Shown piece by piece: positions 1-64,000 of a DNA stretch of 64,000 bases. The notes below the pieces were generated by a model. That model was not told the origin of the DNA. It saw only the letters and a list, made by a program, of their open reading frames with translations, and did no database searches. Source of the stretch: Terriglobia bacterium (lineage in GTDB: Bacteria > Acidobacteriota > UBA6911); assembly GCA_020072565.1 (NCBI GenBank), contig JAIQGI010000013.1:1-64000 (forward strand), in the 5' to 3' direction. Both the position numbers and the translations under genes were made by a program. The first letter of the stretch is position 1. Each line of letters starts with the position of its first letter.

Positions 1-2
1 AG

Positions 3-2120
3 CACGAAACCGCCGTGAGAAGTGCGCTGGAAGCGGGAGAGTCTGTCCCGCCCGACGTCCTGAGAGATTACCCGGAACTCGCCAAGCCGCGCCCGGTCTC
101 CGAAGCCGCCGGCCAGTTCGCACAGACTGAGGTGGACCGTCGCGCCGAAACGTCGGCCACCTTCGTTGACAGGGTAATCAATGGCAAGGGCAGTTGGTCC
201 GACAAGCGCAAGCAACTCGGCCTTGAGAACTACGGTCGCTATGACATTCAGCGATTCCCGGATGTCCCTATCAGCAAGTATGAGCGGCAGAGCTTGATTG
301 ACAGGATGATGGCCGAGACGAAAGAAGTCACCGGCCTGACGCCCACGGGCGAGCGGGCAAAATCCGCTCCGGCCAAGCCGACCGTCCGCAGCCTCTTCGG
401 GGACGATGCAGGGTTCTTCAAGTTCCGCGATCGGCCGGGAATAGACGATGATCCGCAAATGAAGGTGATCTTTGATCGGCTGGAACGAGCGGAAAAGAAT
501 GCCCGCCACCTGACGCTTGACGCGCTTCCACGGGCCGGGGAAGAGGATGTCCCGGGCTCACACATGCACGTGGTCAGCTGGATCAGGTCGGCGGATCAGG
601 CTCTCTCTCGCCAACCGGAAACCGCTCCGGTTGCCAGGGAGATCAAGTATGCTGCGCGTGACAAGAAGCGGGCAATGCAGCATTACGACGACGTGGCGAA
701 CCGGATCATAAAAGGCAACGGCATCAAGAAAAACTCTCAAGAGGATCGGATGGTAAAGGACCTCCTGGACGAGTCCTACACTCACCTGACGCCCGACAAA
801 CTGCTCCGGAGCACAATCTACAGCGGCAACAAGCTGGCTGCCATCAAAGCGGCTGAGCAGCTGAGAAACGAGGTCTTCGAGCCGATCATCAACGAGATTC
901 GCGGAGACGCCGAGCTTATCGAGATCATCGGCAAGCGCGGTTACATCCACGGCTATTTCCCGCACTGGGAGGCGGACATGCGCGCGAAGTTCGGCTCGGG
1001 TGCGCCCGCGATGATGCGGAATCTCCTGCCGCAGCGGTTCATGTCGGCTTTTCTCAAAGAGCGCGAGGCCGAGGACTGGACCGGGAACGTCTCAATTTAT
1101 GACGTGGTGCCGGCCTACATCAACAGCACCATGAAGACCATCCACGACATCCCGGCCTATAACCGGGCACTTGAGCACATCAAGACCCTACCCGAGGGAT
1201 CGGCCAGGGACTTCGCGCAGTGGTACGCGGATAACTACATCGGCCAGCCCAAGAAAGAGGGCCTGCTCCACAACTGGGACGCCTACCAGAAGTTCAGCCG
1301 ATGGCTGGCGAACCGCTATTACGATAACCTGATCGGCCTGAACTATAAAACTTGGTTTCTGAACCTCGGGCAGACGATGACAAACACATTCCCGGAGCTG
1401 GGCGCGAGGTACACGGCCAAGGGCATCGCAGCGCTGTTTACCAAGGAAGGGCGCGAGAAGTTTCACGATAGCGGGCTTCTGTTCGACTATCCAGGCATTG
1501 AGTCGGGCATTCTCAAGGAAGGCCTGAAGAGAATAATCCTCCACGGAGGCATGGCAGCAGGCGAGTACGTCAATCGCGGGATCGCCTACCTCGGGGGACT
1601 GGAGCAGGCAAAGGACATACACTTGGTCGGCCGTGCGGCTGAGATGCACGCGATGGACGTTGTGGACAAGACCCAGTTTGCTTACGGCAAGGAATCCGCG
1701 ATTCGATACCTCGAAAACATTCCGCCTGACCTGCGCACGTTCCAGACCTTCCCGCTTAAGGAAGCTGAGTTCGTGGGGAATCTGGTGTCTGATGCCGTCC
1801 ACGGCGGCGCGAGGGAGCGGGCGAAGCTGACGCGATTCCTCATGGTGAACGTTGCGCTGCCCGTGGGCCTCGCGGCTGCCGGTGTGCCAGTGGGCAGGAT
1901 GTTCATCGATATCTTCGATCTGATTCCAAAGCCGTTTCGCACGTTTCAGCTGCAAGCGAAGTTGATGGCCTGGTTGAGAGCCGTGGGCGTGGGCGTCAAG
2001 GAAGCAGTCACAGGTGAGCACGTCAAGGGGGTTCCAAAGGTGGACCCGGCTGACATACCGATGGACATTCTCATGGGGCTCTGGAACGCCTTCGGCCCGG
2101 CGGCCAACATAGCGAGATAG
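3..2120 (+). CDS. Large phage protein, 5' end outside window
   Basis: The frame is open to the left edge of the window; the first visible codons encode HETAV, running straight into the rest, so the true start lies upstream. At least 706 residues are visible. The first part (around V-x-x-AL-x-AGE-x-VPPDVL-x-DYPELA) resembles, from memory, a linker seen in very large phage polyvalent proteins. The C-terminal third has hydrophobic stretches near ALPVGLAAAGVPVG and no catalytic motif that I recognise. It precedes the His/Asp repeat gene in the same direction. A virion-internal or ejected protein is possible, but this is inference. I am confident it is a real coding region and not confident of its function. 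Confidence 0.75.
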   Translation, partial: HETAVRSALEAGESVPPDVLRDYPELAKPRPVSEAAGQFAQTEVDRRAETSATFVDRVINGKGSWSDKRKQLGLENYGRYDIQRFPDVPISKYERQSLIDRMMAETKEVTGLTPTGERAKSAPAKPTVRSLFGDDAGFFKFRDRPGIDDDPQMKVIFDRLERAEKNARHLTLDALPRAGEEDVPGSHMHVVSWIRSADQALSRQPETAPVAREIKYAARDKKRAMQHYDDVANRIIKGNGIKKNSQEDRMVKDLLDESYTHLTPDKLLRSTIYSGNKLAAIKAAEQLRNEVFEPIINEIRGDAELIEIIGKRGYIHGYFPHWEADMRAKFGSGAPAMMRNLLPQRFMSAFLKEREAEDWTGNVSIYDVVPAYINSTMKTIHDIPAYNRALEHIKTLPEGSARDFAQWYADNYIGQPKKEGLLHNWDAYQKFSRWLANRYYDNLIGLNYKTWFLNLGQTMTNTFPELGARYTAKGIAALFTKEGREKFHDSGLLFDYPGIESGILKEGLKRIILHGGMAAGEYVNRGIAYLGGLEQAKDIHLVGRAAEMHAMDVVDKTQFAYGKESAIRYLENIPPDLRTFQTFPLKEAEFVGNLVSDAVHGGARERAKLTRFLMVNVALPVGLAAAGVPVGRMFIDIFDLIPKPFRTFQLQAKLMAWLRAVGVGVKEAVTGEHVKGVPKVDPADIPMDILMGLWNAFGPAANIAR

Positions 2121-2217
2121 ACGGCGCAGCAAACGGGATTGATCGAGCAGAAGAAAAAGGCGGCGAAGTGAACGAACGGTTTTTGTTAACAGAATTCGGA
2201 CCGAAGGGAGTTGCCTA

Positions 2218-3339
2218 ATGACTCAGATTCCGGCGCCGCCCCTGCGCACGCCGATCACGGTCAGCAAGAGCGGGCAGGTCGACCTCTCCGCAAATCAAGT
2301 GTGGGCGCGCTGGCTTCAGTCCATTTCGGCCTGGATCGCGGATAATGACGTTGATGTGTACACGGATGCCAACCATTTTGACGATAGCCATACGGACGGC
2401 CACGGCGACGTGGATCATGGAGACACAGCTCACAGTGACGGAGTCCATGGGGATGCGACCCACGGCGATACCCATTCGGACACGGCCCACAGCGACGTTG
2501 CCCATGGGGATGGAAGCCACAGCGACAGCCATACCGATGAGTCCCACAGCGACAGCCACACGGACACGGCGCACACCGACAGCCCCTATGTGGACACGCC
2601 CCACTGGGATGAGGTGCACTGCGATACGGCGCACACCGATACCCATGGCGACGAGGCTCACGATGATACGTCGCACTCGGATACGGCGCATTCAGACGAA
2701 GATCATGTGGATGACGCCTATCAGGATGTGGCCTATCAGGATGTGCCTTATGGCGATCACAACGACGGCGAGATGGTGCCGACTCATACGGACGACCCCT
2801 ATGTCGATGTCCCCCATGATGACGTGGCCCATGGAGATACACCTCACTCGGATGTACCCCATGAGGATACGGCCCACAGCGACGGCGCGCCGCATTCGGA
2901 CACCTACTTCGACGCGCCGCATTCCGACAATGCACATGAGGACGTGCCCCATGCCGACATCGGGTATTCAGACATCCCCCATGAAGACGTTTACTCCGAT
3001 GGCGCTTATGGGGATAGTCACGAAGACAGTGCGCACCTTGACACCTCGCACCTCGATTCGGCCCACGTCGACACACCCCATAGCGACTCAGGGCACGCCG
3101 ATGCGCATACGGACAGCGCCCACACCGATTCGGCGCATTCCGACAACCCGCACGCCGACCAGAGCCACACGGACGGGGCTTACACGGATACCGCCCACAC
3201 CGACACGCCGCATGACGATGGGCATGGGGATGCCGTGCACATGGATCACACCGACACCGGGCATGAGGACGTGATCCATCAGGATTTCCATAACGACGCG
3301 GCCTATGACGACGTGGCGCACGGAGACAGTTACGCATGA
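2218..3339 (+). CDS. His/Asp tetrapeptide-repeat phage protein
   Basis: A 373-residue protein. Residues 1 to about 40 are ordinary sequence (MTQIPAPPLRTP..., with WARWLQSISAWI) of the kind that opens many small phage structural proteins. From about residue 44 to the C-terminus it is an almost unbroken tetrapeptide repeat, roughly x-H-x-D, where x is usually A, P, S or T before His and S, T, G, E or V before Asp; Tyr sometimes replaces His. There are about 80 units. The DNA repeats with a 12-base period but codons vary, so the repeat is kept at protein level. The start follows the ribosome site GGGAG. The next gene overlaps by ATGA. Function unknown; alternating His and Asp suggests metal binding (inference). 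Confidence 0.85.
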   Translation: MTQIPAPPLRTPITVSKSGQVDLSANQVWARWLQSISAWIADNDVDVYTDANHFDDSHTDGHGDVDHGDTAHSDGVHGDATHGDTHSDTAHSDVAHGDGSHSDSHTDESHSDSHTDTAHTDSPYVDTPHWDEVHCDTAHTDTHGDEAHDDTSHSDTAHSDEDHVDDAYQDVAYQDVPYGDHNDGEMVPTHTDDPYVDVPHDDVAHGDTPHSDVPHEDTAHSDGAPHSDTYFDAPHSDNAHEDVPHADIGYSDIPHEDVYSDGAYGDSHEDSAHLDTSHLDSAHVDTPHSDSGHADAHTDSAHTDSAHSDNPHADQSHTDGAYTDTAHTDTPHDDGHGDAVHMDHTDTGHEDVIHQDFHNDAAYDDVAHGDSYA

Positions 3340-3668
3340 CTCTTGACCTAACCACCTATCGAGTGAAAAGGGGAGGTGCTCAGGTACAGGCGGGGGCGAG
3401 ATCGCGCCTCCTGAGCCAGTACAGAGGCCAATTTATGGCAATTCGACAAGCAAAACTCTGCAGCACGCCCGGATGCGGCAAGTTGACTCATTCTGGGCTG
3501 TGCGTCGACTGCCGGCGGCGGAAGCGGGCGAGCTCGGGGAAAGACCGGCGCGGGGCCGTGGGGTACTGCCAGCACTGCGGGCAGAATATCTATGAAACGT
3601 TCAGCGCGCACCTGGACAAGTGCGAGGCATACCGCACCTGGTCGGGGCCGTCTCGAATTGTCGTGTAA
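3336..3668 (+). CDS. Small double zinc-finger phage protein
   Basis: The start overlaps the stop of the preceding gene (ATGA), which suggests coupled translation. A second possible start is the ATG at 3435, preceded by AGAGG. From there the protein begins MAIRQAKLC and carries two cysteine clusters: C-x4-C with a later C-x2-C (CSTPGCGKLT ... CVDC), like the zinc-binding head of some phage HNH proteins, then a C-x2-C ... H-x3-C finger (CQHCGQ ... HLDKC). No HNH catalytic residues are visible. A DNA- or nucleoprotein-binding role is likely only from the fingers. Which start is used is open. Confidence 0.65.
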   Translation: MTLDLTTYRVKRGGAQVQAGARSRLLSQYRGQFMAIRQAKLCSTPGCGKLTHSGLCVDCRRRKRASSGKDRRGAVGYCQHCGQNIYETFSAHLDKCEAYRTWSGPSRIVV

Positions 3669-3783
3669 AGCCCGCCACTGAATCGAGGCGACGAAGCCAT
3701 ATGATGAGCCGTAAAAAACGAGAAGTCTTCTCACAATGCGTAGCTACGCATTATTTCGATATTCTGGAGGCAGGCAGAGAGGT

Positions 3784-3987
3784 ATGGAACCACAGAAAAA
3801 GATCCCGTGCGAGAATTGCGGCAAGCTTTTCTATCCCGAACGCCCCTGGCAGAGGTTCTGCTCGACGCACTGCCGGGTCATAGCCTGGGGCCGGCGACAT
3901 CCCCGGTTGCCGATCGCAGAGGGTTTCCATGTAGAGGTGGTACCGGATGAGCCGGCCGGGAATCCGGCGGCAAAAGAGAGGACCTGA
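3784..3987 (+). CDS. Small zinc-ribbon protein
   Basis: A 67-residue protein starting MEPQKKIPCENC. It has a C-x2-C ... C-x3-C zinc ribbon (CENCGKLFYP, then FCSTHC), a pattern found in many short phage and bacterial proteins that probably bind nucleic acid or protein. The frame is open upstream to 3736, but the ATG at 3784 follows an AGAGAGG purine run and puts the zinc ribbon near the N-terminus, so I prefer it. It lies in a run of small + strand genes between the repeat protein and the integrase. No specific function can be given. Confidence 0.6.
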   Translation: MEPQKKIPCENCGKLFYPERPWQRFCSTHCRVIAWGRRHPRLPIAEGFHVEVVPDEPAGNPAAKERT

Positions 3988-4016
3988 CATGCGGGATTCT
4001 GTGATACGCTTCCGCC

Positions 4017-4304
4017 ATGCCAGAAGCTGCCGCTTACACGCGCAGCACACCACAAGACCGCTGCTCTCTCTGCAGGAGCCGGGAGGGGCCTTTTCACTTC
4101 GAAGAGCGACCTACCGGGTTCAACCTGGAGTTGCAATCCTGGCCGTACTGCGGAAACTGCTGGACGGATAAAAACACTTCAGGAAAATTACCGGAAGTGA
4201 AGGTAACCTCTCGCCCGTGCGCGCGAAAAGAAATGCCCGCGATCCTTGGTCAAAATGCAATGGATACTTGTCATCCCGCGTCACCGGCAAGGCGGCGTTG
4301 GTGA
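4017..4304 (+). CDS. Possible small zinc-ribbon protein
   Basis: A 95-residue reading frame with two C-x2-C pairs (CSLCRSREGP and YCGNCWTD), consistent with a zinc ribbon, as in its neighbours. The C-terminal 40 residues look less ordered and less gene-like, and the ribosome site upstream is poor. Two other frames overlap the same stretch without recognisable motifs. I keep this frame because of the cysteine spacing. Confidence 0.4.
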   Translation: MPEAAAYTRSTPQDRCSLCRSREGPFHFEERPTGFNLELQSWPYCGNCWTDKNTSGKLPEVKVTSRPCARKEMPAILGQNAMDTCHPASPARRRW

Positions 4305-4387
4305 AAGAAACAGCTTGAAAAACCTCAACCATGCGCATACCATCAACGCTAGTTCCTTCGCGTGTGACAACGCGGAGTGAATAGCGT

Positions 4388-4931
4388 CTGGCAGGCGCGA
4401 ACCTCTCAGCCCCGTAAAGGGCAAGGAGGAATCCATGGAGGAATCCATGACAATCAACTTTTCCAACCTCGAAAAACTCTCCAAAAAGATTAACGAAGCC
4501 TCGGACGAACTCACAAAAGCGCTGACATGCATCAATGAAAAACTCAATTCACTGAATCTCGGCCTAGAGGTTTGGTGCAGTGCCCCTCTCGATTCTGAGC
4601 CCGAATCATCTCAAAATCCCGACGAAAACGAAATACCCACGGAACAGATTTTCTATCTCGGTTATGGAAAACTGGCTGATAAATGGGGAATTCTTGTCAG
4701 AAATGAGAGATGGACAGACCCATCAAATTATCGGGATAGAGAACGGGTTTGTACGATCGAAACATCTTTTCTTCTCAGCTCTTCGCGGGCGTTGAGAATA
4801 AAGGCTATCAACGAGATTCCCGCCCTGATTTCTCTTCTGGAGGAAGAGGGTGAGAGTTTCACCAAGTCAGTCAGCAAAGCCAAGGAATTGGCCGACGAAC
4901 TCTAAACCATAATCCGGTTCGCGCCTGCCAG
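4388..4931. repeat. Gene cassette bounded by perfect 16-bp inverted repeats
   Basis: CTGGCAGGCGCGAACC at 4388-4403 is repeated as its exact reverse complement GGTTCGCGCCTGCCAG at 4916-4931. The pair encloses a single gene that is visibly richer in A and T than its neighbours. The repeats could be ends of a small mobile cassette or could pair in RNA as a terminator. No target-site duplication is obvious. Confidence 0.65.
4435..4905 (+). CDS. Hypothetical coiled-coil protein, possible prophage cargo
   Basis: A 156-residue protein that I do not recognise. The N-terminal 40 residues are heptad-like (LEKLSKKINEASDELTKAL), followed by a mixed middle (YLGYGKLADKWGILVRNERW) and a helical C-terminus (LISLLEEEGESFTKSVSKAKEL). 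Its codons are noticeably more A/T-rich than the flanking genes. The ribosome site and start are tandemly duplicated: GGAGGAATCCAT occurs twice in a row, giving two in-frame ATGs at 4435 and 4447. It is flanked by perfect inverted repeats. These features suggest a horizontally acquired 'moron'-type cargo gene with its own expression. The function is not inferable from sequence. Confidence 0.7.
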   Translation: MEESMTINFSNLEKLSKKINEASDELTKALTCINEKLNSLNLGLEVWCSAPLDSEPESSQNPDENEIPTEQIFYLGYGKLADKWGILVRNERWTDPSNYRDRERVCTIETSFLLSSSRALRIKAINEIPALISLLEEEGESFTKSVSKAKELADEL

Positions 4932-4940
4932 CGATTTCGC

Positions 4941-4970
4941 TTGACATACAACACGGGTACACGTATCGTT
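4941..4970 (+). promoter_or_regulatory. Promoter of the small RHH gene
   Basis: TTGACA at 4941-4946 is followed after 17 bases by TATCGT at 4964-4969, a good sigma-70-type pair. The spacer and -10 region contain the near-repeats ACACGGGTAC and ACACGTATCG, which could be bound by the ribbon-helix-helix product for autoregulation (inference). Confidence 0.55.
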
Positions 4971-4975
4971 TAAGT

Positions 4976-5125
4976 ATGAACAAACAAAAACTTACCCTAA
5001 CCGTGGATGATCGCCTGATAGAGCCCATGAAGATCATGGCCGTGAAGCTCAAGCGCAGCCTGAGCGATATCACGGAGGAACTCTATCGGGAATTTCTGAA
5101 GCGCGAAGGAAAACCGAAACGATAA
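4976..5125 (+). CDS. Ribbon-helix-helix regulator, 49 aa
   Basis: A very short gene starting ATG just downstream of a good promoter. The product MNKQKLTLTVDDRL ... KRSLSDITEELYREFL has the ribbon-helix-helix pattern of Arc/CopG/ParD-like proteins: a short beta strand with alternating residues (KLTLTV), a helix beginning with a charged segment (LIEPMKIMAVKLKR), a turn, S-x-SDIT at the start of the second helix, and a final amphipathic helix. Such proteins bind DNA as dimers and often control themselves; many are antitoxins. No obvious toxin is adjacent, since the next genes are hypothetical phage proteins, so a phage repressor-like or orphan role is equally likely. Confidence 0.7.
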   Translation: MNKQKLTLTVDDRLIEPMKIMAVKLKRSLSDITEELYREFLKREGKPKR

Positions 5126-5199
5126 CCGCAGAGAGCGGGCCTGCCAGCTGGCGAAACAGCCGACAAGCCCTAACCCTGCATTCCTCACGAAAGGAAAGC

Positions 5200-5448
5200 A
5201 TGGCTAGACCCAGTTTACACAAAGTCACACCCGCAGCAGAAGCAAAACCGCAGCAGACCTCGTTTGAAGCCGAATGGCTCGAAAAGATCGGCCATCGCCT
5301 GGAATTCCTGGGCGACCTGATGTATGACCGGCAAGACGAACTCGGCACCAGCGACCTGAGCGTCGGCATTGAATCCCTGGTTTCGTACTTCAGCCACGAA
5401 ATTCTGCGTGGCGCCGAATTGCTCAAGCAGAAGGGCGGCGCGGCATGA
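5200..5448 (+). CDS. Hypothetical phage protein
   Basis: An 82-residue protein (MARPSLHKVTPAAEAK ...) that is mostly helical in the second half (WLEKIGHRLEFLGDLMYD; VGIESLVSYFSHEILRGAELL). A ribosome site GAAAGGAAAG precedes the ATG, and its stop overlaps the start of the following gene (ATGA), so the two are probably translated together. No domain is recognised. Confidence 0.6.
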   Translation: MARPSLHKVTPAAEAKPQQTSFEAEWLEKIGHRLEFLGDLMYDRQDELGTSDLSVGIESLVSYFSHEILRGAELLKQKGGAA

Positions 5449-5942
5449 AAACCAAACTATCAAAATCCGCACCACCAACGCCACAAAAACCCGCAGCACC
5501 CGAACCCCCGGCAGAGAGCAAGGGGCGTCCTTACGTCTCGGCCTTTTTCCCGCCTGCCCGTAAGAAGATGCTGGATGAACTGCTACGCATTCTCGGCAAA
5601 GCGATGCCGAACAAACGCGCATCGGAAGCCGAGCCGATCATCACGAAATTCATGGAAGCCTTCAACAGGCACATGGAGGAGGCAACGGGAATTTTCGCCC
5701 TGGACGACGTTGGGATCAATATCACCGCCCTTGATGAAATTGTGCACCTTTATCACTGCCTCGATGGCCTGCTGGACATGCTGGACCAACTGCCACAGGA
5801 TAGCGCGGAGAACAGTCTTGCCGATATTCTCCGGCCTGCCGTCCACTGGTTCTGGTGTGTTGTGTCGAGCGACTTTCCGGACCTGAAGTTGATCCGTGAG
5901 CGTCTGGTCGCTGCTGGCTACGGTCCCCACATTCAAGGTTAG
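5445..5942 (+). CDS. Hypothetical phage protein
   Basis: A 165-residue protein with a Pro/Ala/Lys-rich N-terminus (PPTPQKPAAPEPPAES) and a helical body (KKMLDELLRILGKAMP; ITKFMEAFNRHMEEATG; LDEIVHLYHCLDGLLDML). It is translationally coupled to the gene before it by a 4-base overlap. No domain is recognised; the acidic, helical body would fit an adaptor or regulatory protein, but nothing in the sequence decides this. Confidence 0.6.
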   Translation: MKTKLSKSAPPTPQKPAAPEPPAESKGRPYVSAFFPPARKKMLDELLRILGKAMPNKRASEAEPIITKFMEAFNRHMEEATGIFALDDVGINITALDEIVHLYHCLDGLLDMLDQLPQDSAENSLADILRPAVHWFWCVVSSDFPDLKLIRERLVAAGYGPHIQG

Positions 5943-5957
5943 GAAAGGCGGCGGCGC

Positions 5958-6173
5958 ATGAGCAAACCCAAACGGAAAGCAAAAGGCAAATCCGCTCTGA
6001 AATCAAGGATGCTCGCCGTTCTCGCGCTTGATGCAGCTATCCAACGGGTCAGGGCGCTCGCAAAGCAATGCGCGAGTATGACCGACGAATTGAACGGCCT
6101 GAATGGCTTTCTCGGCAACATGATAATTGAGGGCAAAGGGAACATTGTCGGCTGGACCGACGAAAAAGAGTAA
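5958..6173 (+). CDS. Small basic hypothetical protein
   Basis: A 71-residue protein with a strongly basic start (MSKPKRKAKGKSALKSR) followed by a single long helix (LALDAAIQRVRALAKQCASMTDELNGL). It begins 15 bases after the preceding stop, with AGGAAAGG as a ribosome site. No family is recognised. Confidence 0.5.
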   Translation: MSKPKRKAKGKSALKSRMLAVLALDAAIQRVRALAKQCASMTDELNGLNGFLGNMIIEGKGNIVGWTDEKE

Positions 6174-6217
6174 ACGACATTCCGGGCCCGGGGCGACTCG
6201 GGCTCTGGAGGGCCTGC

Positions 6218-6427
6218 ATGAAGATCCGCCTTTTCTGCGACGTCGGGGAAACGCTCATAATCGACCACGCCCGGGGCTGTCTGCGCTATCGCGGATCTTC
6301 CCGAGTGGTCGACGGCGCCACCCTGCATGCAGACCCGAAAGCCCGGATCTTCACGGATTCACCCGAGCGGGTCTGCCTGGCTCTCGGGATACCGTTTCCC
6401 GATCCGCAGGTGATTGAAGAGCAGTGA
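6218..6427 (+). CDS. Small hypothetical protein
   Basis: A 69-residue protein starting MKIRLFCDVGETLIIDH. The ATG follows CTGGAGGGCCTGC, a clear ribosome site. The short beta-strand-rich sequence carries no motif that I recognise. Its start DVGETL superficially recalls a HAD motif I, but the second Asp is missing and the protein is far too short for that fold. Confidence 0.5.
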   Translation: MKIRLFCDVGETLIIDHARGCLRYRGSSRVVDGATLHADPKARIFTDSPERVCLALGIPFPDPQVIEEQ

Positions 6428-6473
6428 ACCATCAACCGGGGCTCTGGCGCCGGGCTGGAGCCCCTGGAGGACT

Positions 6474-6758
6474 ATGGGAAACCTAATCCAGTTCCCGAAC
6501 ATAGACCGCAGCAAGATCGCTGAATGGGAGGGTGGATGTCCGAAATGTGGCGGCGTTGATGGCTTGCTGAACATCGGGCCAGACCACTTCTGCGTATGCC
6601 ACAAACACAAGGCGAAATGGTACCGGGGCTCAAATCTACTCAGCGGGTGGCAGCAGGAAACGGAAGAGGATTGGCAGAAAAACGCCGTCCTGCTTGCTGG
6701 CTATCGGGAAGTTGAACCTATATTCCCACCAAGAGCGGGAGAAAGTGTTGAGGTCTAA
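6474..6758 (+). CDS. Zinc-ribbon protein upstream of integrase
   Basis: The product starts MGNLIQFPNIDRSKIAEW and has a CPKCGG ... CVCHKHK zinc-binding pattern, followed by a Trp-rich region (WYRGSNLLSGWQQETEEDW). The start follows CTGGAGGACT; an upstream in-frame start at 6414 has no ribosome site. The stop is three bases before the integrase start, so the two genes are probably co-transcribed. It may modulate excision or replication, as small genes beside integrases often do, but this is only context. Confidence 0.6.
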   Translation: MGNLIQFPNIDRSKIAEWEGGCPKCGGVDGLLNIGPDHFCVCHKHKAKWYRGSNLLSGWQQETEEDWQKNAVLLAGYREVEPIFPPRAGESVEV

Positions 6759-6761
6759 CCC

Positions 6762-8000
6762 ATGGGAGTCAAAGTCAGAGAGAAGGTGAAAGGATCGGGC
6801 GTGTGGTGGGTGTTCGTCAACCACGACGGCGAGCGCTCCTCGACCCAGGTCGGAAGCTTGAAGGCCGCGAACCGGACCAAGGAAGACTTCGAGCACAGGG
6901 TTGCCCTCGGGCTGGAGCTATTCCCGGAGCGGAAGCCGGCGCCCACGGTTCCGACCTTCGAGAAATACTACGAAAAGTTTGAGCGCACTTACTTGAGCGC
7001 GTCCTGCCGGGAATCGACGGTTGACAGATACGACCAGGATTTCAGGCTACACCTCAAGCCAAAGCTCGGAGCCGTACCGCTCAACGAAATCGCGCGCGAG
7101 CAAATCAAGGAACTCATTGCCGACATGATGGCGAAAGGGCTGTCGCGAAACTCGATCCGGAACACGATGGCGACTCTTCGCGTGACGCTGAATCAGGCGA
7201 TCGAGGACGAACTCATAATAAGCAACCCCGCAACGAAGCTCAGCAAGTTCTTCAAGCAGGCAAAGGCGAAACGCAAGTTTGACTTTCTGACAGCGGAAGA
7301 GGTACCGCCGTTGCTTCGGGCAGCCAGGGACAGGGACGCCAGACGGAAAAGCGACGCTCCGGAATACTTTCCCCTGTTTCTCTGCGCGATCCATACGGGG
7401 ATGCGCGAGGGCGAGCTCGCCGGCCTGCAGTGGGCCGATATCGACTGGAACGGCCGTTTCATCCTGGTCGAGCGCAGCGTGGCGGATGGGAAGGTAAGTC
7501 CCACCAAGACGGACAAGGCCCGGCGCGTCGACATGTCCGATGATCTCATTGAGGAACTGTCCGGATACCGCCGGCGCCGGCTTGAGGCCGCGATGAGGGA
7601 CGGCAGGAACGAATTGCCGGAATGGGTCTTTTCCTCCAGCCGGGGGACGGCGCTCGATGTTCGCAACGTCTCGAAACGGGAGTTTCCGAGGTGCCTTGCA
7701 AAAGCAAAGCTGCGCCGGATTCGCTTCCATGACCTGCGCCATACCTTCGCCTCGTTGCTGATCCAGAACGGCGAATCCCTGGCCTACGTGAAGGAACAAC
7801 TCGGGCACTCCAGCATCAAGATCACGGTCGACGTCTACGGCCACCTGGTTCCCGGGGCGAACCGGCAGGCGGTCTGCAAACTGCCATCTTTGAACGGATC
7901 GAAGGCGAAGGAAGAAACTACCCGAACGGAGCCTGAATCCGCACCCCAGGCGCACCCTGCGAAGTTGGCGGCTGTAAGTGATACGCCCGACAGGACTTGA
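6762..8000 (+). CDS. int: Tyrosine recombinase / phage integrase
   Basis: A 412-residue site-specific recombinase that cuts and rejoins att sites. The N-terminal 60 residues resemble the AP2-like arm-binding domain, residues about 65-160 are the SAM-like core-binding domain (TFEKYYEKFERTYL onward), and the C-terminal catalytic domain shows the Arg in HTGMREGEL (about 215), HDLRHTFASLL (His about 323, Arg about 326), the LGHSS box and the nucleophilic Tyr in VDVYGHL (about 358). All key residues are present, so it should be active. The stop codon TGA lies inside a tRNA-like T-loop that forms the probable attachment site, the usual place for an integrase gene at the end of an integrated element. 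Confidence 0.93.
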   Translation: MGVKVREKVKGSGVWWVFVNHDGERSSTQVGSLKAANRTKEDFEHRVALGLELFPERKPAPTVPTFEKYYEKFERTYLSASCRESTVDRYDQDFRLHLKPKLGAVPLNEIAREQIKELIADMMAKGLSRNSIRNTMATLRVTLNQAIEDELIISNPATKLSKFFKQAKAKRKFDFLTAEEVPPLLRAARDRDARRKSDAPEYFPLFLCAIHTGMREGELAGLQWADIDWNGRFILVERSVADGKVSPTKTDKARRVDMSDDLIEELSGYRRRRLEAAMRDGRNELPEWVFSSSRGTALDVRNVSKREFPRCLAKAKLRRIRFHDLRHTFASLLIQNGESLAYVKEQLGHSSIKITVDVYGHLVPGANRQAVCKLPSLNGSKAKEETTRTEPESAPQAHPAKLAAVSDTPDRT

Positions 8001-8026
8001 ACCAGTGACCACAGGTTAAGCAGTCC
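7983..8026 (-). other. Probable attachment site made of a tRNA 3' half
   Basis: Read on the minus strand, the sequence ends with a T-arm and acceptor strand: stem ACTGG (8006-8002), loop TTCAAGT (8001-7995), stem CCTGT (7994-7990; one T-T mismatch) and acceptor strand CGGGCGT, with A as the discriminator base. Upstream GGACTGCTTAACC recalls an anticodon arm of the Asn/Lys type but does not fold as one, and no tRNA 5' half follows in the chromosome. So this is a tRNA 3' fragment, typical of an attP/att core carried by an element, and not a functional tRNA gene. Confidence 0.7.
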
Positions 8027-8278
8027 CTCGTTTCCATTGGAGTCCCGGTGACGAAACCGGCCTAACTTGAGGTAGGTTACGGTCTCGAAACCCCTGTGCG
8101 GGTGCTCGGGAAATCCGGCAATGTAATCGTCGGGCTGGTCACTCCTGAATTCATCGAGCAGCAGGAAAGGATCCACGTAGTCGAGCCGCGGCGTCCCCAG
8201 GAGGCCGCTCAACTTCACACCGGCCCCTTCCTGGGTGGGAATGCCCTCGAGTATTCGATTCGCAATTCTGTTAGTCAT
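8018..8278 (-). pseudogene. Pirin family protein, truncated after 87 codons
   Basis: The start MTNRIANRILEGIPTQEG leads into the classic pirin cupin N-terminus: DPFLLLDEFRSDQPDDYIAG, then FPEHPHRGFETVTY with the metal-binding histidines, and HRDSNGNEGLL. Intact pirins continue with a GPGDVQWMTAGRGI-type segment; here the sequence instead runs into tRNA-like attachment DNA and the 3' end of the integrase. The chimeric frame stays open to 7835 but that part is the integrase shadow. The remaining C-terminal part (about 150-200 residues) should lie at the other end of the element, left of this window. The fragment is very unlikely to fold as a working double cupin. Confidence 0.85.
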
Positions 8279-8410
8279 GTAGTGTAAGATGTTCCTTCGC
8301 CCCGCAGAGTTACAGCCATGCCGGGATCTGGTGCGGGAGATTCAAACGCGAAAACGGCAGGCCTCAAGAGCTTTGAGAGCCTGACTACCGGCATGTTCTT
8401 CAGAGAGCCT

Positions 8411-8440
8411 TTGAGTCTGGACGCCCCGGCAGTTTATACT
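8411..8440 (+). promoter_or_regulatory. Probable sigma-70 promoter
   Basis: TTGAGT at 8411-8416 and TATACT at 8435-8440 are separated by 18 bases. They lie 20 bases before the GTG start of the exported repeat protein. Confidence 0.5.
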
Positions 8441-8460
8441 GTGCGTGGAGAATTGACATA

Positions 8461-10143
8461 GTGCCTGCTTATGGCCGGGAAAGAAGACCTCTTCATTGGA
8501 TCTGGCTGCTGGCCATCCTGATTCTGGCAGTCCTGTTGTTTCTCTCCTATCGACAGGGGCTCTTCACGGGCAGCCGCGGGACCCGAGAAAAGAGCGGCAC
8601 TGAGCCGCTTCAGCCGGCCTCGAAATCCGTTGCTGAAGGCCCGTCCACTGCGGCTTTGCAGCCTCAGGATTCCACGCTGGGGCAACAGGCCGCCCCCGCT
8701 TCCCCGGCATCGGATACCTGGTATACGTCCGTTGCATTCAAGGGGGTCGTGCTGAACGAAACGAACCGCACCCCCGTCGACGGCGCCACGGTTCGCATAT
8801 TCGCATATTCATCCCCGTCGTCCGTGGTTGATAAGACTACCAGTGCCGGCGGAAAATTCGAAATCGTCGCGCCTCCCGCGTATCGTTATGGAGTGAAAGC
8901 CGAGGCCGATGGATTCAGATCCTACCAGGAAGATTCGTTCGTGATCACTCGTCCCTACTACGATCTGGAAATCCTGCTCACGCCGACTCTGCTGCTGCGC
9001 GGGCGCGTAGTAGACAGCCTTAATGCTGGAGTCGGCGATGCGCTGGTGCAGCTGCGGCGGGAAGACGACCGAACCCCGGCATTTCTCTCGGTGACCACGG
9101 ACCAACAGGGCGTTTTTACCTTTACCGAGGTCCCGCGTTATGGGCGTTTGCGGGCCGAAGCCTATCATCCGGCGTTTGACTCGCTGGGCGCGGTAGCCGT
9201 CACTCTTCCCGCCGAGAGTGACGTGGTCATTCGAATGACGGCGACCCGAATCACGGGATCCCTCGCGGGCATTGTGACCGACACCGTGCGCAAGCCTGTC
9301 GCCGCGGCCAGGATTTCACTCTTCGATCCCAACCAAGGCAGGTTATTGTCTACGGTCCAGACCGACACGCAGGGGCTGTACAGATTCGCCAGAATGCGCG
9401 AAGGAAACTACCTCGTGAGGTGCGCGGCGGACGGCTTCGTCGATGCCCGCACCAATCAAGGGATCGCCGCCATCTCAGCCAACAGAGAGGCGCGGCTCGA
9501 CTTCAGCCTGGAGCCGGGACTGCAGATCCGGGGAGTTGTCGTCAATCAGAAGGAGGAGCCTGTCGTCCAGGCACAGGTGATGTGCTCTCCGGGCAGCATG
9601 CAAAGGGGCCGCCAGGCAGGCGACCCCGGCGCCGGTCGCATGGCGATCATGATGAGAGACATGGTCGGTGACCCACAAAGGGGCCGCGGCCTGGAGATCG
9701 CCACTACAGACAGCGAGGGACGTTTCCAGATCTCAGGCCTGACCGACACTCAATACCAGGTCACCGTGAGCCACCGGGACTATCAGTCTCTCCTCACGCG
9801 CGTCCGACCCTCCAATGAGCCCCAGAAGCTGGTCATGGACGCCGGGCTATCCCTGCGCGGCACCGTGAGCGACGTTCGAGGCGCCGCGGTCGAAAGGTTC
9901 ACCCTGACTTTCCAGTCGACCGCAGGCAGAAGCGAAAAATCCTACTCATTTACGACCACCGACGGACATTTCGAAATCCGCGGCCTCGCCCGCGACACTT
10001 ATCAAGTCAGCCTGCAGACATCCGGACGCGGGCGGTTCTCGGGAACCCTCGACCTTTCCGCTTCCACCGAGGTCTTTGTCGTCCTGGATCCCGCGAACGG
10101 CGGCAGAGGCCGGAGTCCCTTGAACTTCCTCAAGGCCAGGTAA
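8461..10143 (+). CDS. Exported carboxypeptidase-regulatory-like repeat protein
   Basis: A 560-residue protein with a GTG start. Residues about 12-28 (HWIWLLAILILAVLLFLSY) form an N-terminal membrane anchor or signal, followed by a Ser/Pro/Ala-rich linker to about residue 85. Then come about five beta-sandwich repeats of the carboxypeptidase regulatory domain type, each of the form G-x-V-x-N-x-x-x-x-P-V-x-x-A-x-V ... G-x-F-x-F-x-x-V/L-x-x-x-x-Y (for example FKGVVLNETNRTPVDGATV and SLAGIVTDTVRKPVAAARIS). Such proteins are common on the surface of Acidobacteriota and Bacteroidota and probably bind proteins or glycans. No enzyme domain is present. It has its own promoter and stands alone. Confidence 0.8.
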   Translation: MPAYGRERRPLHWIWLLAILILAVLLFLSYRQGLFTGSRGTREKSGTEPLQPASKSVAEGPSTAALQPQDSTLGQQAAPASPASDTWYTSVAFKGVVLNETNRTPVDGATVRIFAYSSPSSVVDKTTSAGGKFEIVAPPAYRYGVKAEADGFRSYQEDSFVITRPYYDLEILLTPTLLLRGRVVDSLNAGVGDALVQLRREDDRTPAFLSVTTDQQGVFTFTEVPRYGRLRAEAYHPAFDSLGAVAVTLPAESDVVIRMTATRITGSLAGIVTDTVRKPVAAARISLFDPNQGRLLSTVQTDTQGLYRFARMREGNYLVRCAADGFVDARTNQGIAAISANREARLDFSLEPGLQIRGVVVNQKEEPVVQAQVMCSPGSMQRGRQAGDPGAGRMAIMMRDMVGDPQRGRGLEIATTDSEGRFQISGLTDTQYQVTVSHRDYQSLLTRVRPSNEPQKLVMDAGLSLRGTVSDVRGAAVERFTLTFQSTAGRSEKSYSFTTTDGHFEIRGLARDTYQVSLQTSGRGRFSGTLDLSASTEVFVVLDPANGGRGRSPLNFLKAR

Positions 10144-10414
10144 GACCGCCGGGACGTCGGGAAAGCCGGCCTCGCGTGACAGCGTTCTGTCCGTCCCCGT
10201 ACCTCAGTCCTCTGCCCCAAAAACATACTTTGCCAGACGCGACCCTCCTCATGTCCCCCAACATCGCCACGATTTTCATGCGCCGCAGCCGTGGCGGCTT
10301 GAATTGTTCAAAATGACCCTGCAAGCAGCTCCTCCGGCTGCGTCTTTATAGCAAGAGCCTTCAGAACCATCACTCAGGCTCCGGAGGTTCCTCGACTTCA
10401 GAAGGGAGGCTGTC

Positions 10415-12865
10415 ATGCAACTAGGCTCGTTTGCCGCCGTTTTGCTGTCCGGCTCGATGGCACTCGCTACCCAAGGAAGGAATACAACCGGAAGGGTTGT
10501 GGTCCCCGCTCCGCCGGCGTCGGCCAGAGTCACTCAGGGGGCGCTTCAGGTCATCGACAAAGACGGCAATGCCACCGCGCTTTGCCCACTCAAGCACACT
10601 GACGTCAAAGCATCGATCAGCGGATTTCTCGCCCGCGTGATTGTGACTCAGCAGTTTGTCAACCCAAGCACAGAGAAGATCGAGGCCGTATACACTTTCC
10701 CTCTGCCCCAAAATGCCGCAGTCGACGACATGACGCTGACCGTAGGCAACCGGATCGTCCGGGGGCACATCAAGAGACGCGAGGAGGCCCAGGCCATTTA
10801 TGAAGCCGCCCGATCTGCCGGACATGTGGCGGGCCTGCTCGACCAGGAGAGGCCGAACATCTTCACTCAGTCCGTCGCCAACATCACGCCCGGGGCGCAA
10901 GTAACGGTCGAGATCAGCTATGTTGAGGCATTGAAGTATGCGGACGGAACATATGAATTCGTATTCCCGATGGTGGTGGCTCCCCGCTATATCCCGGGCA
11001 CGCCGACCGGCAGAACCGGCGGCGGCTGGGCCCAGGATACCAATAAGGTTCCGGACGCCTCGCGTATCACGCCCCCGGTCGCGGGCAACCCTGAGACCGC
11101 CATGCCTACGCGGGCCGGGCACGATATCTCGCTGGAGGTTCTGCTTGAGGCGGGGGTGACGATCGAAGATCTCAAATCGGTCTTGCATGAAGTGACCGTC
11201 GATAGACCCGGCCCCCACAGCGCCGCCGTGCGGCTCAAGGATCAATCTGAGATCCCCAACAGGGATTTCATCCTCCGCTACGGCGTCGCCGGAGGCAGCA
11301 TCAAGGATGCGGTCCTTGCCCACCAGGGAGATCAGGGTGGCTTTTTCACTCTCGTGCTCCAACCGCCCGAGCGCGTGAACGTCCAGGATGTCACGCCGAA
11401 GGAACTGATCTTCGTGCTCGACAGTTCCGGATCGATGAGCGGCTTCCCAATCGAAAAGGCCAAAGAGACCATGCGGCTTGCCCTCAAAGGACTCTACCCC
11501 AGGGACACGTTTAACCTGATGACCTTTTCCGGAGACACGCGCATTCTCTTCCCCGCGCCAGTGCCGGCAACACCCGACAATCTCCAGAAGGCAGAGCAGT
11601 TTCTTTCCATGCAAGGCGGGAGCGGCGGCACCGAAATGATGCGTGCCATTCGCGCTGCCCTGGCGCCGTCCGACGAACAGAGCCACATCCGCATTGTCTG
11701 CTTTATGACGGACGGCATGGTGGGGAATGATTTCGAGATCATTTCGGAGGTCCAAAAGCACCCGAACGCGCGCGTCTTCGCCTTCGGCATCGGGAACTCG
11801 GTCAACCGTTTTCTGCTCGACCAGATGGCGCAGCAGGGCCGGGGCGAAGTCGAGTATGTCACCCTGGGCGACGACGGCTCGGCAGCGGCGCGGCGATTTC
11901 ACGAGCGGGTGCGCAACCCGCTCCTCACCGACATCACCATCGAATGGGGCGGATTGGCGGTTACCGATGTCTATCCAAAACGCATACCGGATCTCTTCAG
12001 TGCCAAACCGATGGTGATTTGCGGCCGCTACACGCGCGCCGGCAAAGGAGTCATCCTTGTGTCCGGCAACATGTCCGGCGGACATTTCTCGCGCGAAATA
12101 CCCGTAAACCTGCCGGATCGCGAACCGCGCAACAGCGTGCTTGCCAAGCTGTGGGCGCGAACCCGCATCGACGATCTGATGGCGCAGGACTACCGCGGCA
12201 TTCAACGCGCCAACATGCAATCCGATCTCCGGGAGCAGATCACCCAACTAGGGCTGGATTTCGGGCTGATGACTCAGTTCACGTCCTTTGTTGCAGTAGA
12301 GGAGATGACCATCACCGAGGGGGGCAAACCGCGCCGTATCGAAGTGCCCGTGGAATTACCCGACGGCGTGAGCTATCGGGGGATATTCGGCGCGCCCGGT
12401 GAGGGGATGCCGGCAACGTCAGCTGCAAACCTCTCGATGGTCAAAGGCCTTGCGATGGCCGGAGGGATGGGTGGAGGTGTAGGCCCCCGGCAGATGGCGC
12501 CAGCCCCCGTCATCGCGAATGCAGAAATCTCCCGTGCGTTATCAGCGGCTGAGTTGAAGCGCAATCAAATCGGCACCAAGTTTCACCCGGCAATCGCAGC
12601 CTTGATCGCGCGGCTTGGCGTTCCGGGCGCCAAGCCCGGCGCAGATGAAGGAAAGTTCGTTCGTGATGGCAAAGCCTCAATTCAGATCTGGCTCGCTGAG
12701 AAAAACACCGCGGTCCTGGCTGAATTGAAGCGGCTCGGGTTCGAGGTCGTCCTGGAACCGAAGAGCGCGATGATGCTGATCGGACGGCTGCCGATCGGTA
12801 ACCTGGAAGCGCTCGCTAAACTGGATGCCGTCCGCTATATCGCCCCATCCGAGATCCAGAAGTGA
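10415..12865 (+). CDS. VIT and VWA domain exported protein
   Basis: An 816-residue protein. A short signal peptide (MQLGSFAAVLLSGSMALATQ) is followed at about residues 50-180 by a VIT (inter-alpha-trypsin-inhibitor) domain: VIVTQQFVNPSTEKIEAVYT, FPLPQNAAVDDM, ARSAGHVAGLLDQERPNIFT. A von Willebrand A domain starts near residue 328 with an intact MIDAS motif DSSGSMSG and later TDGMVGND, so it should bind a divalent metal and a protein ligand. The C-terminal 200 residues include a Gly/Met-rich stretch and end in an uncharacterised alpha/beta segment. The start follows GGGAGG with good spacing. Acts in the periplasm or on the surface; its partner is unknown. Confidence 0.88.
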   Translation: MQLGSFAAVLLSGSMALATQGRNTTGRVVVPAPPASARVTQGALQVIDKDGNATALCPLKHTDVKASISGFLARVIVTQQFVNPSTEKIEAVYTFPLPQNAAVDDMTLTVGNRIVRGHIKRREEAQAIYEAARSAGHVAGLLDQERPNIFTQSVANITPGAQVTVEISYVEALKYADGTYEFVFPMVVAPRYIPGTPTGRTGGGWAQDTNKVPDASRITPPVAGNPETAMPTRAGHDISLEVLLEAGVTIEDLKSVLHEVTVDRPGPHSAAVRLKDQSEIPNRDFILRYGVAGGSIKDAVLAHQGDQGGFFTLVLQPPERVNVQDVTPKELIFVLDSSGSMSGFPIEKAKETMRLALKGLYPRDTFNLMTFSGDTRILFPAPVPATPDNLQKAEQFLSMQGGSGGTEMMRAIRAALAPSDEQSHIRIVCFMTDGMVGNDFEIISEVQKHPNARVFAFGIGNSVNRFLLDQMAQQGRGEVEYVTLGDDGSAAARRFHERVRNPLLTDITIEWGGLAVTDVYPKRIPDLFSAKPMVICGRYTRAGKGVILVSGNMSGGHFSREIPVNLPDREPRNSVLAKLWARTRIDDLMAQDYRGIQRANMQSDLREQITQLGLDFGLMTQFTSFVAVEEMTITEGGKPRRIEVPVELPDGVSYRGIFGAPGEGMPATSAANLSMVKGLAMAGGMGGGVGPRQMAPAPVIANAEISRALSAAELKRNQIGTKFHPAIAALIARLGVPGAKPGADEGKFVRDGKASIQIWLAEKNTAVLAELKRLGFEVVLEPKSAMMLIGRLPIGNLEALAKLDAVRYIAPSEIQK

Positions 12866-12875
12866 TAGGTCATGA

Positions 12876-12927
12876 GTCATGAGTGATGGGTCGCAGGTAA
12901 AGGAGGGTTTCACCCATCACTCATGAC
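12876..12927. terminator. Bidirectional terminator-like inverted repeat
   Basis: A perfect 16-bp inverted repeat: GTCATGAGTGATGGGT at 12876-12891 and ACCCATCACTCATGAC at 12912-12927, with a 20-base loop, followed on the + strand by ACTTTTCTT. It lies between two convergent genes. The arm sequence belongs to a TGATGAGT/CATGA repeat family also seen at 37247-37277 and 63485-63535. Confidence 0.6.
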
Positions 12928-12934
12928 ACTTTTC

Positions 12935-14854
12935 TTAGCCTGGGCAGCCGGTCAGGCCCAGAATCACATTTATCAGCATCTGCAGATCCAGGGCGTTTGT
13001 GACCCCGTCGCCGTTGATGTCGCAGTTTGTCGGGCTCCCCGGGATGCCCAAAATCGAGTTGATCAGCAACTGTATGTCCAGAACGTTTACCGATCCGTCG
13101 CCATTAATGTCGCACCGGCTGGCACTGACGGTAAACACTGCAGAGCTTGCGCCTGTTCCCACGGGAGTAGTGACGCTGATTCTGCCGGAAGTCGCCCCTG
13201 CCGGGACGGTCGCCGTAATTCGCGCCGGCGACACTACCGTGAAACCGGCCGCGGCGGAGGTGTTGAACTTGACGGTTGTTGCCCCGTTCAGATTCGTACC
13301 TGTGATGGTGACTACAGTTCCTGCGCGGCCGCTTGAGGGAGCCATCCCCGTGATCGTGGGCGGACTGGACAGGGTGGTAGCGGAAACCTCATTGGAATAT
13401 GCAGAGTCGGCGGCAGCTCCAGTGGCCTCGACGCGATAGTAATAATTCGTGTTTGTGCCCAATCCCGTATCGCTGAAGGAAGTCACATTCGCTGCAGTCG
13501 TTCCAACTTGCGACCAGATCCCCCCAGCACCTTCTTTTCTCTCGACCGCAAAGCCGGTCTCGTCGGCGCTGTTGTCCAGCCATAGCAGGTTGACCTGAGA
13601 ACTCGAGACTGCGATCGCAGTCAGGTTCGAAGGCGCAGCCGGTCCTGAGGTAAGGCAGGAGGAAGCCGACGCGACATGCGCTGCGATCTCCGCGCGCGAA
13701 TAGGGACAAAATGTCGATCCCGTCCCAATGGTGCTGTTCATGATGGTATTGCCGCAATCCGTGGGTGCAGGGCTCGCCTGTTCCGTGTGTGTGGCGCCGA
13801 AGTTGTGACCGATCTCGTGAGCCGTGAGGAGGTATTTGCCGGGGGAGGAGGTGAGTCTCTGGGAAACGCCGTAGCTGTAGCTTCGGGCCTCGCACACCAC
13901 CGACAGATAGGCGATGCCGATAGTGCTCCCGTCCATGTTCTTGCCGGTCCACATATGAGCGAGATCGAACGGCACATAGTAGAAGTTGGCGTTCCAGTGA
14001 TCGCGGAACTCCGAAAGCATGGCGGACGGAGCAGTCGAGCTGTAAGGATCGGTCGGCGTAGACCAGACATGCTGGTAGACGACCTGAAGCGAAATCGAAA
14101 GCTGTGACTGATAGATGCCATCCACCTGGTTGAGAATGTCGAGAATCGTCGCATTCGCTTCCGTCGCTCCCCCGCAGGCGACCACGTACTCATAATCGGC
14201 TTCTGTCGCTACCTGGGCTGCCCGCACCCCGGAAGTCGCAGCGAGCATGCGGGGTTCGACCAGTTCCCGGGCTTCCCCAATCCTGTGGGCCAGCGTGGTG
14301 CCGCAGACACCGAGGACTTCGGGACGGATATCCGACCGGCGGTAAACCACCATCTCCGACGGATCCGACGAGGGGGAGAAATTGCGCAGCGGCTCGATGT
14401 AGTACCACTCATCGGGTGTCAGGATCACCCCTTCCAAAGTTGCGTCCCTGACAGTGAAACGTGCCTCCGAGTCCCAGAGTCGCGGTACCGTGCCACGGAA
14501 GGTGTGTGCCGGCGCCCTCGCGAGCTCGCTCCTGGCGCCTCCCGGCAGTTCCTCCTCAGCCACGCAGCCGGAGGCGCGCAGATCATAAGGCTCCAGGACG
14601 ACATCAAAGATCTGATCCGGGGTGGCGATCCTGAATTCGCCGGTATCACGGACCTGCTGCGCCACTCGTGCCGTGTCCATCCTTACCCTGTCATAGCGCT
14701 GCAGAATTCTGTCGATCTGTTCCCGCGTTGCTGCAGAACGCTGCATTGCGCCGGCACTCTCGTGCGGAGCCATGCCCGGCAGAAACGTGACCAAGATGAG
14801 GCTGAAAATGCGAAACAGCTGCACCCGTAAACGACTGTAGGATTTCCATTTCAT
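12935..14854 (-). CDS. Secreted reprolysin-like metalloprotease with FN3, IPT and dockerin
   Basis: A 639-residue exported zinc protease. A signal peptide (LFRIFSLILVTFLPGMA) is followed by a propeptide and a catalytic domain with the extended zinc motif HEIGHNFGATH (about residue 345) and a Met-turn-like IMNST, placing it in the M12B-like metzincins. Then come a fibronectin type III domain (about 395-485; PSNLTAIAVSSSQVNLLW), an IPT/TIG domain (about 495-575; PTITGMAPSSGRAGTVVTIT) and a C-terminal dockerin-like module with two calcium loops (DINGDGSVNVLDIQ and DINGDGVTNALDLQ). The dockerin suggests attachment to a cohesin partner or a calcium-stabilised tail. Start chosen at the ATG with AAGGAAA upstream. 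Confidence 0.88.
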   Translation of the reverse strand: MKWKSYSRLRVQLFRIFSLILVTFLPGMAPHESAGAMQRSAATREQIDRILQRYDRVRMDTARVAQQVRDTGEFRIATPDQIFDVVLEPYDLRASGCVAEEELPGGARSELARAPAHTFRGTVPRLWDSEARFTVRDATLEGVILTPDEWYYIEPLRNFSPSSDPSEMVVYRRSDIRPEVLGVCGTTLAHRIGEARELVEPRMLAATSGVRAAQVATEADYEYVVACGGATEANATILDILNQVDGIYQSQLSISLQVVYQHVWSTPTDPYSSTAPSAMLSEFRDHWNANFYYVPFDLAHMWTGKNMDGSTIGIAYLSVVCEARSYSYGVSQRLTSSPGKYLLTAHEIGHNFGATHTEQASPAPTDCGNTIMNSTIGTGSTFCPYSRAEIAAHVASASSCLTSGPAAPSNLTAIAVSSSQVNLLWLDNSADETGFAVERKEGAGGIWSQVGTTAANVTSFSDTGLGTNTNYYYRVEATGAAADSAYSNEVSATTLSSPPTITGMAPSSGRAGTVVTITGTNLNGATTVKFNTSAAAGFTVVSPARITATVPAGATSGRISVTTPVGTGASSAVFTVSASRCDINGDGSVNVLDIQLLINSILGIPGSPTNCDINGDGVTNALDLQMLINVILGLTGCPG

Positions 14855-15090
14855 GGTCTGTTTCCTTAGCCCGGCACGGGGAAGGTCGTCGTTTGGGGGG
14901 GGATGGGATCTCGCGTGCGTGCAGACGTACCCGGAAAGTGCAGGGAGAGGTCCGCCTGCCTTCGTATCGGCACGTCACTGGACTTACAATAGACCCTCGG
15001 AGAAACAACCAACACACATATTCCAGGACTGCAGGACTTGCGGAAAGCCGTTGGCGATGAGTTACTTAGGGTGTCTGAGCCCTCGAGGTT

Positions 15091-16407
15091 TCAAAGCAGG
15101 CGACGGGGCCGTTGGTTGATGGCGAACAGGATTGCGCCCGCCGCCAGGGCCAGGCCGCCTCCCAGAATCTGTTTTCGTGTGGCGCCAAACAGGATCGCCA
15201 GGGAAACCAGGATAGCCAAAATGGGGACCAGCGGTCCCATTGGAATCACGTAAGTCGGCCGCTTTACCGCGCCCTCGAAGCGCCGCGCGCGCAGGATCAG
15301 CGTCGACGCGCTTGCGCCGGTATAGGTGACCAGGCGCGCCACGGCGCTGACAACCGCCAGTTTGACGAATGAGCCGGTCAGGGCCAGCAGCAGTGCCACG
15401 GTTGAGGAAAAGAGAATCGCGTTCGCCGGAGTGCGGAACCTCACGTGGATGCGGCCGAACCATTTCGGCAATTGCCCGTTCTCGGCCAGCGCGAACAGCA
15501 TGCGGGATCCAGTCAGGATCTGGCCCGCATTGTTCCCGGTCATGGAAATCACCGACCCGATCCCGATCAGCAGGGCGCCCGCCGCCCCCATGAAGATGTG
15601 GGCAGCATCCGCCAGCGGCGTCGTGGAAGCTGCCAGACTGGGCAGCGTGCCCGCCGCGACCAACTGAGTCAATGTCATCACTACCGTTACGGTCGCAATC
15701 GTCATCACCAGCGCAAAGGGCACGTGGCGGCGCGGGTCGTTTGCTTCACCGGCAGGGACCGGCACAACGTCGTAACCGCCGTAGACGAAGATCATCAGCA
15801 GGGCTGCCGTGGTCCCCTGCTGCCAGGTGACCGGCCTCAATAAGCCCAGGTTGGCGGGATTGATGAAAAAAACGCCGATAGCAATGAATATTCCCAACGG
15901 CAGCAGCTTGCCGATGGTCAGCAGGTTTACTGCCCAGGAGCTTTGGCGAATGCCTACGACGTTGATCACGGTCAAGACGAGCGTCAGGCCGATGATGACA
16001 GTGCTGCGTCCCGGTTCTGCTGCCGCCGCGGGCCAGTAAAAGCCGAGCGCCACCGCAATACCGTTCACGACCGATGCGTGGCTCGCCACGCGCGTGAACC
16101 ACTGCATGAAGCCTACTTCAAATCCTGCGAACCGGCCGAAGGCCTCGCGCGTGTACAGATACGGACCGCCCGTGCCCTCAAACCTGCTGCCCACCTCGGC
16201 AAAGCACAGTGCCACCAGGAGCGATGCCAATCCGGCCAGCACGAATGCCGGCACGCTCCAGGCACCCACCAGTGCGGCAACCTGCGAGGGCATCAGGAAA
16301 ATCGCGCCGCCGATCACCTGGTTCACACCGATGGCCGTGAGGTCCCATCGGCTCAGTTCACGCCTTAGTGTCGGTGCCTGTACTGCAGCCTGCGTCGATG
16401 CTTCCAT
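15091..16407 (-). CDS. APC-family amino acid permease
   Basis: An inner-membrane transporter of the amino acid-polyamine-organocation family. It has about 12 hydrophobic segments, beginning with the family's TM1 glycine motif (LTAIGVNQVIGGAIFLMPSQ) and the conserved FAEVGSRFEGTGGPYLYTREAFG after TM3. Substrate cannot be told from sequence. The frame opens at a TTG at 16443, but the ATG at 16407 (MEASTQAAVQAP) better fits the family's short cytoplasmic N-terminus; neither has a strong ribosome site. It stands alone; a MITE-like repeat lies just upstream. Confidence 0.87.
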   Translation of the reverse strand: MEASTQAAVQAPTLRRELSRWDLTAIGVNQVIGGAIFLMPSQVAALVGAWSVPAFVLAGLASLLVALCFAEVGSRFEGTGGPYLYTREAFGRFAGFEVGFMQWFTRVASHASVVNGIAVALGFYWPAAAAEPGRSTVIIGLTLVLTVINVVGIRQSSWAVNLLTIGKLLPLGIFIAIGVFFINPANLGLLRPVTWQQGTTAALLMIFVYGGYDVVPVPAGEANDPRRHVPFALVMTIATVTVVMTLTQLVAAGTLPSLAASTTPLADAAHIFMGAAGALLIGIGSVISMTGNNAGQILTGSRMLFALAENGQLPKWFGRIHVRFRTPANAILFSSTVALLLALTGSFVKLAVVSAVARLVTYTGASASTLILRARRFEGAVKRPTYVIPMGPLVPILAILVSLAILFGATRKQILGGGLALAAGAILFAINQRPRRLL

Positions 16408-16467
16408 GGCGCAACGTTGTATCACGGCAGAGCCGCGATGCAAAAAACCTCAACGCGGAGCCCGTAG

Positions 16468-16639
16468 CCTGAGTTATTCATGAAGCAGAACCGCATGCCG
16501 GTGCAAAGAAACAGAATTGGACGCTGATAAACGCGGGCAGGAGCTTTTGCCCGCCGACCAGGACCGAACGGTCAGCATCTGTCGGAGTTTTTCCGCGTCC
16601 AAAACGGTCCTCTGATCGCATATTCATGAATAATCAGGG
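16468..16639 (+). mobile_element. MITE-like element, copy 1
   Basis: A 172-bp non-coding element with imperfect terminal inverted repeats (CCTGAGTTATTCATGAA at the left, TTCATGAATAATCAGG at the right). Inside, TTGGACGCTGATAAACGC and TTTTTCCGCGTCCAAAA are complementary, so the whole element can fold as a long hairpin. It aligns over its length with the reverse complement of 46371-46571. It fills most of the 329-bp gap between the permease start and the following gene's end. No transposase is encoded. Confidence 0.75.
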
Positions 16640-16736
16640 GCAAAGAGAAGCAGATGTAGGAACACATAGTATCTCCGCGGCCTCTGCGCTGAGATTTTGC
16701 TTTTCTTGATTACACCGCCATCATTCGTGATGGCTG

Positions 16737-17735
16737 TCAATCCACAAGATCCGGCATGTAAGCATACAAGGCCGGCGATCCCCCGGTGTGCACGAACAGG
16801 ACATTTTCGTTTTTCTTGAAAAATCCCTTGCGGGCCAGATCAATCAAGCCGGCCATCGCCTTGCCGGTGTAAACAGGATCGAGAAGGATGCTCTCGGTTC
16901 TGGCCAGCATTTTCACGGCCTCGGCCATCTCCGGCGTCGGAATCGAGTAACCCCGGCCTACATAGTCGCCGAAACAGAGGACCGCATCTCTTGGAATCTC
17001 CCCTTTGATGCCGACACGCGCCGCGGTTTTCTGAACCAGGTCGTAGACGAGTTTTTCCTGCACTTCCTTGGGGCGGCTGACGTCGATGCCGACAACAGGG
17101 ATGTTGCTGTTGTTGCCGTACAAGCCCGTGACAATTCCTGCGTGCGTTCCGGCACTGCCGCTCGCACAGACGACCCTATTGATGTTGATTCCCTTTTCGA
17201 AAAGCTGAGCGAGAATCTCCTCGGCGCAGGCCACATAGCCGGTAGCCCCAATCGGATTCGAGCCGCCTCCGGGGATGATGTAAGCCTTGCGGCCCGCGGC
17301 GGAAACCTCGTCGGCCACCATGAGCATTTCTTTCATCATATCGGAGCCGCCGGGGACCACCTTGATCTGCTCGACCCCCAGAAGCCGGAACAGGAAGTTG
17401 TTCCCGCTCGCATCCGGCTTGTAGCTCTTCGGAACCCTCTCTTCCAGGACGAGCCTGCACTTCAGCCCTTCCTTGGCCGCTGCCGCCAGGGTGAGCCGGC
17501 AGTGGTTGGATTGAACCGCTCCGCAGGTAATCAAGGTGTCGGCGCCTTGAGCCAGGGCATCGGCAACCAAAAACTCGAGCTTCCTCGTCTTGTTGCCTCC
17601 GGCAGCCAGGCCAAGGAGATCGTCTCTCTTGATGTAAATGTTCGGACCACCAACCGCGGCAGAAAAACGCGGTACTGCCTCCAGCGGTGTCGGTCCTTCG
17701 GTATAGCGCCTGCGGGGAAAGCGTGCCAGATTCAT
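16737..17735 (-). CDS. dcyD: D-cysteine desulfhydrase / ACC deaminase family PLP enzyme
   Basis: A 332-residue PLP enzyme of fold type II. The expected order is present: substrate region PTPLEAVPRFSAAVGG, the PLP lysine in AAGGNKTRKLEF, the family motif CGAVQSNHCR, GGSNPIGATGY phosphate loop and the C-terminal HTGGSPALYAY. The family includes D-cysteine desulfhydrase (D-cysteine to pyruvate, sulfide and ammonia) and ACC deaminase; overall sequence recalls the DcyD branch. The start ATG follows GGGAGGTTTCGC. It is not in an operon with sulfur genes, so the exact substrate remains open. Confidence 0.85.
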   Translation of the reverse strand: MNLARFPRRRYTEGPTPLEAVPRFSAAVGGPNIYIKRDDLLGLAAGGNKTRKLEFLVADALAQGADTLITCGAVQSNHCRLTLAAAAKEGLKCRLVLEERVPKSYKPDASGNNFLFRLLGVEQIKVVPGGSDMMKEMLMVADEVSAAGRKAYIIPGGGSNPIGATGYVACAEEILAQLFEKGININRVVCASGSAGTHAGIVTGLYGNNSNIPVVGIDVSRPKEVQEKLVYDLVQKTAARVGIKGEIPRDAVLCFGDYVGRGYSIPTPEMAEAVKMLARTESILLDPVYTGKAMAGLIDLARKGFFKKNENVLFVHTGGSPALYAYMPDLVD

Positions 17736-17930
17736 GCGAAACCTCCCGTCATAGTCGGATTATCGATTGCTAAAATGACTGGTCACTCAGGACCCCGGAT
17801 ATGATCTGCGGGTCCGGGCAAAAAGAGTGCTCAGCTTAAGCGATGCAGGGTGCCCGCTCAAGGGCTTTTTGTTTATCCATGGGAGCTCAATGGCGTGCCG
17901 CCGCTTTTCAAATCGAAACATCGCCAAGGG

Positions 17931-17954
17931 CGGCAGCAAGCTGCCGCACTCCAG
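17931..17954. repeat. Dispersed GGAGTGCGGC palindromic repeat
   Basis: CGGCAGCAAGCTGCCGCACTCC, whose reverse complement begins GGAGTGCGGCAGCTTGCTGCCG, forms a short hairpin. Related units are at 31932-31957, 58002-58070 and 62253-62284, all intergenic. Confidence 0.6.
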
Positions 17955-17975
17955 CGCGCCTGGTGCGAGCGAGGG

Positions 17976-18986
17976 TTAGGAGCGGATCTTGAGGACGGCG
18001 GCGCCCTCCAGTTTCCCCTGCCTCACCCCGTCGAGGGCGTCGTTCGCCTTTTCCAGGGGGAAGAGCACGACCTCCGCCTTCACCTTCGCCCTGGGCGCGA
18101 TCTCGAAAAACTCCAATCCATCCTTGCGGGTCAGGTTGGCCACCGAGCGTATCGAGCGCTCCTCCCATAGGATGCTGTAAGGGAAAGCCGGAATATCGCT
18201 CATGTGAATGCCGCCGCAGACAACTTCACCACCCTTGGCGGTGGCGCGCAAGGCGGCCGGCACCAGAGCGCCCACTGGGGCGAAGATGACGGCGGCGTCC
18301 AACTCCTCCGGGGGCATCTCATCGGAGGATCCCGCCCAGACCGCACCCAGCCTGCGCGCGAAATTCTGCGCTTCCCTGTCGCCGCGTTTGGTGAAAGCGT
18401 ATACCTTTTTCCCCTGGTAAACGGCGATCTGCACCAGGAGATGCGCGGCAGCGCCGAAGCCGTAAAAGCCCAGTCGTTCGGAGTTCCTGCCAACCATGCG
18501 GTAGGATCGGTACCCGATCAGCCCGGCACACAGCAGAGGCGCCACCTCGGCATCAGTATACGATTCCGGCAGATGGAGGCAATAACGGTAGTCCGCGACG
18601 GTGAATTCGGCATAGCCGCCGTCGATGGAGTAACCCGAGAAGCGTGCGTGGTCACACAGGTTCTCACGACCCGTGACACAATAGCGACAAGTGCCGTCAC
18701 TGTACCCGAGCCACGGCACGCCAACCCGGTCGCCCACCTTGAATCCGGCCACTTTGTCACCGAGCCGGATTATTGTGCCCGCGATCTCATGTCCCAGGAT
18801 CAAGGGGAGCTTCGGCTGCGGCAATTCGCCATCGGCGATGTGCAGGTCCGTCCGGCACACTCCACAGGCGTGAATTTCGATCAGAACCTGCGTAGGACCT
18901 GGCGCGGGCACAGCCATTTCCATGTCCTGAAGAGGCTTCCGGGGAGCTACCAACACCATGGCACGCATCTTTTCCTGGATCGCCAT
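17976..18986 (-). CDS. Zinc-dependent alcohol dehydrogenase
   Basis: A 336-residue medium-chain dehydrogenase. The catalytic zinc site is seen in HACGVCRTDLHIADG (Cys) and LGHEIAGTI (His-Glu). The structural zinc lobe reads YSDGTCRYCVTGRENLC: the first of the usual four cysteines is Asp here. The nucleotide-binding fold has GFYGFGAAAHLLVQIA in place of the more common GxGxxG. By similarity it oxidises or reduces a small alcohol/aldehyde with NAD(P). The ribosome site GGAGGTGATCG precedes the ATG. It appears monocistronic. Confidence 0.87.
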   Translation of the reverse strand: MAIQEKMRAMVLVAPRKPLQDMEMAVPAPGPTQVLIEIHACGVCRTDLHIADGELPQPKLPLILGHEIAGTIIRLGDKVAGFKVGDRVGVPWLGYSDGTCRYCVTGRENLCDHARFSGYSIDGGYAEFTVADYRYCLHLPESYTDAEVAPLLCAGLIGYRSYRMVGRNSERLGFYGFGAAAHLLVQIAVYQGKKVYAFTKRGDREAQNFARRLGAVWAGSSDEMPPEELDAAVIFAPVGALVPAALRATAKGGEVVCGGIHMSDIPAFPYSILWEERSIRSVANLTRKDGLEFFEIAPRAKVKAEVVLFPLEKANDALDGVRQGKLEGAAVLKIRS

Positions 18987-19065
18987 CGATCACCTCCATA
19001 TGCCCTCGCTTTGATCTTACCCGGGAATTACACATAACCACAGGCCAACGCCGGCAAACAGGGGC

Positions 19066-19144
19066 AAAAAGGAGACGTTGCTGTTTTCCACTCGGAACGG
19101 TTCATGGCTGCGCGGCAACTGGAAAACGAGGATGTCTCCTTTTT
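19066..19144 (-). terminator. Long hairpin terminator
   Basis: AAAAAGGAGAC (19066-19076) and GTCTCCTTTTT (19134-19144) are an exact 11-bp inverted repeat. An inner pair, GTTTTCCA with TGGAAAAC (19083-19090 and 19120-19127), extends the stem. On the minus strand it ends in a T run and lies directly after the hypothetical gene at 19206-19976. Confidence 0.65.
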
Positions 19145-19205
19145 CTCCGGATATCTCGCCGCCTGTCTGCAGCGCTGCAATGATCATTGTCCATCGGCGA
19201 GTCGT

Positions 19206-19976
19206 TTAGCGGGCATACCAGGTCCTGACTCGGTTTTGGTCGAAAAACTCCATCCCGGGGGCTTCGGCAGTCAGCATCAGGATCGCGCGCGCGACGCCGG
19301 CACTGTCGTTCAGCACCAATCCGGGGGCACTGTCCTTATCCACGATCCCCAGCACGGCGCGCGCCCTCTCGGAAGCATCGAAGAAGCGCAGCACGGTCCG
19401 GTCCGGTGTCGCGAGCAACTGCGCGCCGCCGCGCTCGCGGGCGCCGAAGAGATGGAGGAAGGGATTGTCCTCGACGGTCAGACCCAGGGCTGCCTTGGCT
19501 TCGCTGTTCTTCCCGAGCAAGCCGACGGCAGGCCCTTGGCCGGTGACGCTCAAGTTCAGCCGCTTTCTGCCCGCGTCGTACAGTGTCATCACGGGCCCGC
19601 TCGAAGTGTAGTTCAGACCCGCCGCCTTCTGTGCATTTCTGTCGTAGAGAGTCAGCCCCGCACCTTCGGGCTCTACACCTAATGACAGGGTGGCGTTATC
19701 GGCATCATCATAAAAAACCAGGGCCGGCCGGTCTGCAAAAAGTCCCAGTTCCGCGCGCCTTTTCCCCCGCCCATCCTGGAGGATGAACTTGCCCGCTTCG
19801 AGCGCCTTGGCCGCTTTCACGGGCGGCGCCTTTGTCGCCTTTACTTGCGCCATCAGAAAAACGGAGCCGATCGCGAGAAGCATCAGAATCCCGGCCTGTT
19901 TGAGTCGCTGATTTTGGCGCTCCAGCCTCCTGATGCGTTCCGACAAGGTTTCCAGTGTCTGGATTTGTGTTTCCAT
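19206..19976 (-). CDS. Membrane-anchored beta-repeat hypothetical protein
   Basis: A 256-residue protein. Residues 1-28 form a coiled coil (LETLSERIRRLERQNQRL), residues about 29-42 a single membrane span (AGILMLLAIGSVFLMA), and the rest is a run of about eight beta-rich repeats of 23-28 residues resembling (P-x)-L-x-L-x-D-x-x-G-x-x-R-x-x-L-x-x. Examples are KFILQDGRGKRRAELGL, ALVFYDDADNATLSLG, LVLNDSAGVARAIL and MEFFDQNRVRTWYAR. It is probably a periplasmic beta-solenoid-like domain held to the inner membrane. I know no function. The start at 19976 has GGAGGAG nine bases upstream; an open frame to 20030 lacks this. Confidence 0.7.
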   Translation of the reverse strand: METQIQTLETLSERIRRLERQNQRLKQAGILMLLAIGSVFLMAQVKATKAPPVKAAKALEAGKFILQDGRGKRRAELGLFADRPALVFYDDADNATLSLGVEPEGAGLTLYDRNAQKAAGLNYTSSGPVMTLYDAGRKRLNLSVTGQGPAVGLLGKNSEAKAALGLTVEDNPFLHLFGARERGGAQLLATPDRTVLRFFDASERARAVLGIVDKDSAPGLVLNDSAGVARAILMLTAEAPGMEFFDQNRVRTWYAR

Positions 19977-20286
19977 GATTCTGCGCTCCTCCGCAAAGGT
20001 CCCGGCACGCCTGTTTCCACTCAGCTTCACAAAGCCTCAGTATCGGGATCGCAATCGCTATCGGGTTTTGCCGGTTAGGTGCTCCGATTGCGATGGCGAT
20101 AGCACTACCGATTCCAATACCGATTTGTCTATTTGCAGGGCAGTGATGTTATCGTTTGTTTTCCCCAATCTTGATCATTTTCCCTCTCAAAGGAAATAAA
20201 TGTCGACATCCTGCGAAGTTTATGCAAAATTAAGAGGTTAAAGCACTATAGCATTATAGTCGTTTGGAACTTCCGGAGGAATATTT

Positions 20287-21336
20287 ATGAACACCGCTCA
20301 CAACCGCTGGCGTACAGGCGTGCCGGTAACACTGCTGCCGTTCATCCTGATTGCCGCACTCCTGCATGCCCAGGCCCCGAATCAACCGGCAACGTCCCAA
20401 AGCAAGTCAGCCGCTGCCGGGCAGAAAATGACGGTCGAAGGTGTCATCGTCAAGCGCGACGCCGATTCCCTGACCCTGCGGGACGCCCGCGGCTCGAACA
20501 TTGTTGTGGCACTGATCGACAGCACCCGGGTCAAGGAGAAGAAGAGCAACCCGTTCCGGCGCAGCCGGAACTATGCCCTCACCCAGCTCCTGCGTGGGCT
20601 GAGCGTCGAGGTCACGGGCAGGCAGAACAGTGGAGGGCAGCTTGTGGCGGATGAGGTCAAGCTCAAGGACAATGATCTCCGCCTCGCCAGTTCTGTAGAG
20701 ACCAGGGTAGATCCGATAGAGACCCGCCTGGCCGAGGTGGAGACCAAGCTTGTGCAGACCGAACAGAACGCTCAGCGGCTCTCGGGCCAGGTGGAGGAGG
20801 TATCGGCCGTCGCCAAAGCAGCCCGCAGCGCCGCCAAGGCCGCCCAGGATACCGGGGATGCAGCCAATGCGGCCGCGAAAGACGCTGCACGCGAAGGGAT
20901 CGAAGCCGCCAGGTCGACCGCCCGTGCCGCCGACGCGCGTATTTCTTCTCTGGACGATTTCGACGTCAAGAGCACGACGACCGTGCGCTTCCAGCTGAGC
21001 AGTGCCGTACTGAGCAAAGAGGCCAAGGCACAGCTCGACACGCTTGCCGGGGCAGCCAAGAACGAGAAAGGCTTCATGATCGAAGTCACCGGTTATGCCT
21101 CGTCGGAAGGGGATGCAGCCGCCAATGAGCGACTGAGTGAGCGCCGGGCCGACGCCGTCGTCCGCTACCTGACGGAGAATTGCTCGATTCCGCTGCGGCG
21201 GCTCGTGACCCCTTTTGGGTTTGGCGCCAAGCAGCCGGTGGCGGACAATTCCACTCTCGACGGCCGGAAGCAGAACCGGCGTGTTGAAGTTAAAATCCTG
21301 GTAAACAAGGGCTTAACCGGCCAGATCGCCAAATAG
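20287..21336 (+). CDS. OmpA family protein with N-terminal DUF5666-like domain
   Basis: A 349-residue exported protein. A signal peptide (VTLLPFILIAALLHAQA) is followed by a small beta domain (about 45-125; MTVEGVIVKRDADSLTLRDA) of the DUF5666 type. An Ala-rich coiled coil (about 135-220) leads to a C-terminal OmpA/MotB peptidoglycan-binding domain (about 235-345; VRFQLSSAVLSKEAKAQLDTL, VTGYASSEGDAAANERLSERR, NRRVEVKI). It likely spans the periplasm, holding peptidoglycan. The start follows CCGGAGGAATATTT. A palindrome ACTATAGCATTATAGT lies upstream near 20246-20261 and might be an operator. Confidence 0.88.
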   Translation: MNTAHNRWRTGVPVTLLPFILIAALLHAQAPNQPATSQSKSAAAGQKMTVEGVIVKRDADSLTLRDARGSNIVVALIDSTRVKEKKSNPFRRSRNYALTQLLRGLSVEVTGRQNSGGQLVADEVKLKDNDLRLASSVETRVDPIETRLAEVETKLVQTEQNAQRLSGQVEEVSAVAKAARSAAKAAQDTGDAANAAAKDAAREGIEAARSTARAADARISSLDDFDVKSTTTVRFQLSSAVLSKEAKAQLDTLAGAAKNEKGFMIEVTGYASSEGDAAANERLSERRADAVVRYLTENCSIPLRRLVTPFGFGAKQPVADNSTLDGRKQNRRVEVKILVNKGLTGQIAK

Positions 21337-21459
21337 GGCTGGACGGCCCGGTCTGAGCATGGTACTTCATGAGAGGGAAGGAGGCCCGGCCGTACGGCGG
21401 GGTCTGCGCACCACAATCCATCAGGAAAGGAAAAGGCGGTCCAAAACAAACTGAGTCTT

Positions 21460-22440
21460 ATGCGCTTTCGCGTCTTGCTTTTCCTGCTCATCCTGATCCC
21501 TCTGTCCTCGTTTGCAGGTTTGCACCCCGATGCCGGGATCCAGAGCCTGACGCCGCAGAATCCTGCCCAGCAGCCGCCCCCCAAGGCGGGAACCATCCGC
21601 GTCAATACCAGCCTCGTACTCATACCGGTGTCGGTTACCGATGCTGCAGGGCACGCCGTCAAGAACCTGCAGCTGGAGGATTTCGTCGTCCAGGAAAACG
21701 GTAGCCCCGTGACCATAGAACATCTGGGCCAGCCGGGGTTGACGCGGCTGGACATGGTCCTGACGTTTGATCTGACAGGCAGCACCCGCCCGCGCTTCGA
21801 CTTCGAGCAGCAGGCGGCCACCAGTTTCCTGAAGACGATCTTCAAGCCGCGGGATGCCGTGTCGATTGTCGGCATCACCGCCAAACCGAAAATCCTGCTC
21901 GAACGAACCACGTCGTTGATCACGGCCATGGATGGTTTGAATCAGCTTCAGTCATCAGGAGCCTCCACGGCATTCTTCGACTCGGTCATCGCGGCAGCGC
22001 AATTGCTGCGCGGGCCCGCCGATCCCGACACCCGCCGCGTTCAGATCGTGCTCTCCGACGGCGAAGACAACTTCAGCGAGCAGAAACAGGCGGACGCACT
22101 TCGCGAGGTTCAGCAGGCCGATTGCATTTTCTACTCGATCAACCCGGGCGGGCCGTCGATCCGCCTGAACAACGTCAGCCTGCGCGGCCAGCAGGCGATG
22201 GAGGCGCTCGCGGAAGAAACGGGTGGGGCGGCGTTCCTGGCGGAGAAACTCGAGGACCTGGGTGAGATTTATGGCCGTATTGCCGCGGAACTGGAGGCGC
22301 AATATCTGCTCAGTTACTACTCGCCGGATCCCAAGTCAGACGGGAGCTTCCGTCGCATTACCGTGCGCGCGCCCAAACACCCGGAATTGCGTGTCCGCTC
22401 GCGCCAGGGCTATTACGACGGCAAACCTCCATACCGTTGA
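21460..22440 (+). CDS. VWFA-related acidobacterial domain protein
   Basis: A 326-residue exported protein. The signal peptide (LLFLLILIPLSSFAGLH) precedes the characteristic opening IRVNTSLVLIPVSVTDAAG, then LEDFVVQENGSPVTIEHL and the VWA core LDMVLTFDLTGSTRPRFDF, where the MIDAS is altered to DLTGSTR. The end RITVRAPKHPELRVRSRQGYY is typical of the VWFA-related family expanded in Acidobacteriota. This is the best taxonomic clue in the window. It probably binds protein on the cell surface; ligand unknown. Confidence 0.9.
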   Translation: MRFRVLLFLLILIPLSSFAGLHPDAGIQSLTPQNPAQQPPPKAGTIRVNTSLVLIPVSVTDAAGHAVKNLQLEDFVVQENGSPVTIEHLGQPGLTRLDMVLTFDLTGSTRPRFDFEQQAATSFLKTIFKPRDAVSIVGITAKPKILLERTTSLITAMDGLNQLQSSGASTAFFDSVIAAAQLLRGPADPDTRRVQIVLSDGEDNFSEQKQADALREVQQADCIFYSINPGGPSIRLNNVSLRGQQAMEALAEETGGAAFLAEKLEDLGEIYGRIAAELEAQYLLSYYSPDPKSDGSFRRITVRAPKHPELRVRSRQGYYDGKPPYR

Positions 22441-22756
22441 TGCCGGGTAACAGCTCAGTCGTGCGTTTTCAACAGACCGTTCACCGACAGGTCTTCATCA
22501 ATCAATGGCCAGTGGATCCCGGTTTCTGAAAACCATCTATACCTTCCTGCGCGGCACGGTAGCCTCTCGCTGAATCCCTGAGGGAAATCTATGAAAACCG
22601 GCCGCCATGCTGACTGCAGGATCCAGATACGGATCTTCGGAAGATCGTCGATCCTGGGGCTTGTCAGAGGGCGATTTCCTGGGCCTCGTCACGTTGGCAG
22701 CCGGAAAAGCCAGGAAATGCAAAATCGAGCCTTTCAATTCTCAAAAACGGGTGACG

Positions 22757-22926
22757 TCCCAAATAACTTTCGGCTCCCCGCATTCGTCATAGCGCAGCTG
22801 TATAAACACCGGTGGCAGATCGAACTCTTTTTTAAGTGGATCAAGCAACACTTGCGAATTAAGGCTTTCTACGGCACCTCTGAGAACGCGGTCAAGACGC
22901 CAGATTTTGAGCGTCACCTGTTTTGA
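22757..22926 (+). pseudogene. IS4-type transposase C-terminal remnant
   Basis: The frame reads NNFRLPAFVIAQLYKHRWQI then ELFFKWIKQHLRIKAFYGTS, the conserved C-terminal block around the catalytic Glu of IS4-family DDE transposases. It then diverges (PDFERHLF) and stops where intact proteins continue about 60 residues. The upstream DDE core is missing from every frame. The surrounding 22441-23002 stretch holds no other gene; GGGTGACGTCCC occurs at both 22749 and 23031, perhaps an end sequence of the dead element. Confidence 0.8.
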
Positions 22927-23002
22927 GAAAACTTCGATTTATCAAATACTTACGGAATCAGCGCGCGAGCCGTCCAACGACGATTCCGGTAACCAATTGT
23001 AG

Positions 23003-23599
23003 CTATTCAACTTCTAATGGGACACTAGTGGGTGACGTCCCCGATTTCCATTCATCAGGCAAGGGAGTTGTCGGGATGCGGAGCGAGTCGACGAACCGGG
23101 TGAAGAATTCGTAGGCCGCCGCCACGGCCGCCAGTTCTATGATTTCACGGTCTATGAATGTGTCTCGTAGAGAGGCGTAGAAAGCGTCGTCAATCTCAAG
23201 CGCCGAACGATGCACGCGATCCGCGAAGCGGAAACCTAGCTTCTCGCGCTCCGTGAAGGGCCCATTCTCGAAGTCCCTCACGCCCTGGACCTGCTCCGCG
23301 GTTGCGCCTTTCTGCTTCGCCGAAGCAGAGTGGGCCGATGTTCAATAGTCGCAGTTTTGCAAAATCGCCACCCGGGTGGCCACGAGCTCTTTGTACCATC
23401 CCGGCAAAGCGCCCTCACCCATCAGCGGTTTTAAAAACGCAGCGATACCCATGGCGAGTTCGGGCGTATGAGCGATGGTCTTGAACATGTTGGGCACCAC
23501 GCCCCGCAGCTCGAGAAGTTGATCGTAAAGGGCGCCGATCTCAGGTGTGACTTCACCCCGCTCCAACATCCGGATGCGGGCTTTGATATCAGAGTTCAA
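23003..23599 (-). CDS. AhpD/CMD-like selenoprotein (C-x-x-Sec), 198 aa
   Basis: A carboxymuconolactone-decarboxylase/AhpD-like gene read through one in-frame TGA (23344-23342). N-terminal part: RMLERGEVTPEIGALYDQLL, LRGVVPNMFKTIAHTPEL, KELVATRVAILQNCDY; then TGA; then TSAHSASAKQKGATAEQVQG and a normal family C-terminus (FADRVHRSALEIDDAFY). The TGA sits exactly where relatives have the second Cys of the redox CxxC, giving CDYU (Sec about residue 86). Twelve bases after the TGA there is a perfect 8-bp hairpin with a GGC loop. A TTG start with GGAGGT fits best; an open frame reaches 23650. The last 15 residues may derive from adjacent IS DNA. Likely a peroxide/thiol redox enzyme. The alternative is a nonsense pseudogene. 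Confidence 0.8.
23311..23329 (-). promoter_or_regulatory. Candidate bacterial SECIS hairpin
   Basis: On the minus strand TCTGCTTC, loop GGC, GAAGCAGA form a perfect 8-bp stem. The loop begins 20 bases after the UGA and starts with GG, within the spacing and loop-G rules known for bacterial SECIS elements read by SelB. Confidence 0.7.
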
Positions 23600-23668
23600 G
23601 ACAAGCACCTCCGCAAAAACGGGGAGCGCCCCGCATGCGCTCAGACCCACGGTCTGAGCTTAAAGCCG

Positions 23669-23881
23669 TCACCCGCCCCCGCCGCCGCTGCTTGCGCCGC
23701 AGCCAATGCCCGAACCGGAAGAAATCCCGCCGCTTTTGCTGCTCCCGGACGTGGCAAAAGAAGAATAGATCTGCTCCAGTTCGCGACTGTGGCACATGGG
23801 ACAATCAGGCGGTTCCGATCCGAAAACAAGGGCCTCGAAGCGGTGGCCGCACTTCTTACAGATATATTCGAACAATGGCAT
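23669..23881 (-). CDS. FmdB family zinc-ribbon protein
   Basis: A 70-residue protein starting MPLFEYICKKCGHRFEAL, with CxxC pairs at residues 8/11 and 27/30 (CPMC), the standard FmdB-type regulatory zinc ribbon. The tail is Gly/Ser-rich (SSGSGIGCGASSGGGGG), as in many family members. It lies 69 bases upstream of the AhpD-like selenoprotein gene on the same strand, so the two probably form an operon. Family members are proposed regulators or chaperones of metalloenzymes; the exact role is unknown. Confidence 0.88.
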   Translation of the reverse strand: MPLFEYICKKCGHRFEALVFGSEPPDCPMCHSRELEQIYSSFATSGSSKSGGISSGSGIGCGASSGGGGG

Positions 23882-24034
23882 AAAGCCCTTCCTCCCAGGC
23901 TTGCCATATTATGCCTCGGATCGCGCCCCGAGGCAAAGCAACGGCAAGAAATAGACCACAAAGACCTGTAGACTCCAGGAAGGCATCTGGATCATGGAGT
24001 GTTGGAAGCTGCGAGGTAATTGTCTGATGCCGCG

Positions 24035-24301
24035 CTATTGGGTCTTGGCGGCCTTCCCGACCGGCTTTTCGGAGTCTTGCCGGGCAGGGGCCTGCGCAGC
24101 TTGAACCCTAGGTGCGAGCCTCGGCGTCGCCGGGATTGCAAACACCATGGGGCGGCTGGTCATGGCCTCGGCTTTGCCGTGGGCCGGCGCCCTGTGTGCC
24201 TGAAATGCGAGCACAAGGAACAGGGGCATGGGACCCAGAAGAAGCCAAACGAGCATCGGCCAGGGATTGGATCGAGCGCTGTCCGGGTTCTTTGGCTTCA
24301 T
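24035..24301 (-). CDS. Possible small single-span membrane protein
   Basis: An 88-residue frame. MKPKNPDSARSNPWP is followed by one strong membrane span (MLVWLLLGPMPLFLVLAF) and an Ala/Pro-rich basic tail. The start has AGGTAG upstream. No family is recognised. The 283 bases between it and the RND gene hold no other coding signal that I can see. Confidence 0.45.
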   Translation of the reverse strand: MKPKNPDSARSNPWPMLVWLLLGPMPLFLVLAFQAHRAPAHGKAEAMTSRPMVFAIPATPRLAPRVQAAQAPARQDSEKPVGKAAKTQ

Positions 24302-24584
24302 GGTGACTACCTGCCCTTCGCCCCAGGGTAAATTCGCTGAGGAGCTTCAGTGAACCTCATGCAAATCTTATGCCGATATCGTCACGAAATGACAAGTGCA
24401 ATAGATATAACACTGCCCCTCTGACTAAAAGTCCCATGAATTGCCGTTCGTCCGCTGAGGACCCGGGAAATTTTCCCCTGGCCATCGCACTTGGAGATTC
24501 ATTGAGCCACGACGGGGCTCGTATTCGTGACAACGGGGGTTGGCACAGGCGAAATGCCTGTGCCAAAGAAACATCGAGGCCTCG

Positions 24585-27500
24585 CTATACTGGCGCTCCC
24601 TGGTTGGCCTTCGCCTCAAGCGGCTTCCTGGCCGGAAACACCTTGCGCATCAGGTCGTCGAGCAGGGAGTAGACCACCGGCACAGCCAGCAGGGTCAGCA
24701 GCGTCGAAGTGATCAAGCCGCCGATCACGGCTCTTGCCATGGGTGCCCTGATCTCGGAGCCGGCGCCGATCTGGAAGGCGAGCGGCAGCATGCCGAAGAT
24801 CATCGCCAGCGTCGTCATGACGATGGGGCGCAGGCGCGTGTTGCCCGCTTTCCCCAGCGCTGCGTCCCGCTCTATCCCGCCCCGGCGCAGTTTGTTGGTG
24901 TAGTCGATCAGCAGGATCGCATTCTTGGTGACCAGCCCCATGAGCAGAATCAGCCCGATCATCGACATGATGTTCAGAGTGTCGCCCGTCAGCAGCAACA
25001 TGCCGACCACGCCGATGAGGGACAGAGGAAGCGAGAGCATAATGGCGAGCGGATGCGTGAAGCTCCCGAACTGCGACGCCAGGATCAGGTAGATGAAAAC
25101 GACGGCCAGAATGAGGGCGTCGTAAATATAACCGAAACTCTCGCGCATGTCCTCCGCTTCGCCGGTGTACAGGACTTCGAATCCCGACGGGAGATTCAGT
25201 GCGGAACCGCGCGCCCGAATGTCGTTGACGACATCCCCCATCGGCCGTCCCGCTGTGTTGGCCGAGACGCGCACCTCGCGGATCAGATCATAACGGCGGA
25301 TCTGGGATGCGCTCGTGCTCCGCTGGAAGCCGGCCACCTGGCCGACCGGGATCAGCATGTCCTTCCCCGCCAAATCTTTTTTGGAGCTGAGGATGTCGAC
25401 GTCATTGAGCGTCTCGAGCGCGCGCCGCTGCTGCGCCGCCAGGCGCACTCTGACATCGTAAGCATCCCCCTCGGGATCTTCAAACTGGGTCGCCACTTCC
25501 CCGTTGAGCAGCGCCCGGAGCGTCACGGCTACCGAGTCGAGATTGATGCCCAGGTCGGAGGCCAGCTTGCGGTCAATGCGGATTTTAACCTCGGGCTTGT
25601 CCCGGTCCAGGCTGCGGTCGACGTCGACCGCACCCGGCACGGCGCGGGCCAGATCGGCTACCTGCATCGAGAGTCGATCCAGTCCCGCCAGGTCTGGGCC
25701 GCGCACGCTGATCTGGACCGGTTTGGCGTCCCCCATCTCCGTCACCTCTTCCACGCTGGTGGTCGCGAGACCGTAGGAGGCGAATTGCGAGCGCAACAGG
25801 CTGCGCAGTTGGTAGTCGGATAGTTGCCGCACGGCTTTTGGCTTGAGCTTGACGTAAATCACTCCTTCGTTCATGGAACCGGAAGCTCCCGCCCCGATCG
25901 TCGTAAACGTGTAGGCGATCCCAGGCTGGCGCGCAATCGTGCCGATGATGTCCCCGGCTATGCTCTCGGTCTGCTCCAGGCTCGCCCCGGGCGCTGACTT
26001 GAAGCTCACCTGGAATTCCCCCCGGTCAAAATCCGGCATAAATGTGGTTCCCAGGCGCGGGAAAACCGAAAGCGCGGCGACGAACAACAGGAAGGCAATG
26101 CCGAGAACCCAGGCGCGATGGCGCAGCGCAAAGCCGATCGTCTTCTCGTACACGCCGTGCAGCCGCTCGAATTGCCGGTCGAACGCCTCCAGCACACGGC
26201 TCAGACCGCGGCGGCGCCCCGCGGTGATGGCCGGATCGTACCAGCGCGACGACAGCATCGGGTCCATCGTAAAGGAGACGAATAGCGAGACAAGCACGGC
26301 AAACGCCACCGTGATGCCGAATTCATAGAAGAAGCGCCCGACGATTCCCTTCATAAAGGCTATCGGAACGAACACGGCGATAATCGAAAAGGTGGTGGCC
26401 ATCACGGCCAGCCCGATCTCCGATGTGCCGATGCGCGCCGCCTCATAGTGACCGCGGCCGTGCTGCATGTGCCGGACAATGTTCTCGCGCACGACGATGG
26501 CATCGTCGATCAGCAGGCCGACGGCAAGCGAGAGCCCCATGAGGGTCAGGATGTTCAGGCTGAACCCGAAGATCTTCATCACGATGAAGGCGGAAATGAT
26601 CGACACCGGCAGCGTCAGCCCCGTGATCACCGTGCTGCGCCAGCTGTTGAGGAAAATGAAGACCACAAAGACCGTGAAGATGGCGCCGAGAATCAGAGTG
26701 TTGCGCACATCCTCGACGGAGTCGCGAATGAAGGTCGACAGGTCCTTGACCACGGCGATCTGCGCCCGGCCGGAAAACTCCTGGTTCAACCTGGGAAGCG
26801 CCGCCTTCACGGCCTCCGCGACGTTGACGGTGTTGCCGCCTGACTGCTTCCTGATCTCCAGCGCCAGCGCTCTCCGGCCGTCAATCAACGCCAGGGTCCG
26901 CTGCTCCTCGTAGCCGTCCGCCACGGACGCCACTTCATTCAGGTAGACCGGCACGCCGTGGATCGATTTGACAATCAGGGCCTGAAAGCCGTCCGCGTCG
27001 GCAAATTTGCCGTCGACGCGGACGAGCTCTTCCATCCGGCCGTGTTCGATCTTCCCTGCCGGCACTTCGAGGTTTTCTCTCCGCAGCGCGGTTACGACTT
27101 CCGGCACGGTGAGGTTGTAGCTCTTCATCCTGGCCGGATCGAGCAGAATCTGGATCTCGCGCCGTTGCCCGCCCACAATGGTAAGTGATCCCACCCCTTC
27201 GATGTTCTCGAGGCGCTTGGAGATGACTTTCTCAACCAGCGAAGTGAGCTGCTTCGGGGAGAGCTGCTCCGAGGTGACCGAGAGCGAGAGAATGGGAAGA
27301 TCCGCAGGATCCAGGCGCTCGATCACGGGCTCTTCCACGCCGGTCGGGAAATCCCGGCGCAGGGCGCTCACCTTGCTGCGCACGTCCTGTGCGGCGGAAT
27401 AGATGTTCGTGCCGAGCTGGAATTCGGCCACGACGCTCGAAAAGCCTTCCGAGGTAACCGATGAGATATGACGCACCCCCTGGATCGGGTTGATCGCCTC

Positions 27501-27704
27501 TTCGATGCGCTTCGTGACCTCCGTCTCCACTGTTTCGGGCGAGACCCCGGGATAGAGAGTGCGAACACTGACTACCGGAAGATCCACATTCGGGAACAGG
27601 TCCGTGGACAATTCCTTGTAGGAAAAGATGCCGAGCACTACCAGACCCACCATAAGCATGGTGGCAAAAACCGGCTGTTTTATAGAAAGATCCGAAAGCA
27701 GCAT
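24585..27704 (-). CDS. RND multidrug efflux permease (HAE-1/AcrB-like)
   Basis: A 1039-residue inner-membrane proton antiporter. It begins [20 protein letters not shown], typical of the family, and has two repeats of TM1 plus a large periplasmic loop plus TM2-6. The proton-relay Asp pair is in [12 protein letters not shown] (TM4). Periplasmic landmarks include [16 protein letters not shown] and the second-repeat [16 protein letters not shown]. The second half ends with [15 protein letters not shown] and [20 protein letters not shown]. It forms a tripartite pump with the adaptor and TolC encoded just upstream; the start lies three bases after the adaptor stop. Substrates are unknown, but the linked TetR suggests toxic organic compounds. 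Confidence 0.95.
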
Positions 27705-27707
27705 AGT

Positions 27708-28874
27708 TCATTGCTCCCCGGCAGAGCGGTCCGGGATGGCGCGCACCGGCACGCCATCCTTCAACGAGGGCCCTATGTCGACAATAACCTGATCGCCCTC
27801 CGCCAGCCCCCGCTGAATCCATAGCTGGTCCTGGCGGACCCCGCCCACCTGAACCTCGCGCTGGAGCGCGCGGCCGCCCGAGACCACATACACTCTCCCC
27901 GAAGACGACTGCTCCTGCCCGACGACCAGGGCCGATCGCGGGATCACGATGGCCTTGCTCTCGATGCGTACCTCGATTTCGCCGCGGGCAAACATGCCGC
28001 TGCGCAGCTCGCCCCCGGGATTCGCGATCTTCACAATGACCTTGACGGAGCGGTTGTCGGACTCGACCATGGGGTTGACCGCCGAGACATTCCCTCCGAA
28101 CCGGCGCTCGCCCCAGGTCGGCGTTGTGAATGCGGCCCGCTGCCCCAGCCTGACGCCGGACAGCTGGTAGGAGGGCACGAGACACTCCAGTTCCAGACGG
28201 GCATTGTCGACCAGGCTGTAGACGGATGCTCCCGGCGCCAGCAACGATCCTCTGTCGAGGTACCTGCGGCGCACCTGGCCGTCGGCCGGCGCGACGATCC
28301 GGCAGTCCTTGAGGGCCTTGTCGGCAATGTTCACGGCCGAGCGCGCCTGGTCGATCTGCGCCTGGGCCAGACGCGCCTGGGACTCGGCTTCTTTCACCCC
28401 GGTAACCGCCGCCTGGTGGTCTTTCTCGGTGATGCCTCCGGTGCGCAGCAGGTTGTCTGCCCGCTCCTTCTCGCGCCGCGCATGATCCAGTGTGACCTGA
28501 ATCCGGTCCAGCCCAGCCTGTGCCACCGCCAGCGTCGCCGCGGCTTGATCATAGGCCAGGCGGTAGTTGACGGGATCAATTTCGGCCAGCAACTGGTCCT
28601 TGTGCACCGCGTCGCCCTCCTCAAAATAGGTGGCCGTCAGCCTGCCTCCGACCTCGGACTTGATTTCCACGTTCGACTGCGAGCGCAGGCTCCCCGAAAT
28701 CGGGATCGTAACCGGCCAATCCACTACGGAAACGGGTGCAACCTTGACTGCCAGCTCGGCGGCGGGCGCGGGGCCGGGAATGCCTGTGCTCACCGCAGTC
28801 CCGTTGCTGCTGCACCGCCACTGTGCGGCGGCCGTCAAGGTCAGGAACAAGATGATCCCTGCACATTTCTTCAT
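27708..28874 (-). CDS. RND efflux periplasmic adaptor
   Basis: A 388-residue membrane-fusion protein. MKKCAGIILFLTLTAAAQWRC is a signal with a possible lipoprotein Cys. The barrel-sandwich halves are visible (VEIKSEVGGRLTATYFEEGD and KDCRIVAPADGQVRRRYLDRG) around a helical hairpin of about 90 residues, followed by beta-barrel and membrane-proximal domains. Its ATG overlaps the TGA of the TolC gene (TGATG), so translation is coupled. A longer open frame extends upstream but is only the other frame of the TolC gene. It bridges the RND pump and the outer-membrane channel. Confidence 0.93.
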   Translation of the reverse strand: MKKCAGIILFLTLTAAAQWRCSSNGTAVSTGIPGPAPAAELAVKVAPVSVVDWPVTIPISGSLRSQSNVEIKSEVGGRLTATYFEEGDAVHKDQLLAEIDPVNYRLAYDQAAATLAVAQAGLDRIQVTLDHARREKERADNLLRTGGITEKDHQAAVTGVKEAESQARLAQAQIDQARSAVNIADKALKDCRIVAPADGQVRRRYLDRGSLLAPGASVYSLVDNARLELECLVPSYQLSGVRLGQRAAFTTPTWGERRFGGNVSAVNPMVESDNRSVKVIVKIANPGGELRSGMFARGEIEVRIESKAIVIPRSALVVGQEQSSSGRVYVVSGGRALQREVQVGGVRQDQLWIQRGLAEGDQVIVDIGPSLKDGVPVRAIPDRSAGEQ

Positions 28875-30232
28875 CACTGTTTTACCTCCCCGTCGAGGAT
28901 GGGCATTCCGGCCGCCAGCCTGAGCCGGCCTTTGGCGATCTGGTACTGATAGGTCGCATTGATCTCGGCATTGCGCGCGATGGTGAGCGCCGTCTGCGAA
29001 TCCATGACATCCAGGGTGGTCGCCGCGCCATATTGATAGTTCGCCTGCATCATCTCGAGCACCTTCTCGGCCTGAGAGACGTTCAGGCGCGCCGCCGCGA
29101 TTGCCTCCGCGGACGACTGCAGATCGTCCGTGGCCGCCTTGATCTCCAGCCTGACGTTGTTTTCGAGCTGCGCCAGGTTGTGTTCCGCTGCACGCTGCCT
29201 CGAATCGGCCTGCACCACCTGGCCGGCCTTGCGCCCCCCATCGTAAAATGGAAGCCGGAAGTTCAAGGTGACGTTCCACCGGTTGAAGTCCTGGTTGAAC
29301 AGGTTTTTGGGATTGCGAATGTTGTATCCATAGCGTCCTTCCAGATCCACCTTCAGCTTGTTCTCACTTCGGGCGAGCGCTCCCAGCAGCCTGGCCTCCT
29401 GGAGGAGTCGCTTCGCAACCAGAACTTCAGGCCGGACCTCGAGTGCCTGCCCCTGGAGTTCGGTTGCCGGCGGCACAGTCCAGGGAAGATAATCGAGCTT
29501 CCCCTCGATCGCGGTTGGGGCATCGAGGTCGGCGACGATCAGATTGTTGAGCGCGGCACGTGCGAGCCGGAGCGTATTCTCCGCGCGGATGCGCTCCGGT
29601 TCCGTGTTGGCGAGGTTGACCTGGGACCGCAAAACGTCGGTCTCCGTGGCGACACCGAGCGCAAAACGGCTGCGCGCCTGCTCCAGGTGTTTCTCCCGCT
29701 GGCGGTAGGTCTCGCGCACCACTTCCAGGTTGGCCTGCGCCAGCAGCAGATCGTGAAACGCCTGGAAAACCTTGAACGCCACGCGCTGGCGCACGGCTTC
29801 GAGCGCGGCCTCTTTCTCCCGCTGCCCCTCAAGAGCCAGCTTGATAGCCGTCCCCACTTTCCCCGCGTTGTAGAGCGGCTGTGTTACGGTCAGTCCGACG
29901 TCGAACAGGTTGGCACCCCGCGGCACGAGCGCGGAGCGGAATTCATCGGGGAGTTTGTCGAAGCTGGCGCTGTTGAGGATGCTGGGATCGCGCAGGCGCA
30001 ATCCAAATCCCTGCATGGTCACCTGAGGGTAGGCATCGGCACGTACCTCGGTTATTTTCCCCTTCAGCTCCTCCAGCTGTTCGCGCGCGATCAGAACTTC
30101 CGGATTGCGCTCCAGAGCGAGCCGGACGGCATCGGACAGGGTAAGAGTCGCGGGCACAGACTGCCCGAGTGCGACCGAGGCGCCAGGGACAGCTAACACG
30201 GCCGCGATGAGAAAATGCAAAACGGATTTCAT
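28874..30232 (-). CDS. TolC family outer-membrane efflux protein
   Basis: A 452-residue protein with a signal peptide (MKSVLHFLIAAVLAVPGASVALGQ) and the two homologous TolC repeats: TLSDAVRLALERNPEVLIARE near the start and AEHNLAQLENNVRLEIKAATDD in the second half, rich in long amphipathic helices. It forms the outer-membrane exit duct for the pump. It is first of the three efflux genes and begins 17 bases after the TetR gene, so the four genes are probably one transcript. The start has TGAGGAT upstream. Confidence 0.93.
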   Translation of the reverse strand: MKSVLHFLIAAVLAVPGASVALGQSVPATLTLSDAVRLALERNPEVLIAREQLEELKGKITEVRADAYPQVTMQGFGLRLRDPSILNSASFDKLPDEFRSALVPRGANLFDVGLTVTQPLYNAGKVGTAIKLALEGQREKEAALEAVRQRVAFKVFQAFHDLLLAQANLEVVRETYRQREKHLEQARSRFALGVATETDVLRSQVNLANTEPERIRAENTLRLARAALNNLIVADLDAPTAIEGKLDYLPWTVPPATELQGQALEVRPEVLVAKRLLQEARLLGALARSENKLKVDLEGRYGYNIRNPKNLFNQDFNRWNVTLNFRLPFYDGGRKAGQVVQADSRQRAAEHNLAQLENNVRLEIKAATDDLQSSAEAIAAARLNVSQAEKVLEMMQANYQYGAATTLDVMDSQTALTIARNAEINATYQYQIAKGRLRLAAGMPILDGEVKQ

Positions 30233-30249
30233 ATCCTCAGTCCTTTTTA

Positions 30250-30843
30250 CTATACCGATCGGTCTAAGTCGTGCCGCACCGTGCAGCCCCGAAGCAGCAC
30301 ATCGACATACTTCTCGGCCCGCCGGCGCGTGAGCGTGGCGCGGCCGGTGAAAAGATGCTCGAGCGTCGCTATCAGCTGCATCCCTATCAGTGCCGTAGCC
30401 AGGTCGCGCGTGTTCCCCTTCAGGATGCCCGAGTCAATACCCTCCTGCAGAACCCGGGCAATGACATCCCGCTCCTTTTCCATTTCCTTGACGATATCAA
30501 AGAGCGGATGCTGATCCCCGGGTGAAAAAACCATGCGCAGGAGAAACATGGTCCGCACAGGATCGTCCCGGGTCGATCGGAAGTCGGTCTGAACCATGCG
30601 CACCAACCGTTCGCGCAGGGTGCCGCGGGTCTGCGCCGCGCTCAGCAGCAGCTTCTGGTAGTTGCCGAAGGAGTCGATCATCAGTTCTCGGTAGAGATGT
30701 TCCTTGCCGCGGAAGTGGTAATACAATACCGGCTTGGTCACCCCGGCCTCCCGGCAGATCTCGCGCGTCGAGGCTCCGGCATATCCCTTCCGGGCAAAGA
30801 TTTCGATCGCCGCCTTCAGCACCGCCTCGCGCCCTCCGCGCAT
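30250..30843 (-). CDS. TetR/AcrR family regulator
   Basis: A 197-residue repressor. Residues about 5-50 are the TetR DNA-binding domain (AAIEIFARKGYAGASTREIC, REAGVTKPVLYYHFRGKEHL). The C-terminal ligand domain is helical and of the usual size. It lies directly upstream of the TolC-adaptor-RND genes and very likely represses them and itself, being released by a pump substrate. Two operator-like palindromes support this: one 31 bp upstream of its start and one inside its own last codons, just before tolC. Confidence 0.92.
   Translation of the reverse strand: MRGGREAVLKAAIEIFARKGYAGASTREICREAGVTKPVLYYHFRGKEHLYRELMIDSFGNYQKLLLSAAQTRGTLRERLVRMVQTDFRSTRDDPVRTMFLLRMVFSPGDQHPLFDIVKEMEKERDVIARVLQEGIDSGILKGNTRDLATALIGMQLIATLEHLFTGRATLTRRRAEKYVDVLLRGCTVRHDLDRSV
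30254..30263. promoter_or_regulatory. Operator-like palindrome before tolC
   Basis: ACCGATCGGT is a perfect palindrome overlapping the last codons of the TetR gene, 22 bases upstream of the TolC gene start. It matches ACCGATTGGT at 30875-30884 at nine of ten positions. Confidence 0.5.
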
Positions 30844-30874
30844 GACCCGCTCCGTTTTTGGATGAGATCACTTT

Positions 30875-30884
30875 ACCGATTGGT
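30875..30884. promoter_or_regulatory. Operator-like palindrome before the TetR gene
   Basis: ACCGATTGGT (ACCAATCGGT on the minus strand, in TTGACCAATCGGTAAAG) lies about 32 bases before the TetR start. TTGACC could also be a -35 box, so binding would block transcription. Confidence 0.5.
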
Positions 30885-31042
30885 CAAGAAAAGTCAAGGG
30901 GGGAAATCCATGCGGGCGAAGGCCGTGGATTTTGAATTGAAAAACTCCAGAACGGAAACTCAGGCGTCGACTTACCGCCACCCATCGTCGACCATCAATC
31001 CAAAATCCAAAATCCAAAATCAAAAATCCAAAAATCAAACTC

Positions 31043-31864
31043 CTATTTGCGGATGACCGTGGGAGGATGCGGCGGGCGCACGGGAGCGGGCGGCTGCTCG
31101 ACCAGGATCTTCCCCGTCAGGATAAAATCGAGGGTATCGGTAAGCTGCTGCTCGCTGTCGGCGGCCAGAACCAGTCCTCCCGCATCTTTGACCGGCTCGA
31201 AAAGCTCGGCCCCGATGTCGAATGCGATGAAGTAAATCGCCGCGCGGGCCGTGTCGGGTTCCTGCGTGATGACTCTGGTCACATCTCCCGGCAGGTAGCC
31301 CATGTTGCTTTCACCGTCGGTTATGACCAGGATGTGGCGATGCGAGAGACCCGTGGCTTCAAGGTCACGTGCCGCGGCGATCATAGCGTCTCCAATGGGC
31401 GTGCTGCCCTCCGGCACGATACTTTTGATGCCGCTCTGGGCGGCTGCGACATCGGGCGGGCCGAGCTTTACGATCTGCCGGCAGGAAGCCTGGCCTCTGC
31501 GGAAGCTGAACTCGTAGATGCCCACCAGGAGTTTTTTGTCGGCATGCTTTTGCGCAAAAGTGCTGAACTGCTGGAGAAGATTGAGCAGGGCTTTCTGCGC
31601 CACCTGGATCTTGGGATGCGGCTTTTTATCTGAGCCCGTCACGGGATCCTGCATACTTCCCGAGGTATCGATAAGGATCGCCGCTGCGATGCCATCCTGA
31701 GGCGGCGCCTCGGCCGCAGGCTTCAGCAGCTTCCTGATCGCTTCGGGATTGTTGGGTTTGTTAAAAACCGGCGTCTTGGAGGTCGACGGCGATGAACCAC
31801 AACCTCCGGTCAATAAGACAAGAGCAAAAATCGCCGCTGATGCGACACCGCTGAAATACCTCAT
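31043..31864 (-). CDS. VWA domain lipoprotein
   Basis: A 273-residue protein. MRYFSGVASAAIFALVLLTGGC ends in a lipobox (LTGGC), so it should be lipid-anchored. The VWA domain starts near residue 60 with an intact MIDAS DTSGSMQD and later TDGESNMGYL. A Pro-rich tail (VEQPPAPVRPPHPP) closes it. The start at 31864 has GGAGGAGCGGGC upstream. It is the last gene of the PspA/AAA/ABC operon, which suggests it is a metal-dependent adaptor that recognises a partner of that system. Confidence 0.88.
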   Translation of the reverse strand: MRYFSGVASAAIFALVLLTGGCGSSPSTSKTPVFNKPNNPEAIRKLLKPAAEAPPQDGIAAAILIDTSGSMQDPVTGSDKKPHPKIQVAQKALLNLLQQFSTFAQKHADKKLLVGIYEFSFRRGQASCRQIVKLGPPDVAAAQSGIKSIVPEGSTPIGDAMIAAARDLEATGLSHRHILVITDGESNMGYLPGDVTRVITQEPDTARAAIYFIAFDIGAELFEPVKDAGGLVLAADSEQQLTDTLDFILTGKILVEQPPAPVRPPHPPTVIRK

Positions 31865-31931
31865 GCCCGCTCCTCCATGGTGCAAATTTCGCTTGGGCGC
31901 CGGCAGTCCGACGGTGCCCTCGATATTCTCC

Positions 31932-31957
31932 CTGGAGTGCGGCGGCTTGCCGCCGCC
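31932..31957. repeat. Dispersed GGAGTGCGGC palindromic repeat
   Basis: CTGGAGTGCGGCGGCTTGCC followed by GCCGCC: a second unit of the family at 17931-17954, with the hairpin GGCGGC-TTGC-GCCGCC. It lies inside the presumed operon, between the VWA lipoprotein and the binding-protein/OmpA gene. Confidence 0.6.
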
Positions 31958-32033
31958 TTCATTCTATCCTCATTTACGACCCGCACAGCCTGATAGCCAA
32001 GGCGCAGGCGAGCTTGCGCACCCCCAGCATGCC

Positions 32034-33740
32034 TCACTTCTGTTCGGGCGGGAAAACGCTGATTTCAACCCTGCGGTTGAGAGCCTGATTGTTGGGATCG
32101 TTGGGATCGGCGGGGACGTCCCAGCCTTTCCCCACCACGGTGAACTTGTTCGGATCAAACTTGAATTTGTCGATCAGCGCCCGCTTGATCGCTTCGGCCC
32201 GGTCCTGGCTGAGCTGGCGCACCATATCGATAGAAGCGTGACCCCTCAGGCTTGAATCGCAGTGACCCTCAACGACAATGACAGCGCGCGCAAACTGGCC
32301 GGCCAGCCGCGCCACACGTTCGAGCGTGGCGTCGACATTCGGATCGTACAATTTCCCGGCGATCGGATTGAGAAGGTCGTCGTGGGCCGGCTCATAGGGA
32401 TTGGCCGAATTGGGATAGAAGTTGATCCGGATGGTCTGCGTCAGGATCGGCGCCTCGGCCGATGCTTTTCTGAAGCTTGAAGGGGTGAAAGAGGCGATGC
32501 TTTCATCTTTCTGGTTGGTGAAAAGTCCCTTCTTCTGGAGCCCCTGAATAAACGAAAAGTCCATGACCTGGTCGAATTGTACCGGGGCATCGATGCGGCC
32601 CAGTTCGCGATAGACGTAGCTGGCACCCTTCCAGGTGCGCTCGAAGTTGGTAGGGTTGGACGAGTTGAGGAAGAACTGCTGGTTTTCCGCGAAATTCGTC
32701 GAGTGGAAATCGTTGCGCATGCCCATGACGTCTTCCGGCTTCATGGCAAAGGCATCGGCCATCCACTTGCACGCCTGCTCAGGCTTGTCTTTGATGATAT
32801 CCATCCCTTCAAAGATGCCGGAGACCAGCCCCTCGACGACCTCAGGGTGGTCGCGCACGAAATCGGCCCGGACGGCGTAGACATCGGCGATCAGCTTGTT
32901 GGCGTCCTTGGTGCTCGACAGGATGCGCGTCCCGGCGACCTTGTCCGGGATGTTGTAGATGTCCGGCGCCCACGAGACACAGCCATTGACTTTCTTGTCG
33001 GCGACGAAGGCGGCTGCGGCTTCGAAGGCCGTGGCCGTGTATTTCAGAGTGACGTCCTTAGGGCTCAATCCCGCCGACAGCAGCAGGGACATCAGGTAGT
33101 ATTCGCTCGGCGAGTTCTGGGCCAGGGTTATGGCCTTGCCGCGCAGATCCGATACCGACTTGATGGCGCTGCGCACGACGATGCCGTCGCCGCCGTTCGA
33201 CCAGTCGATCTGCTGCATGACACGCGGAGCCGTGCGGGAATCTTTGATCAGCTCGGGCGCCATCAGGACGATCATGTCGACCGTTCCCCAAAGGGTGTGC
33301 ACCTTGCCCGCGGCGAAGGCATCACGCGCGGCAACCGGATCGTCCATCAGGTCCATCTGGACACGGAATCCGTACTTCTTGGCGAAAATGCTGTCGGGAT
33401 TCGGCTTTGTACCCCCGTTGGCAGCGATGACGGGGAGCCAGCCGGCCCAGACGTTATAGGTGAAATGCAGGATCTTCTCGTTCGGATCCCACTGGTATTG
33501 GCTGACACCCTTGACCGGAGGCAGCCGGTCCGAAGGTACATACTTATATTCCTTTACCGTGGTTACGCCGGTCGTATCCGGAGCTTCGGTTTCGGGAGCT
33601 TGCGAGAACAGGCCGCCGCCCGGCTTGCCGCCGACGCCGCCGCGCATGACAATCCAGGCACCGGCGCCGATCACGCCGAGAATGAGGAGAATGGAGATAA
33701 TCTTACCCAAAGGGGTCAAACGGGCACCTTGCTCAGCCAT
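32034..33740 (-). CDS. Membrane-anchored solute-binding protein fused to OmpA domain
   Basis: A 568-residue fusion. An uncleaved-looking N-terminal membrane span (LGKIISILLILGVIGAGAWI, about residues 9-28) leads to a periplasmic solute-binding domain of the NMT1/SsuA/TauA type (about 75-400; FTYNVWAGWLPVIAANGG, LRGKAITLAQNSPSEYYLMS, ADFVRDHPEVVEGLVSGIFE). The C-terminal OmpA domain (about 440-565; VIVVEGHCDSSLRGHASIDM, NRRVEISVFPP) binds peptidoglycan. So the binding protein is fixed at both the membrane and the wall. The start at 33740 has AAGGAGAAGACGT upstream; an earlier frame start at 33770 does not. It serves the SsuBC-like transporter encoded in the same operon; ligand unknown. Confidence 0.88.
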   Translation of the reverse strand: MAEQGARLTPLGKIISILLILGVIGAGAWIVMRGGVGGKPGGGLFSQAPETEAPDTTGVTTVKEYKYVPSDRLPPVKGVSQYQWDPNEKILHFTYNVWAGWLPVIAANGGTKPNPDSIFAKKYGFRVQMDLMDDPVAARDAFAAGKVHTLWGTVDMIVLMAPELIKDSRTAPRVMQQIDWSNGGDGIVVRSAIKSVSDLRGKAITLAQNSPSEYYLMSLLLSAGLSPKDVTLKYTATAFEAAAAFVADKKVNGCVSWAPDIYNIPDKVAGTRILSSTKDANKLIADVYAVRADFVRDHPEVVEGLVSGIFEGMDIIKDKPEQACKWMADAFAMKPEDVMGMRNDFHSTNFAENQQFFLNSSNPTNFERTWKGASYVYRELGRIDAPVQFDQVMDFSFIQGLQKKGLFTNQKDESIASFTPSSFRKASAEAPILTQTIRINFYPNSANPYEPAHDDLLNPIAGKLYDPNVDATLERVARLAGQFARAVIVVEGHCDSSLRGHASIDMVRQLSQDRAEAIKRALIDKFKFDPNKFTVVGKGWDVPADPNDPNNQALNRRVEISVFPPEQK

Positions 33741-33836
33741 ACGTCTTCTCCTTTTTTGTCTGCCGCTCAAACCGCAGATGAACGCAGATAAACGCCGATT
33801 GAACCTGCGTTTATCTGCGGCTCAGTGTTGAGACAA

Positions 33837-34595
33837 TTACGTACCGGAGGGTCCGGTGCTCTGCGCCGGCCCGATTTCCTTGGCGGCAGCCGGAGCCTCG
33901 GCGGACGCTGGCGCCTGGATCCCCTGGCTGGCCAGAAATTCTGCGAGCGCCGCCTGCTCCAGCGCCTTGCGCTCGCCTTCTTTTTCCTGGATTTTTTCCA
34001 TGTCCACAAGGTCTTTGGCCACGCGCGCCTTGCCTGCCGACACCTCATATCGTTTCGCCAGAATCTCTTCGACGCTCTTCATCGTGTCGCCCAGGTCCCC
34101 GACCTTGAAGGCGGTGCTCCCCAGGGCTGCCGCAGCCTCGGCCTGCGCCTCCTTGATCTTTACCTGGGAAAGCTGCTTTTCCAGGCCGCGCACTTTATCT
34201 TCGAAATCCTTCTGGACGATTCTTGCCTGGCGCAGATTTCCCTGGTAGGCCTCCTCGGTCTCCGCCAGCTCATGGGTATCCGTCGTCAAGTCGGCCTTCA
34301 ACTCCTGCAGTTCCCGCGCCAGGCTCCCCGCCAGTTCCATGTTCCCCGCATGGTGATTGGCCAGAATACGGCGTTCGAGATCCTGCGCGCGCACCGTCTT
34401 GCCCTTGATCTGGCTTTTCAGCCGTTCTGCCACTCCTGCCATGCGGGCCAGCGCGAGGTTGTACTGTGTCATCCGCTCGCGAAACTCCTGGCGCGCGGCT
34501 TCCATCAGCGCCTCCGGATTGCGCGCCTCGATGCCGCTGATGAACAGCCCAAAGAAGCCCCTAAACAGCCTACCGATTCGTGCAAAAATGGCCAT
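33837..34595 (-). CDS. PspA/IM30 family membrane-remodelling protein
   Basis: A 252-residue, almost entirely helical protein. The N-terminal amphipathic helix (MAIFARIGRLFRGFFGLFIS) is the membrane-binding helix of PspA/Vipp1, followed by long coiled coils (ARQEFRERMTQYNLALARMA; ELQELKADLTTDTHELAETE; DFEDKVRGLEKQLSQVKIKE). The family is homologous to ESCRT-III and forms rings or rods that repair or bend the inner membrane. The last 40 residues are an Ala/Pro-rich tail not found in E. coli PspA. A 246-bp gap upstream, longer than elsewhere in the operon, may hold an internal promoter. Upstream genes encode an AAA+ ATPase that may act on it. Confidence 0.85.
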   Translation of the reverse strand: MAIFARIGRLFRGFFGLFISGIEARNPEALMEAARQEFRERMTQYNLALARMAGVAERLKSQIKGKTVRAQDLERRILANHHAGNMELAGSLARELQELKADLTTDTHELAETEEAYQGNLRQARIVQKDFEDKVRGLEKQLSQVKIKEAQAEAAAALGSTAFKVGDLGDTMKSVEEILAKRYEVSAGKARVAKDLVDMEKIQEKEGERKALEQAALAEFLASQGIQAPASAEAPAAAKEIGPAQSTGPSGT

Positions 34596-34841
34596 CTTGC
34601 TCTCCCTTCGCGAGTCAGAGACATCCGTCGAGAAAAATGTACGCCGGCGTTCGGGTGTCAGTTGACAATTCTAATGCATAAACGAGCCAAATGACGAACT
34701 ACGAATGAGGAATTCCAGATCTCGGAATCACCTTGAGACTTCGAGTCCTGAAGGCGGAGTCCTCAGAGGCCGCCTCAAGCACTCCAAGGCTCGAAGACAC
34801 AAAGCACGGCCGCGCAAACGGCTCGGCCTGACTTGCACTCG

Positions 34842-35495
34842 TCATTCGTCACCCGTCATTTCATCCGTCGTGATCACCGGGCGATCGGTCAGGTAGCCGA
34901 TGGTTGCGGCCAGATCGTGTTCGTAGGCGCGCTTGCGCCGGCGCCACTCGCGCAGTTTTTCCTGATCGAGTTGCAGGCGCTCGGCAAGCCGCGCGCGTTC
35001 GCTCTGCAGCGCCTGGATCCTGGCGTCGAGTTCGGCAGTCTGGTGTTCCGCGAGTGCCATGTGATCCTCTACCTTCCTGCGCACGAAAACCTCGAACGCG
35101 TCCAACGCCTGGTCTTGCGCCATGGCCTCCTTGACCAGATCCTCCGCCTGGATGTGCTCGGAACTGAGCAGGCTCAGCAGCGCACGCTGAGCCGCCGCCC
35201 GGTCCTGGCTCCGATAGGGCTCCGTGTTCAGAAGAGATTTGAGCCGCGCCACATTCCAGCCGTGCGCGGGAGCGGTTACGCCTGCCGCCTCAAAGATCCT
35301 TTCGTACGGCACCGTAAGTTCCGCGGGCAACTCTGCGAGGGTACGCACTTCCTCGGATCGGATCTCCGACTTAAGCTCGGCAAGGGTCACGGTCCGGGTC
35401 ACCACCTTTTCGGGCGCACCGGTCTTGGTCGTTGACGGCGCTTCCAGTATGCCGAGACGGCCCCCCATGGTCTGCAAGAGATCAAGAAAACTCAT
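34842..35495 (-). CDS. Coiled-coil protein of the PspA/AAA operon
   Basis: A 217-residue protein that I do not recognise. The N-terminal half is mixed (MSFLDLLQTMGGRLGILEAP; WNVARLKSLLNTEPYRS) and residues about 130-200 form a long charged coiled coil (ELDARIQALQSERARLAERL) ending near EWRRRKRAYEHDLAATIGYL. Its ATG begins three bases after the AAA+ stop (TAG GAG ATG), so it is tightly coupled to that gene. It may be an adaptor between PspA and the ATPase, by position only. Confidence 0.7.
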   Translation of the reverse strand: MSFLDLLQTMGGRLGILEAPSTTKTGAPEKVVTRTVTLAELKSEIRSEEVRTLAELPAELTVPYERIFEAAGVTAPAHGWNVARLKSLLNTEPYRSQDRAAAQRALLSLLSSEHIQAEDLVKEAMAQDQALDAFEVFVRRKVEDHMALAEHQTAELDARIQALQSERARLAERLQLDQEKLREWRRRKRAYEHDLAATIGYLTDRPVITTDEMTGDE

Positions 35496-35498
35496 CTC

Positions 35499-37229
35499 CT
35501 AAATGAACCTCCGCAGCTCATCGATCCGCGTTTCCAGTTCCTCGGGCGTCAGGTGGCGGAAGCGCTCGGGCAGGAAACGCGCATCGGTGCATTCCTTGAC
35601 CGCAACCAGATCCATGTATTCGAGCTTGCGCGTATGGGCGCTCGGCCGCACCTCTCCCAGGATTTGTCCGAGAATCTCCTTCAGCGGTTTTCCGGGTTCC
35701 GGAGCGAGAGCATGCACGCGCAGCGCGCGCACGAATACGCCCTCGATTTCATTGCCGCCCAGCGCCAGGCCCTCGGGCAGCACCGGCAGGTCGGAGTCCG
35801 CGACCGGCACTTTCAGTTTGCGCGCTACCGACAGCAACAGGTCGCGCATCTCGGCGGGGGTTTGAGGGGGGAACAACGGGATGTGCACATCGAGCCGGCC
35901 CTGGCGTTTCAGGTCCACCTCCAGCAGGTCCGGGCGGGAAGTGGCAAAAACCCAGATGATGCGGCCGCGGTTGCGCGTGTCGGACATCTCCTTGGCCAGC
36001 ATGGCATAGACGCGCCCCGACAGACCGCCGTCGGAATCGCCCCCTTCCCGTTTCCCCGCGGCCTGATCCGCTTCATCCACGAAAACCACGACTTGTCCGA
36101 GCGCGTGCAGAACCGAGAAAATTTTCTCGAGATTGGATTCGGTCGCCCCGACCCAGCGGTCGCGGAAATTCTTGAATACCACGCAGGGAATCCCGAGTTC
36201 ACCTGCCCAGCACTGGATCAGGAAGGTCTTGCCCGTGCCTATCCTTCCGGTGATCAGATAGCCCATCGGCAGCGCATTCAAAACGCCGCGCCGCAGCAAT
36301 TGCGTGTCCTCGCGCAGCCACGCCTTGACAGCATCGAGGCCCGCCAGATTGTCCAGGGTGAAAGGCGACTCGAGAAACTCGAGCAATCCCTGGCACTCGC
36401 GCTCGATCATGTCCTTTTTGGTCAAGGTCAGCCACTGCGATGTGATCGGCCGGTCGTTCTTGATCGCCAGAGACAGGACCGTGCGCGCCCCTACGCGGCT
36501 CAGCCCGGTCAGGCGCCGCCCGAGCGCATCGATCGGCACCTCGCAATGGCCGGGGAGCTCGGGCAGCGTCGTGGCGACCAGAGCATCGACGTAATCCGAC
36601 ATCTCCTCTTCACTCGGCAGCGGGATGCGCAGGGCCGCGGCATGCGGATTGTCCACCACGAGCTCGTTGAGGTCGTGCAGCCCTTCCACCAGCAACACGC
36701 TGACGATGTTCGACTGCAGGATGGCGGGATCGTTTGCCCATCCCAGAACTTTGACCACGTTGGCGCTGAAGGCGCCGCCCAGCTGGATGGCGTCGCCGCG
36801 CGGCACCACGAATTCCGAGAAATCGATGACCACCGCCACCTTGTGAGCAGCGCCTTCCCGCCCGCGCAGCGCCTGCAGATTAAGCGTGCGCAGCAGGTAG
36901 CGGTCGATCAATTCCATGGCGACCCCGGGCTCGCGTGTTTGCGCGATTGCGTTGGCCTGATCACCCAACGCCTGCTTGAGCCACTCCCCCCAATCCTCGG
37001 CGCCTCGCGTCGCGCGGATGCCCCTGCCGCGGTCGTACTGCAGCACGATGTCGTAGGTAATGAACATCACTTCATCGAGGAAGGACTTCAGGGACAGGAG
37101 GCGCCGCTTGGCCGGAGCGCCGGCAGGAACAAGATCGAAGATGTTCCCGTGCAAAATAAACTGGGCCACCGATCCCGACTTGAACAGGTCGCGCATCTCC
37201 TGGGCCCACGCCGGCAAATCACCAGCCAT
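35499..37229 (-). CDS. Double AAA+ ATPase (Ycf46-like layout)
   Basis: A 576-residue ATPase. The N-terminal 270 residues look like a degenerate AAA domain (FILHGNIFDLVP, VAVVIDFSEFVVPRGD with no Walker A). The C-terminal domain is complete: Walker A GRIGTGKT (about 330), Walker B VVVFVDEADQ (about 378), a GATESNLEKIF segment, sensor 1 FATSRPDLLE and arginine-finger-like RQGRLDVHI. A degenerate plus active AAA pair recalls Ycf46-type proteins. In ESCRT systems an AAA ATPase (Vps4) remodels ESCRT-III polymers; the PspA gene in this operon makes a similar role plausible (inference). GAGGTAGAGT precedes the start, directly after a hairpin. Confidence 0.87.
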   Translation of the reverse strand: MAGDLPAWAQEMRDLFKSGSVAQFILHGNIFDLVPAGAPAKRRLLSLKSFLDEVMFITYDIVLQYDRGRGIRATRGAEDWGEWLKQALGDQANAIAQTREPGVAMELIDRYLLRTLNLQALRGREGAAHKVAVVIDFSEFVVPRGDAIQLGGAFSANVVKVLGWANDPAILQSNIVSVLLVEGLHDLNELVVDNPHAAALRIPLPSEEEMSDYVDALVATTLPELPGHCEVPIDALGRRLTGLSRVGARTVLSLAIKNDRPITSQWLTLTKKDMIERECQGLLEFLESPFTLDNLAGLDAVKAWLREDTQLLRRGVLNALPMGYLITGRIGTGKTFLIQCWAGELGIPCVVFKNFRDRWVGATESNLEKIFSVLHALGQVVVFVDEADQAAGKREGGDSDGGLSGRVYAMLAKEMSDTRNRGRIIWVFATSRPDLLEVDLKRQGRLDVHIPLFPPQTPAEMRDLLLSVARKLKVPVADSDLPVLPEGLALGGNEIEGVFVRALRVHALAPEPGKPLKEILGQILGEVRPSAHTRKLEYMDLVAVKECTDARFLPERFRHLTPEELETRIDELRRFI

Positions 37230-37246
37230 ACTCTACCTCAAAAAAA

Positions 37247-37277
37247 AGTGATGAGTCATGGTTCGTCACTCATCACT
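37247..37277 (-). terminator. Intrinsic terminator/attenuator inside operon
   Basis: On the minus strand AGTGATGAGT, an 11-base loop, ACTCATCACT and then a run of seven T. The stem overlaps the stop codon of the upstream coiled-coil gene and ends 18 bases before the AAA+ start, so it can lower transcription of the downstream five genes. Confidence 0.65.
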
Positions 37278-38127
37278 GTCTGACCGCCTGACTCGCGCTG
37301 ATCGGCGGCGGCTCGGAAAGCAGGTCCTCGGTAGCGCCGTAGATCTTCTGCTGCTCCTGGATCCAATGGTTCGTGCCGTCGAGAGTCGCCGTAACCTGGT
37401 CGATGCGCGCGGAAAGCACCTGAGGGTCGGTGGAGAGGATCGCCTGCTCCCGGATCAGTTCCACCTGCTCCTGCAGCCGCGTCAATTCCGCATCGAGGAA
37501 CACAAGCTTGTCGCGTGCCTCGCTGCGCTTCTGCAAGCGCTGCTTCAGGATCTCGATCTGCCCTGTGAGACTGCGGCGCAGCTCTTCGCCCACGGGACCC
37601 TGGGCCAGCTGGGCCTCGAGCTTGCGGATGCGTTCCTCCAGCTGAGTCCCCTCTTCGATCGACCCGGCTGATTCACGGACGATTCGGTCGATCGCCTGCC
37701 GGGTCAGGAGCAGGCGCAGGTACAGCCACAGCAGGCGGCTCAGGCCCTCGCCCTGGGCTTCGAGGCCGGAGGGCACCACAGCGGCCCGCTGCTGCTGATC
37801 GAGGATTGAGCCGCAGCGCGTCTCGAGATTGCGGTAGCGGCGCTGGTTTTCCGCGCTGAGCTGCTGCACGAGATCGTTGACCCGGGTTTGCCACTGGCGC
37901 CGTGCTTCCCACTGCCGTGACGCCACGACCGTCCGCTGGAACCGTTCATTGGTCGCCAGCAGGCCCAGGTAGGCGAGCTCGATCCCAAAACCCATGATCC
38001 AGAAGCCCGGGTTGAGCAGCCCCAGGAAACCAAAGGCCGCCACCCCCACCCAGTTGGGCGGCACGAACATGCCGATCGGGCGGGCGTTGAATGCTGCGCG
38101 TACATGATCCCAAAAACCAGGTTTCAT
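37273..38127 (-). CDS. Membrane and coiled-coil protein of the operon
   Basis: A 284-residue protein of unknown family. Two adjacent membrane segments lie at about residues 25-55 (WVGVAAFGFLGLL and GFWIMGFGIELAYLGLLA), and the remainder is a cytoplasmic helical region with coiled coils (LVQQLSAENQRRYRNLETRC; EERIRKLEAQLAQGPVGEEL; LVFLDAELTRLQEQVELIRE). The start overlaps the ABC ATPase stop (ATGA). It could be the membrane anchor for the AAA+ or PspA proteins, by analogy to small membrane partners of PspA; nothing in the sequence proves it. Confidence 0.72.
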   Translation of the reverse strand: MKPGFWDHVRAAFNARPIGMFVPPNWVGVAAFGFLGLLNPGFWIMGFGIELAYLGLLATNERFQRTVVASRQWEARRQWQTRVNDLVQQLSAENQRRYRNLETRCGSILDQQQRAAVVPSGLEAQGEGLSRLLWLYLRLLLTRQAIDRIVRESAGSIEEGTQLEERIRKLEAQLAQGPVGEELRRSLTGQIEILKQRLQKRSEARDKLVFLDAELTRLQEQVELIREQAILSTDPQVLSARIDQVTATLDGTNHWIQEQQKIYGATEDLLSEPPPISASQAVRQ

Positions 38128-38993
38128 GACCGAGCCTGCTGATCAGGTGCTACCGACTTGGAGGTTGCTTGACCCAGATGGCCCTCGGAAACGCGGCGGA
38201 AGGCCTCGGTCACAACAAAGACTGCCTCTTTGAATTCGGCGCGCTCCTGCGCTGCCAGCGGAGGTATCCCGACCGACGGAGGAATCGCGTCCCGGATATC
38301 ATATGCGATTTGGCCCGGCGCCTGGGTAAAAATCCACACCCTTTCACCGAGGTAGACAGCCTCACTCACGCTGTGCGTCACACAGAAAATGGTCGGGTGA
38401 GTGCGATTCCAAAGCTCAACCAGGAGCTCCTGCATCTCCAGGCGCGTCGGTTCGTCGAGAGCCGAGAAAGGTTCGTCCAAAAGCAGGATCTGCGGCTCCA
38501 TTGCGAGCGAGCGGGCAATGGCCACCCTCTGCTGCTGCCCGCCGGAGAGTTGGTGCGGATACTTGTCCCGGTGCGCGATCAGCCCGACCTGCTTGATCAG
38601 ATCCTCGGCACGCGCTTTCCGGGCTTTCGCATCCAAGCCGAGCTTGCGCCCATTGATCTGGAGACCGAACATCACATTCTGGAACACCGTAAGATGAGGG
38701 AAAGAACTGTACTGCTGGAAGATCATGCCCCGGTCGCGGCCCGGGCCGGCGATGGAACACCCCCTGACGAGAATCTCTCCGCTCGTGGGACGGATAAAGC
38801 CGGCAAGCAGGTTGAGCAGCGTGCTCTTGCCGCACCCGGAAGGTCCGATGATCGCGATGAATTCGCCGTGATTGGGCACGTCAGGGATGGAGAAAGACAC
38901 GTCATTGAGCGCGGTAAAGGAGCCGAAGCACACGGTCGCATGCTGCGCTTCCACAACGGGGGAGAGTCCTGGAGGATGGGAGACCGGGGGCAT
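38124..38993 (-). CDS. ABC transporter ATP-binding protein (SsuB/TauB type)
   Basis: A 289-residue ABC ATPase. Walker A GPSGCGKST, Q-loop FQQYSSFPHLTVFQN, signature LSGGQQQRVAIARSLA, Walker B ILLLDEPFSALD and the His switch CVTHSVSEAVYL are all present. Sequence and size match the nitrate/sulfonate/taurine importer group. The ATG is two bases after the permease stop and the gene overlaps the next by four bases. A longer open frame upstream lies over the permease gene and is not real coding. It energises the importer whose binding protein is encoded downstream. Confidence 0.92.
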   Translation of the reverse strand: MPPVSHPPGLSPVVEAQHATVCFGSFTALNDVSFSIPDVPNHGEFIAIIGPSGCGKSTLLNLLAGFIRPTSGEILVRGCSIAGPGRDRGMIFQQYSSFPHLTVFQNVMFGLQINGRKLGLDAKARKARAEDLIKQVGLIAHRDKYPHQLSGGQQQRVAIARSLAMEPQILLLDEPFSALDEPTRLEMQELLVELWNRTHPTIFCVTHSVSEAVYLGERVWIFTQAPGQIAYDIRDAIPPSVGIPPLAAQERAEFKEAVFVVTEAFRRVSEGHLGQATSKSVAPDQQARS

Positions 38994-38995
38994 GG

Positions 38996-39820
38996 TCAAG
39001 TGCGACTCCGTCGATATGGGAAGAGGACATCGGCAAGGTACTTCCAGACCACATCGGCAATCCAGGCGATCAGCGTAATGATGACGATCACGAGATAGAC
39101 ACGACCTGACAGGGCGCGCCGCCGGGCGGTGTCGATCAGGTCGCCCAGACCGCCGGTCTTGACCACGACTTCGGCCAGTACGAGGTAAGTCCAGCCGACA
39201 CCGAATGCCAAGCGCATCCCGTGCCAGATGTCGGGAAGCGCCACGGGTACAAGCACGCGCCGGATCACCTGCCACCGGCTCGCCCCCAATGTGTACGCCG
39301 TCCGCAAGTAGACATCGGGCACGGAATCAATCGCCTTGATGACCGTCGGTGCGAGAAAGATGCCGAACGCCATCGCCAGGAAAACGACCTTTTGAATCTC
39401 ATCCAGCCCGAACCAGGACATGGTCAGGGGCACGAGAGTCGCGATCGGAATGTAGCCGCTGGCGGTCATGACGGGATCGAAGAGCGCGCGTACGCTGCCG
39501 AATGCCCCCATCAGGATGCCGAGCGGCAATACCATTGCCAGGGCGAGCAGAAAACCCAGGCCGATCCGGCGCATGCTGATCCAGATATGGGTAAACAGCG
39601 TGCGGCCTTCGGTGTCGCTCGTCGTCACCAGCTGATTCAGGCTCGAGATGACTTCCGAAGGACTCGGCAGAATGGTCGGTCCGAAAATGCGCTCTTCCGG
39701 CGCGCCCCGGGTCACAAACGTCCAGACCAGCAGCAGCACCACGATCGGCAGCAATCCCAGAATCAGTGAGGCTCCCCGCGGCACAAGCCCGCGGATCTCC
39801 ATGAACCAGTTCAGCATCAT
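38996..39820 (-). CDS. ABC transporter permease (SsuC/TauC type)
   Basis: A 274-residue inner-membrane permease with about six spans and the EAA-loop motif LGASRWQVIRRVLVPVALPD that contacts the ATPase. The family covers import of nitrate, sulfonates, taurine or thiamine precursors; substrate cannot be assigned here. The frame opens at a TTG (39856), but the ATG pair at 39820 (MMLNWFMEIRG) gives a normal N-terminus. It is the first gene of the eight-gene operon; an S9-peptidase relic ends 33 bases upstream. Confidence 0.9.
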   Translation of the reverse strand: MMLNWFMEIRGLVPRGASLILGLLPIVVLLLVWTFVTRGAPEERIFGPTILPSPSEVISSLNQLVTTSDTEGRTLFTHIWISMRRIGLGFLLALAMVLPLGILMGAFGSVRALFDPVMTASGYIPIATLVPLTMSWFGLDEIQKVVFLAMAFGIFLAPTVIKAIDSVPDVYLRTAYTLGASRWQVIRRVLVPVALPDIWHGMRLAFGVGWTYLVLAEVVVKTGGLGDLIDTARRRALSGRVYLVIVIITLIAWIADVVWKYLADVLFPYRRSRT

Positions 39821-39852
39821 GGACGTGACATTACGAAAACATGGGCCGGGAG

Positions 39853-40240
39853 TCAATAACGGAAGAAGATGTGCGTGAGCTGCCGTTCCCCGGTGCCGTC
39901 GATGCTCGCGATGGAGATCTCCGAAGGTGCCTCGAAGCGCCCGACAGTGAACGCCATCTTTGTCATGGCGCGGTCAAAAGAGATCCCGCCGACTCGCCGC
40001 TCACCTTGGGTGATCTGTTCGACTGCCCCGCCGCCCGCCGCGACGCGGAAGAGATGAGTGGTGCCGCCGATGCCGCCCGTGAAGTAGACGAATTTGCCGT
40101 CGGGGCTCCCGAGTGGTGCAATTGTAATCGTCCGTCGTGGATACACAAGAGGCAGATTGCCCGTCAACTGAAAAACCGTCACCGGGCGGCATAGGGCCGG
40201 GGGCGATGAGCATTCTGACTTCCTTTACGATATTGCTGTT
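39853..40240 (-). pseudogene. S9 peptidase beta-propeller remnant
   Basis: One frame encodes VFQLTGNLPLVYPRRTITIA, GGTTHLFRVAAGGGAVEQIT and FDRAMTKMAFTVGRFEAPSE, typical of the propeller domain of acidobacterial S9 (prolyl oligopeptidase-type) proteins. Upstream in another frame is VKEVRMLIAPGPMPPG, which belongs just before it, so there is at least one frameshift. The catalytic alpha/beta-hydrolase half is absent; the frame stops right after ERQLTH. This is a decayed, truncated gene. Confidence 0.75.
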
Positions 40241-40295
40241 TCCCAGGCGGCCCTTGCGCTAACCTGAATCATCCATGAGTTTGTGGGAGGGACGA

Positions 40296-42104
40296 ATGCG
40301 AAGAACTATGGCATCGTGGATGGGCGGGATCGGCCTGGGCACGCTATTGGCGGCAGGTATCGAGCTTGCGCCTGCAGGCGACCTTTTTGATGTTGACGTG
40401 CGACAGCTGGCAGGGATCTGGGAAACGGAGCACGTCTCGCCGGCCAATCCCTACGCACTCAGGCACGCCGAGTTGAAACAGCGCCTGGAGACGCTCTCGT
40501 CCTCCTTCCCCGACCTAGTTCACACCGCACCTGCGGGGAAGTCCGTCGAGGGGCGCGAAATATTCCTCGTTACCGTGGGGAGCGGCACCGAGCGAATCCT
40601 GATCTGGTCCCAGATGCACGGCGATGAACCGACGGCCACCTGCGCTCTAATCGACATTCTCCAATACTTCGGCGCCCACCGCAAGGAACCCTGGATTTCG
40701 GTGATTCTCGAAAAGTACACGCTGCTCATCATTCCCATGCTGAATCCCGACGGCGCCGCGCGCATGCAACGCCGCAATGCCCAGGGGATCGATATCAATC
40801 GCGATGCCCGCGCGTTGCAGACGCCGGAGGGACGATTGCTCAAGGAGATCCGGGCTCGCTACCAGCCATTCCTCGGCTTCAATCTTCACAACCAGAACGC
40901 CGCTACGACGGTGGGGGACACCGGCCGGGTCGCAACCATTGCGCTCCTGGCAGTCGCAGCAGACGCCCCGGGCGCATCGGGATCGGTTCCGCTGGCCAAA
41001 GAGGTGACGGCGGTGGTGTACGAGGCTCTATCCCCCTTCATCTATGGCCACATCTCGCGCTATGACGAGGGATTCAATCCCCGGGCTTTCGGAGACAATC
41101 TGACGCTATGGGGAACCCCCGTAGTCCTGATCGAGAGCGGCGGCAATCCTGCCGATGAACCTTTGAACTTCGGGGTGAAGCTGAACTTCGTCGCCTTGTC
41201 GGCGGTCTTGAACTCGCTCGCATCCGGTCGAATCGGCAACGCAAATCCTGCCGTGTTCGACGCACTGAAATTGAACAGCGACAATCCCATCTACGACACC
41301 ATGCTTCACAATGCCCGGATTTTTACCGGAACCGGCGTTCCCGTATTTCGAGGGGATGTGGCGATCCGGGCCGACACGCGGGCGGGCGGGCGCGGGCAGG
41401 CAGTCGTCGCAGAGTTGGGCGATCTTGGCGTGTACACGGCTCATCAGACGATCGACTGCACCAACTATCTGGTGACACCGGGGCTGATTGCCTGGAATCC
41501 GGACAGTTCCCTTTTCGCCGGCGACCAGACGCATTCCGGATATTTGGAGCGAGGGATACTCACGGTACTGGAGACCGCGCGCTGGCCTGACCTGGCCGGC
41601 CGGCACCCGGCGCCGCGAGAGTGGAGTGCCCGGGCGCGTCAGGTGAACTGGGGCTACCTGGTATCCGGCAACCCGCTGAAGAGCGCGGCACCAGACCAGG
41701 TCTTGCTGGCAGAGTGGCTGAGCGCAGGAGGCCGCGCATTCGTACCCGAGTCTGGCGCCGACGCCTCCGGGACGGAGGGAATCGCAGCCGTTCCCCGCTG
41801 GTTCGGGCTCCCCGCGCTTGCGCATCAGGAAGCTCTGCGATACAGAGTGCCGGCAGGCCTGGAGGGGGATGTAGCGGAAGTTCTGCCGCGATACACGTCA
41901 GAGGCCGCAAGTAAGTTCGGGCTCGGCCGACGCGGTGTGATCGCACAGGGAAATCCCGCCGATCTCGTAATCTGGGGCTGTCCGGCCGACAGGTCTTCCT
42001 TCGATCTGCGCGACTGCAAGCCGCGCTACGTGCTGATGGACGGACACGTCATTGACCTCGCCCGACCGGATCGCCCCAGCTACGGGCGCTTCCTTGGGAA
42101 ATGA
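40296..42104 (+). CDS. Exported M14 zinc carboxypeptidase
   Basis: A 602-residue protein with a signal peptide (MRRTMASWMGGIGLGTLLAA). The M14 domain follows: zinc motif MHGDEPTATC (HxxE), NPDGAARMQRRNAQGIDINR with substrate Arg, third ligand in FNLHNQN and a later VLIESGG region. The C-terminal 250 residues form an additional domain that ends in an amidohydrolase-like beta segment (NPADLVIWGC). It should trim C-terminal residues from peptides in the periplasm or outside. The ATG at 40296 has GGGAGGGA upstream and is preferred over 40275. The next frame overlaps its stop. Confidence 0.85.
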   Translation: MRRTMASWMGGIGLGTLLAAGIELAPAGDLFDVDVRQLAGIWETEHVSPANPYALRHAELKQRLETLSSSFPDLVHTAPAGKSVEGREIFLVTVGSGTERILIWSQMHGDEPTATCALIDILQYFGAHRKEPWISVILEKYTLLIIPMLNPDGAARMQRRNAQGIDINRDARALQTPEGRLLKEIRARYQPFLGFNLHNQNAATTVGDTGRVATIALLAVAADAPGASGSVPLAKEVTAVVYEALSPFIYGHISRYDEGFNPRAFGDNLTLWGTPVVLIESGGNPADEPLNFGVKLNFVALSAVLNSLASGRIGNANPAVFDALKLNSDNPIYDTMLHNARIFTGTGVPVFRGDVAIRADTRAGGRGQAVVAELGDLGVYTAHQTIDCTNYLVTPGLIAWNPDSSLFAGDQTHSGYLERGILTVLETARWPDLAGRHPAPREWSARARQVNWGYLVSGNPLKSAAPDQVLLAEWLSAGGRAFVPESGADASGTEGIAAVPRWFGLPALAHQEALRYRVPAGLEGDVAEVLPRYTSEAASKFGLGRRGVIAQGNPADLVIWGCPADRSSFDLRDCKPRYVLMDGHVIDLARPDRPSYGRFLGK

Positions 42105-42163
42105 GCGAAATTCAGTGTATAGTGCTTCCTCAAAAAGACTCGCTCCCTCAAAAAGGAGGATGT

Positions 42164-43006
42164 ATGCTCCTCTCCAGTTTCCGCCCGCTGATATTGCCGA
42201 TGGCGATGTGGTTGGCTTCCTCAGTCTGCCCGCCTGAGCAGGAGCAACCGAACCTCACCGAAGAACAGATGAAAGAGTTCTTGCTGACTGCCGATGTAAT
42301 AGCCAGCAAACACACGAAAAAGGGCGTTACCTCCCCTTACCAGCTCACATTGACTGATGGGAAGATCACCCACGATGCCGGCTTCCAACCCATCGATGAA
42401 ACCAAACCCAGGTGGGAATCCTCCGACGGCCGCGTCGAACTTAATTTCCGTGACTGCTACAAGTTCGACATCGCGGCCTACGAACTGGCCAAGCTGCTCG
42501 GCCTCGGCAATATGATGCCGGTCACGGTCCAGCGCAAATGGAACGGCCAGACAGGTGCGATATCCTGGTGGCTCCCGGCAAAGATGGATGAGCACACGCG
42601 TTACACCAAGCACATCGAGCCGCCCGACGTGGATGCCTACAACAAGCAGATGTTCAAGAAAAGGATTTTCGCAGAACTCGTCTACGATGTGGACCAAAAC
42701 CTCACGAACGTCATGATCTCCGAAGATTGGCATCTGTGGATGATTGACTTCACCCGTGCATTCCGTCTCTACAAGGATCTCTTCAACCGAAGGAACATAA
42801 CCGACTCCAAGTGTGAACGGCATTTACTTGAGAGATTGCGCAAGTTGGACCGCAACGAACTTACGCAGAAAACCGACGGGCTCCTTGAAAAGAGTCAGAT
42901 TGATGGGGTGATGGCACGCCGGGACAAGATCGTGGCGATTTATGACGCACTCATCGCCAAAAGGGGGGAGAAGGAGGTGCTGTACGATGATCCCATCGCC
43001 AAGTAA
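42164..43006 (+). CDS. Exported protein with HipA/FAM20-like kinase fold
   Basis: A 280-residue protein. The signal segment (MLLSSFRPLILPMAMWLASS) is followed by sequence resembling atypical kinases of the HipA/PI3K/FAM20 type: RVELNFRDCYKFDIAAYELA, LLGLGNMMPVTVQRKWNG, then a catalytic-loop-like DVDQNLTNVMIS (D...N) and a metal-binding-like LWMIDFTRAF. If the signal is real, this is a kinase-fold enzyme acting outside the cytoplasm. The ATG follows AAAAAGGAGGATGT. It begins 59 bases after the carboxypeptidase stop and is probably co-transcribed. Activity and substrate are unknown. Confidence 0.65.
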   Translation: MLLSSFRPLILPMAMWLASSVCPPEQEQPNLTEEQMKEFLLTADVIASKHTKKGVTSPYQLTLTDGKITHDAGFQPIDETKPRWESSDGRVELNFRDCYKFDIAAYELAKLLGLGNMMPVTVQRKWNGQTGAISWWLPAKMDEHTRYTKHIEPPDVDAYNKQMFKKRIFAELVYDVDQNLTNVMISEDWHLWMIDFTRAFRLYKDLFNRRNITDSKCERHLLERLRKLDRNELTQKTDGLLEKSQIDGVMARRDKIVAIYDALIAKRGEKEVLYDDPIAK

Positions 43007-43166
43007 GTGAGAGAAAGAAGTGCTCTTGCGGGCAGTGCATGTGGCGGCACGAAGATTTCCCTTCAAGGGACGTGGAATTGCATCGACGGACGCCGCTACA
43101 ACGGCCGATGTCTGCCGGCGTTCTTCTTTATCCCTCTATATTGAAACCGACGTCGGATTAAGCGGT

Positions 43167-46100
43167 TCACACCTGCTCACCGACTGGAGTTTCCGGGGCC
43201 GGGCCGTTGCGGTCGAACCAGCCGTACAGCGTAGGCAGGACCAGCAGGGTGGCCAGAGTTGAAGTGAACAGCCCGCCCACGACCACCACCGCCAAGGGAC
43301 GTTGCACCTCGGAACCGGGACCCGTGGCAAACATCATCGGAATGAGGCTGAATACCGTGATGGAGGCGGTCATCAAGATCGGCCGGAGCCTCAGGGCGCA
43401 GGCGTTCTTTACCGCATCTCGCACACTCTGGCCTGCGCTGCGCAGCTGGAGAATGCAGGAGACCAGCACCAGTCCGTTCAGCACGGCGACCCCGAGCAGC
43501 GTGATGAAACCCACCGAGGCCGGGACCGACAGGTAAATACGCGACAGCCAGAGTGTGAAAACCCCACCCATGAGAGCAAACGGCAGGTTAAGAAAAACCA
43601 GAAATGAGAGCCGGACCGACTTGAAGGTCATGAACAGCAGCACCAGAACCAGGATGACGACCAGCGGTGTGATGATCATGAGCCTGCGCATGGCGCGCTG
43701 CTGATTCTCAAACTGACCTCCCCATGTGGTCGAATACCCGACCGGCAGCGTGACTGTCTGGCGGATTTTGCGTTGCGCCTCAGCCACAAACGATCCGATG
43801 TCCCTGCCGACGATGTTCAGCTCGATGCCTTTATACCTCATGCCGTTGTCCCGGCTGATCTGGACCGGCCCTTCCTGAAGCGAGATGTCGGCGAGCTGGC
43901 TGAGAGGAATGCCGATGCCGTCGCCGGTTCCGACCAGGGTATCCGCCAGTTTCTCGACGGAATTGCGCTGGTCTTCCGGGAAGCGGACCGTCAGATCGAA
44001 GGATCGGTTGCCCTCGTAAACCTGCGTGGCAGCCTTGCCGCCAATGGCGATGTCGATAATGGCGAGCACATCGCGGACGTTCATGCCGTATCGGGCGATT
44101 TTGCTGCGGTCGACGCGAATGCCGATGTAGGGCTGTCCGGAAACCTTCTCCACCACCAGGTCTTCACATCCCCGAATGTCTCCAAGCACTCTGGCCATCT
44201 CATCGGTCTTGGACTTGAGGACATCCAGATCCTCGCCGAAGAGCTTCAGGATCAGTTGGGCGCGGGTCCCGGCCACCAGTTCGTCGATGCGGCACTGGAT
44301 CGGCTGGCTGAAGGTGAAGGTCATGCCGGGTATATCAGAAAGGGCATCGCGCATCCTGTCCGCAAGCTCCTCCCTGGTTTTTGCCGTCTTCCATTCTTCT
44401 TTGGGCCTCAGCATGCCTACGAATCCCGTCTTGTCGACGCCCCGGGCCTCCAGGGGAACTCCGGTCTGGCCCGTACGCGACACGAGCGATTCCATCTCAG
44501 GGAACTTCATGAGACGCTGCTCGATCAGGTTCGTGATCTCCATGGCCTTGTCCAGCGATACGCCGGGGATCAGGTTGAAGTCCATGTCAAAGGCACCTTC
44601 GTCCATGACCGGGATGAATTCCGTTCCCAACCGCGGAACCAGGAACACCGCCGCGGCCATGAGGACCACGGAAGCCCCAAGAATGAATGCCGGAACGCGC
44701 AAACCCAGATCCAGAACCCACAGGTAGAAATTCCTGATCAGTTCCAGAGGCACATTCCTCTTCTCAGCGCCGGGCTTGAGGAAATAGGCGCACAACACGG
44801 GAGTGATGAAAACCGAGAGAAACAGGGAGGCGAACAGAGCAATGGACACGGTAATCGCCAGTGGCGAAAACATCTTCCCTTCCATCCCCTCGAGTGTGAT
44901 GATGGGAAGGAACGTGAGCGCAATGATCAGTTCACCGAAGATGCTCGGACGCCGCACTTCCATGACGGCCTGCAGGACGGTGGAGAGTTTTTGCGAACGA
45001 TCCCGCAGCTCACCCAGGCGCCTTTGCACATTCTCCACCTGAATGATCGTGGCATCGATGATCATGCCGATAGAGATGGCCAGCCCGCCCAACGACATCA
45101 GGTTGGCGCTGAGCCCCGCCTGCTTCAACACCATGAAGGTCAGGAGAGTCGCCAGCGGCAAGGCCATGACAACCACAATGGCGCCGCGGATGTTTCTCAG
45201 CAGCAGGTACAGCACGATAATTACAAGCAGCGCGCCCTCGGCCAGCGTGTGCAGGATGGTCCGGATGCTCTCGCCGACAATTTCGGAACGATCGTAATAC
45301 GGCACCAATTGGAGTCCCGGGGGAAGCAGATTGCTGTCGTTGATCGTCCGTACCCGGTTCTCGACCCGGCGGACCACATCGAGGCTGTTCTCGCCTTTGA
45401 GCATCATCACAATGCCGCCGACCACTTCTCCCCGGCCGTCTTTGAGCGCCGAGCCCTGCCTCGGAGCATAGCCGGTTCTGACCTCCGCGACGTCCTCCAC
45501 GTAAATTGGAATCCCGTGAATGGGCTTGACGATGATTTTATCGATATCGGTCAATGATCCGATCAACCCGACGCCGCGGATGATGTACTCTTCCGAGGCG
45601 CGGTTGATGAAGCTGCCGCCCACGTTCTCATTGTTGTTTTTGATCGCTTCGAAGACATCTCCGATGGAGAGCTTGTACTTGAGCAGCTTCTCCGGGTCGA
45701 CGACCACCTGGAATTCTTTCAGATAGCCCCCGAACGAATTGACTTCGTTGACGCCCGCTTCACTCTTGAGCTGTGGCGCCACCACCCAGTCCTGAAGGGT
45801 GCGGAGTTCGGTCAGATACCGCACTCTTTCCACCGGATCGGTGGGAGGAGTTCCCTCGATGGTGTATTGATAGATCTCACCCATCGCGGTTGCGACCGGG
45901 CCCATCTCGGTTTTCACCCCGTCGGGCAGGCTGCTCTCCGTAGCCGCCAGCCGCTCGTGCACCAGCTGGCGCGCGAAATAGATGTCGGTGTCGTCGTGAA
46001 AGACCAAAGTGATCACCGCCAGACCGTATTTGGTTACCGAGCGCATCGTGACCAGGCCCGGCAAGCCCCTCATGGCAGTTTCGACGGGATAGGTGACGAA

Positions 46101-46289
46101 TCTTTCAATCTCCAGAGGCGACAGTCCCGGCGCCCCACACATCACCTCGACCTGGATGTTGGTCACATCCGGAAAAGCGTCGACCGCCGTGCTCCGGATA
46201 GAGTACGCGCCGAAGCCGACAATGATCACTACAAGCAACAGCACCAGCACGCGGTTTCGAAGCGCGCCTCCCATCAGTTTTTCAATCAT
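43167..46289 (-). CDS. czcA: Heavy-metal RND efflux pump (CzcA/CusA-like)
   Basis: A 1040-residue proton-driven efflux permease of the heavy-metal branch. The start MIEKLMGGALRNRVLVLLLV is preceded by GGAGAGAAGG; longer open frame upstream lies in the MITE. Family landmarks are AFPDVTNIQVEVMCGAPGLS, the TM4 acidic site GMIIDATIIQVEN, VPRLGTEFIPVMDEGAFDMD and the TM10-12 region GVAVLNGLVLVSCI. The exported cation (Co/Zn/Cd, Ni or Cu/Ag) cannot be assigned safely. It ends the czcCBA-type operon but is separated from the adaptor gene by 352 bp that contain a mobile repeat. Confidence 0.93.
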   Translation of the reverse strand: MIEKLMGGALRNRVLVLLLVVIIVGFGAYSIRSTAVDAFPDVTNIQVEVMCGAPGLSPLEIERFVTYPVETAMRGLPGLVTMRSVTKYGLAVITLVFHDDTDIYFARQLVHERLAATESSLPDGVKTEMGPVATAMGEIYQYTIEGTPPTDPVERVRYLTELRTLQDWVVAPQLKSEAGVNEVNSFGGYLKEFQVVVDPEKLLKYKLSIGDVFEAIKNNNENVGGSFINRASEEYIIRGVGLIGSLTDIDKIIVKPIHGIPIYVEDVAEVRTGYAPRQGSALKDGRGEVVGGIVMMLKGENSLDVVRRVENRVRTINDSNLLPPGLQLVPYYDRSEIVGESIRTILHTLAEGALLVIIVLYLLLRNIRGAIVVVMALPLATLLTFMVLKQAGLSANLMSLGGLAISIGMIIDATIIQVENVQRRLGELRDRSQKLSTVLQAVMEVRRPSIFGELIIALTFLPIITLEGMEGKMFSPLAITVSIALFASLFLSVFITPVLCAYFLKPGAEKRNVPLELIRNFYLWVLDLGLRVPAFILGASVVLMAAAVFLVPRLGTEFIPVMDEGAFDMDFNLIPGVSLDKAMEITNLIEQRLMKFPEMESLVSRTGQTGVPLEARGVDKTGFVGMLRPKEEWKTAKTREELADRMRDALSDIPGMTFTFSQPIQCRIDELVAGTRAQLILKLFGEDLDVLKSKTDEMARVLGDIRGCEDLVVEKVSGQPYIGIRVDRSKIARYGMNVRDVLAIIDIAIGGKAATQVYEGNRSFDLTVRFPEDQRNSVEKLADTLVGTGDGIGIPLSQLADISLQEGPVQISRDNGMRYKGIELNIVGRDIGSFVAEAQRKIRQTVTLPVGYSTTWGGQFENQQRAMRRLMIITPLVVILVLVLLFMTFKSVRLSFLVFLNLPFALMGGVFTLWLSRIYLSVPASVGFITLLGVAVLNGLVLVSCILQLRSAGQSVRDAVKNACALRLRPILMTASITVFSLIPMMFATGPGSEVQRPLAVVVVGGLFTSTLATLLVLPTLYGWFDRNGPAPETPVGEQV

Positions 46290-46370
46290 GCCTTCTCTCC
46301 GCCTGACCCAGAAGGTGTGACCGCCAGGACGCCGGGACTCAAAGCTGCCAAGAGCAGCGGATTGCCGTAG

Positions 46371-46571
46371 CCCGGATAATTCATGAATGTGCGACCAGAA
46401 TGCAGTTTTGGACGCGGAAAAACGCTGACCGGCGCCGACCGTTCGCTCTTGGTCGGCGTGCACAAGCTTTTGCCGGGCAGGCAGGATCGCAAAAGCTCCT
46501 GCCTGCGTTTATCCGCGTCCAATTCGTTGCTTTTCACGGGCGTGCGGTTCTGCTTCATGAATAATTCAGGA
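46371..46571 (-). mobile_element. MITE-like element, copy 2, between czcB and czcA
   Basis: A 201-bp element whose reverse complement begins CCTGAATTATTCATGAAGCA and ends TTCATGAATTATCCGG, and matches 16468-16639 along its length. This copy has about 30 additional bases in the middle. The long internal complementarity (TTGGACGCGGATAAACGC with GCGTTTTTCCGCGTCCAA) allows a hairpin in RNA. It occupies most of the gap between the adaptor and pump genes, so it may have inserted into the operon. It has no coding capacity. Confidence 0.75.
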
Positions 46572-46641
46572 TAAGTCCTCGGAGTCTTTGCGTTTTCGAA
46601 CCTCGATGGCTCCATTCTTCTGCCGGTTTCTTCCCGGTTGG

Positions 46642-47835
46642 TCATTTCTCCTGTTCCGGTTTGCCCAGCTCCGACTTCAGCGTAAAGGCCCCTTTGGCCA
46701 CATAGATTTGCCCGGGGGCCAGCCCCTCGGTGATTTCCGTTGAGGCACCGTTGGTTCGACCGGTGAGAACCGGCTGGAGCCGGAATCTGTCGCCTTCTTT
46801 GAGGAACAGGCAAGTTTTGCCGCCGATCATGACCAGCGCCTCATTCGGCACCAGCACCGGTATCTGGGCATCATCAACTGCAATGCGACCGGTGACGAAG
46901 AGGCCGGGGCGCCATTTGCCGCCCGCATTGGGAATGACCACCCGGGCATGAATAGTTCGATTGGTTTCCTCGGCCATCGGCTCCAGAAAGGAGATCCGGC
47001 CCTGCACGCTCGGCGCCATGTTGCCGACGCCGATCGCGGCAGTTTGACCGACCTGAATCAGGGGCAGGTCCTTTTGATGCACATCGAGGTTCACCCAGAC
47101 CGAGCTCAAATCCGCAATCATGAAGGCGGACGATTCCTCCTTGAGAACCTCGCCCAGGCTGATGTGTTTCTCGATGATCGTGGCATCGAAAGGGGCCGCC
47201 ATCTCATACAGAATTGCCGCTTGCCCCCCCCGGTCGGGCAGTTTTGCGATGTATTGCTCGGAAAAACCGAGAGCGCGCAGCTTCTGCTCGGTCGTGCGCA
47301 GCTCGATGCCGGCTTCCGCCAACGCGTTTTTAGCCTGGATGTAGTCCTGCTCGGGAGAGATCTTCTTCTGCCACAGCTGCTCCTCCCGGGCGAAGTTGCT
47401 TTGGGCCAGGTTCACGCGCTCACGCGCCGCAAGCAGCGCGGCCGTGCTGTCGGCCAGTTCCCGGCTCTCCAGCACGGCCATGATCTCGCCGCGCAGCACG
47501 GTGTCGCCCAGGTTCTTGCGCACCTCGCGCACGACCCCAGAAACCCGCGGCACGACATGGGCGACGCGATCGGCATTCAAGGCCACCTCACCCGGCAGGA
47601 CGACCTCTATGCGAAGTCTTCCCTGCCCGGCCACGTCGGTCCCGACGCCGAATTGCCTGATCTGGGCGTCGCTGAAATGAACAATCCCTTCCGGGCCTTC
47701 GGGCTGCTTCGCTGCTGCCGTTGCCGGAGCGGCAGAAGGGGTTCCTGCCCGTCTTGCCTGCCAGATCGCAACTGCCCCGAGCGCCAATCCCGCGATCACT
47801 ACCAGCGTCGCGATCGACACCAGATGCTTCTTCAT
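46642..47835 (-). CDS. czcB: Metal RND efflux periplasmic adaptor (CzcB/CusB-like)
   Basis: A 397-residue adaptor. MKKHLVSIATLVVIAGLALG is the N-terminal membrane segment. The biotinyl-lipoyl-like halves (VAHVVPRVSGVVREVRKNLG and YEMAAPFDATIIEKHISLGE) flank a helical hairpin, followed by a beta-barrel (VWVNLDVHQKDLPLIQVGQT) and a membrane-proximal domain. The sequence follows the CzcB branch and lacks the Met-rich copper-binding N-terminus of CusB, so divalent cations are more likely than copper (inference). GGAGACGAGGT precedes the ATG, 12 bases after the TolC-like gene. Confidence 0.9.
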   Translation of the reverse strand: MKKHLVSIATLVVIAGLALGAVAIWQARRAGTPSAAPATAAAKQPEGPEGIVHFSDAQIRQFGVGTDVAGQGRLRIEVVLPGEVALNADRVAHVVPRVSGVVREVRKNLGDTVLRGEIMAVLESRELADSTAALLAARERVNLAQSNFAREEQLWQKKISPEQDYIQAKNALAEAGIELRTTEQKLRALGFSEQYIAKLPDRGGQAAILYEMAAPFDATIIEKHISLGEVLKEESSAFMIADLSSVWVNLDVHQKDLPLIQVGQTAAIGVGNMAPSVQGRISFLEPMAEETNRTIHARVVIPNAGGKWRPGLFVTGRIAVDDAQIPVLVPNEALVMIGGKTCLFLKEGDRFRLQPVLTGRTNGASTEITEGLAPGQIYVAKGAFTLKSELGKPEQEK

Positions 47836-47847
47836 ACCTCGTCTCCT

Positions 47848-49143
47848 TTACTTTGCCGGGTTGGACGGAGCAGCCGGAGAATCACAGCGGGCGAGGCGCT
47901 GGATCTCTATCGCCGCCTTGAGGCCGGTAGCCACGGCTTCAATGTATCTTCCCTGGAGCTCGGCATAAGTCCGCTGGGCATCGAGCACGTTAAGGAACTC
48001 GAACTTCCCCAGCCGATACCCCTCCCCCACGGCTGCGGCCGCTTCCCTGGCGGCAGGCAAAGCGCTTTCGGTCAGGGTTCTCGCCTCCAGCAGCGCAGTG
48101 GCGTGATCGTGGCGGACCTGCGCCAGGGCTGCGCGCAGCCGCCACTCCACAGCCTTTTCCTCGGAGCGCGCCTGGTCGAGCCGGGCGCGTGCCTCCGCGA
48201 TCGCGCCCTGCCGCTTGTCGAAAATCGGCAGCGGCATTGAGACTCCCGCAACCCACGCATCCTGGTTATCGAGATTCAGACGCCGGAAGCCGGCGCTGAA
48301 AGTGAGATCCGGCTTCCGGTTCGCCAGTTCCAGCGCAAGCGTTGCACCTCGTGAGTCGATCGCGGCCGCCGCGAGTTTCAGGTCCGGATTGTTCTGGAGG
48401 CAGGATTCGGAAACGTCCGAGGCAGCAGCAGGAATCTCAAACTTGCCTTGAACCACATCGATGTCCGCGTAGGATCCGCCCCACAGAACCGCCAGCCGGT
48501 CTTTGGCGGCAACCAGCGCGCGCCGATGTTTTTCCTCTTCAAGCTGTGCAGACGCCAGCGCGACCGCAGCGCGCGTCTGCTCCACGGGGGATACCTTCCC
48601 GGCAGCCACGCGCTCGACGACAATCGAGTGAGACTGCAGTGCCAGCCTGCTCAGCTCTTCCTGGTTGGCAACCCGTTCCTGCTCGGCCAGTACATCGGCA
48701 AAAGCCTGGGAAGTTGCGGCAATCAGCTGGACCTTTTTGGCTTCGAGCAGGCTGGAGGCGACGGTCACTTCCTTTTCCGCGGCACGAATCCGCAGATCCC
48801 GCTTTCCGCCCAGTTCCAGGCGCTGGCTGATCTGAAGAGTGCTCTCGGTGTAATGCAAGAAGCCGGAACCGGCACCGGGAATCGATAGATTCTCGGCCAT
48901 GGCCTCGATCTCGGGATTTGGCTTGACACCGGCTTGAGACACACGAGCGGAGGCAGCCTGGATTTCAAGTTCCGACACCACCAGTTCCGGATTGCGCTCA
49001 AAAACGCGCGCCAGCGCTTGTGCCAGCGTCAATGCGGTGGATCGGACCGGTGCGCTCGACGGAACCTGGGCCTGAGCCGTGAGCCGTAGATGGCCCCAGC
49101 AAACAATAAGTGAAAAAAACAAAAGGAGCAATCGGGATCTCAT
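47848..49143 (-). CDS. czcC: TolC family protein (CzcC-like)
   Basis: A 431-residue outer-membrane channel of the metal efflux system. MRSRLLLLFFSLIVCWGHLR is a signal peptide. Repeat 1 opens TLAQALARVFERNPELVVSE and repeat 2 includes KRQGAIAEARARLDQARSEE; the long heptad helices build the periplasmic tunnel. The ATG has TCCGGAG upstream; the open frame extends to 49494 but that part overlaps the upstream hypothetical gene on a different frame and is unlikely to be coding. It is followed by the adaptor and pump genes. Confidence 0.9.
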   Translation of the reverse strand: MRSRLLLLFFSLIVCWGHLRLTAQAQVPSSAPVRSTALTLAQALARVFERNPELVVSELEIQAASARVSQAGVKPNPEIEAMAENLSIPGAGSGFLHYTESTLQISQRLELGGKRDLRIRAAEKEVTVASSLLEAKKVQLIAATSQAFADVLAEQERVANQEELSRLALQSHSIVVERVAAGKVSPVEQTRAAVALASAQLEEEKHRRALVAAKDRLAVLWGGSYADIDVVQGKFEIPAAASDVSESCLQNNPDLKLAAAAIDSRGATLALELANRKPDLTFSAGFRRLNLDNQDAWVAGVSMPLPIFDKRQGAIAEARARLDQARSEEKAVEWRLRAALAQVRHDHATALLEARTLTESALPAAREAAAAVGEGYRLGKFEFLNVLDAQRTYAELQGRYIEAVATGLKAAIEIQRLARCDSPAAPSNPAK

Positions 49144-49277
49144 GACTTCTCCGGAACATTCTGGCAGTTTCGAGCAGAGGCCTGAAGTGGGCGCCGCTCT
49201 ACAAAATGGTGGTTCTGCGCTACAAGGGATTCGGGCGCCGGAGATGTGGGGGCCGCACCGGCGGAGCGGCGGTGGTT

Positions 49278-49733
49278 CTAGATCCGCAACGAGGATGTCA
49301 GACGGGGATCGCGGACAGCGCCAAGTGCTGGCTCGCGAGCCGGCTTGAAAATTGCGCCTGCTCCAGGTGTACTGATGAGATGCGCGGGGCAAGGAGCGGC
49401 ATCGGCCAGTGCATTCGCCATCATCATAGGAGGCGACTGCACATCCATAACGTTCTGCGTCACGCCGAAATTGTCCAGGCTCAGATCCACACACGGATCT
49501 GCCGGATCACCCTCGCCGAGGAGAGCCACGGAGAAATCATGGGTGCAGCTGGTTTCCATCTCGCCGAAGGGGTGGTGGCAAGGATCCCGGCCTATCAGTT
49601 CCACCAGCGACCTGCCGTCCGCAGGGATGCATTCGACCATGAGCGGAGACGCGATCAGGCCGTAGACGAGCACCAGGCTGAGAAGCAATGAAGCCGGCAA
49701 GTCGAGAACCGCCGGTCGGGGCGCACATTTCAT
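49278..49733 (-). CDS. Hypothetical exported Cys/His-containing protein
   Basis: A 151-residue protein upstream of the metal efflux operon on the same strand. A membrane segment (LPASLLLSLVLVYGLIASPL) is followed by a small domain with Cys, His, Asp and Met residues (ECIPADGRSLVEL, DPCHHPFGEMETSCTHDF, DPADPCVDLS, QSPPMMMAN). Its place ahead of czcCBA and its metal-ligand-like residues suggest a periplasmic metal sensor or carrier, but no family is recognised. The ATG at 49733 is preferred over the TTG at 49751. Confidence 0.6.
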   Translation of the reverse strand: MKCAPRPAVLDLPASLLLSLVLVYGLIASPLMVECIPADGRSLVELIGRDPCHHPFGEMETSCTHDFSVALLGEGDPADPCVDLSLDNFGVTQNVMDVQSPPMMMANALADAAPCPAHLISTPGAGAIFKPAREPALGAVRDPRLTSSLRI

Positions 49734-49984
49734 ATATACGGGAAACCTCAACCCGCCACTCCAAACGCAAGTGCAGGCGAACCTGGGAACTTCAGCCTAT
49801 TCAGACTGCCCTCTGAAGTCAAGGATGAAACTTTGTGTTCTTCATGTCGTTCGGGGCTGCTCTTTTGCCCGCGGTGTCTGAGTCGCAGACCAGGTTTCAA
49901 TCAGGACCTGACCCGGCTCTCGTTTTCCTTTAGAATATGATCTTCCGGTTTGGCGTCCCTTCAACCCATAGATGCGAGGCGTTC

Positions 49985-50836
49985 ATGTTCAAACGTCAAA
50001 AAACAGGATCGGTGCTCTGCACTTCCTGTGGCAAACTCGTGGGAGTGCGCGATCCGGTCTGCTGGAACTGCGGGCGCCGCAATCCCGGGCTCTGGGGCTT
50101 TGGTCCGGTTCTGCGCGGGCTTGGCCGGGACCTCGGCTACACTTCTATCGTCATTGCGGGCTGTGCCGTCCTCTATGCGGCAACGCTGGTTACGGATCCC
50201 CAGGGGATATCCGCCAGCGGCCTGTTCGGCTTGTTGTCGCCGAGCATGCGCAGTCTGTTCGTGTTCGGTGCCAGCGGGGCTGTGCCGGTGTTCGAATACG
50301 GGCGCTGGTGGACGGTTCTGAGCGCGTCCTGGCTGCATGGGAGCCTGCTGCACATATTCTTCAACATGCTCTGGGTAAGGCAGCTGGCCCCGGACGTGGT
50401 GGAACTGTATGGAGCGCCGCGCACAGTCATTGTCTATACCGCGGCCGGGATCGCCGGATTTGCCCTGAGCAGCTGCGCCGGATTTCTGTTTGGCGGGATG
50501 CCGATATTCTTCCTGCGCGGAGCCCAGTTGACCATCGGCGCTTCGGCGCCCATTTTCGGCCTGCTGGGGGCGTTGGTTTACTACGGGCGGCGCGGGGGCA
50601 GCCGCCATATCAGCGGTCAAGCCACCAGCATGGCCATTGTTCTGTTCATCTTCGGCTTCGTCATGCCCAACATCGACAACTACGCCCACTTCGGAGGATT
50701 CCTGGGCGGCTACGCAATGGCAAGGTGGCTCGATCCACTCCAGCCGGAGAAAATCGACCACATGGTATGGGCTCTCGTCTGCATGGCGGCTACCCTGGCG
50801 TCAGTAATCGCCTCGTTATTGATAAGGCCTTTTTAG
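49985..50836 (+). CDS. Rhomboid intramembrane serine protease with N-terminal zinc ribbon
   Basis: A 283-residue membrane protease. A double CxxC zinc ribbon (CTSCGK ... CWNCGRRNPG) precedes six to seven membrane segments. The rhomboid core shows the conserved HGSLLHIFFNMLWVRQL, the catalytic Ser in GASAPIFGLLGA and the catalytic His in NYAHFGGFLGGYA. It should cleave single-span membrane proteins within the bilayer. The ATG at 49985 fits the zinc ribbon; the frame opens earlier at 49937. It ends convergent with moaA, overlapping it by four bases. Confidence 0.9.
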   Translation: MFKRQKTGSVLCTSCGKLVGVRDPVCWNCGRRNPGLWGFGPVLRGLGRDLGYTSIVIAGCAVLYAATLVTDPQGISASGLFGLLSPSMRSLFVFGASGAVPVFEYGRWWTVLSASWLHGSLLHIFFNMLWVRQLAPDVVELYGAPRTVIVYTAAGIAGFALSSCAGFLFGGMPIFFLRGAQLTIGASAPIFGLLGALVYYGRRGGSRHISGQATSMAIVLFIFGFVMPNIDNYAHFGGFLGGYAMARWLDPLQPEKIDHMVWALVCMAATLASVIASLLIRPF

Positions 50837-51846
50837 CCGCCAAGCTTGATCATCTCGATCTTGGTGCGGTCGCAGGCCTGGTAGCCCTGCTCCGAATTCA
50901 TCGCAGCGAGCCTCTCCTCAGAGTACCTGTCGGCCCGCCTGCTCCAGATAGAGCGAATGAACTCCAGGATTTCCTCGTCTGACGCGCCTCCACGCAACAG
51001 CGTCTTCACATCGTGCCCGCGTTCGGAGAACAGGCAGGTCACCAGCTTGCCGTCGGCCGTCAAACGCACGCGGGTGCAAGTCGAGCAGAACGGTTCCGTA
51101 ACGGAGGCGATCACTCCGACGTCGCCGCACTCGTCGAAGAACCGGTAGCCGACGGCCGGCGCACTCTCGTGCTCCCTTCCCGCCTCACGCAACGGGAAAC
51201 GGGCATGAATCGTCTGGAGAATCTCCTGCTTGGAGACGAGCTTTTCCGACTTCCAGTTATTGGCATTGCCGGCGTCCATGTATTCGATGAAGCGGATGGC
51301 GAAACCGTTGATGCGGGAAAACTCGACCAGGTCGAGGATGTCTCCGTCGTTCACTCCTCGCACCACCACGGTGTTGATCTTGATCGGCTCGAGGCGGCAT
51401 CGCCTGGCGGCGAACAAGCCGTCAAGAACGCGGGACAGATCGGAGCGGCCGGTCATGAGGCGGAAAGTTCTCGGATTGAGCGAGTCAAGGCTGACATTGA
51501 TCCGCTTTAGGCCTGCCGCAGCAAGCGCGGAAGCCTGACCGGCGAGGAGCGACCCGTTGGTGGTCAGGCAAAGATCCTGCACACCCGGCAGGTGCGCGAT
51601 CTGCGCAACGAGTTCCTGAAGATCCCGCCGCAGAAGCGGTTCCCCGCCGGTCAGCCGGATCTTCTCCACCCCCAGCGTCATAAACAGCCGCGCCAGCCGG
51701 ACGATCTCTTCGAAGGAAAGGATCTCTTTTCTCTCGATCCACTCATAGTGGGCCAGCGGCATGCAGTAAGTGCAGCGGAAATTGCACCGGTCCGTGACGG
51801 AGATCCGCAGATCCTTCAGCTGGCGATGGGAGACATCCTGAATCAT
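50833..51846 (-). CDS. moaA: GTP 3',8-cyclase MoaA
   Basis: A 337-residue radical SAM enzyme that starts molybdenum cofactor synthesis, turning GTP into 3',8-cyclo-7,8-dihydro-GTP. The N-terminal cluster motif is RCNFRCTYC, the glycine motif is LTGGEPLLR, and the C-terminal second cluster has FCSTCTRVR with a later Cys (LVTCLFS). The usual ending GG is present (IKLGG), as in MoaA, where the tail completes the active site. AAGGAATGG precedes the start. No other moa genes are in view. Confidence 0.96.
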   Translation of the reverse strand: MIQDVSHRQLKDLRISVTDRCNFRCTYCMPLAHYEWIERKEILSFEEIVRLARLFMTLGVEKIRLTGGEPLLRRDLQELVAQIAHLPGVQDLCLTTNGSLLAGQASALAAAGLKRINVSLDSLNPRTFRLMTGRSDLSRVLDGLFAARRCRLEPIKINTVVVRGVNDGDILDLVEFSRINGFAIRFIEYMDAGNANNWKSEKLVSKQEILQTIHARFPLREAGREHESAPAVGYRFFDECGDVGVIASVTEPFCSTCTRVRLTADGKLVTCLFSERGHDVKTLLRGGASDEEILEFIRSIWSRRADRYSEERLAAMNSEQGYQACDRTKIEMIKLGG

Positions 51847-52028
51847 CCATTCCTTTCACAGCAGATCGGACCATCCCATCTGCTTACGGCCGGGCCGCTG
51901 ACGGATTGGCCTGCAAATGAATCATAGCATGGCCGGCGCCCTCCCGTGAAAAGGAAGGCGGGTACCAATTAGAATGTTTGTCCTTACGCCGGCACTTTGG
52001 CATAATCCGCGGCGCAGGAAGAATCGTG

Positions 52029-52748
52029 ATGGCAAACGGTGTGCGCTCCTCATTGCGGAAGTACCTGAAGGAGACCAGGCGCCCGATTTACTCGGCGGCC
52101 CTGGTGCTGCCCTTCTTTCTCATTTACCACGTCGGCTCTCTGTTTCTCGGATCGACCTATATCAACGGAGCCGACGCCCTGATCATCCGCCTGTTGAGCG
52201 CGCTTTCTGTTCATTCCATGTTTGCCTCGGCGCTCGTCCTGCTCGCGTGCTTCGTCATCTGGCAACTCCGCACGCGAGCGAGTTGGGACATCTCTTCCCG
52301 GCGGCTGATCACGCTGTTTGGTGAGGGTCTGCTTTTCGCGGTGCTGCTATTCTTCATCTTTGCCCATTTCCCGGTGCTGCAAAGCCGCGCGCTCGCAAGC
52401 GCAGGCACACCCGGAGGATTGGAGAAGCTCGTGCTTTACTGCGGGGCCGGGATTTATGAAGAACTGGTGTTCCGGGGATTTCTGCTCGGGCTGCTAATGC
52501 TGGTTTCCACCCGGCTGATGCACATGAACAAGACCCCCGCGGCGGTCTGCTCATCCCTTGTGGCGGCCCTCCTTTTTTCGTTGTTTCACTATGTCGGGCA
52601 GGCAGGAGATCGTTTCGCGTGGGGGACCTTCCTTCAGCGCACCTGGGGCGGCTTGTATTTCTCCGCCCTGTTCGTGACGCGTGGTTTCGGCGTAACCGCG
52701 GCCGCGCATGCCTTCTATGACATGCTGGTGGGCATGCTGACCCCGTGA
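52029..52748 (+). CDS. CPBP family intramembrane metalloprotease
   Basis: A 239-residue membrane protein of the CAAX-protease/bacteriocin-processing (CPBP, Abi) family. The motif EELVFRGFLLG supplies the EExxxR pair, FSLFHYVGQ the FxxxH motif and AAHAFYDML the final H-x3-D-like motif. About six membrane spans. Probably cleaves or scaffolds membrane peptides; substrate unknown. The ATG at 52029 (MANGVRSSLRKYLKETRR) is preferred over an earlier frame opening at 51978. It stands alone. Confidence 0.88.
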   Translation: MANGVRSSLRKYLKETRRPIYSAALVLPFFLIYHVGSLFLGSTYINGADALIIRLLSALSVHSMFASALVLLACFVIWQLRTRASWDISSRRLITLFGEGLLFAVLLFFIFAHFPVLQSRALASAGTPGGLEKLVLYCGAGIYEELVFRGFLLGLLMLVSTRLMHMNKTPAAVCSSLVAALLFSLFHYVGQAGDRFAWGTFLQRTWGGLYFSALFVTRGFGVTAAAHAFYDMLVGMLTP

Positions 52749-52976
52749 TTGCCGGCTTCCGCGCAATCCAGGACACGCGCCCTGCACGGAAAGCGGCTTG
52801 GGGCCGGACGTGGTTTTTGTAGGGCCGCGCGTACACATCTCATAATCCATTCCAACCTATCACTCGATAAGGAAGAGGGGTGGGAAGCTTGATTTCCCGC
52901 CCGAACGGTTTCGTGTGCCAACTCGCCCTTCGAACTGTGCTCAGGGCACGCAGGATCCTGTAAAAGTGAGGCAAGT

Positions 52977-55538
52977 ATGACCCGACCGATCTTCACGTAT
53001 GCCGTGGCTCCGTCCCTTCCCAAAGAAATGGAATGCCTGAGGGAGATCTCTTTCAACCTGCTCTGGACCTGGGACCATGAACTGTTGGAGTTGTTCATGC
53101 GCCTTGATCCCGAGCTGTGGGAGCAGACGAACCACAATCCCGTGGAGATGATTGGCCGGATCAAGCAGGAAGTGTTGAATGCGGCCGTGCGCGATGACGC
53201 CTTCCTGGCGCAACTGGAACGGGCCGTCGAGCGCTGCCGGGAGTACATGAATTCCCGGTCGACCTGGTTTCAGAAAACCCACGACGGCACCGAGAGGCAG
53301 CCGATCGCATACTTCTCGGCTGAGTTTGGCCTGACGGAGAGCATTGCCATATACTCGGGCGGACTGGGACTGCTTGCCGGAGATCACTTGAGGTCGGCAA
53401 GCGACCTGGGCGTTCCGGTGGTTGGCGTAGGGCTGCTATATCAGCAGGGCTACTTCCGCCAATACCTGAACGCGGACGGCTGGCAGCAGGAACGCTATCC
53501 CGAGAACGACTTCTACACTCTGCCGCTGCGTCTGGAACGCACGGCCGACGGGAGCACCGTAACGGTCGCGGTCGAATATCCGGGCCGTACCGTACAGGCA
53601 CAGGTCTGGCGCGCACAGGTCGGTCGAGTGCCGCTGTATCTGCTCGACACCAACATCCCGGCGAACCGTCCGGAAGATCAGGAGATGACCGACCAGTTGT
53701 ACGGCGGTGACCGGGAGGTGCGGGTCAAGCAGGAGATCCTGCTGGGAATCGGGGGCTATCGGGCGCTCCGCGCCGTCGGCCTGGAACCGGTTGTGTGCCA
53801 CATGAACGAGGGGCACTCAGCGTTCATGGCGCTGGAGAGATGCCGGCGGCTGATGTCGGAACAGGGCATGTCATTCGCCGAAGCCCGCGAGGCGACGATG
53901 GCGGGCACCGTTTTTACAACCCATACACCCGTACCCTCCGGCAACGACTATTTCGCCCCAGCCCTGGTGGAGAAATATTTCGGCCTGTATGCCACCCAGC
54001 TGAACCTCTCGATGCGCGATTTTCTGGCCTTGGGCCGGCAGAATGCCCATAACGACGGCGAGGACTTCTGTATGACAATCCTGGCCCTGCGCATGGCCGG
54101 GCACAGCAACGGCGTCAGCAAGCTGCACGGCCTGATCTCGCGCAAGATGTGGCAGAATGTCTGGCCGGGAATTACCCTCGATGAAGTCCCGATCACCTCG
54201 ATCACAAATGGCGTCCACGCGCCTACCTGGGTCAGCCGGGATATGGCCGGGCTCTTCACCCGCTATCTCGGGCCGCGCTGGCGCGAGGACCCCGGCGACT
54301 ACGCGCTCTGGAGCCGCATTCATCACATTCCGGACGAAGAGCTCTGGCGCACGCATGAGCGGCGGCGCGAGCGCCTGGTCGCCTTCGCGCGCCAGCGGCT
54401 GCGCGCGCAAATGGAGGCCGTCGGTGCTCCGCCTGCCGAAGCGGCCCAAGCCGATGAGATCCTTGATCCTGAAGCTCTCACGATCGGCTTCGCGCGCCGC
54501 TTCGCAACCTACAAGCGCGCCACCCTGCTGCTGCGCAATCCTGAGCGCCTGATCCGCATCCTGAATGAGAAGAACCGCCCCGTTCAGCTCATTTTCGCCG
54601 GAAAAGCCCATCCCCATGATGCTGCCGGCAAGGAGCTCATCCGCAAGATCATCCACTTCGCGAGAAACCCGGAGGCACGCCGGCGCGTTGTTTTCCTGGA
54701 AGATTATGACATCACCGTTGGACGCTACCTCGTTCAGGGCGTAGACGTCTGGCTCAACACGCCGCGACGGCCCCTGGAAGCCAGCGGCACCAGCGGCATG
54801 AAAGCAGCGCTCAATGGCGCCATCAACCTCAGCATTCTCGACGGATGGTGGGACGAGGCGTACAGCCCGGAGACGGGGTGGGCCATCGGTCGCGGCGAGG
54901 AATATGGCGACGAGACCTATCAGGACGAAGTCGAGTCGAATGCTCTCTACGATCTTCTCGAGAAAGAGATCGTGCCCCTGTTCTTCACCCGTGCGGCAAA
55001 CGGGCTGCCGCGGGCATGGCTCGGCAAAATGAAGACCTCGATGCGCGTTCTCGGGCCGCAGTTTAACGCCAAACGCATGGTGCGCGAATACGTAGAAGAG
55101 TTCTATCTGCCTTCTCAGGAACGTTACACAGCTCTGGCCAACGACCGCTTCCGGCGGGCCAAGGACCTGGTTTCCTGGAAGGAGCGACTGCGCTACCGCT
55201 GGCAGGACATCAGAATCGTCGAGGTCAAGAGTGATCTGCACGACAACTTCAAGGTCGGCGATCCGCTGCAGGTGCACGCCTATCTGAAACTCGGACAGCT
55301 GTCCCCGGACGATGTGTCGATCGAACTGTATCACGGGCCTCTGGATGCCCGGGGCCACATTACGCGCCCCAGGCTCATCCCGATGGCCCCGAACGGCACC
55401 GGCAACGGAGACGTGCACGAGTTCTGCGGCACCATCGAACCGAGCACAAGCGGCCGGCACGGCTATACGGTGCGTGTCCTACCCAAAAACCCGGATCTGG
55501 CGGCACCCCACAAGGAGGGTCTGGTCTTGTGGACCTGA
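52977..55538 (+). CDS. glgP: Alpha-glucan (glycogen) phosphorylase
   Basis: An 853-residue enzyme that releases glucose-1-phosphate from glycogen or maltodextrin. The N-terminal DUF3417 domain (about 10-115; LREISFNLLWTWDHELLELF) marks the short bacterial/archaeal alpha-glucan phosphorylase group. Catalytic parts follow: HMNEGHSAFMALERC, VFTTHTPVPSGNDYF, RFATYKRATLLL, IFAGKAHPHD and the PLP-lysine region LEASGTSGMKAALNGAINLS. It has its own start after TGAGGCAAGT. The HAD phosphatase follows on the same strand about 100 bases later, perhaps unrelated. Confidence 0.95.
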   Translation: MTRPIFTYAVAPSLPKEMECLREISFNLLWTWDHELLELFMRLDPELWEQTNHNPVEMIGRIKQEVLNAAVRDDAFLAQLERAVERCREYMNSRSTWFQKTHDGTERQPIAYFSAEFGLTESIAIYSGGLGLLAGDHLRSASDLGVPVVGVGLLYQQGYFRQYLNADGWQQERYPENDFYTLPLRLERTADGSTVTVAVEYPGRTVQAQVWRAQVGRVPLYLLDTNIPANRPEDQEMTDQLYGGDREVRVKQEILLGIGGYRALRAVGLEPVVCHMNEGHSAFMALERCRRLMSEQGMSFAEAREATMAGTVFTTHTPVPSGNDYFAPALVEKYFGLYATQLNLSMRDFLALGRQNAHNDGEDFCMTILALRMAGHSNGVSKLHGLISRKMWQNVWPGITLDEVPITSITNGVHAPTWVSRDMAGLFTRYLGPRWREDPGDYALWSRIHHIPDEELWRTHERRRERLVAFARQRLRAQMEAVGAPPAEAAQADEILDPEALTIGFARRFATYKRATLLLRNPERLIRILNEKNRPVQLIFAGKAHPHDAAGKELIRKIIHFARNPEARRRVVFLEDYDITVGRYLVQGVDVWLNTPRRPLEASGTSGMKAALNGAINLSILDGWWDEAYSPETGWAIGRGEEYGDETYQDEVESNALYDLLEKEIVPLFFTRAANGLPRAWLGKMKTSMRVLGPQFNAKRMVREYVEEFYLPSQERYTALANDRFRRAKDLVSWKERLRYRWQDIRIVEVKSDLHDNFKVGDPLQVHAYLKLGQLSPDDVSIELYHGPLDARGHITRPRLIPMAPNGTGNGDVHEFCGTIEPSTSGRHGYTVRVLPKNPDLAAPHKEGLVLWT

Positions 55539-55638
55539 CCCCTCCTCTGATACCCTTCCGTGCTCGATTTACGAACGACGCTGGATGAATCGGATCCAAT
55601 TGTCATTCATCTTTCCTGGCGGATAGGGGTACGGCCGG

Positions 55639-56319
55639 ATGGCTCCACGCAACCATGTTACATGCGTCATCTACGATATGGATGGATTGCTCCTCAACAC
55701 GGAGCCTTTCTATACCAAAGCCTCCCAGCTTATTGCCGCCCGCTACGGCAAGGTATTCGACTGGTCCGTAAAGTCCCGTATGATCGGCCAGCGTGCTGCG
55801 GATTCCGCACGCATATTCACAGAGGCGCTCGGGCTGCCGATGACGCCCGCAGAGTACCTGCTGGCACGTCAGGCGGTGCTGGAGGAGCTCTTTCCCCAGG
55901 CGGAGCCCATGCCCGGCGCCATCCGACTCACGGAGCATCTGCATCAGCACGGGGTGCTCCAGGCAGTCGCGACCAGCTCCGATCAGCGGCATTTCGGGCT
56001 CAAGACCAGTCGTCACCAGCGCTGGTTCGGCATCTTCGATTGCATCGTCATCGGCGACGATCCGGCGGTCTGCGAAGGGAAACCTGCGCCCGACATCTTC
56101 CTGATTACGGCGGAACGGCTCCGGATTTCGCCTTCAGCTTGTCTTGTTTTTGAAGACTCGCCCGTGGGTGTGGAGGCCGCGCGCGCTGCAGGCATGTCCG
56201 TGATTGCGGTCCCCGATCCGCACCTGAAACCCGAGATCTTCCAGGCCGCCGATCAGGTTCTTCGGAACCTCAACGAGTTTGAACCTGCGGCGTGGGGCCT
56301 TCCGCCATTCCAGCACTAG
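55639..56319 (+). CDS. HAD-IA family phosphatase
   Basis: A 226-residue HAD hydrolase. Motif I is YDMDGLLLNTEP, motif II ATSSDQRHF, motif III CEGKPAPDIF and motif IV VFEDSPVGVEAARAAG. The helical cap between residues 20 and 85 places it with beta-phosphoglucomutase-, GPP- and pseudouridine-phosphatase-like members. Its substrate is not decided by sequence; the neighbouring phosphorylase might hint at a sugar phosphate. Its stop overlaps that of the convergent trxB gene by four bases. Confidence 0.88.
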   Translation: MAPRNHVTCVIYDMDGLLLNTEPFYTKASQLIAARYGKVFDWSVKSRMIGQRAADSARIFTEALGLPMTPAEYLLARQAVLEELFPQAEPMPGAIRLTEHLHQHGVLQAVATSSDQRHFGLKTSRHQRWFGIFDCIVIGDDPAVCEGKPAPDIFLITAERLRISPSACLVFEDSPVGVEAARAAGMSVIAVPDPHLKPEIFQAADQVLRNLNEFEPAAWGLPPFQH

Positions 56320-57284
56320 GGAGTCCCGGGAGGCAATGCAAACCACTGGTCGATGGGTTGGGATTCCAGCCAACGCTGGGCACGCAGTGCCGCCATGCAA
56401 CCGAATCCTGCCGCAGTAATGGCCTGGCGGTACTCGTGGTCGTGAACATCGCCGGCGGCGAAGACCCCTTCCATGCTGGTCTCCACGTAATCGTGGGTAA
56501 CGATGTATCCGCGTGGATTCAGCTCGAGGGCGCCGACGAGAAATCCGGTGCGCGGACTGTGCCCGATGCCCATGAAGACTCCGTCGATGCGCTCGACTCT
56601 CTCGGCACCGGTCGGAAGGTCTTTCACGCGCACGGCCTCGAGCACATCACCGCCCAGGTATCCAGTCAGAGTTGTGTTCCAGAGAAAGCAGATCCTGGGA
56701 TTGGCTCTTGCGCGTTCTTCCATGATCTTGCTGGCACGCAGCTTGTCGCGACGATGCACGACCAGCACCTTCGCCGCATGATGGGCCAGCGTCAGGGCCT
56801 CCTCCATCGCCGTATCTCCCCCGCCAATCACCATGACTTCTTTGCCGCGGAAGAACAGGCCGTCACAAACGGCGCAGGCCGAAAGCCCACGGTTGCGGAA
56901 CTTCATTTCATCCGGAAGCTGGAGCCAGTTGGCGGAAGCCCCGGTCGCAACGATGACGGTGCGCGCCGAATGCCATTCATCCCCAATACGCACCCCGAAG
57001 GGCCCGCGCGCCGCGAAAGCGACTTCGTCGACATCCCTCTCCATGATCTCGGTGCCGAAACGCTCGGCCTGCTTGCGCATCCGATCCATCAGCTCCGGGC
57101 CGGTAATCCCCGAGGGAAAGCCCGGATAGTTCTCGACCTCGCTCGTGAACATGAGCTGCCCGCCGGGCAACTGGAGGTCCTTGGGTTCCGAGGCAATCAG
57201 CAAAGGCGACAGGCTGGCGCGCGCGGCATAGATCGCCGCCGTATAACCGGCCGGCCCTGAACCGATAATTATCAGCTTTCGCAT
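56316..57284 (-). CDS. trxB: Thioredoxin-disulfide reductase
   Basis: A 322-residue FAD/NADPH enzyme that reduces thioredoxin. The FAD motif is IIGSGPAGYTAAIYAARA, the active-site pair is CAVC in LSACAVCDGLFF, the NADPH motif is VIGGGDTAMEEALTL and the C-terminal FAD contact is GVFAAGDVHDHEYRQAITAA. All key residues are intact and the length is standard. AGGGGAGGATT precedes the ATG. It may supply electrons to redox enzymes such as the AhpD-like selenoprotein elsewhere in the window, though nothing links them directly. Confidence 0.96.
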   Translation of the reverse strand: MRKLIIIGSGPAGYTAAIYAARASLSPLLIASEPKDLQLPGGQLMFTSEVENYPGFPSGITGPELMDRMRKQAERFGTEIMERDVDEVAFAARGPFGVRIGDEWHSARTVIVATGASANWLQLPDEMKFRNRGLSACAVCDGLFFRGKEVMVIGGGDTAMEEALTLAHHAAKVLVVHRRDKLRASKIMEERARANPRICFLWNTTLTGYLGGDVLEAVRVKDLPTGAERVERIDGVFMGIGHSPRTGFLVGALELNPRGYIVTHDYVETSMEGVFAAGDVHDHEYRQAITAAGFGCMAALRAQRWLESQPIDQWFALPPGTP

Positions 57285-57485
57285 AATCCTCCCCTTGCGA
57301 TTTCAATATCCTAGCAGGATTTGCCGGGAGCTTCAGAAACGATTGAGCACCGGCGTGCTCGGGCTCATCATCGCAGTCGAATGCCGCCGCAGCGGCTTCA
57401 ACGGCGACAGCGATCCCCACCCATTGCCGTCCGCCACCAGCTTTCGTAGTGTTCCACGGGCACTGCGACTCAGGCACGCGTTACT

Positions 57486-57956
57486 TCACTTGCCGGCCTG
57501 CAGCGCCAGATAGTTCTGGAGTCCCATTCCCTGGATCAGATCCTGCTGTTCCTCGAGCCCGTCGACGTGAGCCTCTTCGTCTTTCAGCAGCTTCTTGAGC
57601 AGCTCGGCTGTGCCGTTGTCCTTGGCCTCGATCGCCAGAGCGATAAGTTTGTTGTACATCGCAACCGCTTCCAGCTCGAGGTGCAGATCATTCTCGATCA
57701 TCTCGGGCACGGTCTGCCCGACATTGAGTTTTCGATATTTAACCATATTCGGTGCGCCTTCTAGGAAGAGGCTGCGCTCAATGAGTGCCTCGGCGTGCTT
57801 CATCTCATCCATCGATTCCTTCTTGATGAAGCCGGAAAGCTTACTGTACCCCCAGTTCTCACACATCTCCGAATGCAGGATGTATTGATTGATCGCTGTC
57901 AACTCTTCACTCAGCGCCTCATTGAGCGCTTCCAGGACTTTTGGATTTCCTTTCAT
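57486..57956 (-). CDS. bfr: Bacterioferritin
   Basis: A 156-residue four-helix iron-storage protein. It starts MKGNPKVLEALNEALSEELT and shows the ferroxidase ligands in SEELTAINQYI (Glu), KKESMDEMKHAEALIERSLF (Glu and ExxH), NDLHLELEAVAMYNKL (Glu) and LLKDEEAHVDGLEEQ (ExxH). Met in the IENDLHLE/LFLEGAPNM neighbourhood could be the haem ligand but I cannot assign it certainly. The ATG with GGGAGG upstream is at 57956; the frame opens earlier at 58022. It stores iron and limits Fenton chemistry. Confidence 0.95.
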   Translation of the reverse strand: MKGNPKVLEALNEALSEELTAINQYILHSEMCENWGYSKLSGFIKKESMDEMKHAEALIERSLFLEGAPNMVKYRKLNVGQTVPEMIENDLHLELEAVAMYNKLIALAIEAKDNGTAELLKKLLKDEEAHVDGLEEQQDLIQGMGLQNYLALQAGK

Positions 57957-58001
57957 GGAGAACCTCCCTTTGAGAACGGTCTCGAATTTGCGAGGGAGCC
58001 C

Positions 58002-58070
58002 CTGGAGTGTGCCAGCTTGCACGCGCCTTGCCGTTCACCCAAAGGGGGCAGCAAGTTGCCACACTCCAAG
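58002..58070. repeat. Dispersed GGAGTGCGGC repeat, long form
   Basis: CTGGAGTGTGCCAGCTTGCA at the left and GGCAGCAAGTTGCCACACTC at the right are near-inverted copies with the 58021-58046 stretch between them, so the unit can fold as a double hairpin. It lies just upstream of the bacterioferritin gene and downstream of the M14 gene. Confidence 0.6.
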
Positions 58071-58078
58071 AGACCCCA

Positions 58079-59962
58079 TTACTGATTCTTGATGGTGATG
58101 CGCTTCTTGTCTTTCCCGCCGTATTTGGAAACAGTATTGAACTCTATCCAGCCTTCGCTGCCCGACATTTTCACCAGGCAGCGATATCGTCTGGCATCCT
58201 TGCCGCGCAGCCGGAAATCGGCTCCTTTCGTGGCCAGGGCCGGAACCGCGCTCGCCGCATTCAGCACATCCAGTCTCGGCGAGCCCGCGGGGATTTCCAC
58301 TATCGAGATGTTGTCCGACGATGAGACCGTCAATCTGTCGTTCACGGCCGTTTTGAGCAGGACCGCCCGGTCCGAAGAAGTCGGATAGACACGGTCGTTC
58401 TTGACCGTGACGTCAATCCAGTAGAGATCTCCAGTAGCAGGCGTGACCAGGATCCGGTCGACCTGCACCCTGGGGAATTGGCTTGCACAGTACAAAATGA
58501 AGTTCGCCTGCTTGAGCGCCTCCCCTTCCATGTAGCGGGCGGGCGGAGTCCGGTCCACGTGTTTCTTGGCCGTACCGCCGATCCAGATTTCCCCCAAGTC
58601 GGGATGGTTGAACTTGTGAGGAGTAATCCAGCCTTCCCCGGTCAGCTCGGTATCGATCCACTTCATGTACTCGTCATCATCGACCCTGCCGTCGTTGTTC
58701 AGGTCGGCTTCAGAAACGGCGCTGCCCCACAATTCAATCAGATAGGAATAAGCGCCCAGCATGTAATACGAATTTGCTTGCGCTTGGCCGGAAAGGCCGC
58801 TGATGGTCGGAGTGTAATCTTTGAGTATACGTGCGCCCTGGGCGACAATGGCAGTCTGGGTGTCCATGTCCGTCTGATACTCAGGCGCCACGGTCCGGCT
58901 GAAGAGCTGCGCGTACTTGTTGGTCTTGCGCATCTCCTGCAGCTGCTGCGCGATCCGGGCATCGGCCTGCTGCCGCTGTTCCGGGGTCTGATTGGCGGGA
59001 CGCGAGTCCGGTGGGGCGGCAAACATGATCAGCCTGCCGGTGTTGTGGAAATGGAAGCTCGCAAAGATGTTGGGATGCCTGCGCTGGAATTCGAACACGT
59101 TGCGGGTTTCTCTCTCCGACAACGGGTACGGCCAACTGGAACTCAGGTCCCATCCGTAAGGGAAGTTCCGGTTGGGATCCGGCCCCCCGATGTCGTCCTC
59201 GTTGATGCGCCCGTCGCCGTCATTGTCGTAGCCTTCCTCGCCCATGCGCCGGAAGCGCTTCGCCGCATCGCTCGGATCGGTAATCCGAACAAACCGCCTC
59301 TGGTCGGCTGACAGCTTGTAGTCTCCGGCCGGATCCTCGATCCACATTGCGGAAATCTCGCCGTCACCGTCGACATCTTCCGTCCTGTCCTCGTCGTACA
59401 AGCCGTCGCCGTCGTTGTCCTCCATGCGGTAGGGCTCACGGGGGTTGTTGGCGGTGTTTGGAAAGGAGGCGTAGGAGTCGTTGGCATCGACGTTCAGGCC
59501 GGGAAGGACATAGAAAGTTCGAGTGTTGAGCAGATCGTACACGTATGGGTCATAATCGTAGCGGGTCAGGAGATACCAGGCGGCATACAACGAGCAGGTG
59601 ATGCCATTGATCTCATTTCCGTGAATGGCGCCGTCGATCCACATCGCCGTTTTCTCTTCCGGCTTCCCTGTGGACTTCGCCGTAATGGTCAACAGGTACT
59701 GGTCCCGCCCCATTCGGCTCTTGCCGATGCTGCTGATATCGGCCAGCTGGGGATACTGCTTCGCCAGGTCCTGCATGATCTTCGTCCACTCGGCGTAAGA
59801 GTAGTAGTGTTTCCAGCTGATGGGAAAGTCAAGTTCGCCATGGTAGCCGCCGGGACTGTTCTGCAGTTTTTTCTGCGCCACCGCCGGACTAAACCCGATA
59901 ACCGTCACCAGGGCGACCAGGAGAAGAACCGGCACCGATATGAAATGCTTTCTCGTACGCAT
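58079..59962 (-). CDS. Exported M14 zinc carboxypeptidase with calcium-loop inserts
   Basis: A 627-residue protein with a signal peptide (VPVLLLVALVTVIGFSPAVA). The M14 domain has IDGAIHGNEINGITCSLYAA (HxxE), PGLNVDANDSYASFPN, the third zinc ligand in SFHFHNTG and the catalytic Glu in YLIELWGS. Between them are EF-hand-like loops (DNDGDGLYDEDRTEDVDGDG; DNDGDGRINEDDIGGPDPNR), and another DLNNDGRVDDDEY. These probably bind calcium and order the active site. The C-terminal beta domain is extra. It lies downstream of a second M14 gene with a 14-base gap, so both are likely one operon. Confidence 0.9.
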   Translation of the reverse strand: MRTRKHFISVPVLLLVALVTVIGFSPAVAQKKLQNSPGGYHGELDFPISWKHYYSYAEWTKIMQDLAKQYPQLADISSIGKSRMGRDQYLLTITAKSTGKPEEKTAMWIDGAIHGNEINGITCSLYAAWYLLTRYDYDPYVYDLLNTRTFYVLPGLNVDANDSYASFPNTANNPREPYRMEDNDGDGLYDEDRTEDVDGDGEISAMWIEDPAGDYKLSADQRRFVRITDPSDAAKRFRRMGEEGYDNDGDGRINEDDIGGPDPNRNFPYGWDLSSSWPYPLSERETRNVFEFQRRHPNIFASFHFHNTGRLIMFAAPPDSRPANQTPEQRQQADARIAQQLQEMRKTNKYAQLFSRTVAPEYQTDMDTQTAIVAQGARILKDYTPTISGLSGQAQANSYYMLGAYSYLIELWGSAVSEADLNNDGRVDDDEYMKWIDTELTGEGWITPHKFNHPDLGEIWIGGTAKKHVDRTPPARYMEGEALKQANFILYCASQFPRVQVDRILVTPATGDLYWIDVTVKNDRVYPTSSDRAVLLKTAVNDRLTVSSSDNISIVEIPAGSPRLDVLNAASAVPALATKGADFRLRGKDARRYRCLVKMSGSEGWIEFNTVSKYGGKDKKRITIKNQ

Positions 59963-59976
59963 GATGGGCCCCCGAT

Positions 59977-62124
59977 CTATTTAATTGGAAGTTCCTTGAC
60001 TCTGGTACCGCCCTTTTGTGACGTCAACACAACCTGGAGCGGCGTGTCGCCCTCGATTGCGACGAGCCAGGAAATATCTCGAGTGTTGCCGGAGCCTCGA
60101 ACCTGCAGTTGTTCCGGAGCAGCCCCGCGTCCTCTGCCCTGAGGAGGCGCACCCGGCGCCCCAGCACCGCCGCGGCCACCTCGCCCCGCGGGCGCCCCCG
60201 CATCAGCAGCCGGAACGCTGTAGGCAGGAATCTTCATGACTCCCTCGAGAATGCCGAGTCTTGTCCACGGAGTGCCCTCCAGAAAATGGATCTTGTCCCG
60301 GTCGCCGATCAGCCAGATCACGTCCTCGCGATTGCCTCGCAGCTGGGCCCCTCCGGCGATCTGTGTGGCAAGCTCGCCCATATTCTTTACAGTTGCCGTC
60401 ACCTGGACGACCTTATATTTCCCCACAGGCTTTCCCTTCTTGATGGTGAAGGTATCCCCCTGCTGCTCGACCCTCGCGTCGCTGGCATTGTCGGTGGTGT
60501 AAAGGACGGTTGCCTTCGCGTCGCTGATCTCCAGGCGGGGCAGCAGCTTCGCCTTGTAGAGTTCGAACTGCCAGTGGGTCTCACAGACGGCTGCGAGCGA
60601 GGGACCCGGGACGGCATTGCCGGGACTGTATTTAGCCACCCAGCCGCCGATCTCGCCTTCGCCCAATCCAGGATGGTTGAATTGCTTCCAAGGGAGGAAC
60701 GCTTTCCCTCCCAATGCCGTCTCCTGATATTTGATGTAAGCACTTTCCCAAAGCCCTCGGTCATTTTCACCCGAGTAGCCCGGGAGGCCCTTGGAGTCTT
60801 TCTGCCAGTTCCAGAGCTCGGTGCTCAGAGCGTACGCTCCGAACTCGCCGTACGCCCAATCGAGGAAGAGGCCGTAACCGTAAGGGCTTCTCTGATCCTC
60901 GTTGTAAGGATGGCGCCACCCTTGCGGACCTCGCGCAGCGGCCGCAGGCCGCGTAGCTCCCCGGGCTTGCCCCGGCTGGGCCACTGTTGCGGGCCGGCTC
61001 TCCTCGGTGCCGGGTGTCTTCCAGGCTTCAGGGATCTCCTCGCCGGTCAACTCGAGGTACTTCCTGCCCAGGACCCTGTCAAATATGGCCATGTCTTTGG
61101 GAGCCATCCGACTATCGGGATAACGCGCAAACGGGCGGTAAGTGAACCCGCCTGAGGTATGCAACGACTGCACCATCAGGATGTTCGTGTGATTGGTAAA
61201 GAACTCGAGAAGCGCGTGAGCCTCGGGGGAAGAGGAAGGATAGTAGCCGCTGCCTCCCTGAAAGCCGTCATCCCTCCACCAGCCTTCCGGGAAATTGAGG
61301 TTGACGTCGATTCCCCCTGCCTCTGGGGCCCCTTCAGGCCGTTGGCCTTCACTGGCCCTCGCCTGCCCTTCCCAGACGACCGAATAGCGTTCTTTGGCCG
61401 TACTGTCGCCCGCTGCCAGGGGCACCATCACTCGGGGATCTCCGTCATACATGACATAGCGGCCTCTGGGATCCTTGTAGCGGAACTGCGAAATGATCCC
61501 GTCCCCGTTGACGTCCCTGGCGGTGGGGGCGCTTGCCTGGCCCCCGGGAATCTCGTCCGAAGCCGCTGAATTCTGGAGCTGCAGGATGCCGGCTTCTACG
61601 CTGCTGAACACACCATCGGGATTAACGATGGGACAGATATAAAATGAATTATCGTCAATCAGCTTTGTAATCTCCGCATCCGACCCGTAATTGGATACGA
61701 GCTTGTTTACGGCATACAGGCAGACTTCCGTACCGGTGAACTCATTTCCGTGTATGCCGCCGTCGATCCAGATTCCGGGCTTGCCCTGATACGACTTCAT
61801 CGGAATCACGTTTTGAGTGTTTGGTTCATTGCGCATGTTGCGCAACGTGACCTGCTTGTCGATAGTCGTCCCGGTCTTCATGTTGGAGACTACCAGAACA
61901 TAAATGGGACGATTCCTGTTGCTCTTTCCGATCTCGATCAGCTCTGTGATGTTGGGGTAGGCAGCGGCAACTTTTTTTAGATAGTCGACCGAGCCGGTAT
62001 AGCCGTGATAGTCGTTGAACGAAATTGGAACCTGCTGTGCCGGTGATACCGGCGCAACCCCGAGCAGGAGACTGATCCCCAGGATGAATCCAATTCCGCC
62101 CCACCTGCCTGGTAGTGGCTTCAT
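59977..62124 (-). CDS. Exported M14 zinc carboxypeptidase
   Basis: A 715-residue protein with a signal peptide (GIGFILGISLLLGVAPVSPA). Zinc motif GGIHGNEFTGTEVCLYA (HxxE), NPDGVFSSVEAG, DVNGDGIISQFRYKDPRG calcium-like loop, third ligand in QSLHTSGGF and catalytic Glu in LSTELWNWQKD. The C-terminus carries a Gly/Ala/Arg-rich low-complexity stretch (AGRGGRGGAGAPGAPPQGRG) before a final beta strand region. GGGAGGAACACATCG precedes the ATG. It is the first gene of the pair with the downstream M14 gene; different specificities are likely but unproven. Confidence 0.9.
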   Translation of the reverse strand: MKPLPGRWGGIGFILGISLLLGVAPVSPAQQVPISFNDYHGYTGSVDYLKKVAAAYPNITELIEIGKSNRNRPIYVLVVSNMKTGTTIDKQVTLRNMRNEPNTQNVIPMKSYQGKPGIWIDGGIHGNEFTGTEVCLYAVNKLVSNYGSDAEITKLIDDNSFYICPIVNPDGVFSSVEAGILQLQNSAASDEIPGGQASAPTARDVNGDGIISQFRYKDPRGRYVMYDGDPRVMVPLAAGDSTAKERYSVVWEGQARASEGQRPEGAPEAGGIDVNLNFPEGWWRDDGFQGGSGYYPSSSPEAHALLEFFTNHTNILMVQSLHTSGGFTYRPFARYPDSRMAPKDMAIFDRVLGRKYLELTGEEIPEAWKTPGTEESRPATVAQPGQARGATRPAAAARGPQGWRHPYNEDQRSPYGYGLFLDWAYGEFGAYALSTELWNWQKDSKGLPGYSGENDRGLWESAYIKYQETALGGKAFLPWKQFNHPGLGEGEIGGWVAKYSPGNAVPGPSLAAVCETHWQFELYKAKLLPRLEISDAKATVLYTTDNASDARVEQQGDTFTIKKGKPVGKYKVVQVTATVKNMGELATQIAGGAQLRGNREDVIWLIGDRDKIHFLEGTPWTRLGILEGVMKIPAYSVPAADAGAPAGRGGRGGAGAPGAPPQGRGRGAAPEQLQVRGSGNTRDISWLVAIEGDTPLQVVLTSQKGGTRVKELPIK

Positions 62125-62252
62125 CGATGTGTTCCTCCCAGCGAGTTAGAATGAAGTGCCGTTATGCGTGTGAATCCTGTCTGGCAGGGCCTAGTGTGCG
62201 ATAGCCGGGGACCAAATCTCTAGCAAATTCTTCAGGAGCGCGGCACGGTCCG

Positions 62253-62284
62253 TGGAGTGCGGCAGCCAGCCGCTGCCTTGGCGC
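62253..62284. repeat. Dispersed GGAGTGCGGC palindromic repeat
   Basis: TGGAGTGCGGCAGCCAGCCG followed by CTGCCTTGGCGC, the fourth unit of the family in this window. It lies in the 305-bp gap between the divergent M14 and manC genes, where no other feature is clear apart from a poorly spaced TTGACA/TACAAT pair. Confidence 0.55.
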
Positions 62285-62429
62285 TGAGCGATCTGGGTTT
62301 GAAATGGACAAGGCCCAAGCCGGCTTGCGTGCTTTGGGGACCAGGTCACCAACACGGAGGTTTGACATAGGCAAAGCCTCGGTTCATCCCGTACAATGAC
62401 CGTCGTCATTGCATTTCGAGGAAAGCGCT

Positions 62430-63488
62430 ATGTCCAGTGTCTATGCCGTCATCATGGCCGGAGGCCGGGGAGAACGCTTCTGGCCGCTGAGCACCGAATG
62501 CATCCCCAAGCCGTTTATGCCGCTTCTCGGCCCTAAAACTCTCATTCAACAGACTGTCGATCGCCTCCTCCCGTTGCTGCCGCCGGAGAGGATGCTTATT
62601 TCGATCGGCGAGGCACACAGAGGGATTGCCGGCGAGCAACTGCCGCAGATCCCGCCGGAGAACTTCATCGTCGAACCTGTCGGCCGCGACACGGCGCCGT
62701 GCCTCGGTTATTGCGCGCTTCACATCGAACGGCACGAGCCGGACGGCACCATGATCGCCATACCTGCGGATCACTATATCGCCGATGCCGCAGCCTACCG
62801 CCGCACCTTGCAAAAGGGGATCGACGCTCTCCCCGGAGCCACCGGCGTGGTTTTCGGCATCCGCCCCGGAAGGCCGGAGACTGGGTACGGCTATATCCAA
62901 ACGCAGATATCCGAGTCCGGCAACGAGGCCCTGCCGGTCATCCGCTTCGTGGAAAAGCCGGATGCGACGCGCGCCCGTGGGTATGTGGCGGCAGGTAATT
63001 ACTATTGGAATAGCGGCATTTTTCTCTGGCGCAACCGCACCCTGCTCGACCTTTTACGGCAGCACATGCCGGAGTTGTATCGGGGCCTGGAGGCTCTTCG
63101 CCCGTTTATCGGACGCGAAGAGGGCCGTGCGGAGGCGCGTCAAACCTTCGCTGAACTGCCGCGCATCTCGATCGACTTCGGCGTGATGGAAAAAGCTTCG
63201 GGGCTGCGCCTGGTACCGGCCGAGTTCGTTTGGGATGACATCGGCAACTGGGGCGCCCTGGAACGGGCGCTGCCACACGACGCCGCCGGCAACGTCGCCA
63301 TCGGTCCGAATCTTGCCCTTGAGGCCGGAGACTGCGTTTCGTACTCGGATGCGGGTACCGTTGCGACCTTCGGCGTATCCAACCTGATCGTTGTCCAAGC
63401 TCAGGGCAAGGTCCTTGTCTGTCCCAAAGATCGAGCAGCAGATCTGAAGCGCCTGATCGCCGCACTCGGCAATGAGGGTCAGTCATAA
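62430..63488 (+). CDS. manC: Mannose-1-phosphate guanylyltransferase
   Basis: A 352-residue nucleotidyltransferase that makes GDP-mannose from mannose-1-phosphate and GTP. The N-terminal loop is MAGGRGERFWPLSTE with the following PKPFMPLLG, then EPVGRDTAPCLGYCA, IPADHYIAD, RFVEKPDATRARGYV and NYYWNSGIFLWR. Only the transferase and its short left-handed helix C-terminus are present; the isomerase domain of the bifunctional type is missing. The ATG at 62430 has GAGGAAAGC upstream; the TTG at 62409 is less likely. It feeds glycan or lipopolysaccharide synthesis. Confidence 0.93.
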   Translation: MSSVYAVIMAGGRGERFWPLSTECIPKPFMPLLGPKTLIQQTVDRLLPLLPPERMLISIGEAHRGIAGEQLPQIPPENFIVEPVGRDTAPCLGYCALHIERHEPDGTMIAIPADHYIADAAAYRRTLQKGIDALPGATGVVFGIRPGRPETGYGYIQTQISESGNEALPVIRFVEKPDATRARGYVAAGNYYWNSGIFLWRNRTLLDLLRQHMPELYRGLEALRPFIGREEGRAEARQTFAELPRISIDFGVMEKASGLRLVPAEFVWDDIGNWGALERALPHDAAGNVAIGPNLALEAGDCVSYSDAGTVATFGVSNLIVVQAQGKVLVCPKDRAADLKRLIAALGNEGQS

Positions 63489-63535
63489 GTGATGAGAAAT
63501 AAGACTCTTTACTCATGACTTATCACTCATCAGTG
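63485..63535. repeat. TGATGAGT/CATGA intergenic repeat
   Basis: ATAAGTGATGAG at the left and CATGACTTATCACTCATCAG at the right are related to the arms at 12876-12927 and 37247-37277. The unit starts at the manC stop codon and could weaken read-through into bshC, but its stem is imperfect. Confidence 0.45.
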
Positions 63536-63576
63536 AGCTCTTGCTTTAAGGGGTGGAGTCTTGGGAAGCTGATATC

Positions 63577-64000
63577 ATGGATCGTTCCCCATTCGCGAAG
63601 AGCCTGCCATTCCGAAAGATTCCGCGCCAGCCCGCGGCATTTCTGAAGTACCTGGAGGCATCGCCGGATGTTCTGGCCTTTTATCGGCAGCCTCCAACCC
63701 CTGCAGCCCTGACCGAAACAGCGCGTGAGGCGCGTCAAAGCGAGTTTCCCAGGCGCGAGATGGCTGAGATCCTCAGGAGCCAGAATGAGGCCTTCGGCAG
63801 CGATGACACGGTCCGGCATTCGATCGCGGAGCTGGAAAGCACAGACTGCGTCGCCGTCTTGACGGGCCAGCAGGTGGGCCTTTTTACGGGTCCCATTCTT
63901 ACAGTCTACAAGGCGCTCACCGCTCTCCGCCTGAGCGCGGAGCTGCGCCACAAGGGGTTCAACTCCGTCGCCGTCTTCTGGATGGCATCCGATGATCACG
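63577..64000 (+). CDS. bshC: Bacillithiol synthesis enzyme BshC, 3' end outside window
   Basis: The first 141 codons of a gene that runs off the right edge. The ATG opens MDRSPFAKSLPFRKIPRQPA, and the diagnostic block reads VLTGQQVGLFTGPILTVYKA and VAVFWMASDDH, the nucleotide-fold core of the cysteine-adding enzyme BshC that turns GlcN-malate into bacillithiol. Family members are about 500-540 residues, so roughly a quarter is visible. It lies 88 bases after manC on the same strand. Together with trxB and the AhpD-like gene it points to a bacillithiol/thioredoxin-based thiol economy. Confidence 0.9.
   Translation, partial: MDRSPFAKSLPFRKIPRQPAAFLKYLEASPDVLAFYRQPPTPAALTETAREARQSEFPRREMAEILRSQNEAFGSDDTVRHSIAELESTDCVAVLTGQQVGLFTGPILTVYKALTALRLSAELRHKGFNSVAVFWMASDDH

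Follow-up and report, generated by a model that had tools for sequence, protein, structure and literature searches.

A predicted AhpD-like selenoprotein gene in an acidobacterium, with orthologues bearing selenocysteine, cysteine or alanine/glycine at one site

The DNA analysed here (the window) is a stretch of 64,000 nucleotides at the beginning of a 158-kb contig from a soil bacterium (Terriglobia). The part considered below contains the following features:

22591-22926, IS4-family transposase remnant, adjoining the selenoprotein gene
23003-23599, minus strand, predicted AhpD/CMD-like selenoprotein gene (TTG start at 23599, stop at 23003-23005, 198 residues, motif Cys83-Asp-Tyr-Sec86)
23311-23329, minus strand, SECIS hairpin with an 8-bp stem and a GGC loop, supported by covariation and by its presence in 27/27 loci with TGA and 1/52 without
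23342-23344, minus strand, UGA codon 86, predicted selenocysteine (Sec); the column is TGA in 17/44 relatives inspected (window included) and in 27/80 named loci
23608-23612, minus strand, GGAGG ribosome-binding site of the selenoprotein gene, read from the sequence 8 nt before the TTG
23624-23642, minus strand, terminator-like hairpin and T-rich tail separating the selenoprotein gene from fmdB, a pattern match of a kind that averages 1.4 sites in shuffles of the region
23669-23881, minus strand, FmdB-family zinc ribbon (CxxC form; TIGR02605, 57.9 bits), the upstream neighbour

Concerning the reading frame, two minus-strand open reading frames (23342-23650 and 23003-23281) are listed in one common frame and become a single open frame when TGA is translated as Sec, the sole internal TGA being situated at 23344-23342. 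This TGA occupies the second Cys position of the CxxC, such that the motif reads C83-D-Y-U86-T-S-A-H90. The original prediction had described one in-frame TGA at this very position, splitting an otherwise intact frame that a normal annotation would report as two genes, and all of this is borne out; its coordinates were likewise correct, but it left the strand unstated, the gene being situated on the minus strand. A plus-strand reading of the same interval was rejected, as further stops are present there. The TTG at 23599, proposed from the start, is the likely initiation codon, with the GGAGG 8 nt upstream. Between the window copy and its relative L089, pN/pS amounts to 0.22 ahead of the TGA and 0.39 past it, and lower values were obtained for the pairs L090/L091 and L091/L092; judged by these ratios, both halves of the frame, before and after the TGA, are under purifying selection.

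Past the TGA, positions 23329-23322 and 23318-23311 of the minus strand form a perfect stem of 8 bp around the loop GGC (23321-23319), the stem beginning 12 nt and the loop 20 nt past the TGA, exactly as had been described before. The model of bacterial SECIS elements given in PMC13188914 comprises a UGA-to-loop spacing of 16-37 nt, a loop of 3-9 nt, an upper stem of 4-16 bp, a G among the first two loop positions and a minimum free energy of -7.5 kcal/mol or below. With a spacing of 20, a loop of 3, a stem of 8, a loop beginning with G and -10.5 kcal/mol for the centroid structure (the 8-bp stem alone), the hairpin falls within each of these limits, and the loop G is found in all 27 TGA loci. 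Among the 2010 TGA trinucleotides on both strands of the window, six possess a rule-fitting hairpin of 8 or more paired bases, and of these only the TGA of codon 86 combines a spacing of 20 with a loop of 3 nt. Folded as a single sequence, the hairpin has an unremarkable energy (z = -0.54), and the Rfam search around the hairpin gave no relevant match, only a single chance match that fell short of its gathering score.

The decisive support for the predicted SECIS element is comparative and does not come from single-sequence folding energy. Among nine TGA relatives, six pairs of the stem are altered on both sides by compensatory base changes; the covariation score is 0.511, compared to 0.190 in shuffled alignments, was reached in 0/500 shuffles, and does not exceed 0.169 in the slid controls. 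An intact hairpin accompanies 27/27 of the TGA codons, 1/32 of the Cys codons and 0/20 of the Ala/Gly codons, with one locus (L145) omitted from these counts and from the tree described below, being mis-registered at the motif. One Cys form (TGT; L146:3233-3796), in the genome of which selA was not found, is situated beside a perfect SECIS-like hairpin. From its sequence, this looks like a fossil SECIS left after a conversion of Sec to Cys, an event of a type described in PMC1794560.

Relatives from the phylum were inspected at the column of the TGA (n = 44, window counted): TGA stands precisely there in 17, the rest having mostly Cys or Thr codons and a few Ser or Glu codons. A scan of named genomes, run with a 4-row alignment, yielded 80 loci, nearly all from Acidobacteriota, with TGA in 27, Cys in 33 and Ala/Gly in 20 of them; the Cys tally includes the mis-registered L145, counted as TGC, as does the row "other, C" of the synteny counts. 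The downstream part is alignable in frame across relatives. A TGC misread as TGA had been named as a possible source of error; since the identical TGA occurs in independent genomes, a sequencing error is very unlikely. Concerning the residue expected in homologues, Cys or Sec was indeed found at the TGA column, but a sister clade carries Ala/Gly instead. More distant relatives of the CMD family (L045, L066, L069 [motif CxFU], L067, L068 and L070) also have a TGA at the equal column, followed by hairpins of other shapes, which suggests, as far as can be read from their sequences, that Acidobacteriota contain several additional subfamilies of CMD selenoproteins.

The genome, 7.46 Mb in 135 contigs at 98% completeness and 3.8% contamination, carries two copies each of selA, selB and selD, as well as one tRNA-Sec gene (selC) with UCA anticodon (73.5 bits), so that a search for these four genes, the absence of which would have spoken against a selenoprotein, found them all. 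One selD, recognized in an NCBIfam scan, is fused to nifS (L032:4913-7333, plus strand) and is situated at around 112.9-115.3 kb of the window's contig (C13), i.e., about 90 kb from the selenoprotein gene; because it lies on this very contig, the machinery is not merely contamination. NifS-SelD fusions are of a type called very rare (PMC2398784, PMC4561486). On another contig of the same genome (G000 contig C19, around 229.7-231.6 kb; L028:7736-9565, minus strand), a frame of 609 residues joins SelD to a C-terminal AhpD domain (CEPC). It belongs to a compact set selA - selD/AhpD - selB that duplicates the scattered sel genes of the genome. No further SelD-AhpD fusion was found among 149 relatives or, at E <= 1e-95, among 396 genomes of the phylum. 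In a survey of 2015, prokaryotic SelD fusions were on the N-terminal side only (PMC4561486), and SelD with a C-terminal AhpD domain is possibly a new fusion type.

The encoded protein scores 59 bits with the Pfam model CMD (PF02627; cut-off 23) and 38.4 bits with the AhpD core domain (TIGR00778; cut-off 27.8). Its predicted structure (mean pLDDT 93.5) exhibits the AhpD/peroxidase-related fold, the best structural matches being 2prr (Z 22.8) and 6k40 (Z 22.4) over around 180 residues, both AhpD-core and peroxidase-related; the debrominase Bmp8 is also among the matches (Z about 20).

In the phylogenetic tree, the loci of at least 47% identity form, together with the window, a single, fully supported clade of 40 rows, and this clade contains Sec forms (the window, L089-L092 and L110), Cys forms and Ala/Gly forms. 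That the orthologues split three ways, into CxxU, CxxC and SxxA/G as read from their sequences, is the unexpected part. The first Cys of the Ala/Gly forms is usually Ser, such that both redox residues are gone. No variation is seen at Lys70, Glu71, Tyr85 and His90 (numbered as in the window's protein) among 50 aligned sequences, and the Ala/Gly forms, under purifying selection themselves, retain Glu71, Tyr85 and His90. The direction of change was inferred from the outgroup clade, with its Cys and Sec states, the tree not being formally rooted.

For 51 genes the selA status of the genome is known: selA is present with 11/12 Sec, 4/19 Cys and 17/20 Ala/Gly genes, the counts for Sec and Cys taking in some genes of a more distant clade. 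Between Sec and Cys genes the difference in selA presence is significant (Fisher p = 0.0002), the rows being related, however, such that p overstates their independence. selA was not found in two TGA-bearing MAGs (G023 and G024) or in the genome of L154, which in draft genomes is weak evidence of absence. Sec forms are found in Sec-capable genomes, Cys forms for the most part in genomes lacking selA, and the Ala/Gly forms mostly in Sec-capable genomes. With the machinery lost, a change from Sec to Cys is ordinary; the loss of both redox residues in genomes still possessing selA is not, and is the most interesting point.

Concerning gene order, an outer-membrane beta-barrel protein (OMP) is encoded upstream in 3/5 Sec, 17/19 Ala/Gly and 1/14 Cys loci, and a class I/II aminotransferase downstream in 3/4 Sec, 10/18 Ala/Gly and 0/14 Cys loci; an amidohydrolase follows in many Sec and Ala/Gly loci. 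In its fuller form (L091:1144-12044), this cluster comprises an SDR, the outer-membrane beta-barrel protein, the AhpD-like protein (Sec or Ala form), the aminotransferase I/II, the amidohydrolase, a PALP enzyme (threonine synthase-like) and a GHMP kinase; the L099 version of this conserved acidobacterial cluster also contains a cupin. The gene of the window is situated outside the cluster occupied by most Sec orthologues, and the cluster is not evident in the window's genome, where the best aminotransferase match is just 39% identical. The neighbouring IS4 remnant is consistent with the gene having moved out of the cluster. Given both its position outside the cluster and this remnant, the expression of the window copy is uncertain.

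Taken together, the locus is best explained as a functional AhpD-like selenoprotein gene of an acidobacterium, with UGA86 predicted to be read as Sec (probability around 0.93). The sel genes, the recurrent TGA, the covarying hairpin and the purifying selection all argue for the selenoprotein that had been proposed. Gene structure, SECIS, Sec machinery, conservation and fold were computed; Sec insertion, catalytic roles and substrate are what we infer. The hairpin directly 3' of UGA86 would recruit SelB with Sec-tRNA(Sec), and decoding of UGA86 as Sec would yield a protein of 198 residues with the AhpD/CMD fold. How SECIS elements are recognized differs in part between species. AhpD itself employs a Cys-Cys-Glu-His relay. 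By analogy, the selenolate of Sec86 would probably attack, Glu71 and His90 assisting or activating the Cys83/Sec86 pair; Cys83 would then act as the resolving residue, converting the selenenyl intermediate into a selenenylsulfide that may be reduced by a cellular thiol system. The likeliest role would be the reduction of peroxide or other small substrates, with about even chances for peroxide reduction as the activity; the Ala/Gly orthologues and the catabolic appearance of the cluster make a different substrate quite possible.

The alternative that survives best is a variant of this explanation, with Sec insertion kept, according to which the protein is no peroxidase and acts on a pathway substrate, e.g., as a decarboxylase, an isomerase or a reductive dehalogenase-like enzyme, serving the metabolism of the OMP - AhpD-like - aminotransferase - amidohydrolase cluster. 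We regard it as a serious, if minority, possibility: most Sec and Ala/Gly orthologues are situated in that cluster, the Ala/Gly forms are maintained by selection together with their Glu, Tyr and His, and Bmp8 demonstrates a debrominase of the same fold; however, peroxidase-related and antioxidant AhpD-like proteins match the fold best, and the window's own gene is not in the cluster.

The FmdB zinc ribbon had been suggested as a functional partner of the selenoprotein, to which its adjacency on the same strand at a distance of 69 nt, as well as the FmdB-family CxxU selenoproteins reported in PMC2398784, might point. The suggestion found no support, and such a partnership seems improbable: FmdB-like genes are absent from the available flanks of all 89 related loci, the terminator-like hairpin separates the two genes, and the FmdB gene of the window is without TGA. 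More improbable still is a pseudogene split by a chance TGA or a sequencing error and followed by an accidental hairpin. The position of the window copy beside the IS4 remnant, away from the orthologues' cluster, and its somewhat higher pN/pS downstream of the TGA (compared to L089) would fit such an origin, but the recurrence of the identical TGA and hairpin in independent genomes largely refutes it and, together with the covariation of the hairpin and the purifying selection on the downstream codons, makes read error or pseudogene very unlikely. That UGA acts as a stop, as in the standard code, leaving an N-terminal product of 85 residues and a vestigial or separately expressed downstream part, is hardly credible, as this product would end within the active-site motif, the downstream part is alignable in frame and under purifying selection in relatives, and the hairpin is almost exclusive to TGA loci.

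Returning to the predicted selenoprotein, its orthologues constitute a natural experiment with Sec, Cys and Ala/Gly at one site, by which both the contribution of selenium and the need for redox chemistry become directly testable. As both redox residues are missing from a sister clade that occupies the same gene cluster, Cys/Sec catalysis cannot be essential in every orthologue. We tentatively consider a conserved non-redox core function, to which Sec chemistry has been added or from which it has been stripped: few lineages have Sec, and most others, Sec-capable yet changed from CxxU to SxxA/G, have kept Glu, Tyr and His. Furthermore, a gene split in two by standard annotation is now corrected.

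AhpD-like or CMD-domain CxxU selenoproteins are known from other bacteria, as the original prediction had stated; they were reported in 2005 (PMC1088965) and 2008 (PMC2398784) in the Sargasso Sea and GOS surveys, and a review of 2026 (PMC13188914) lists them under TIGR01926, PF02627, NF041238 and NF041047. With the proteins of the two surveys the present one shares the CMD fold, Sec at the second CxxC position and a SECIS just downstream, whereas it represents a distinct acidobacterial subfamily, the orthologues of which include Cys and Ala/Gly forms. The peroxidase-related model TIGR01926 is matched over nearly its full length with 61.0 bits, below its cut-off of 81.8. The best NCBIfam match by E-value, the YciW-related (seleno)protein model NF053654, spans residues 57-197 of the 215-residue frame, but its 66.1 bits are far under the equivalog cut-off of 310, such that the protein is a non-member. 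NF041238 (AhpD_rel_CFYUT) has a similar C-x-Y-U-T motif, here CDYUTSAH, but comprises 357 positions and is matched with 44.7 bits at a cut-off of 175. The structures 2prr (Ralstonia) and 6k40 (D. radiodurans AhpD) share the fold of the protein along 181 residues (Z about 22.5, rmsd 2.2-2.3), at an identity of only 22-23%. As its scores stay below the cut-offs of these three specific models, the protein is placed in a new, hitherto uncatalogued acidobacterial subfamily within the already known AhpD-like selenoproteins.
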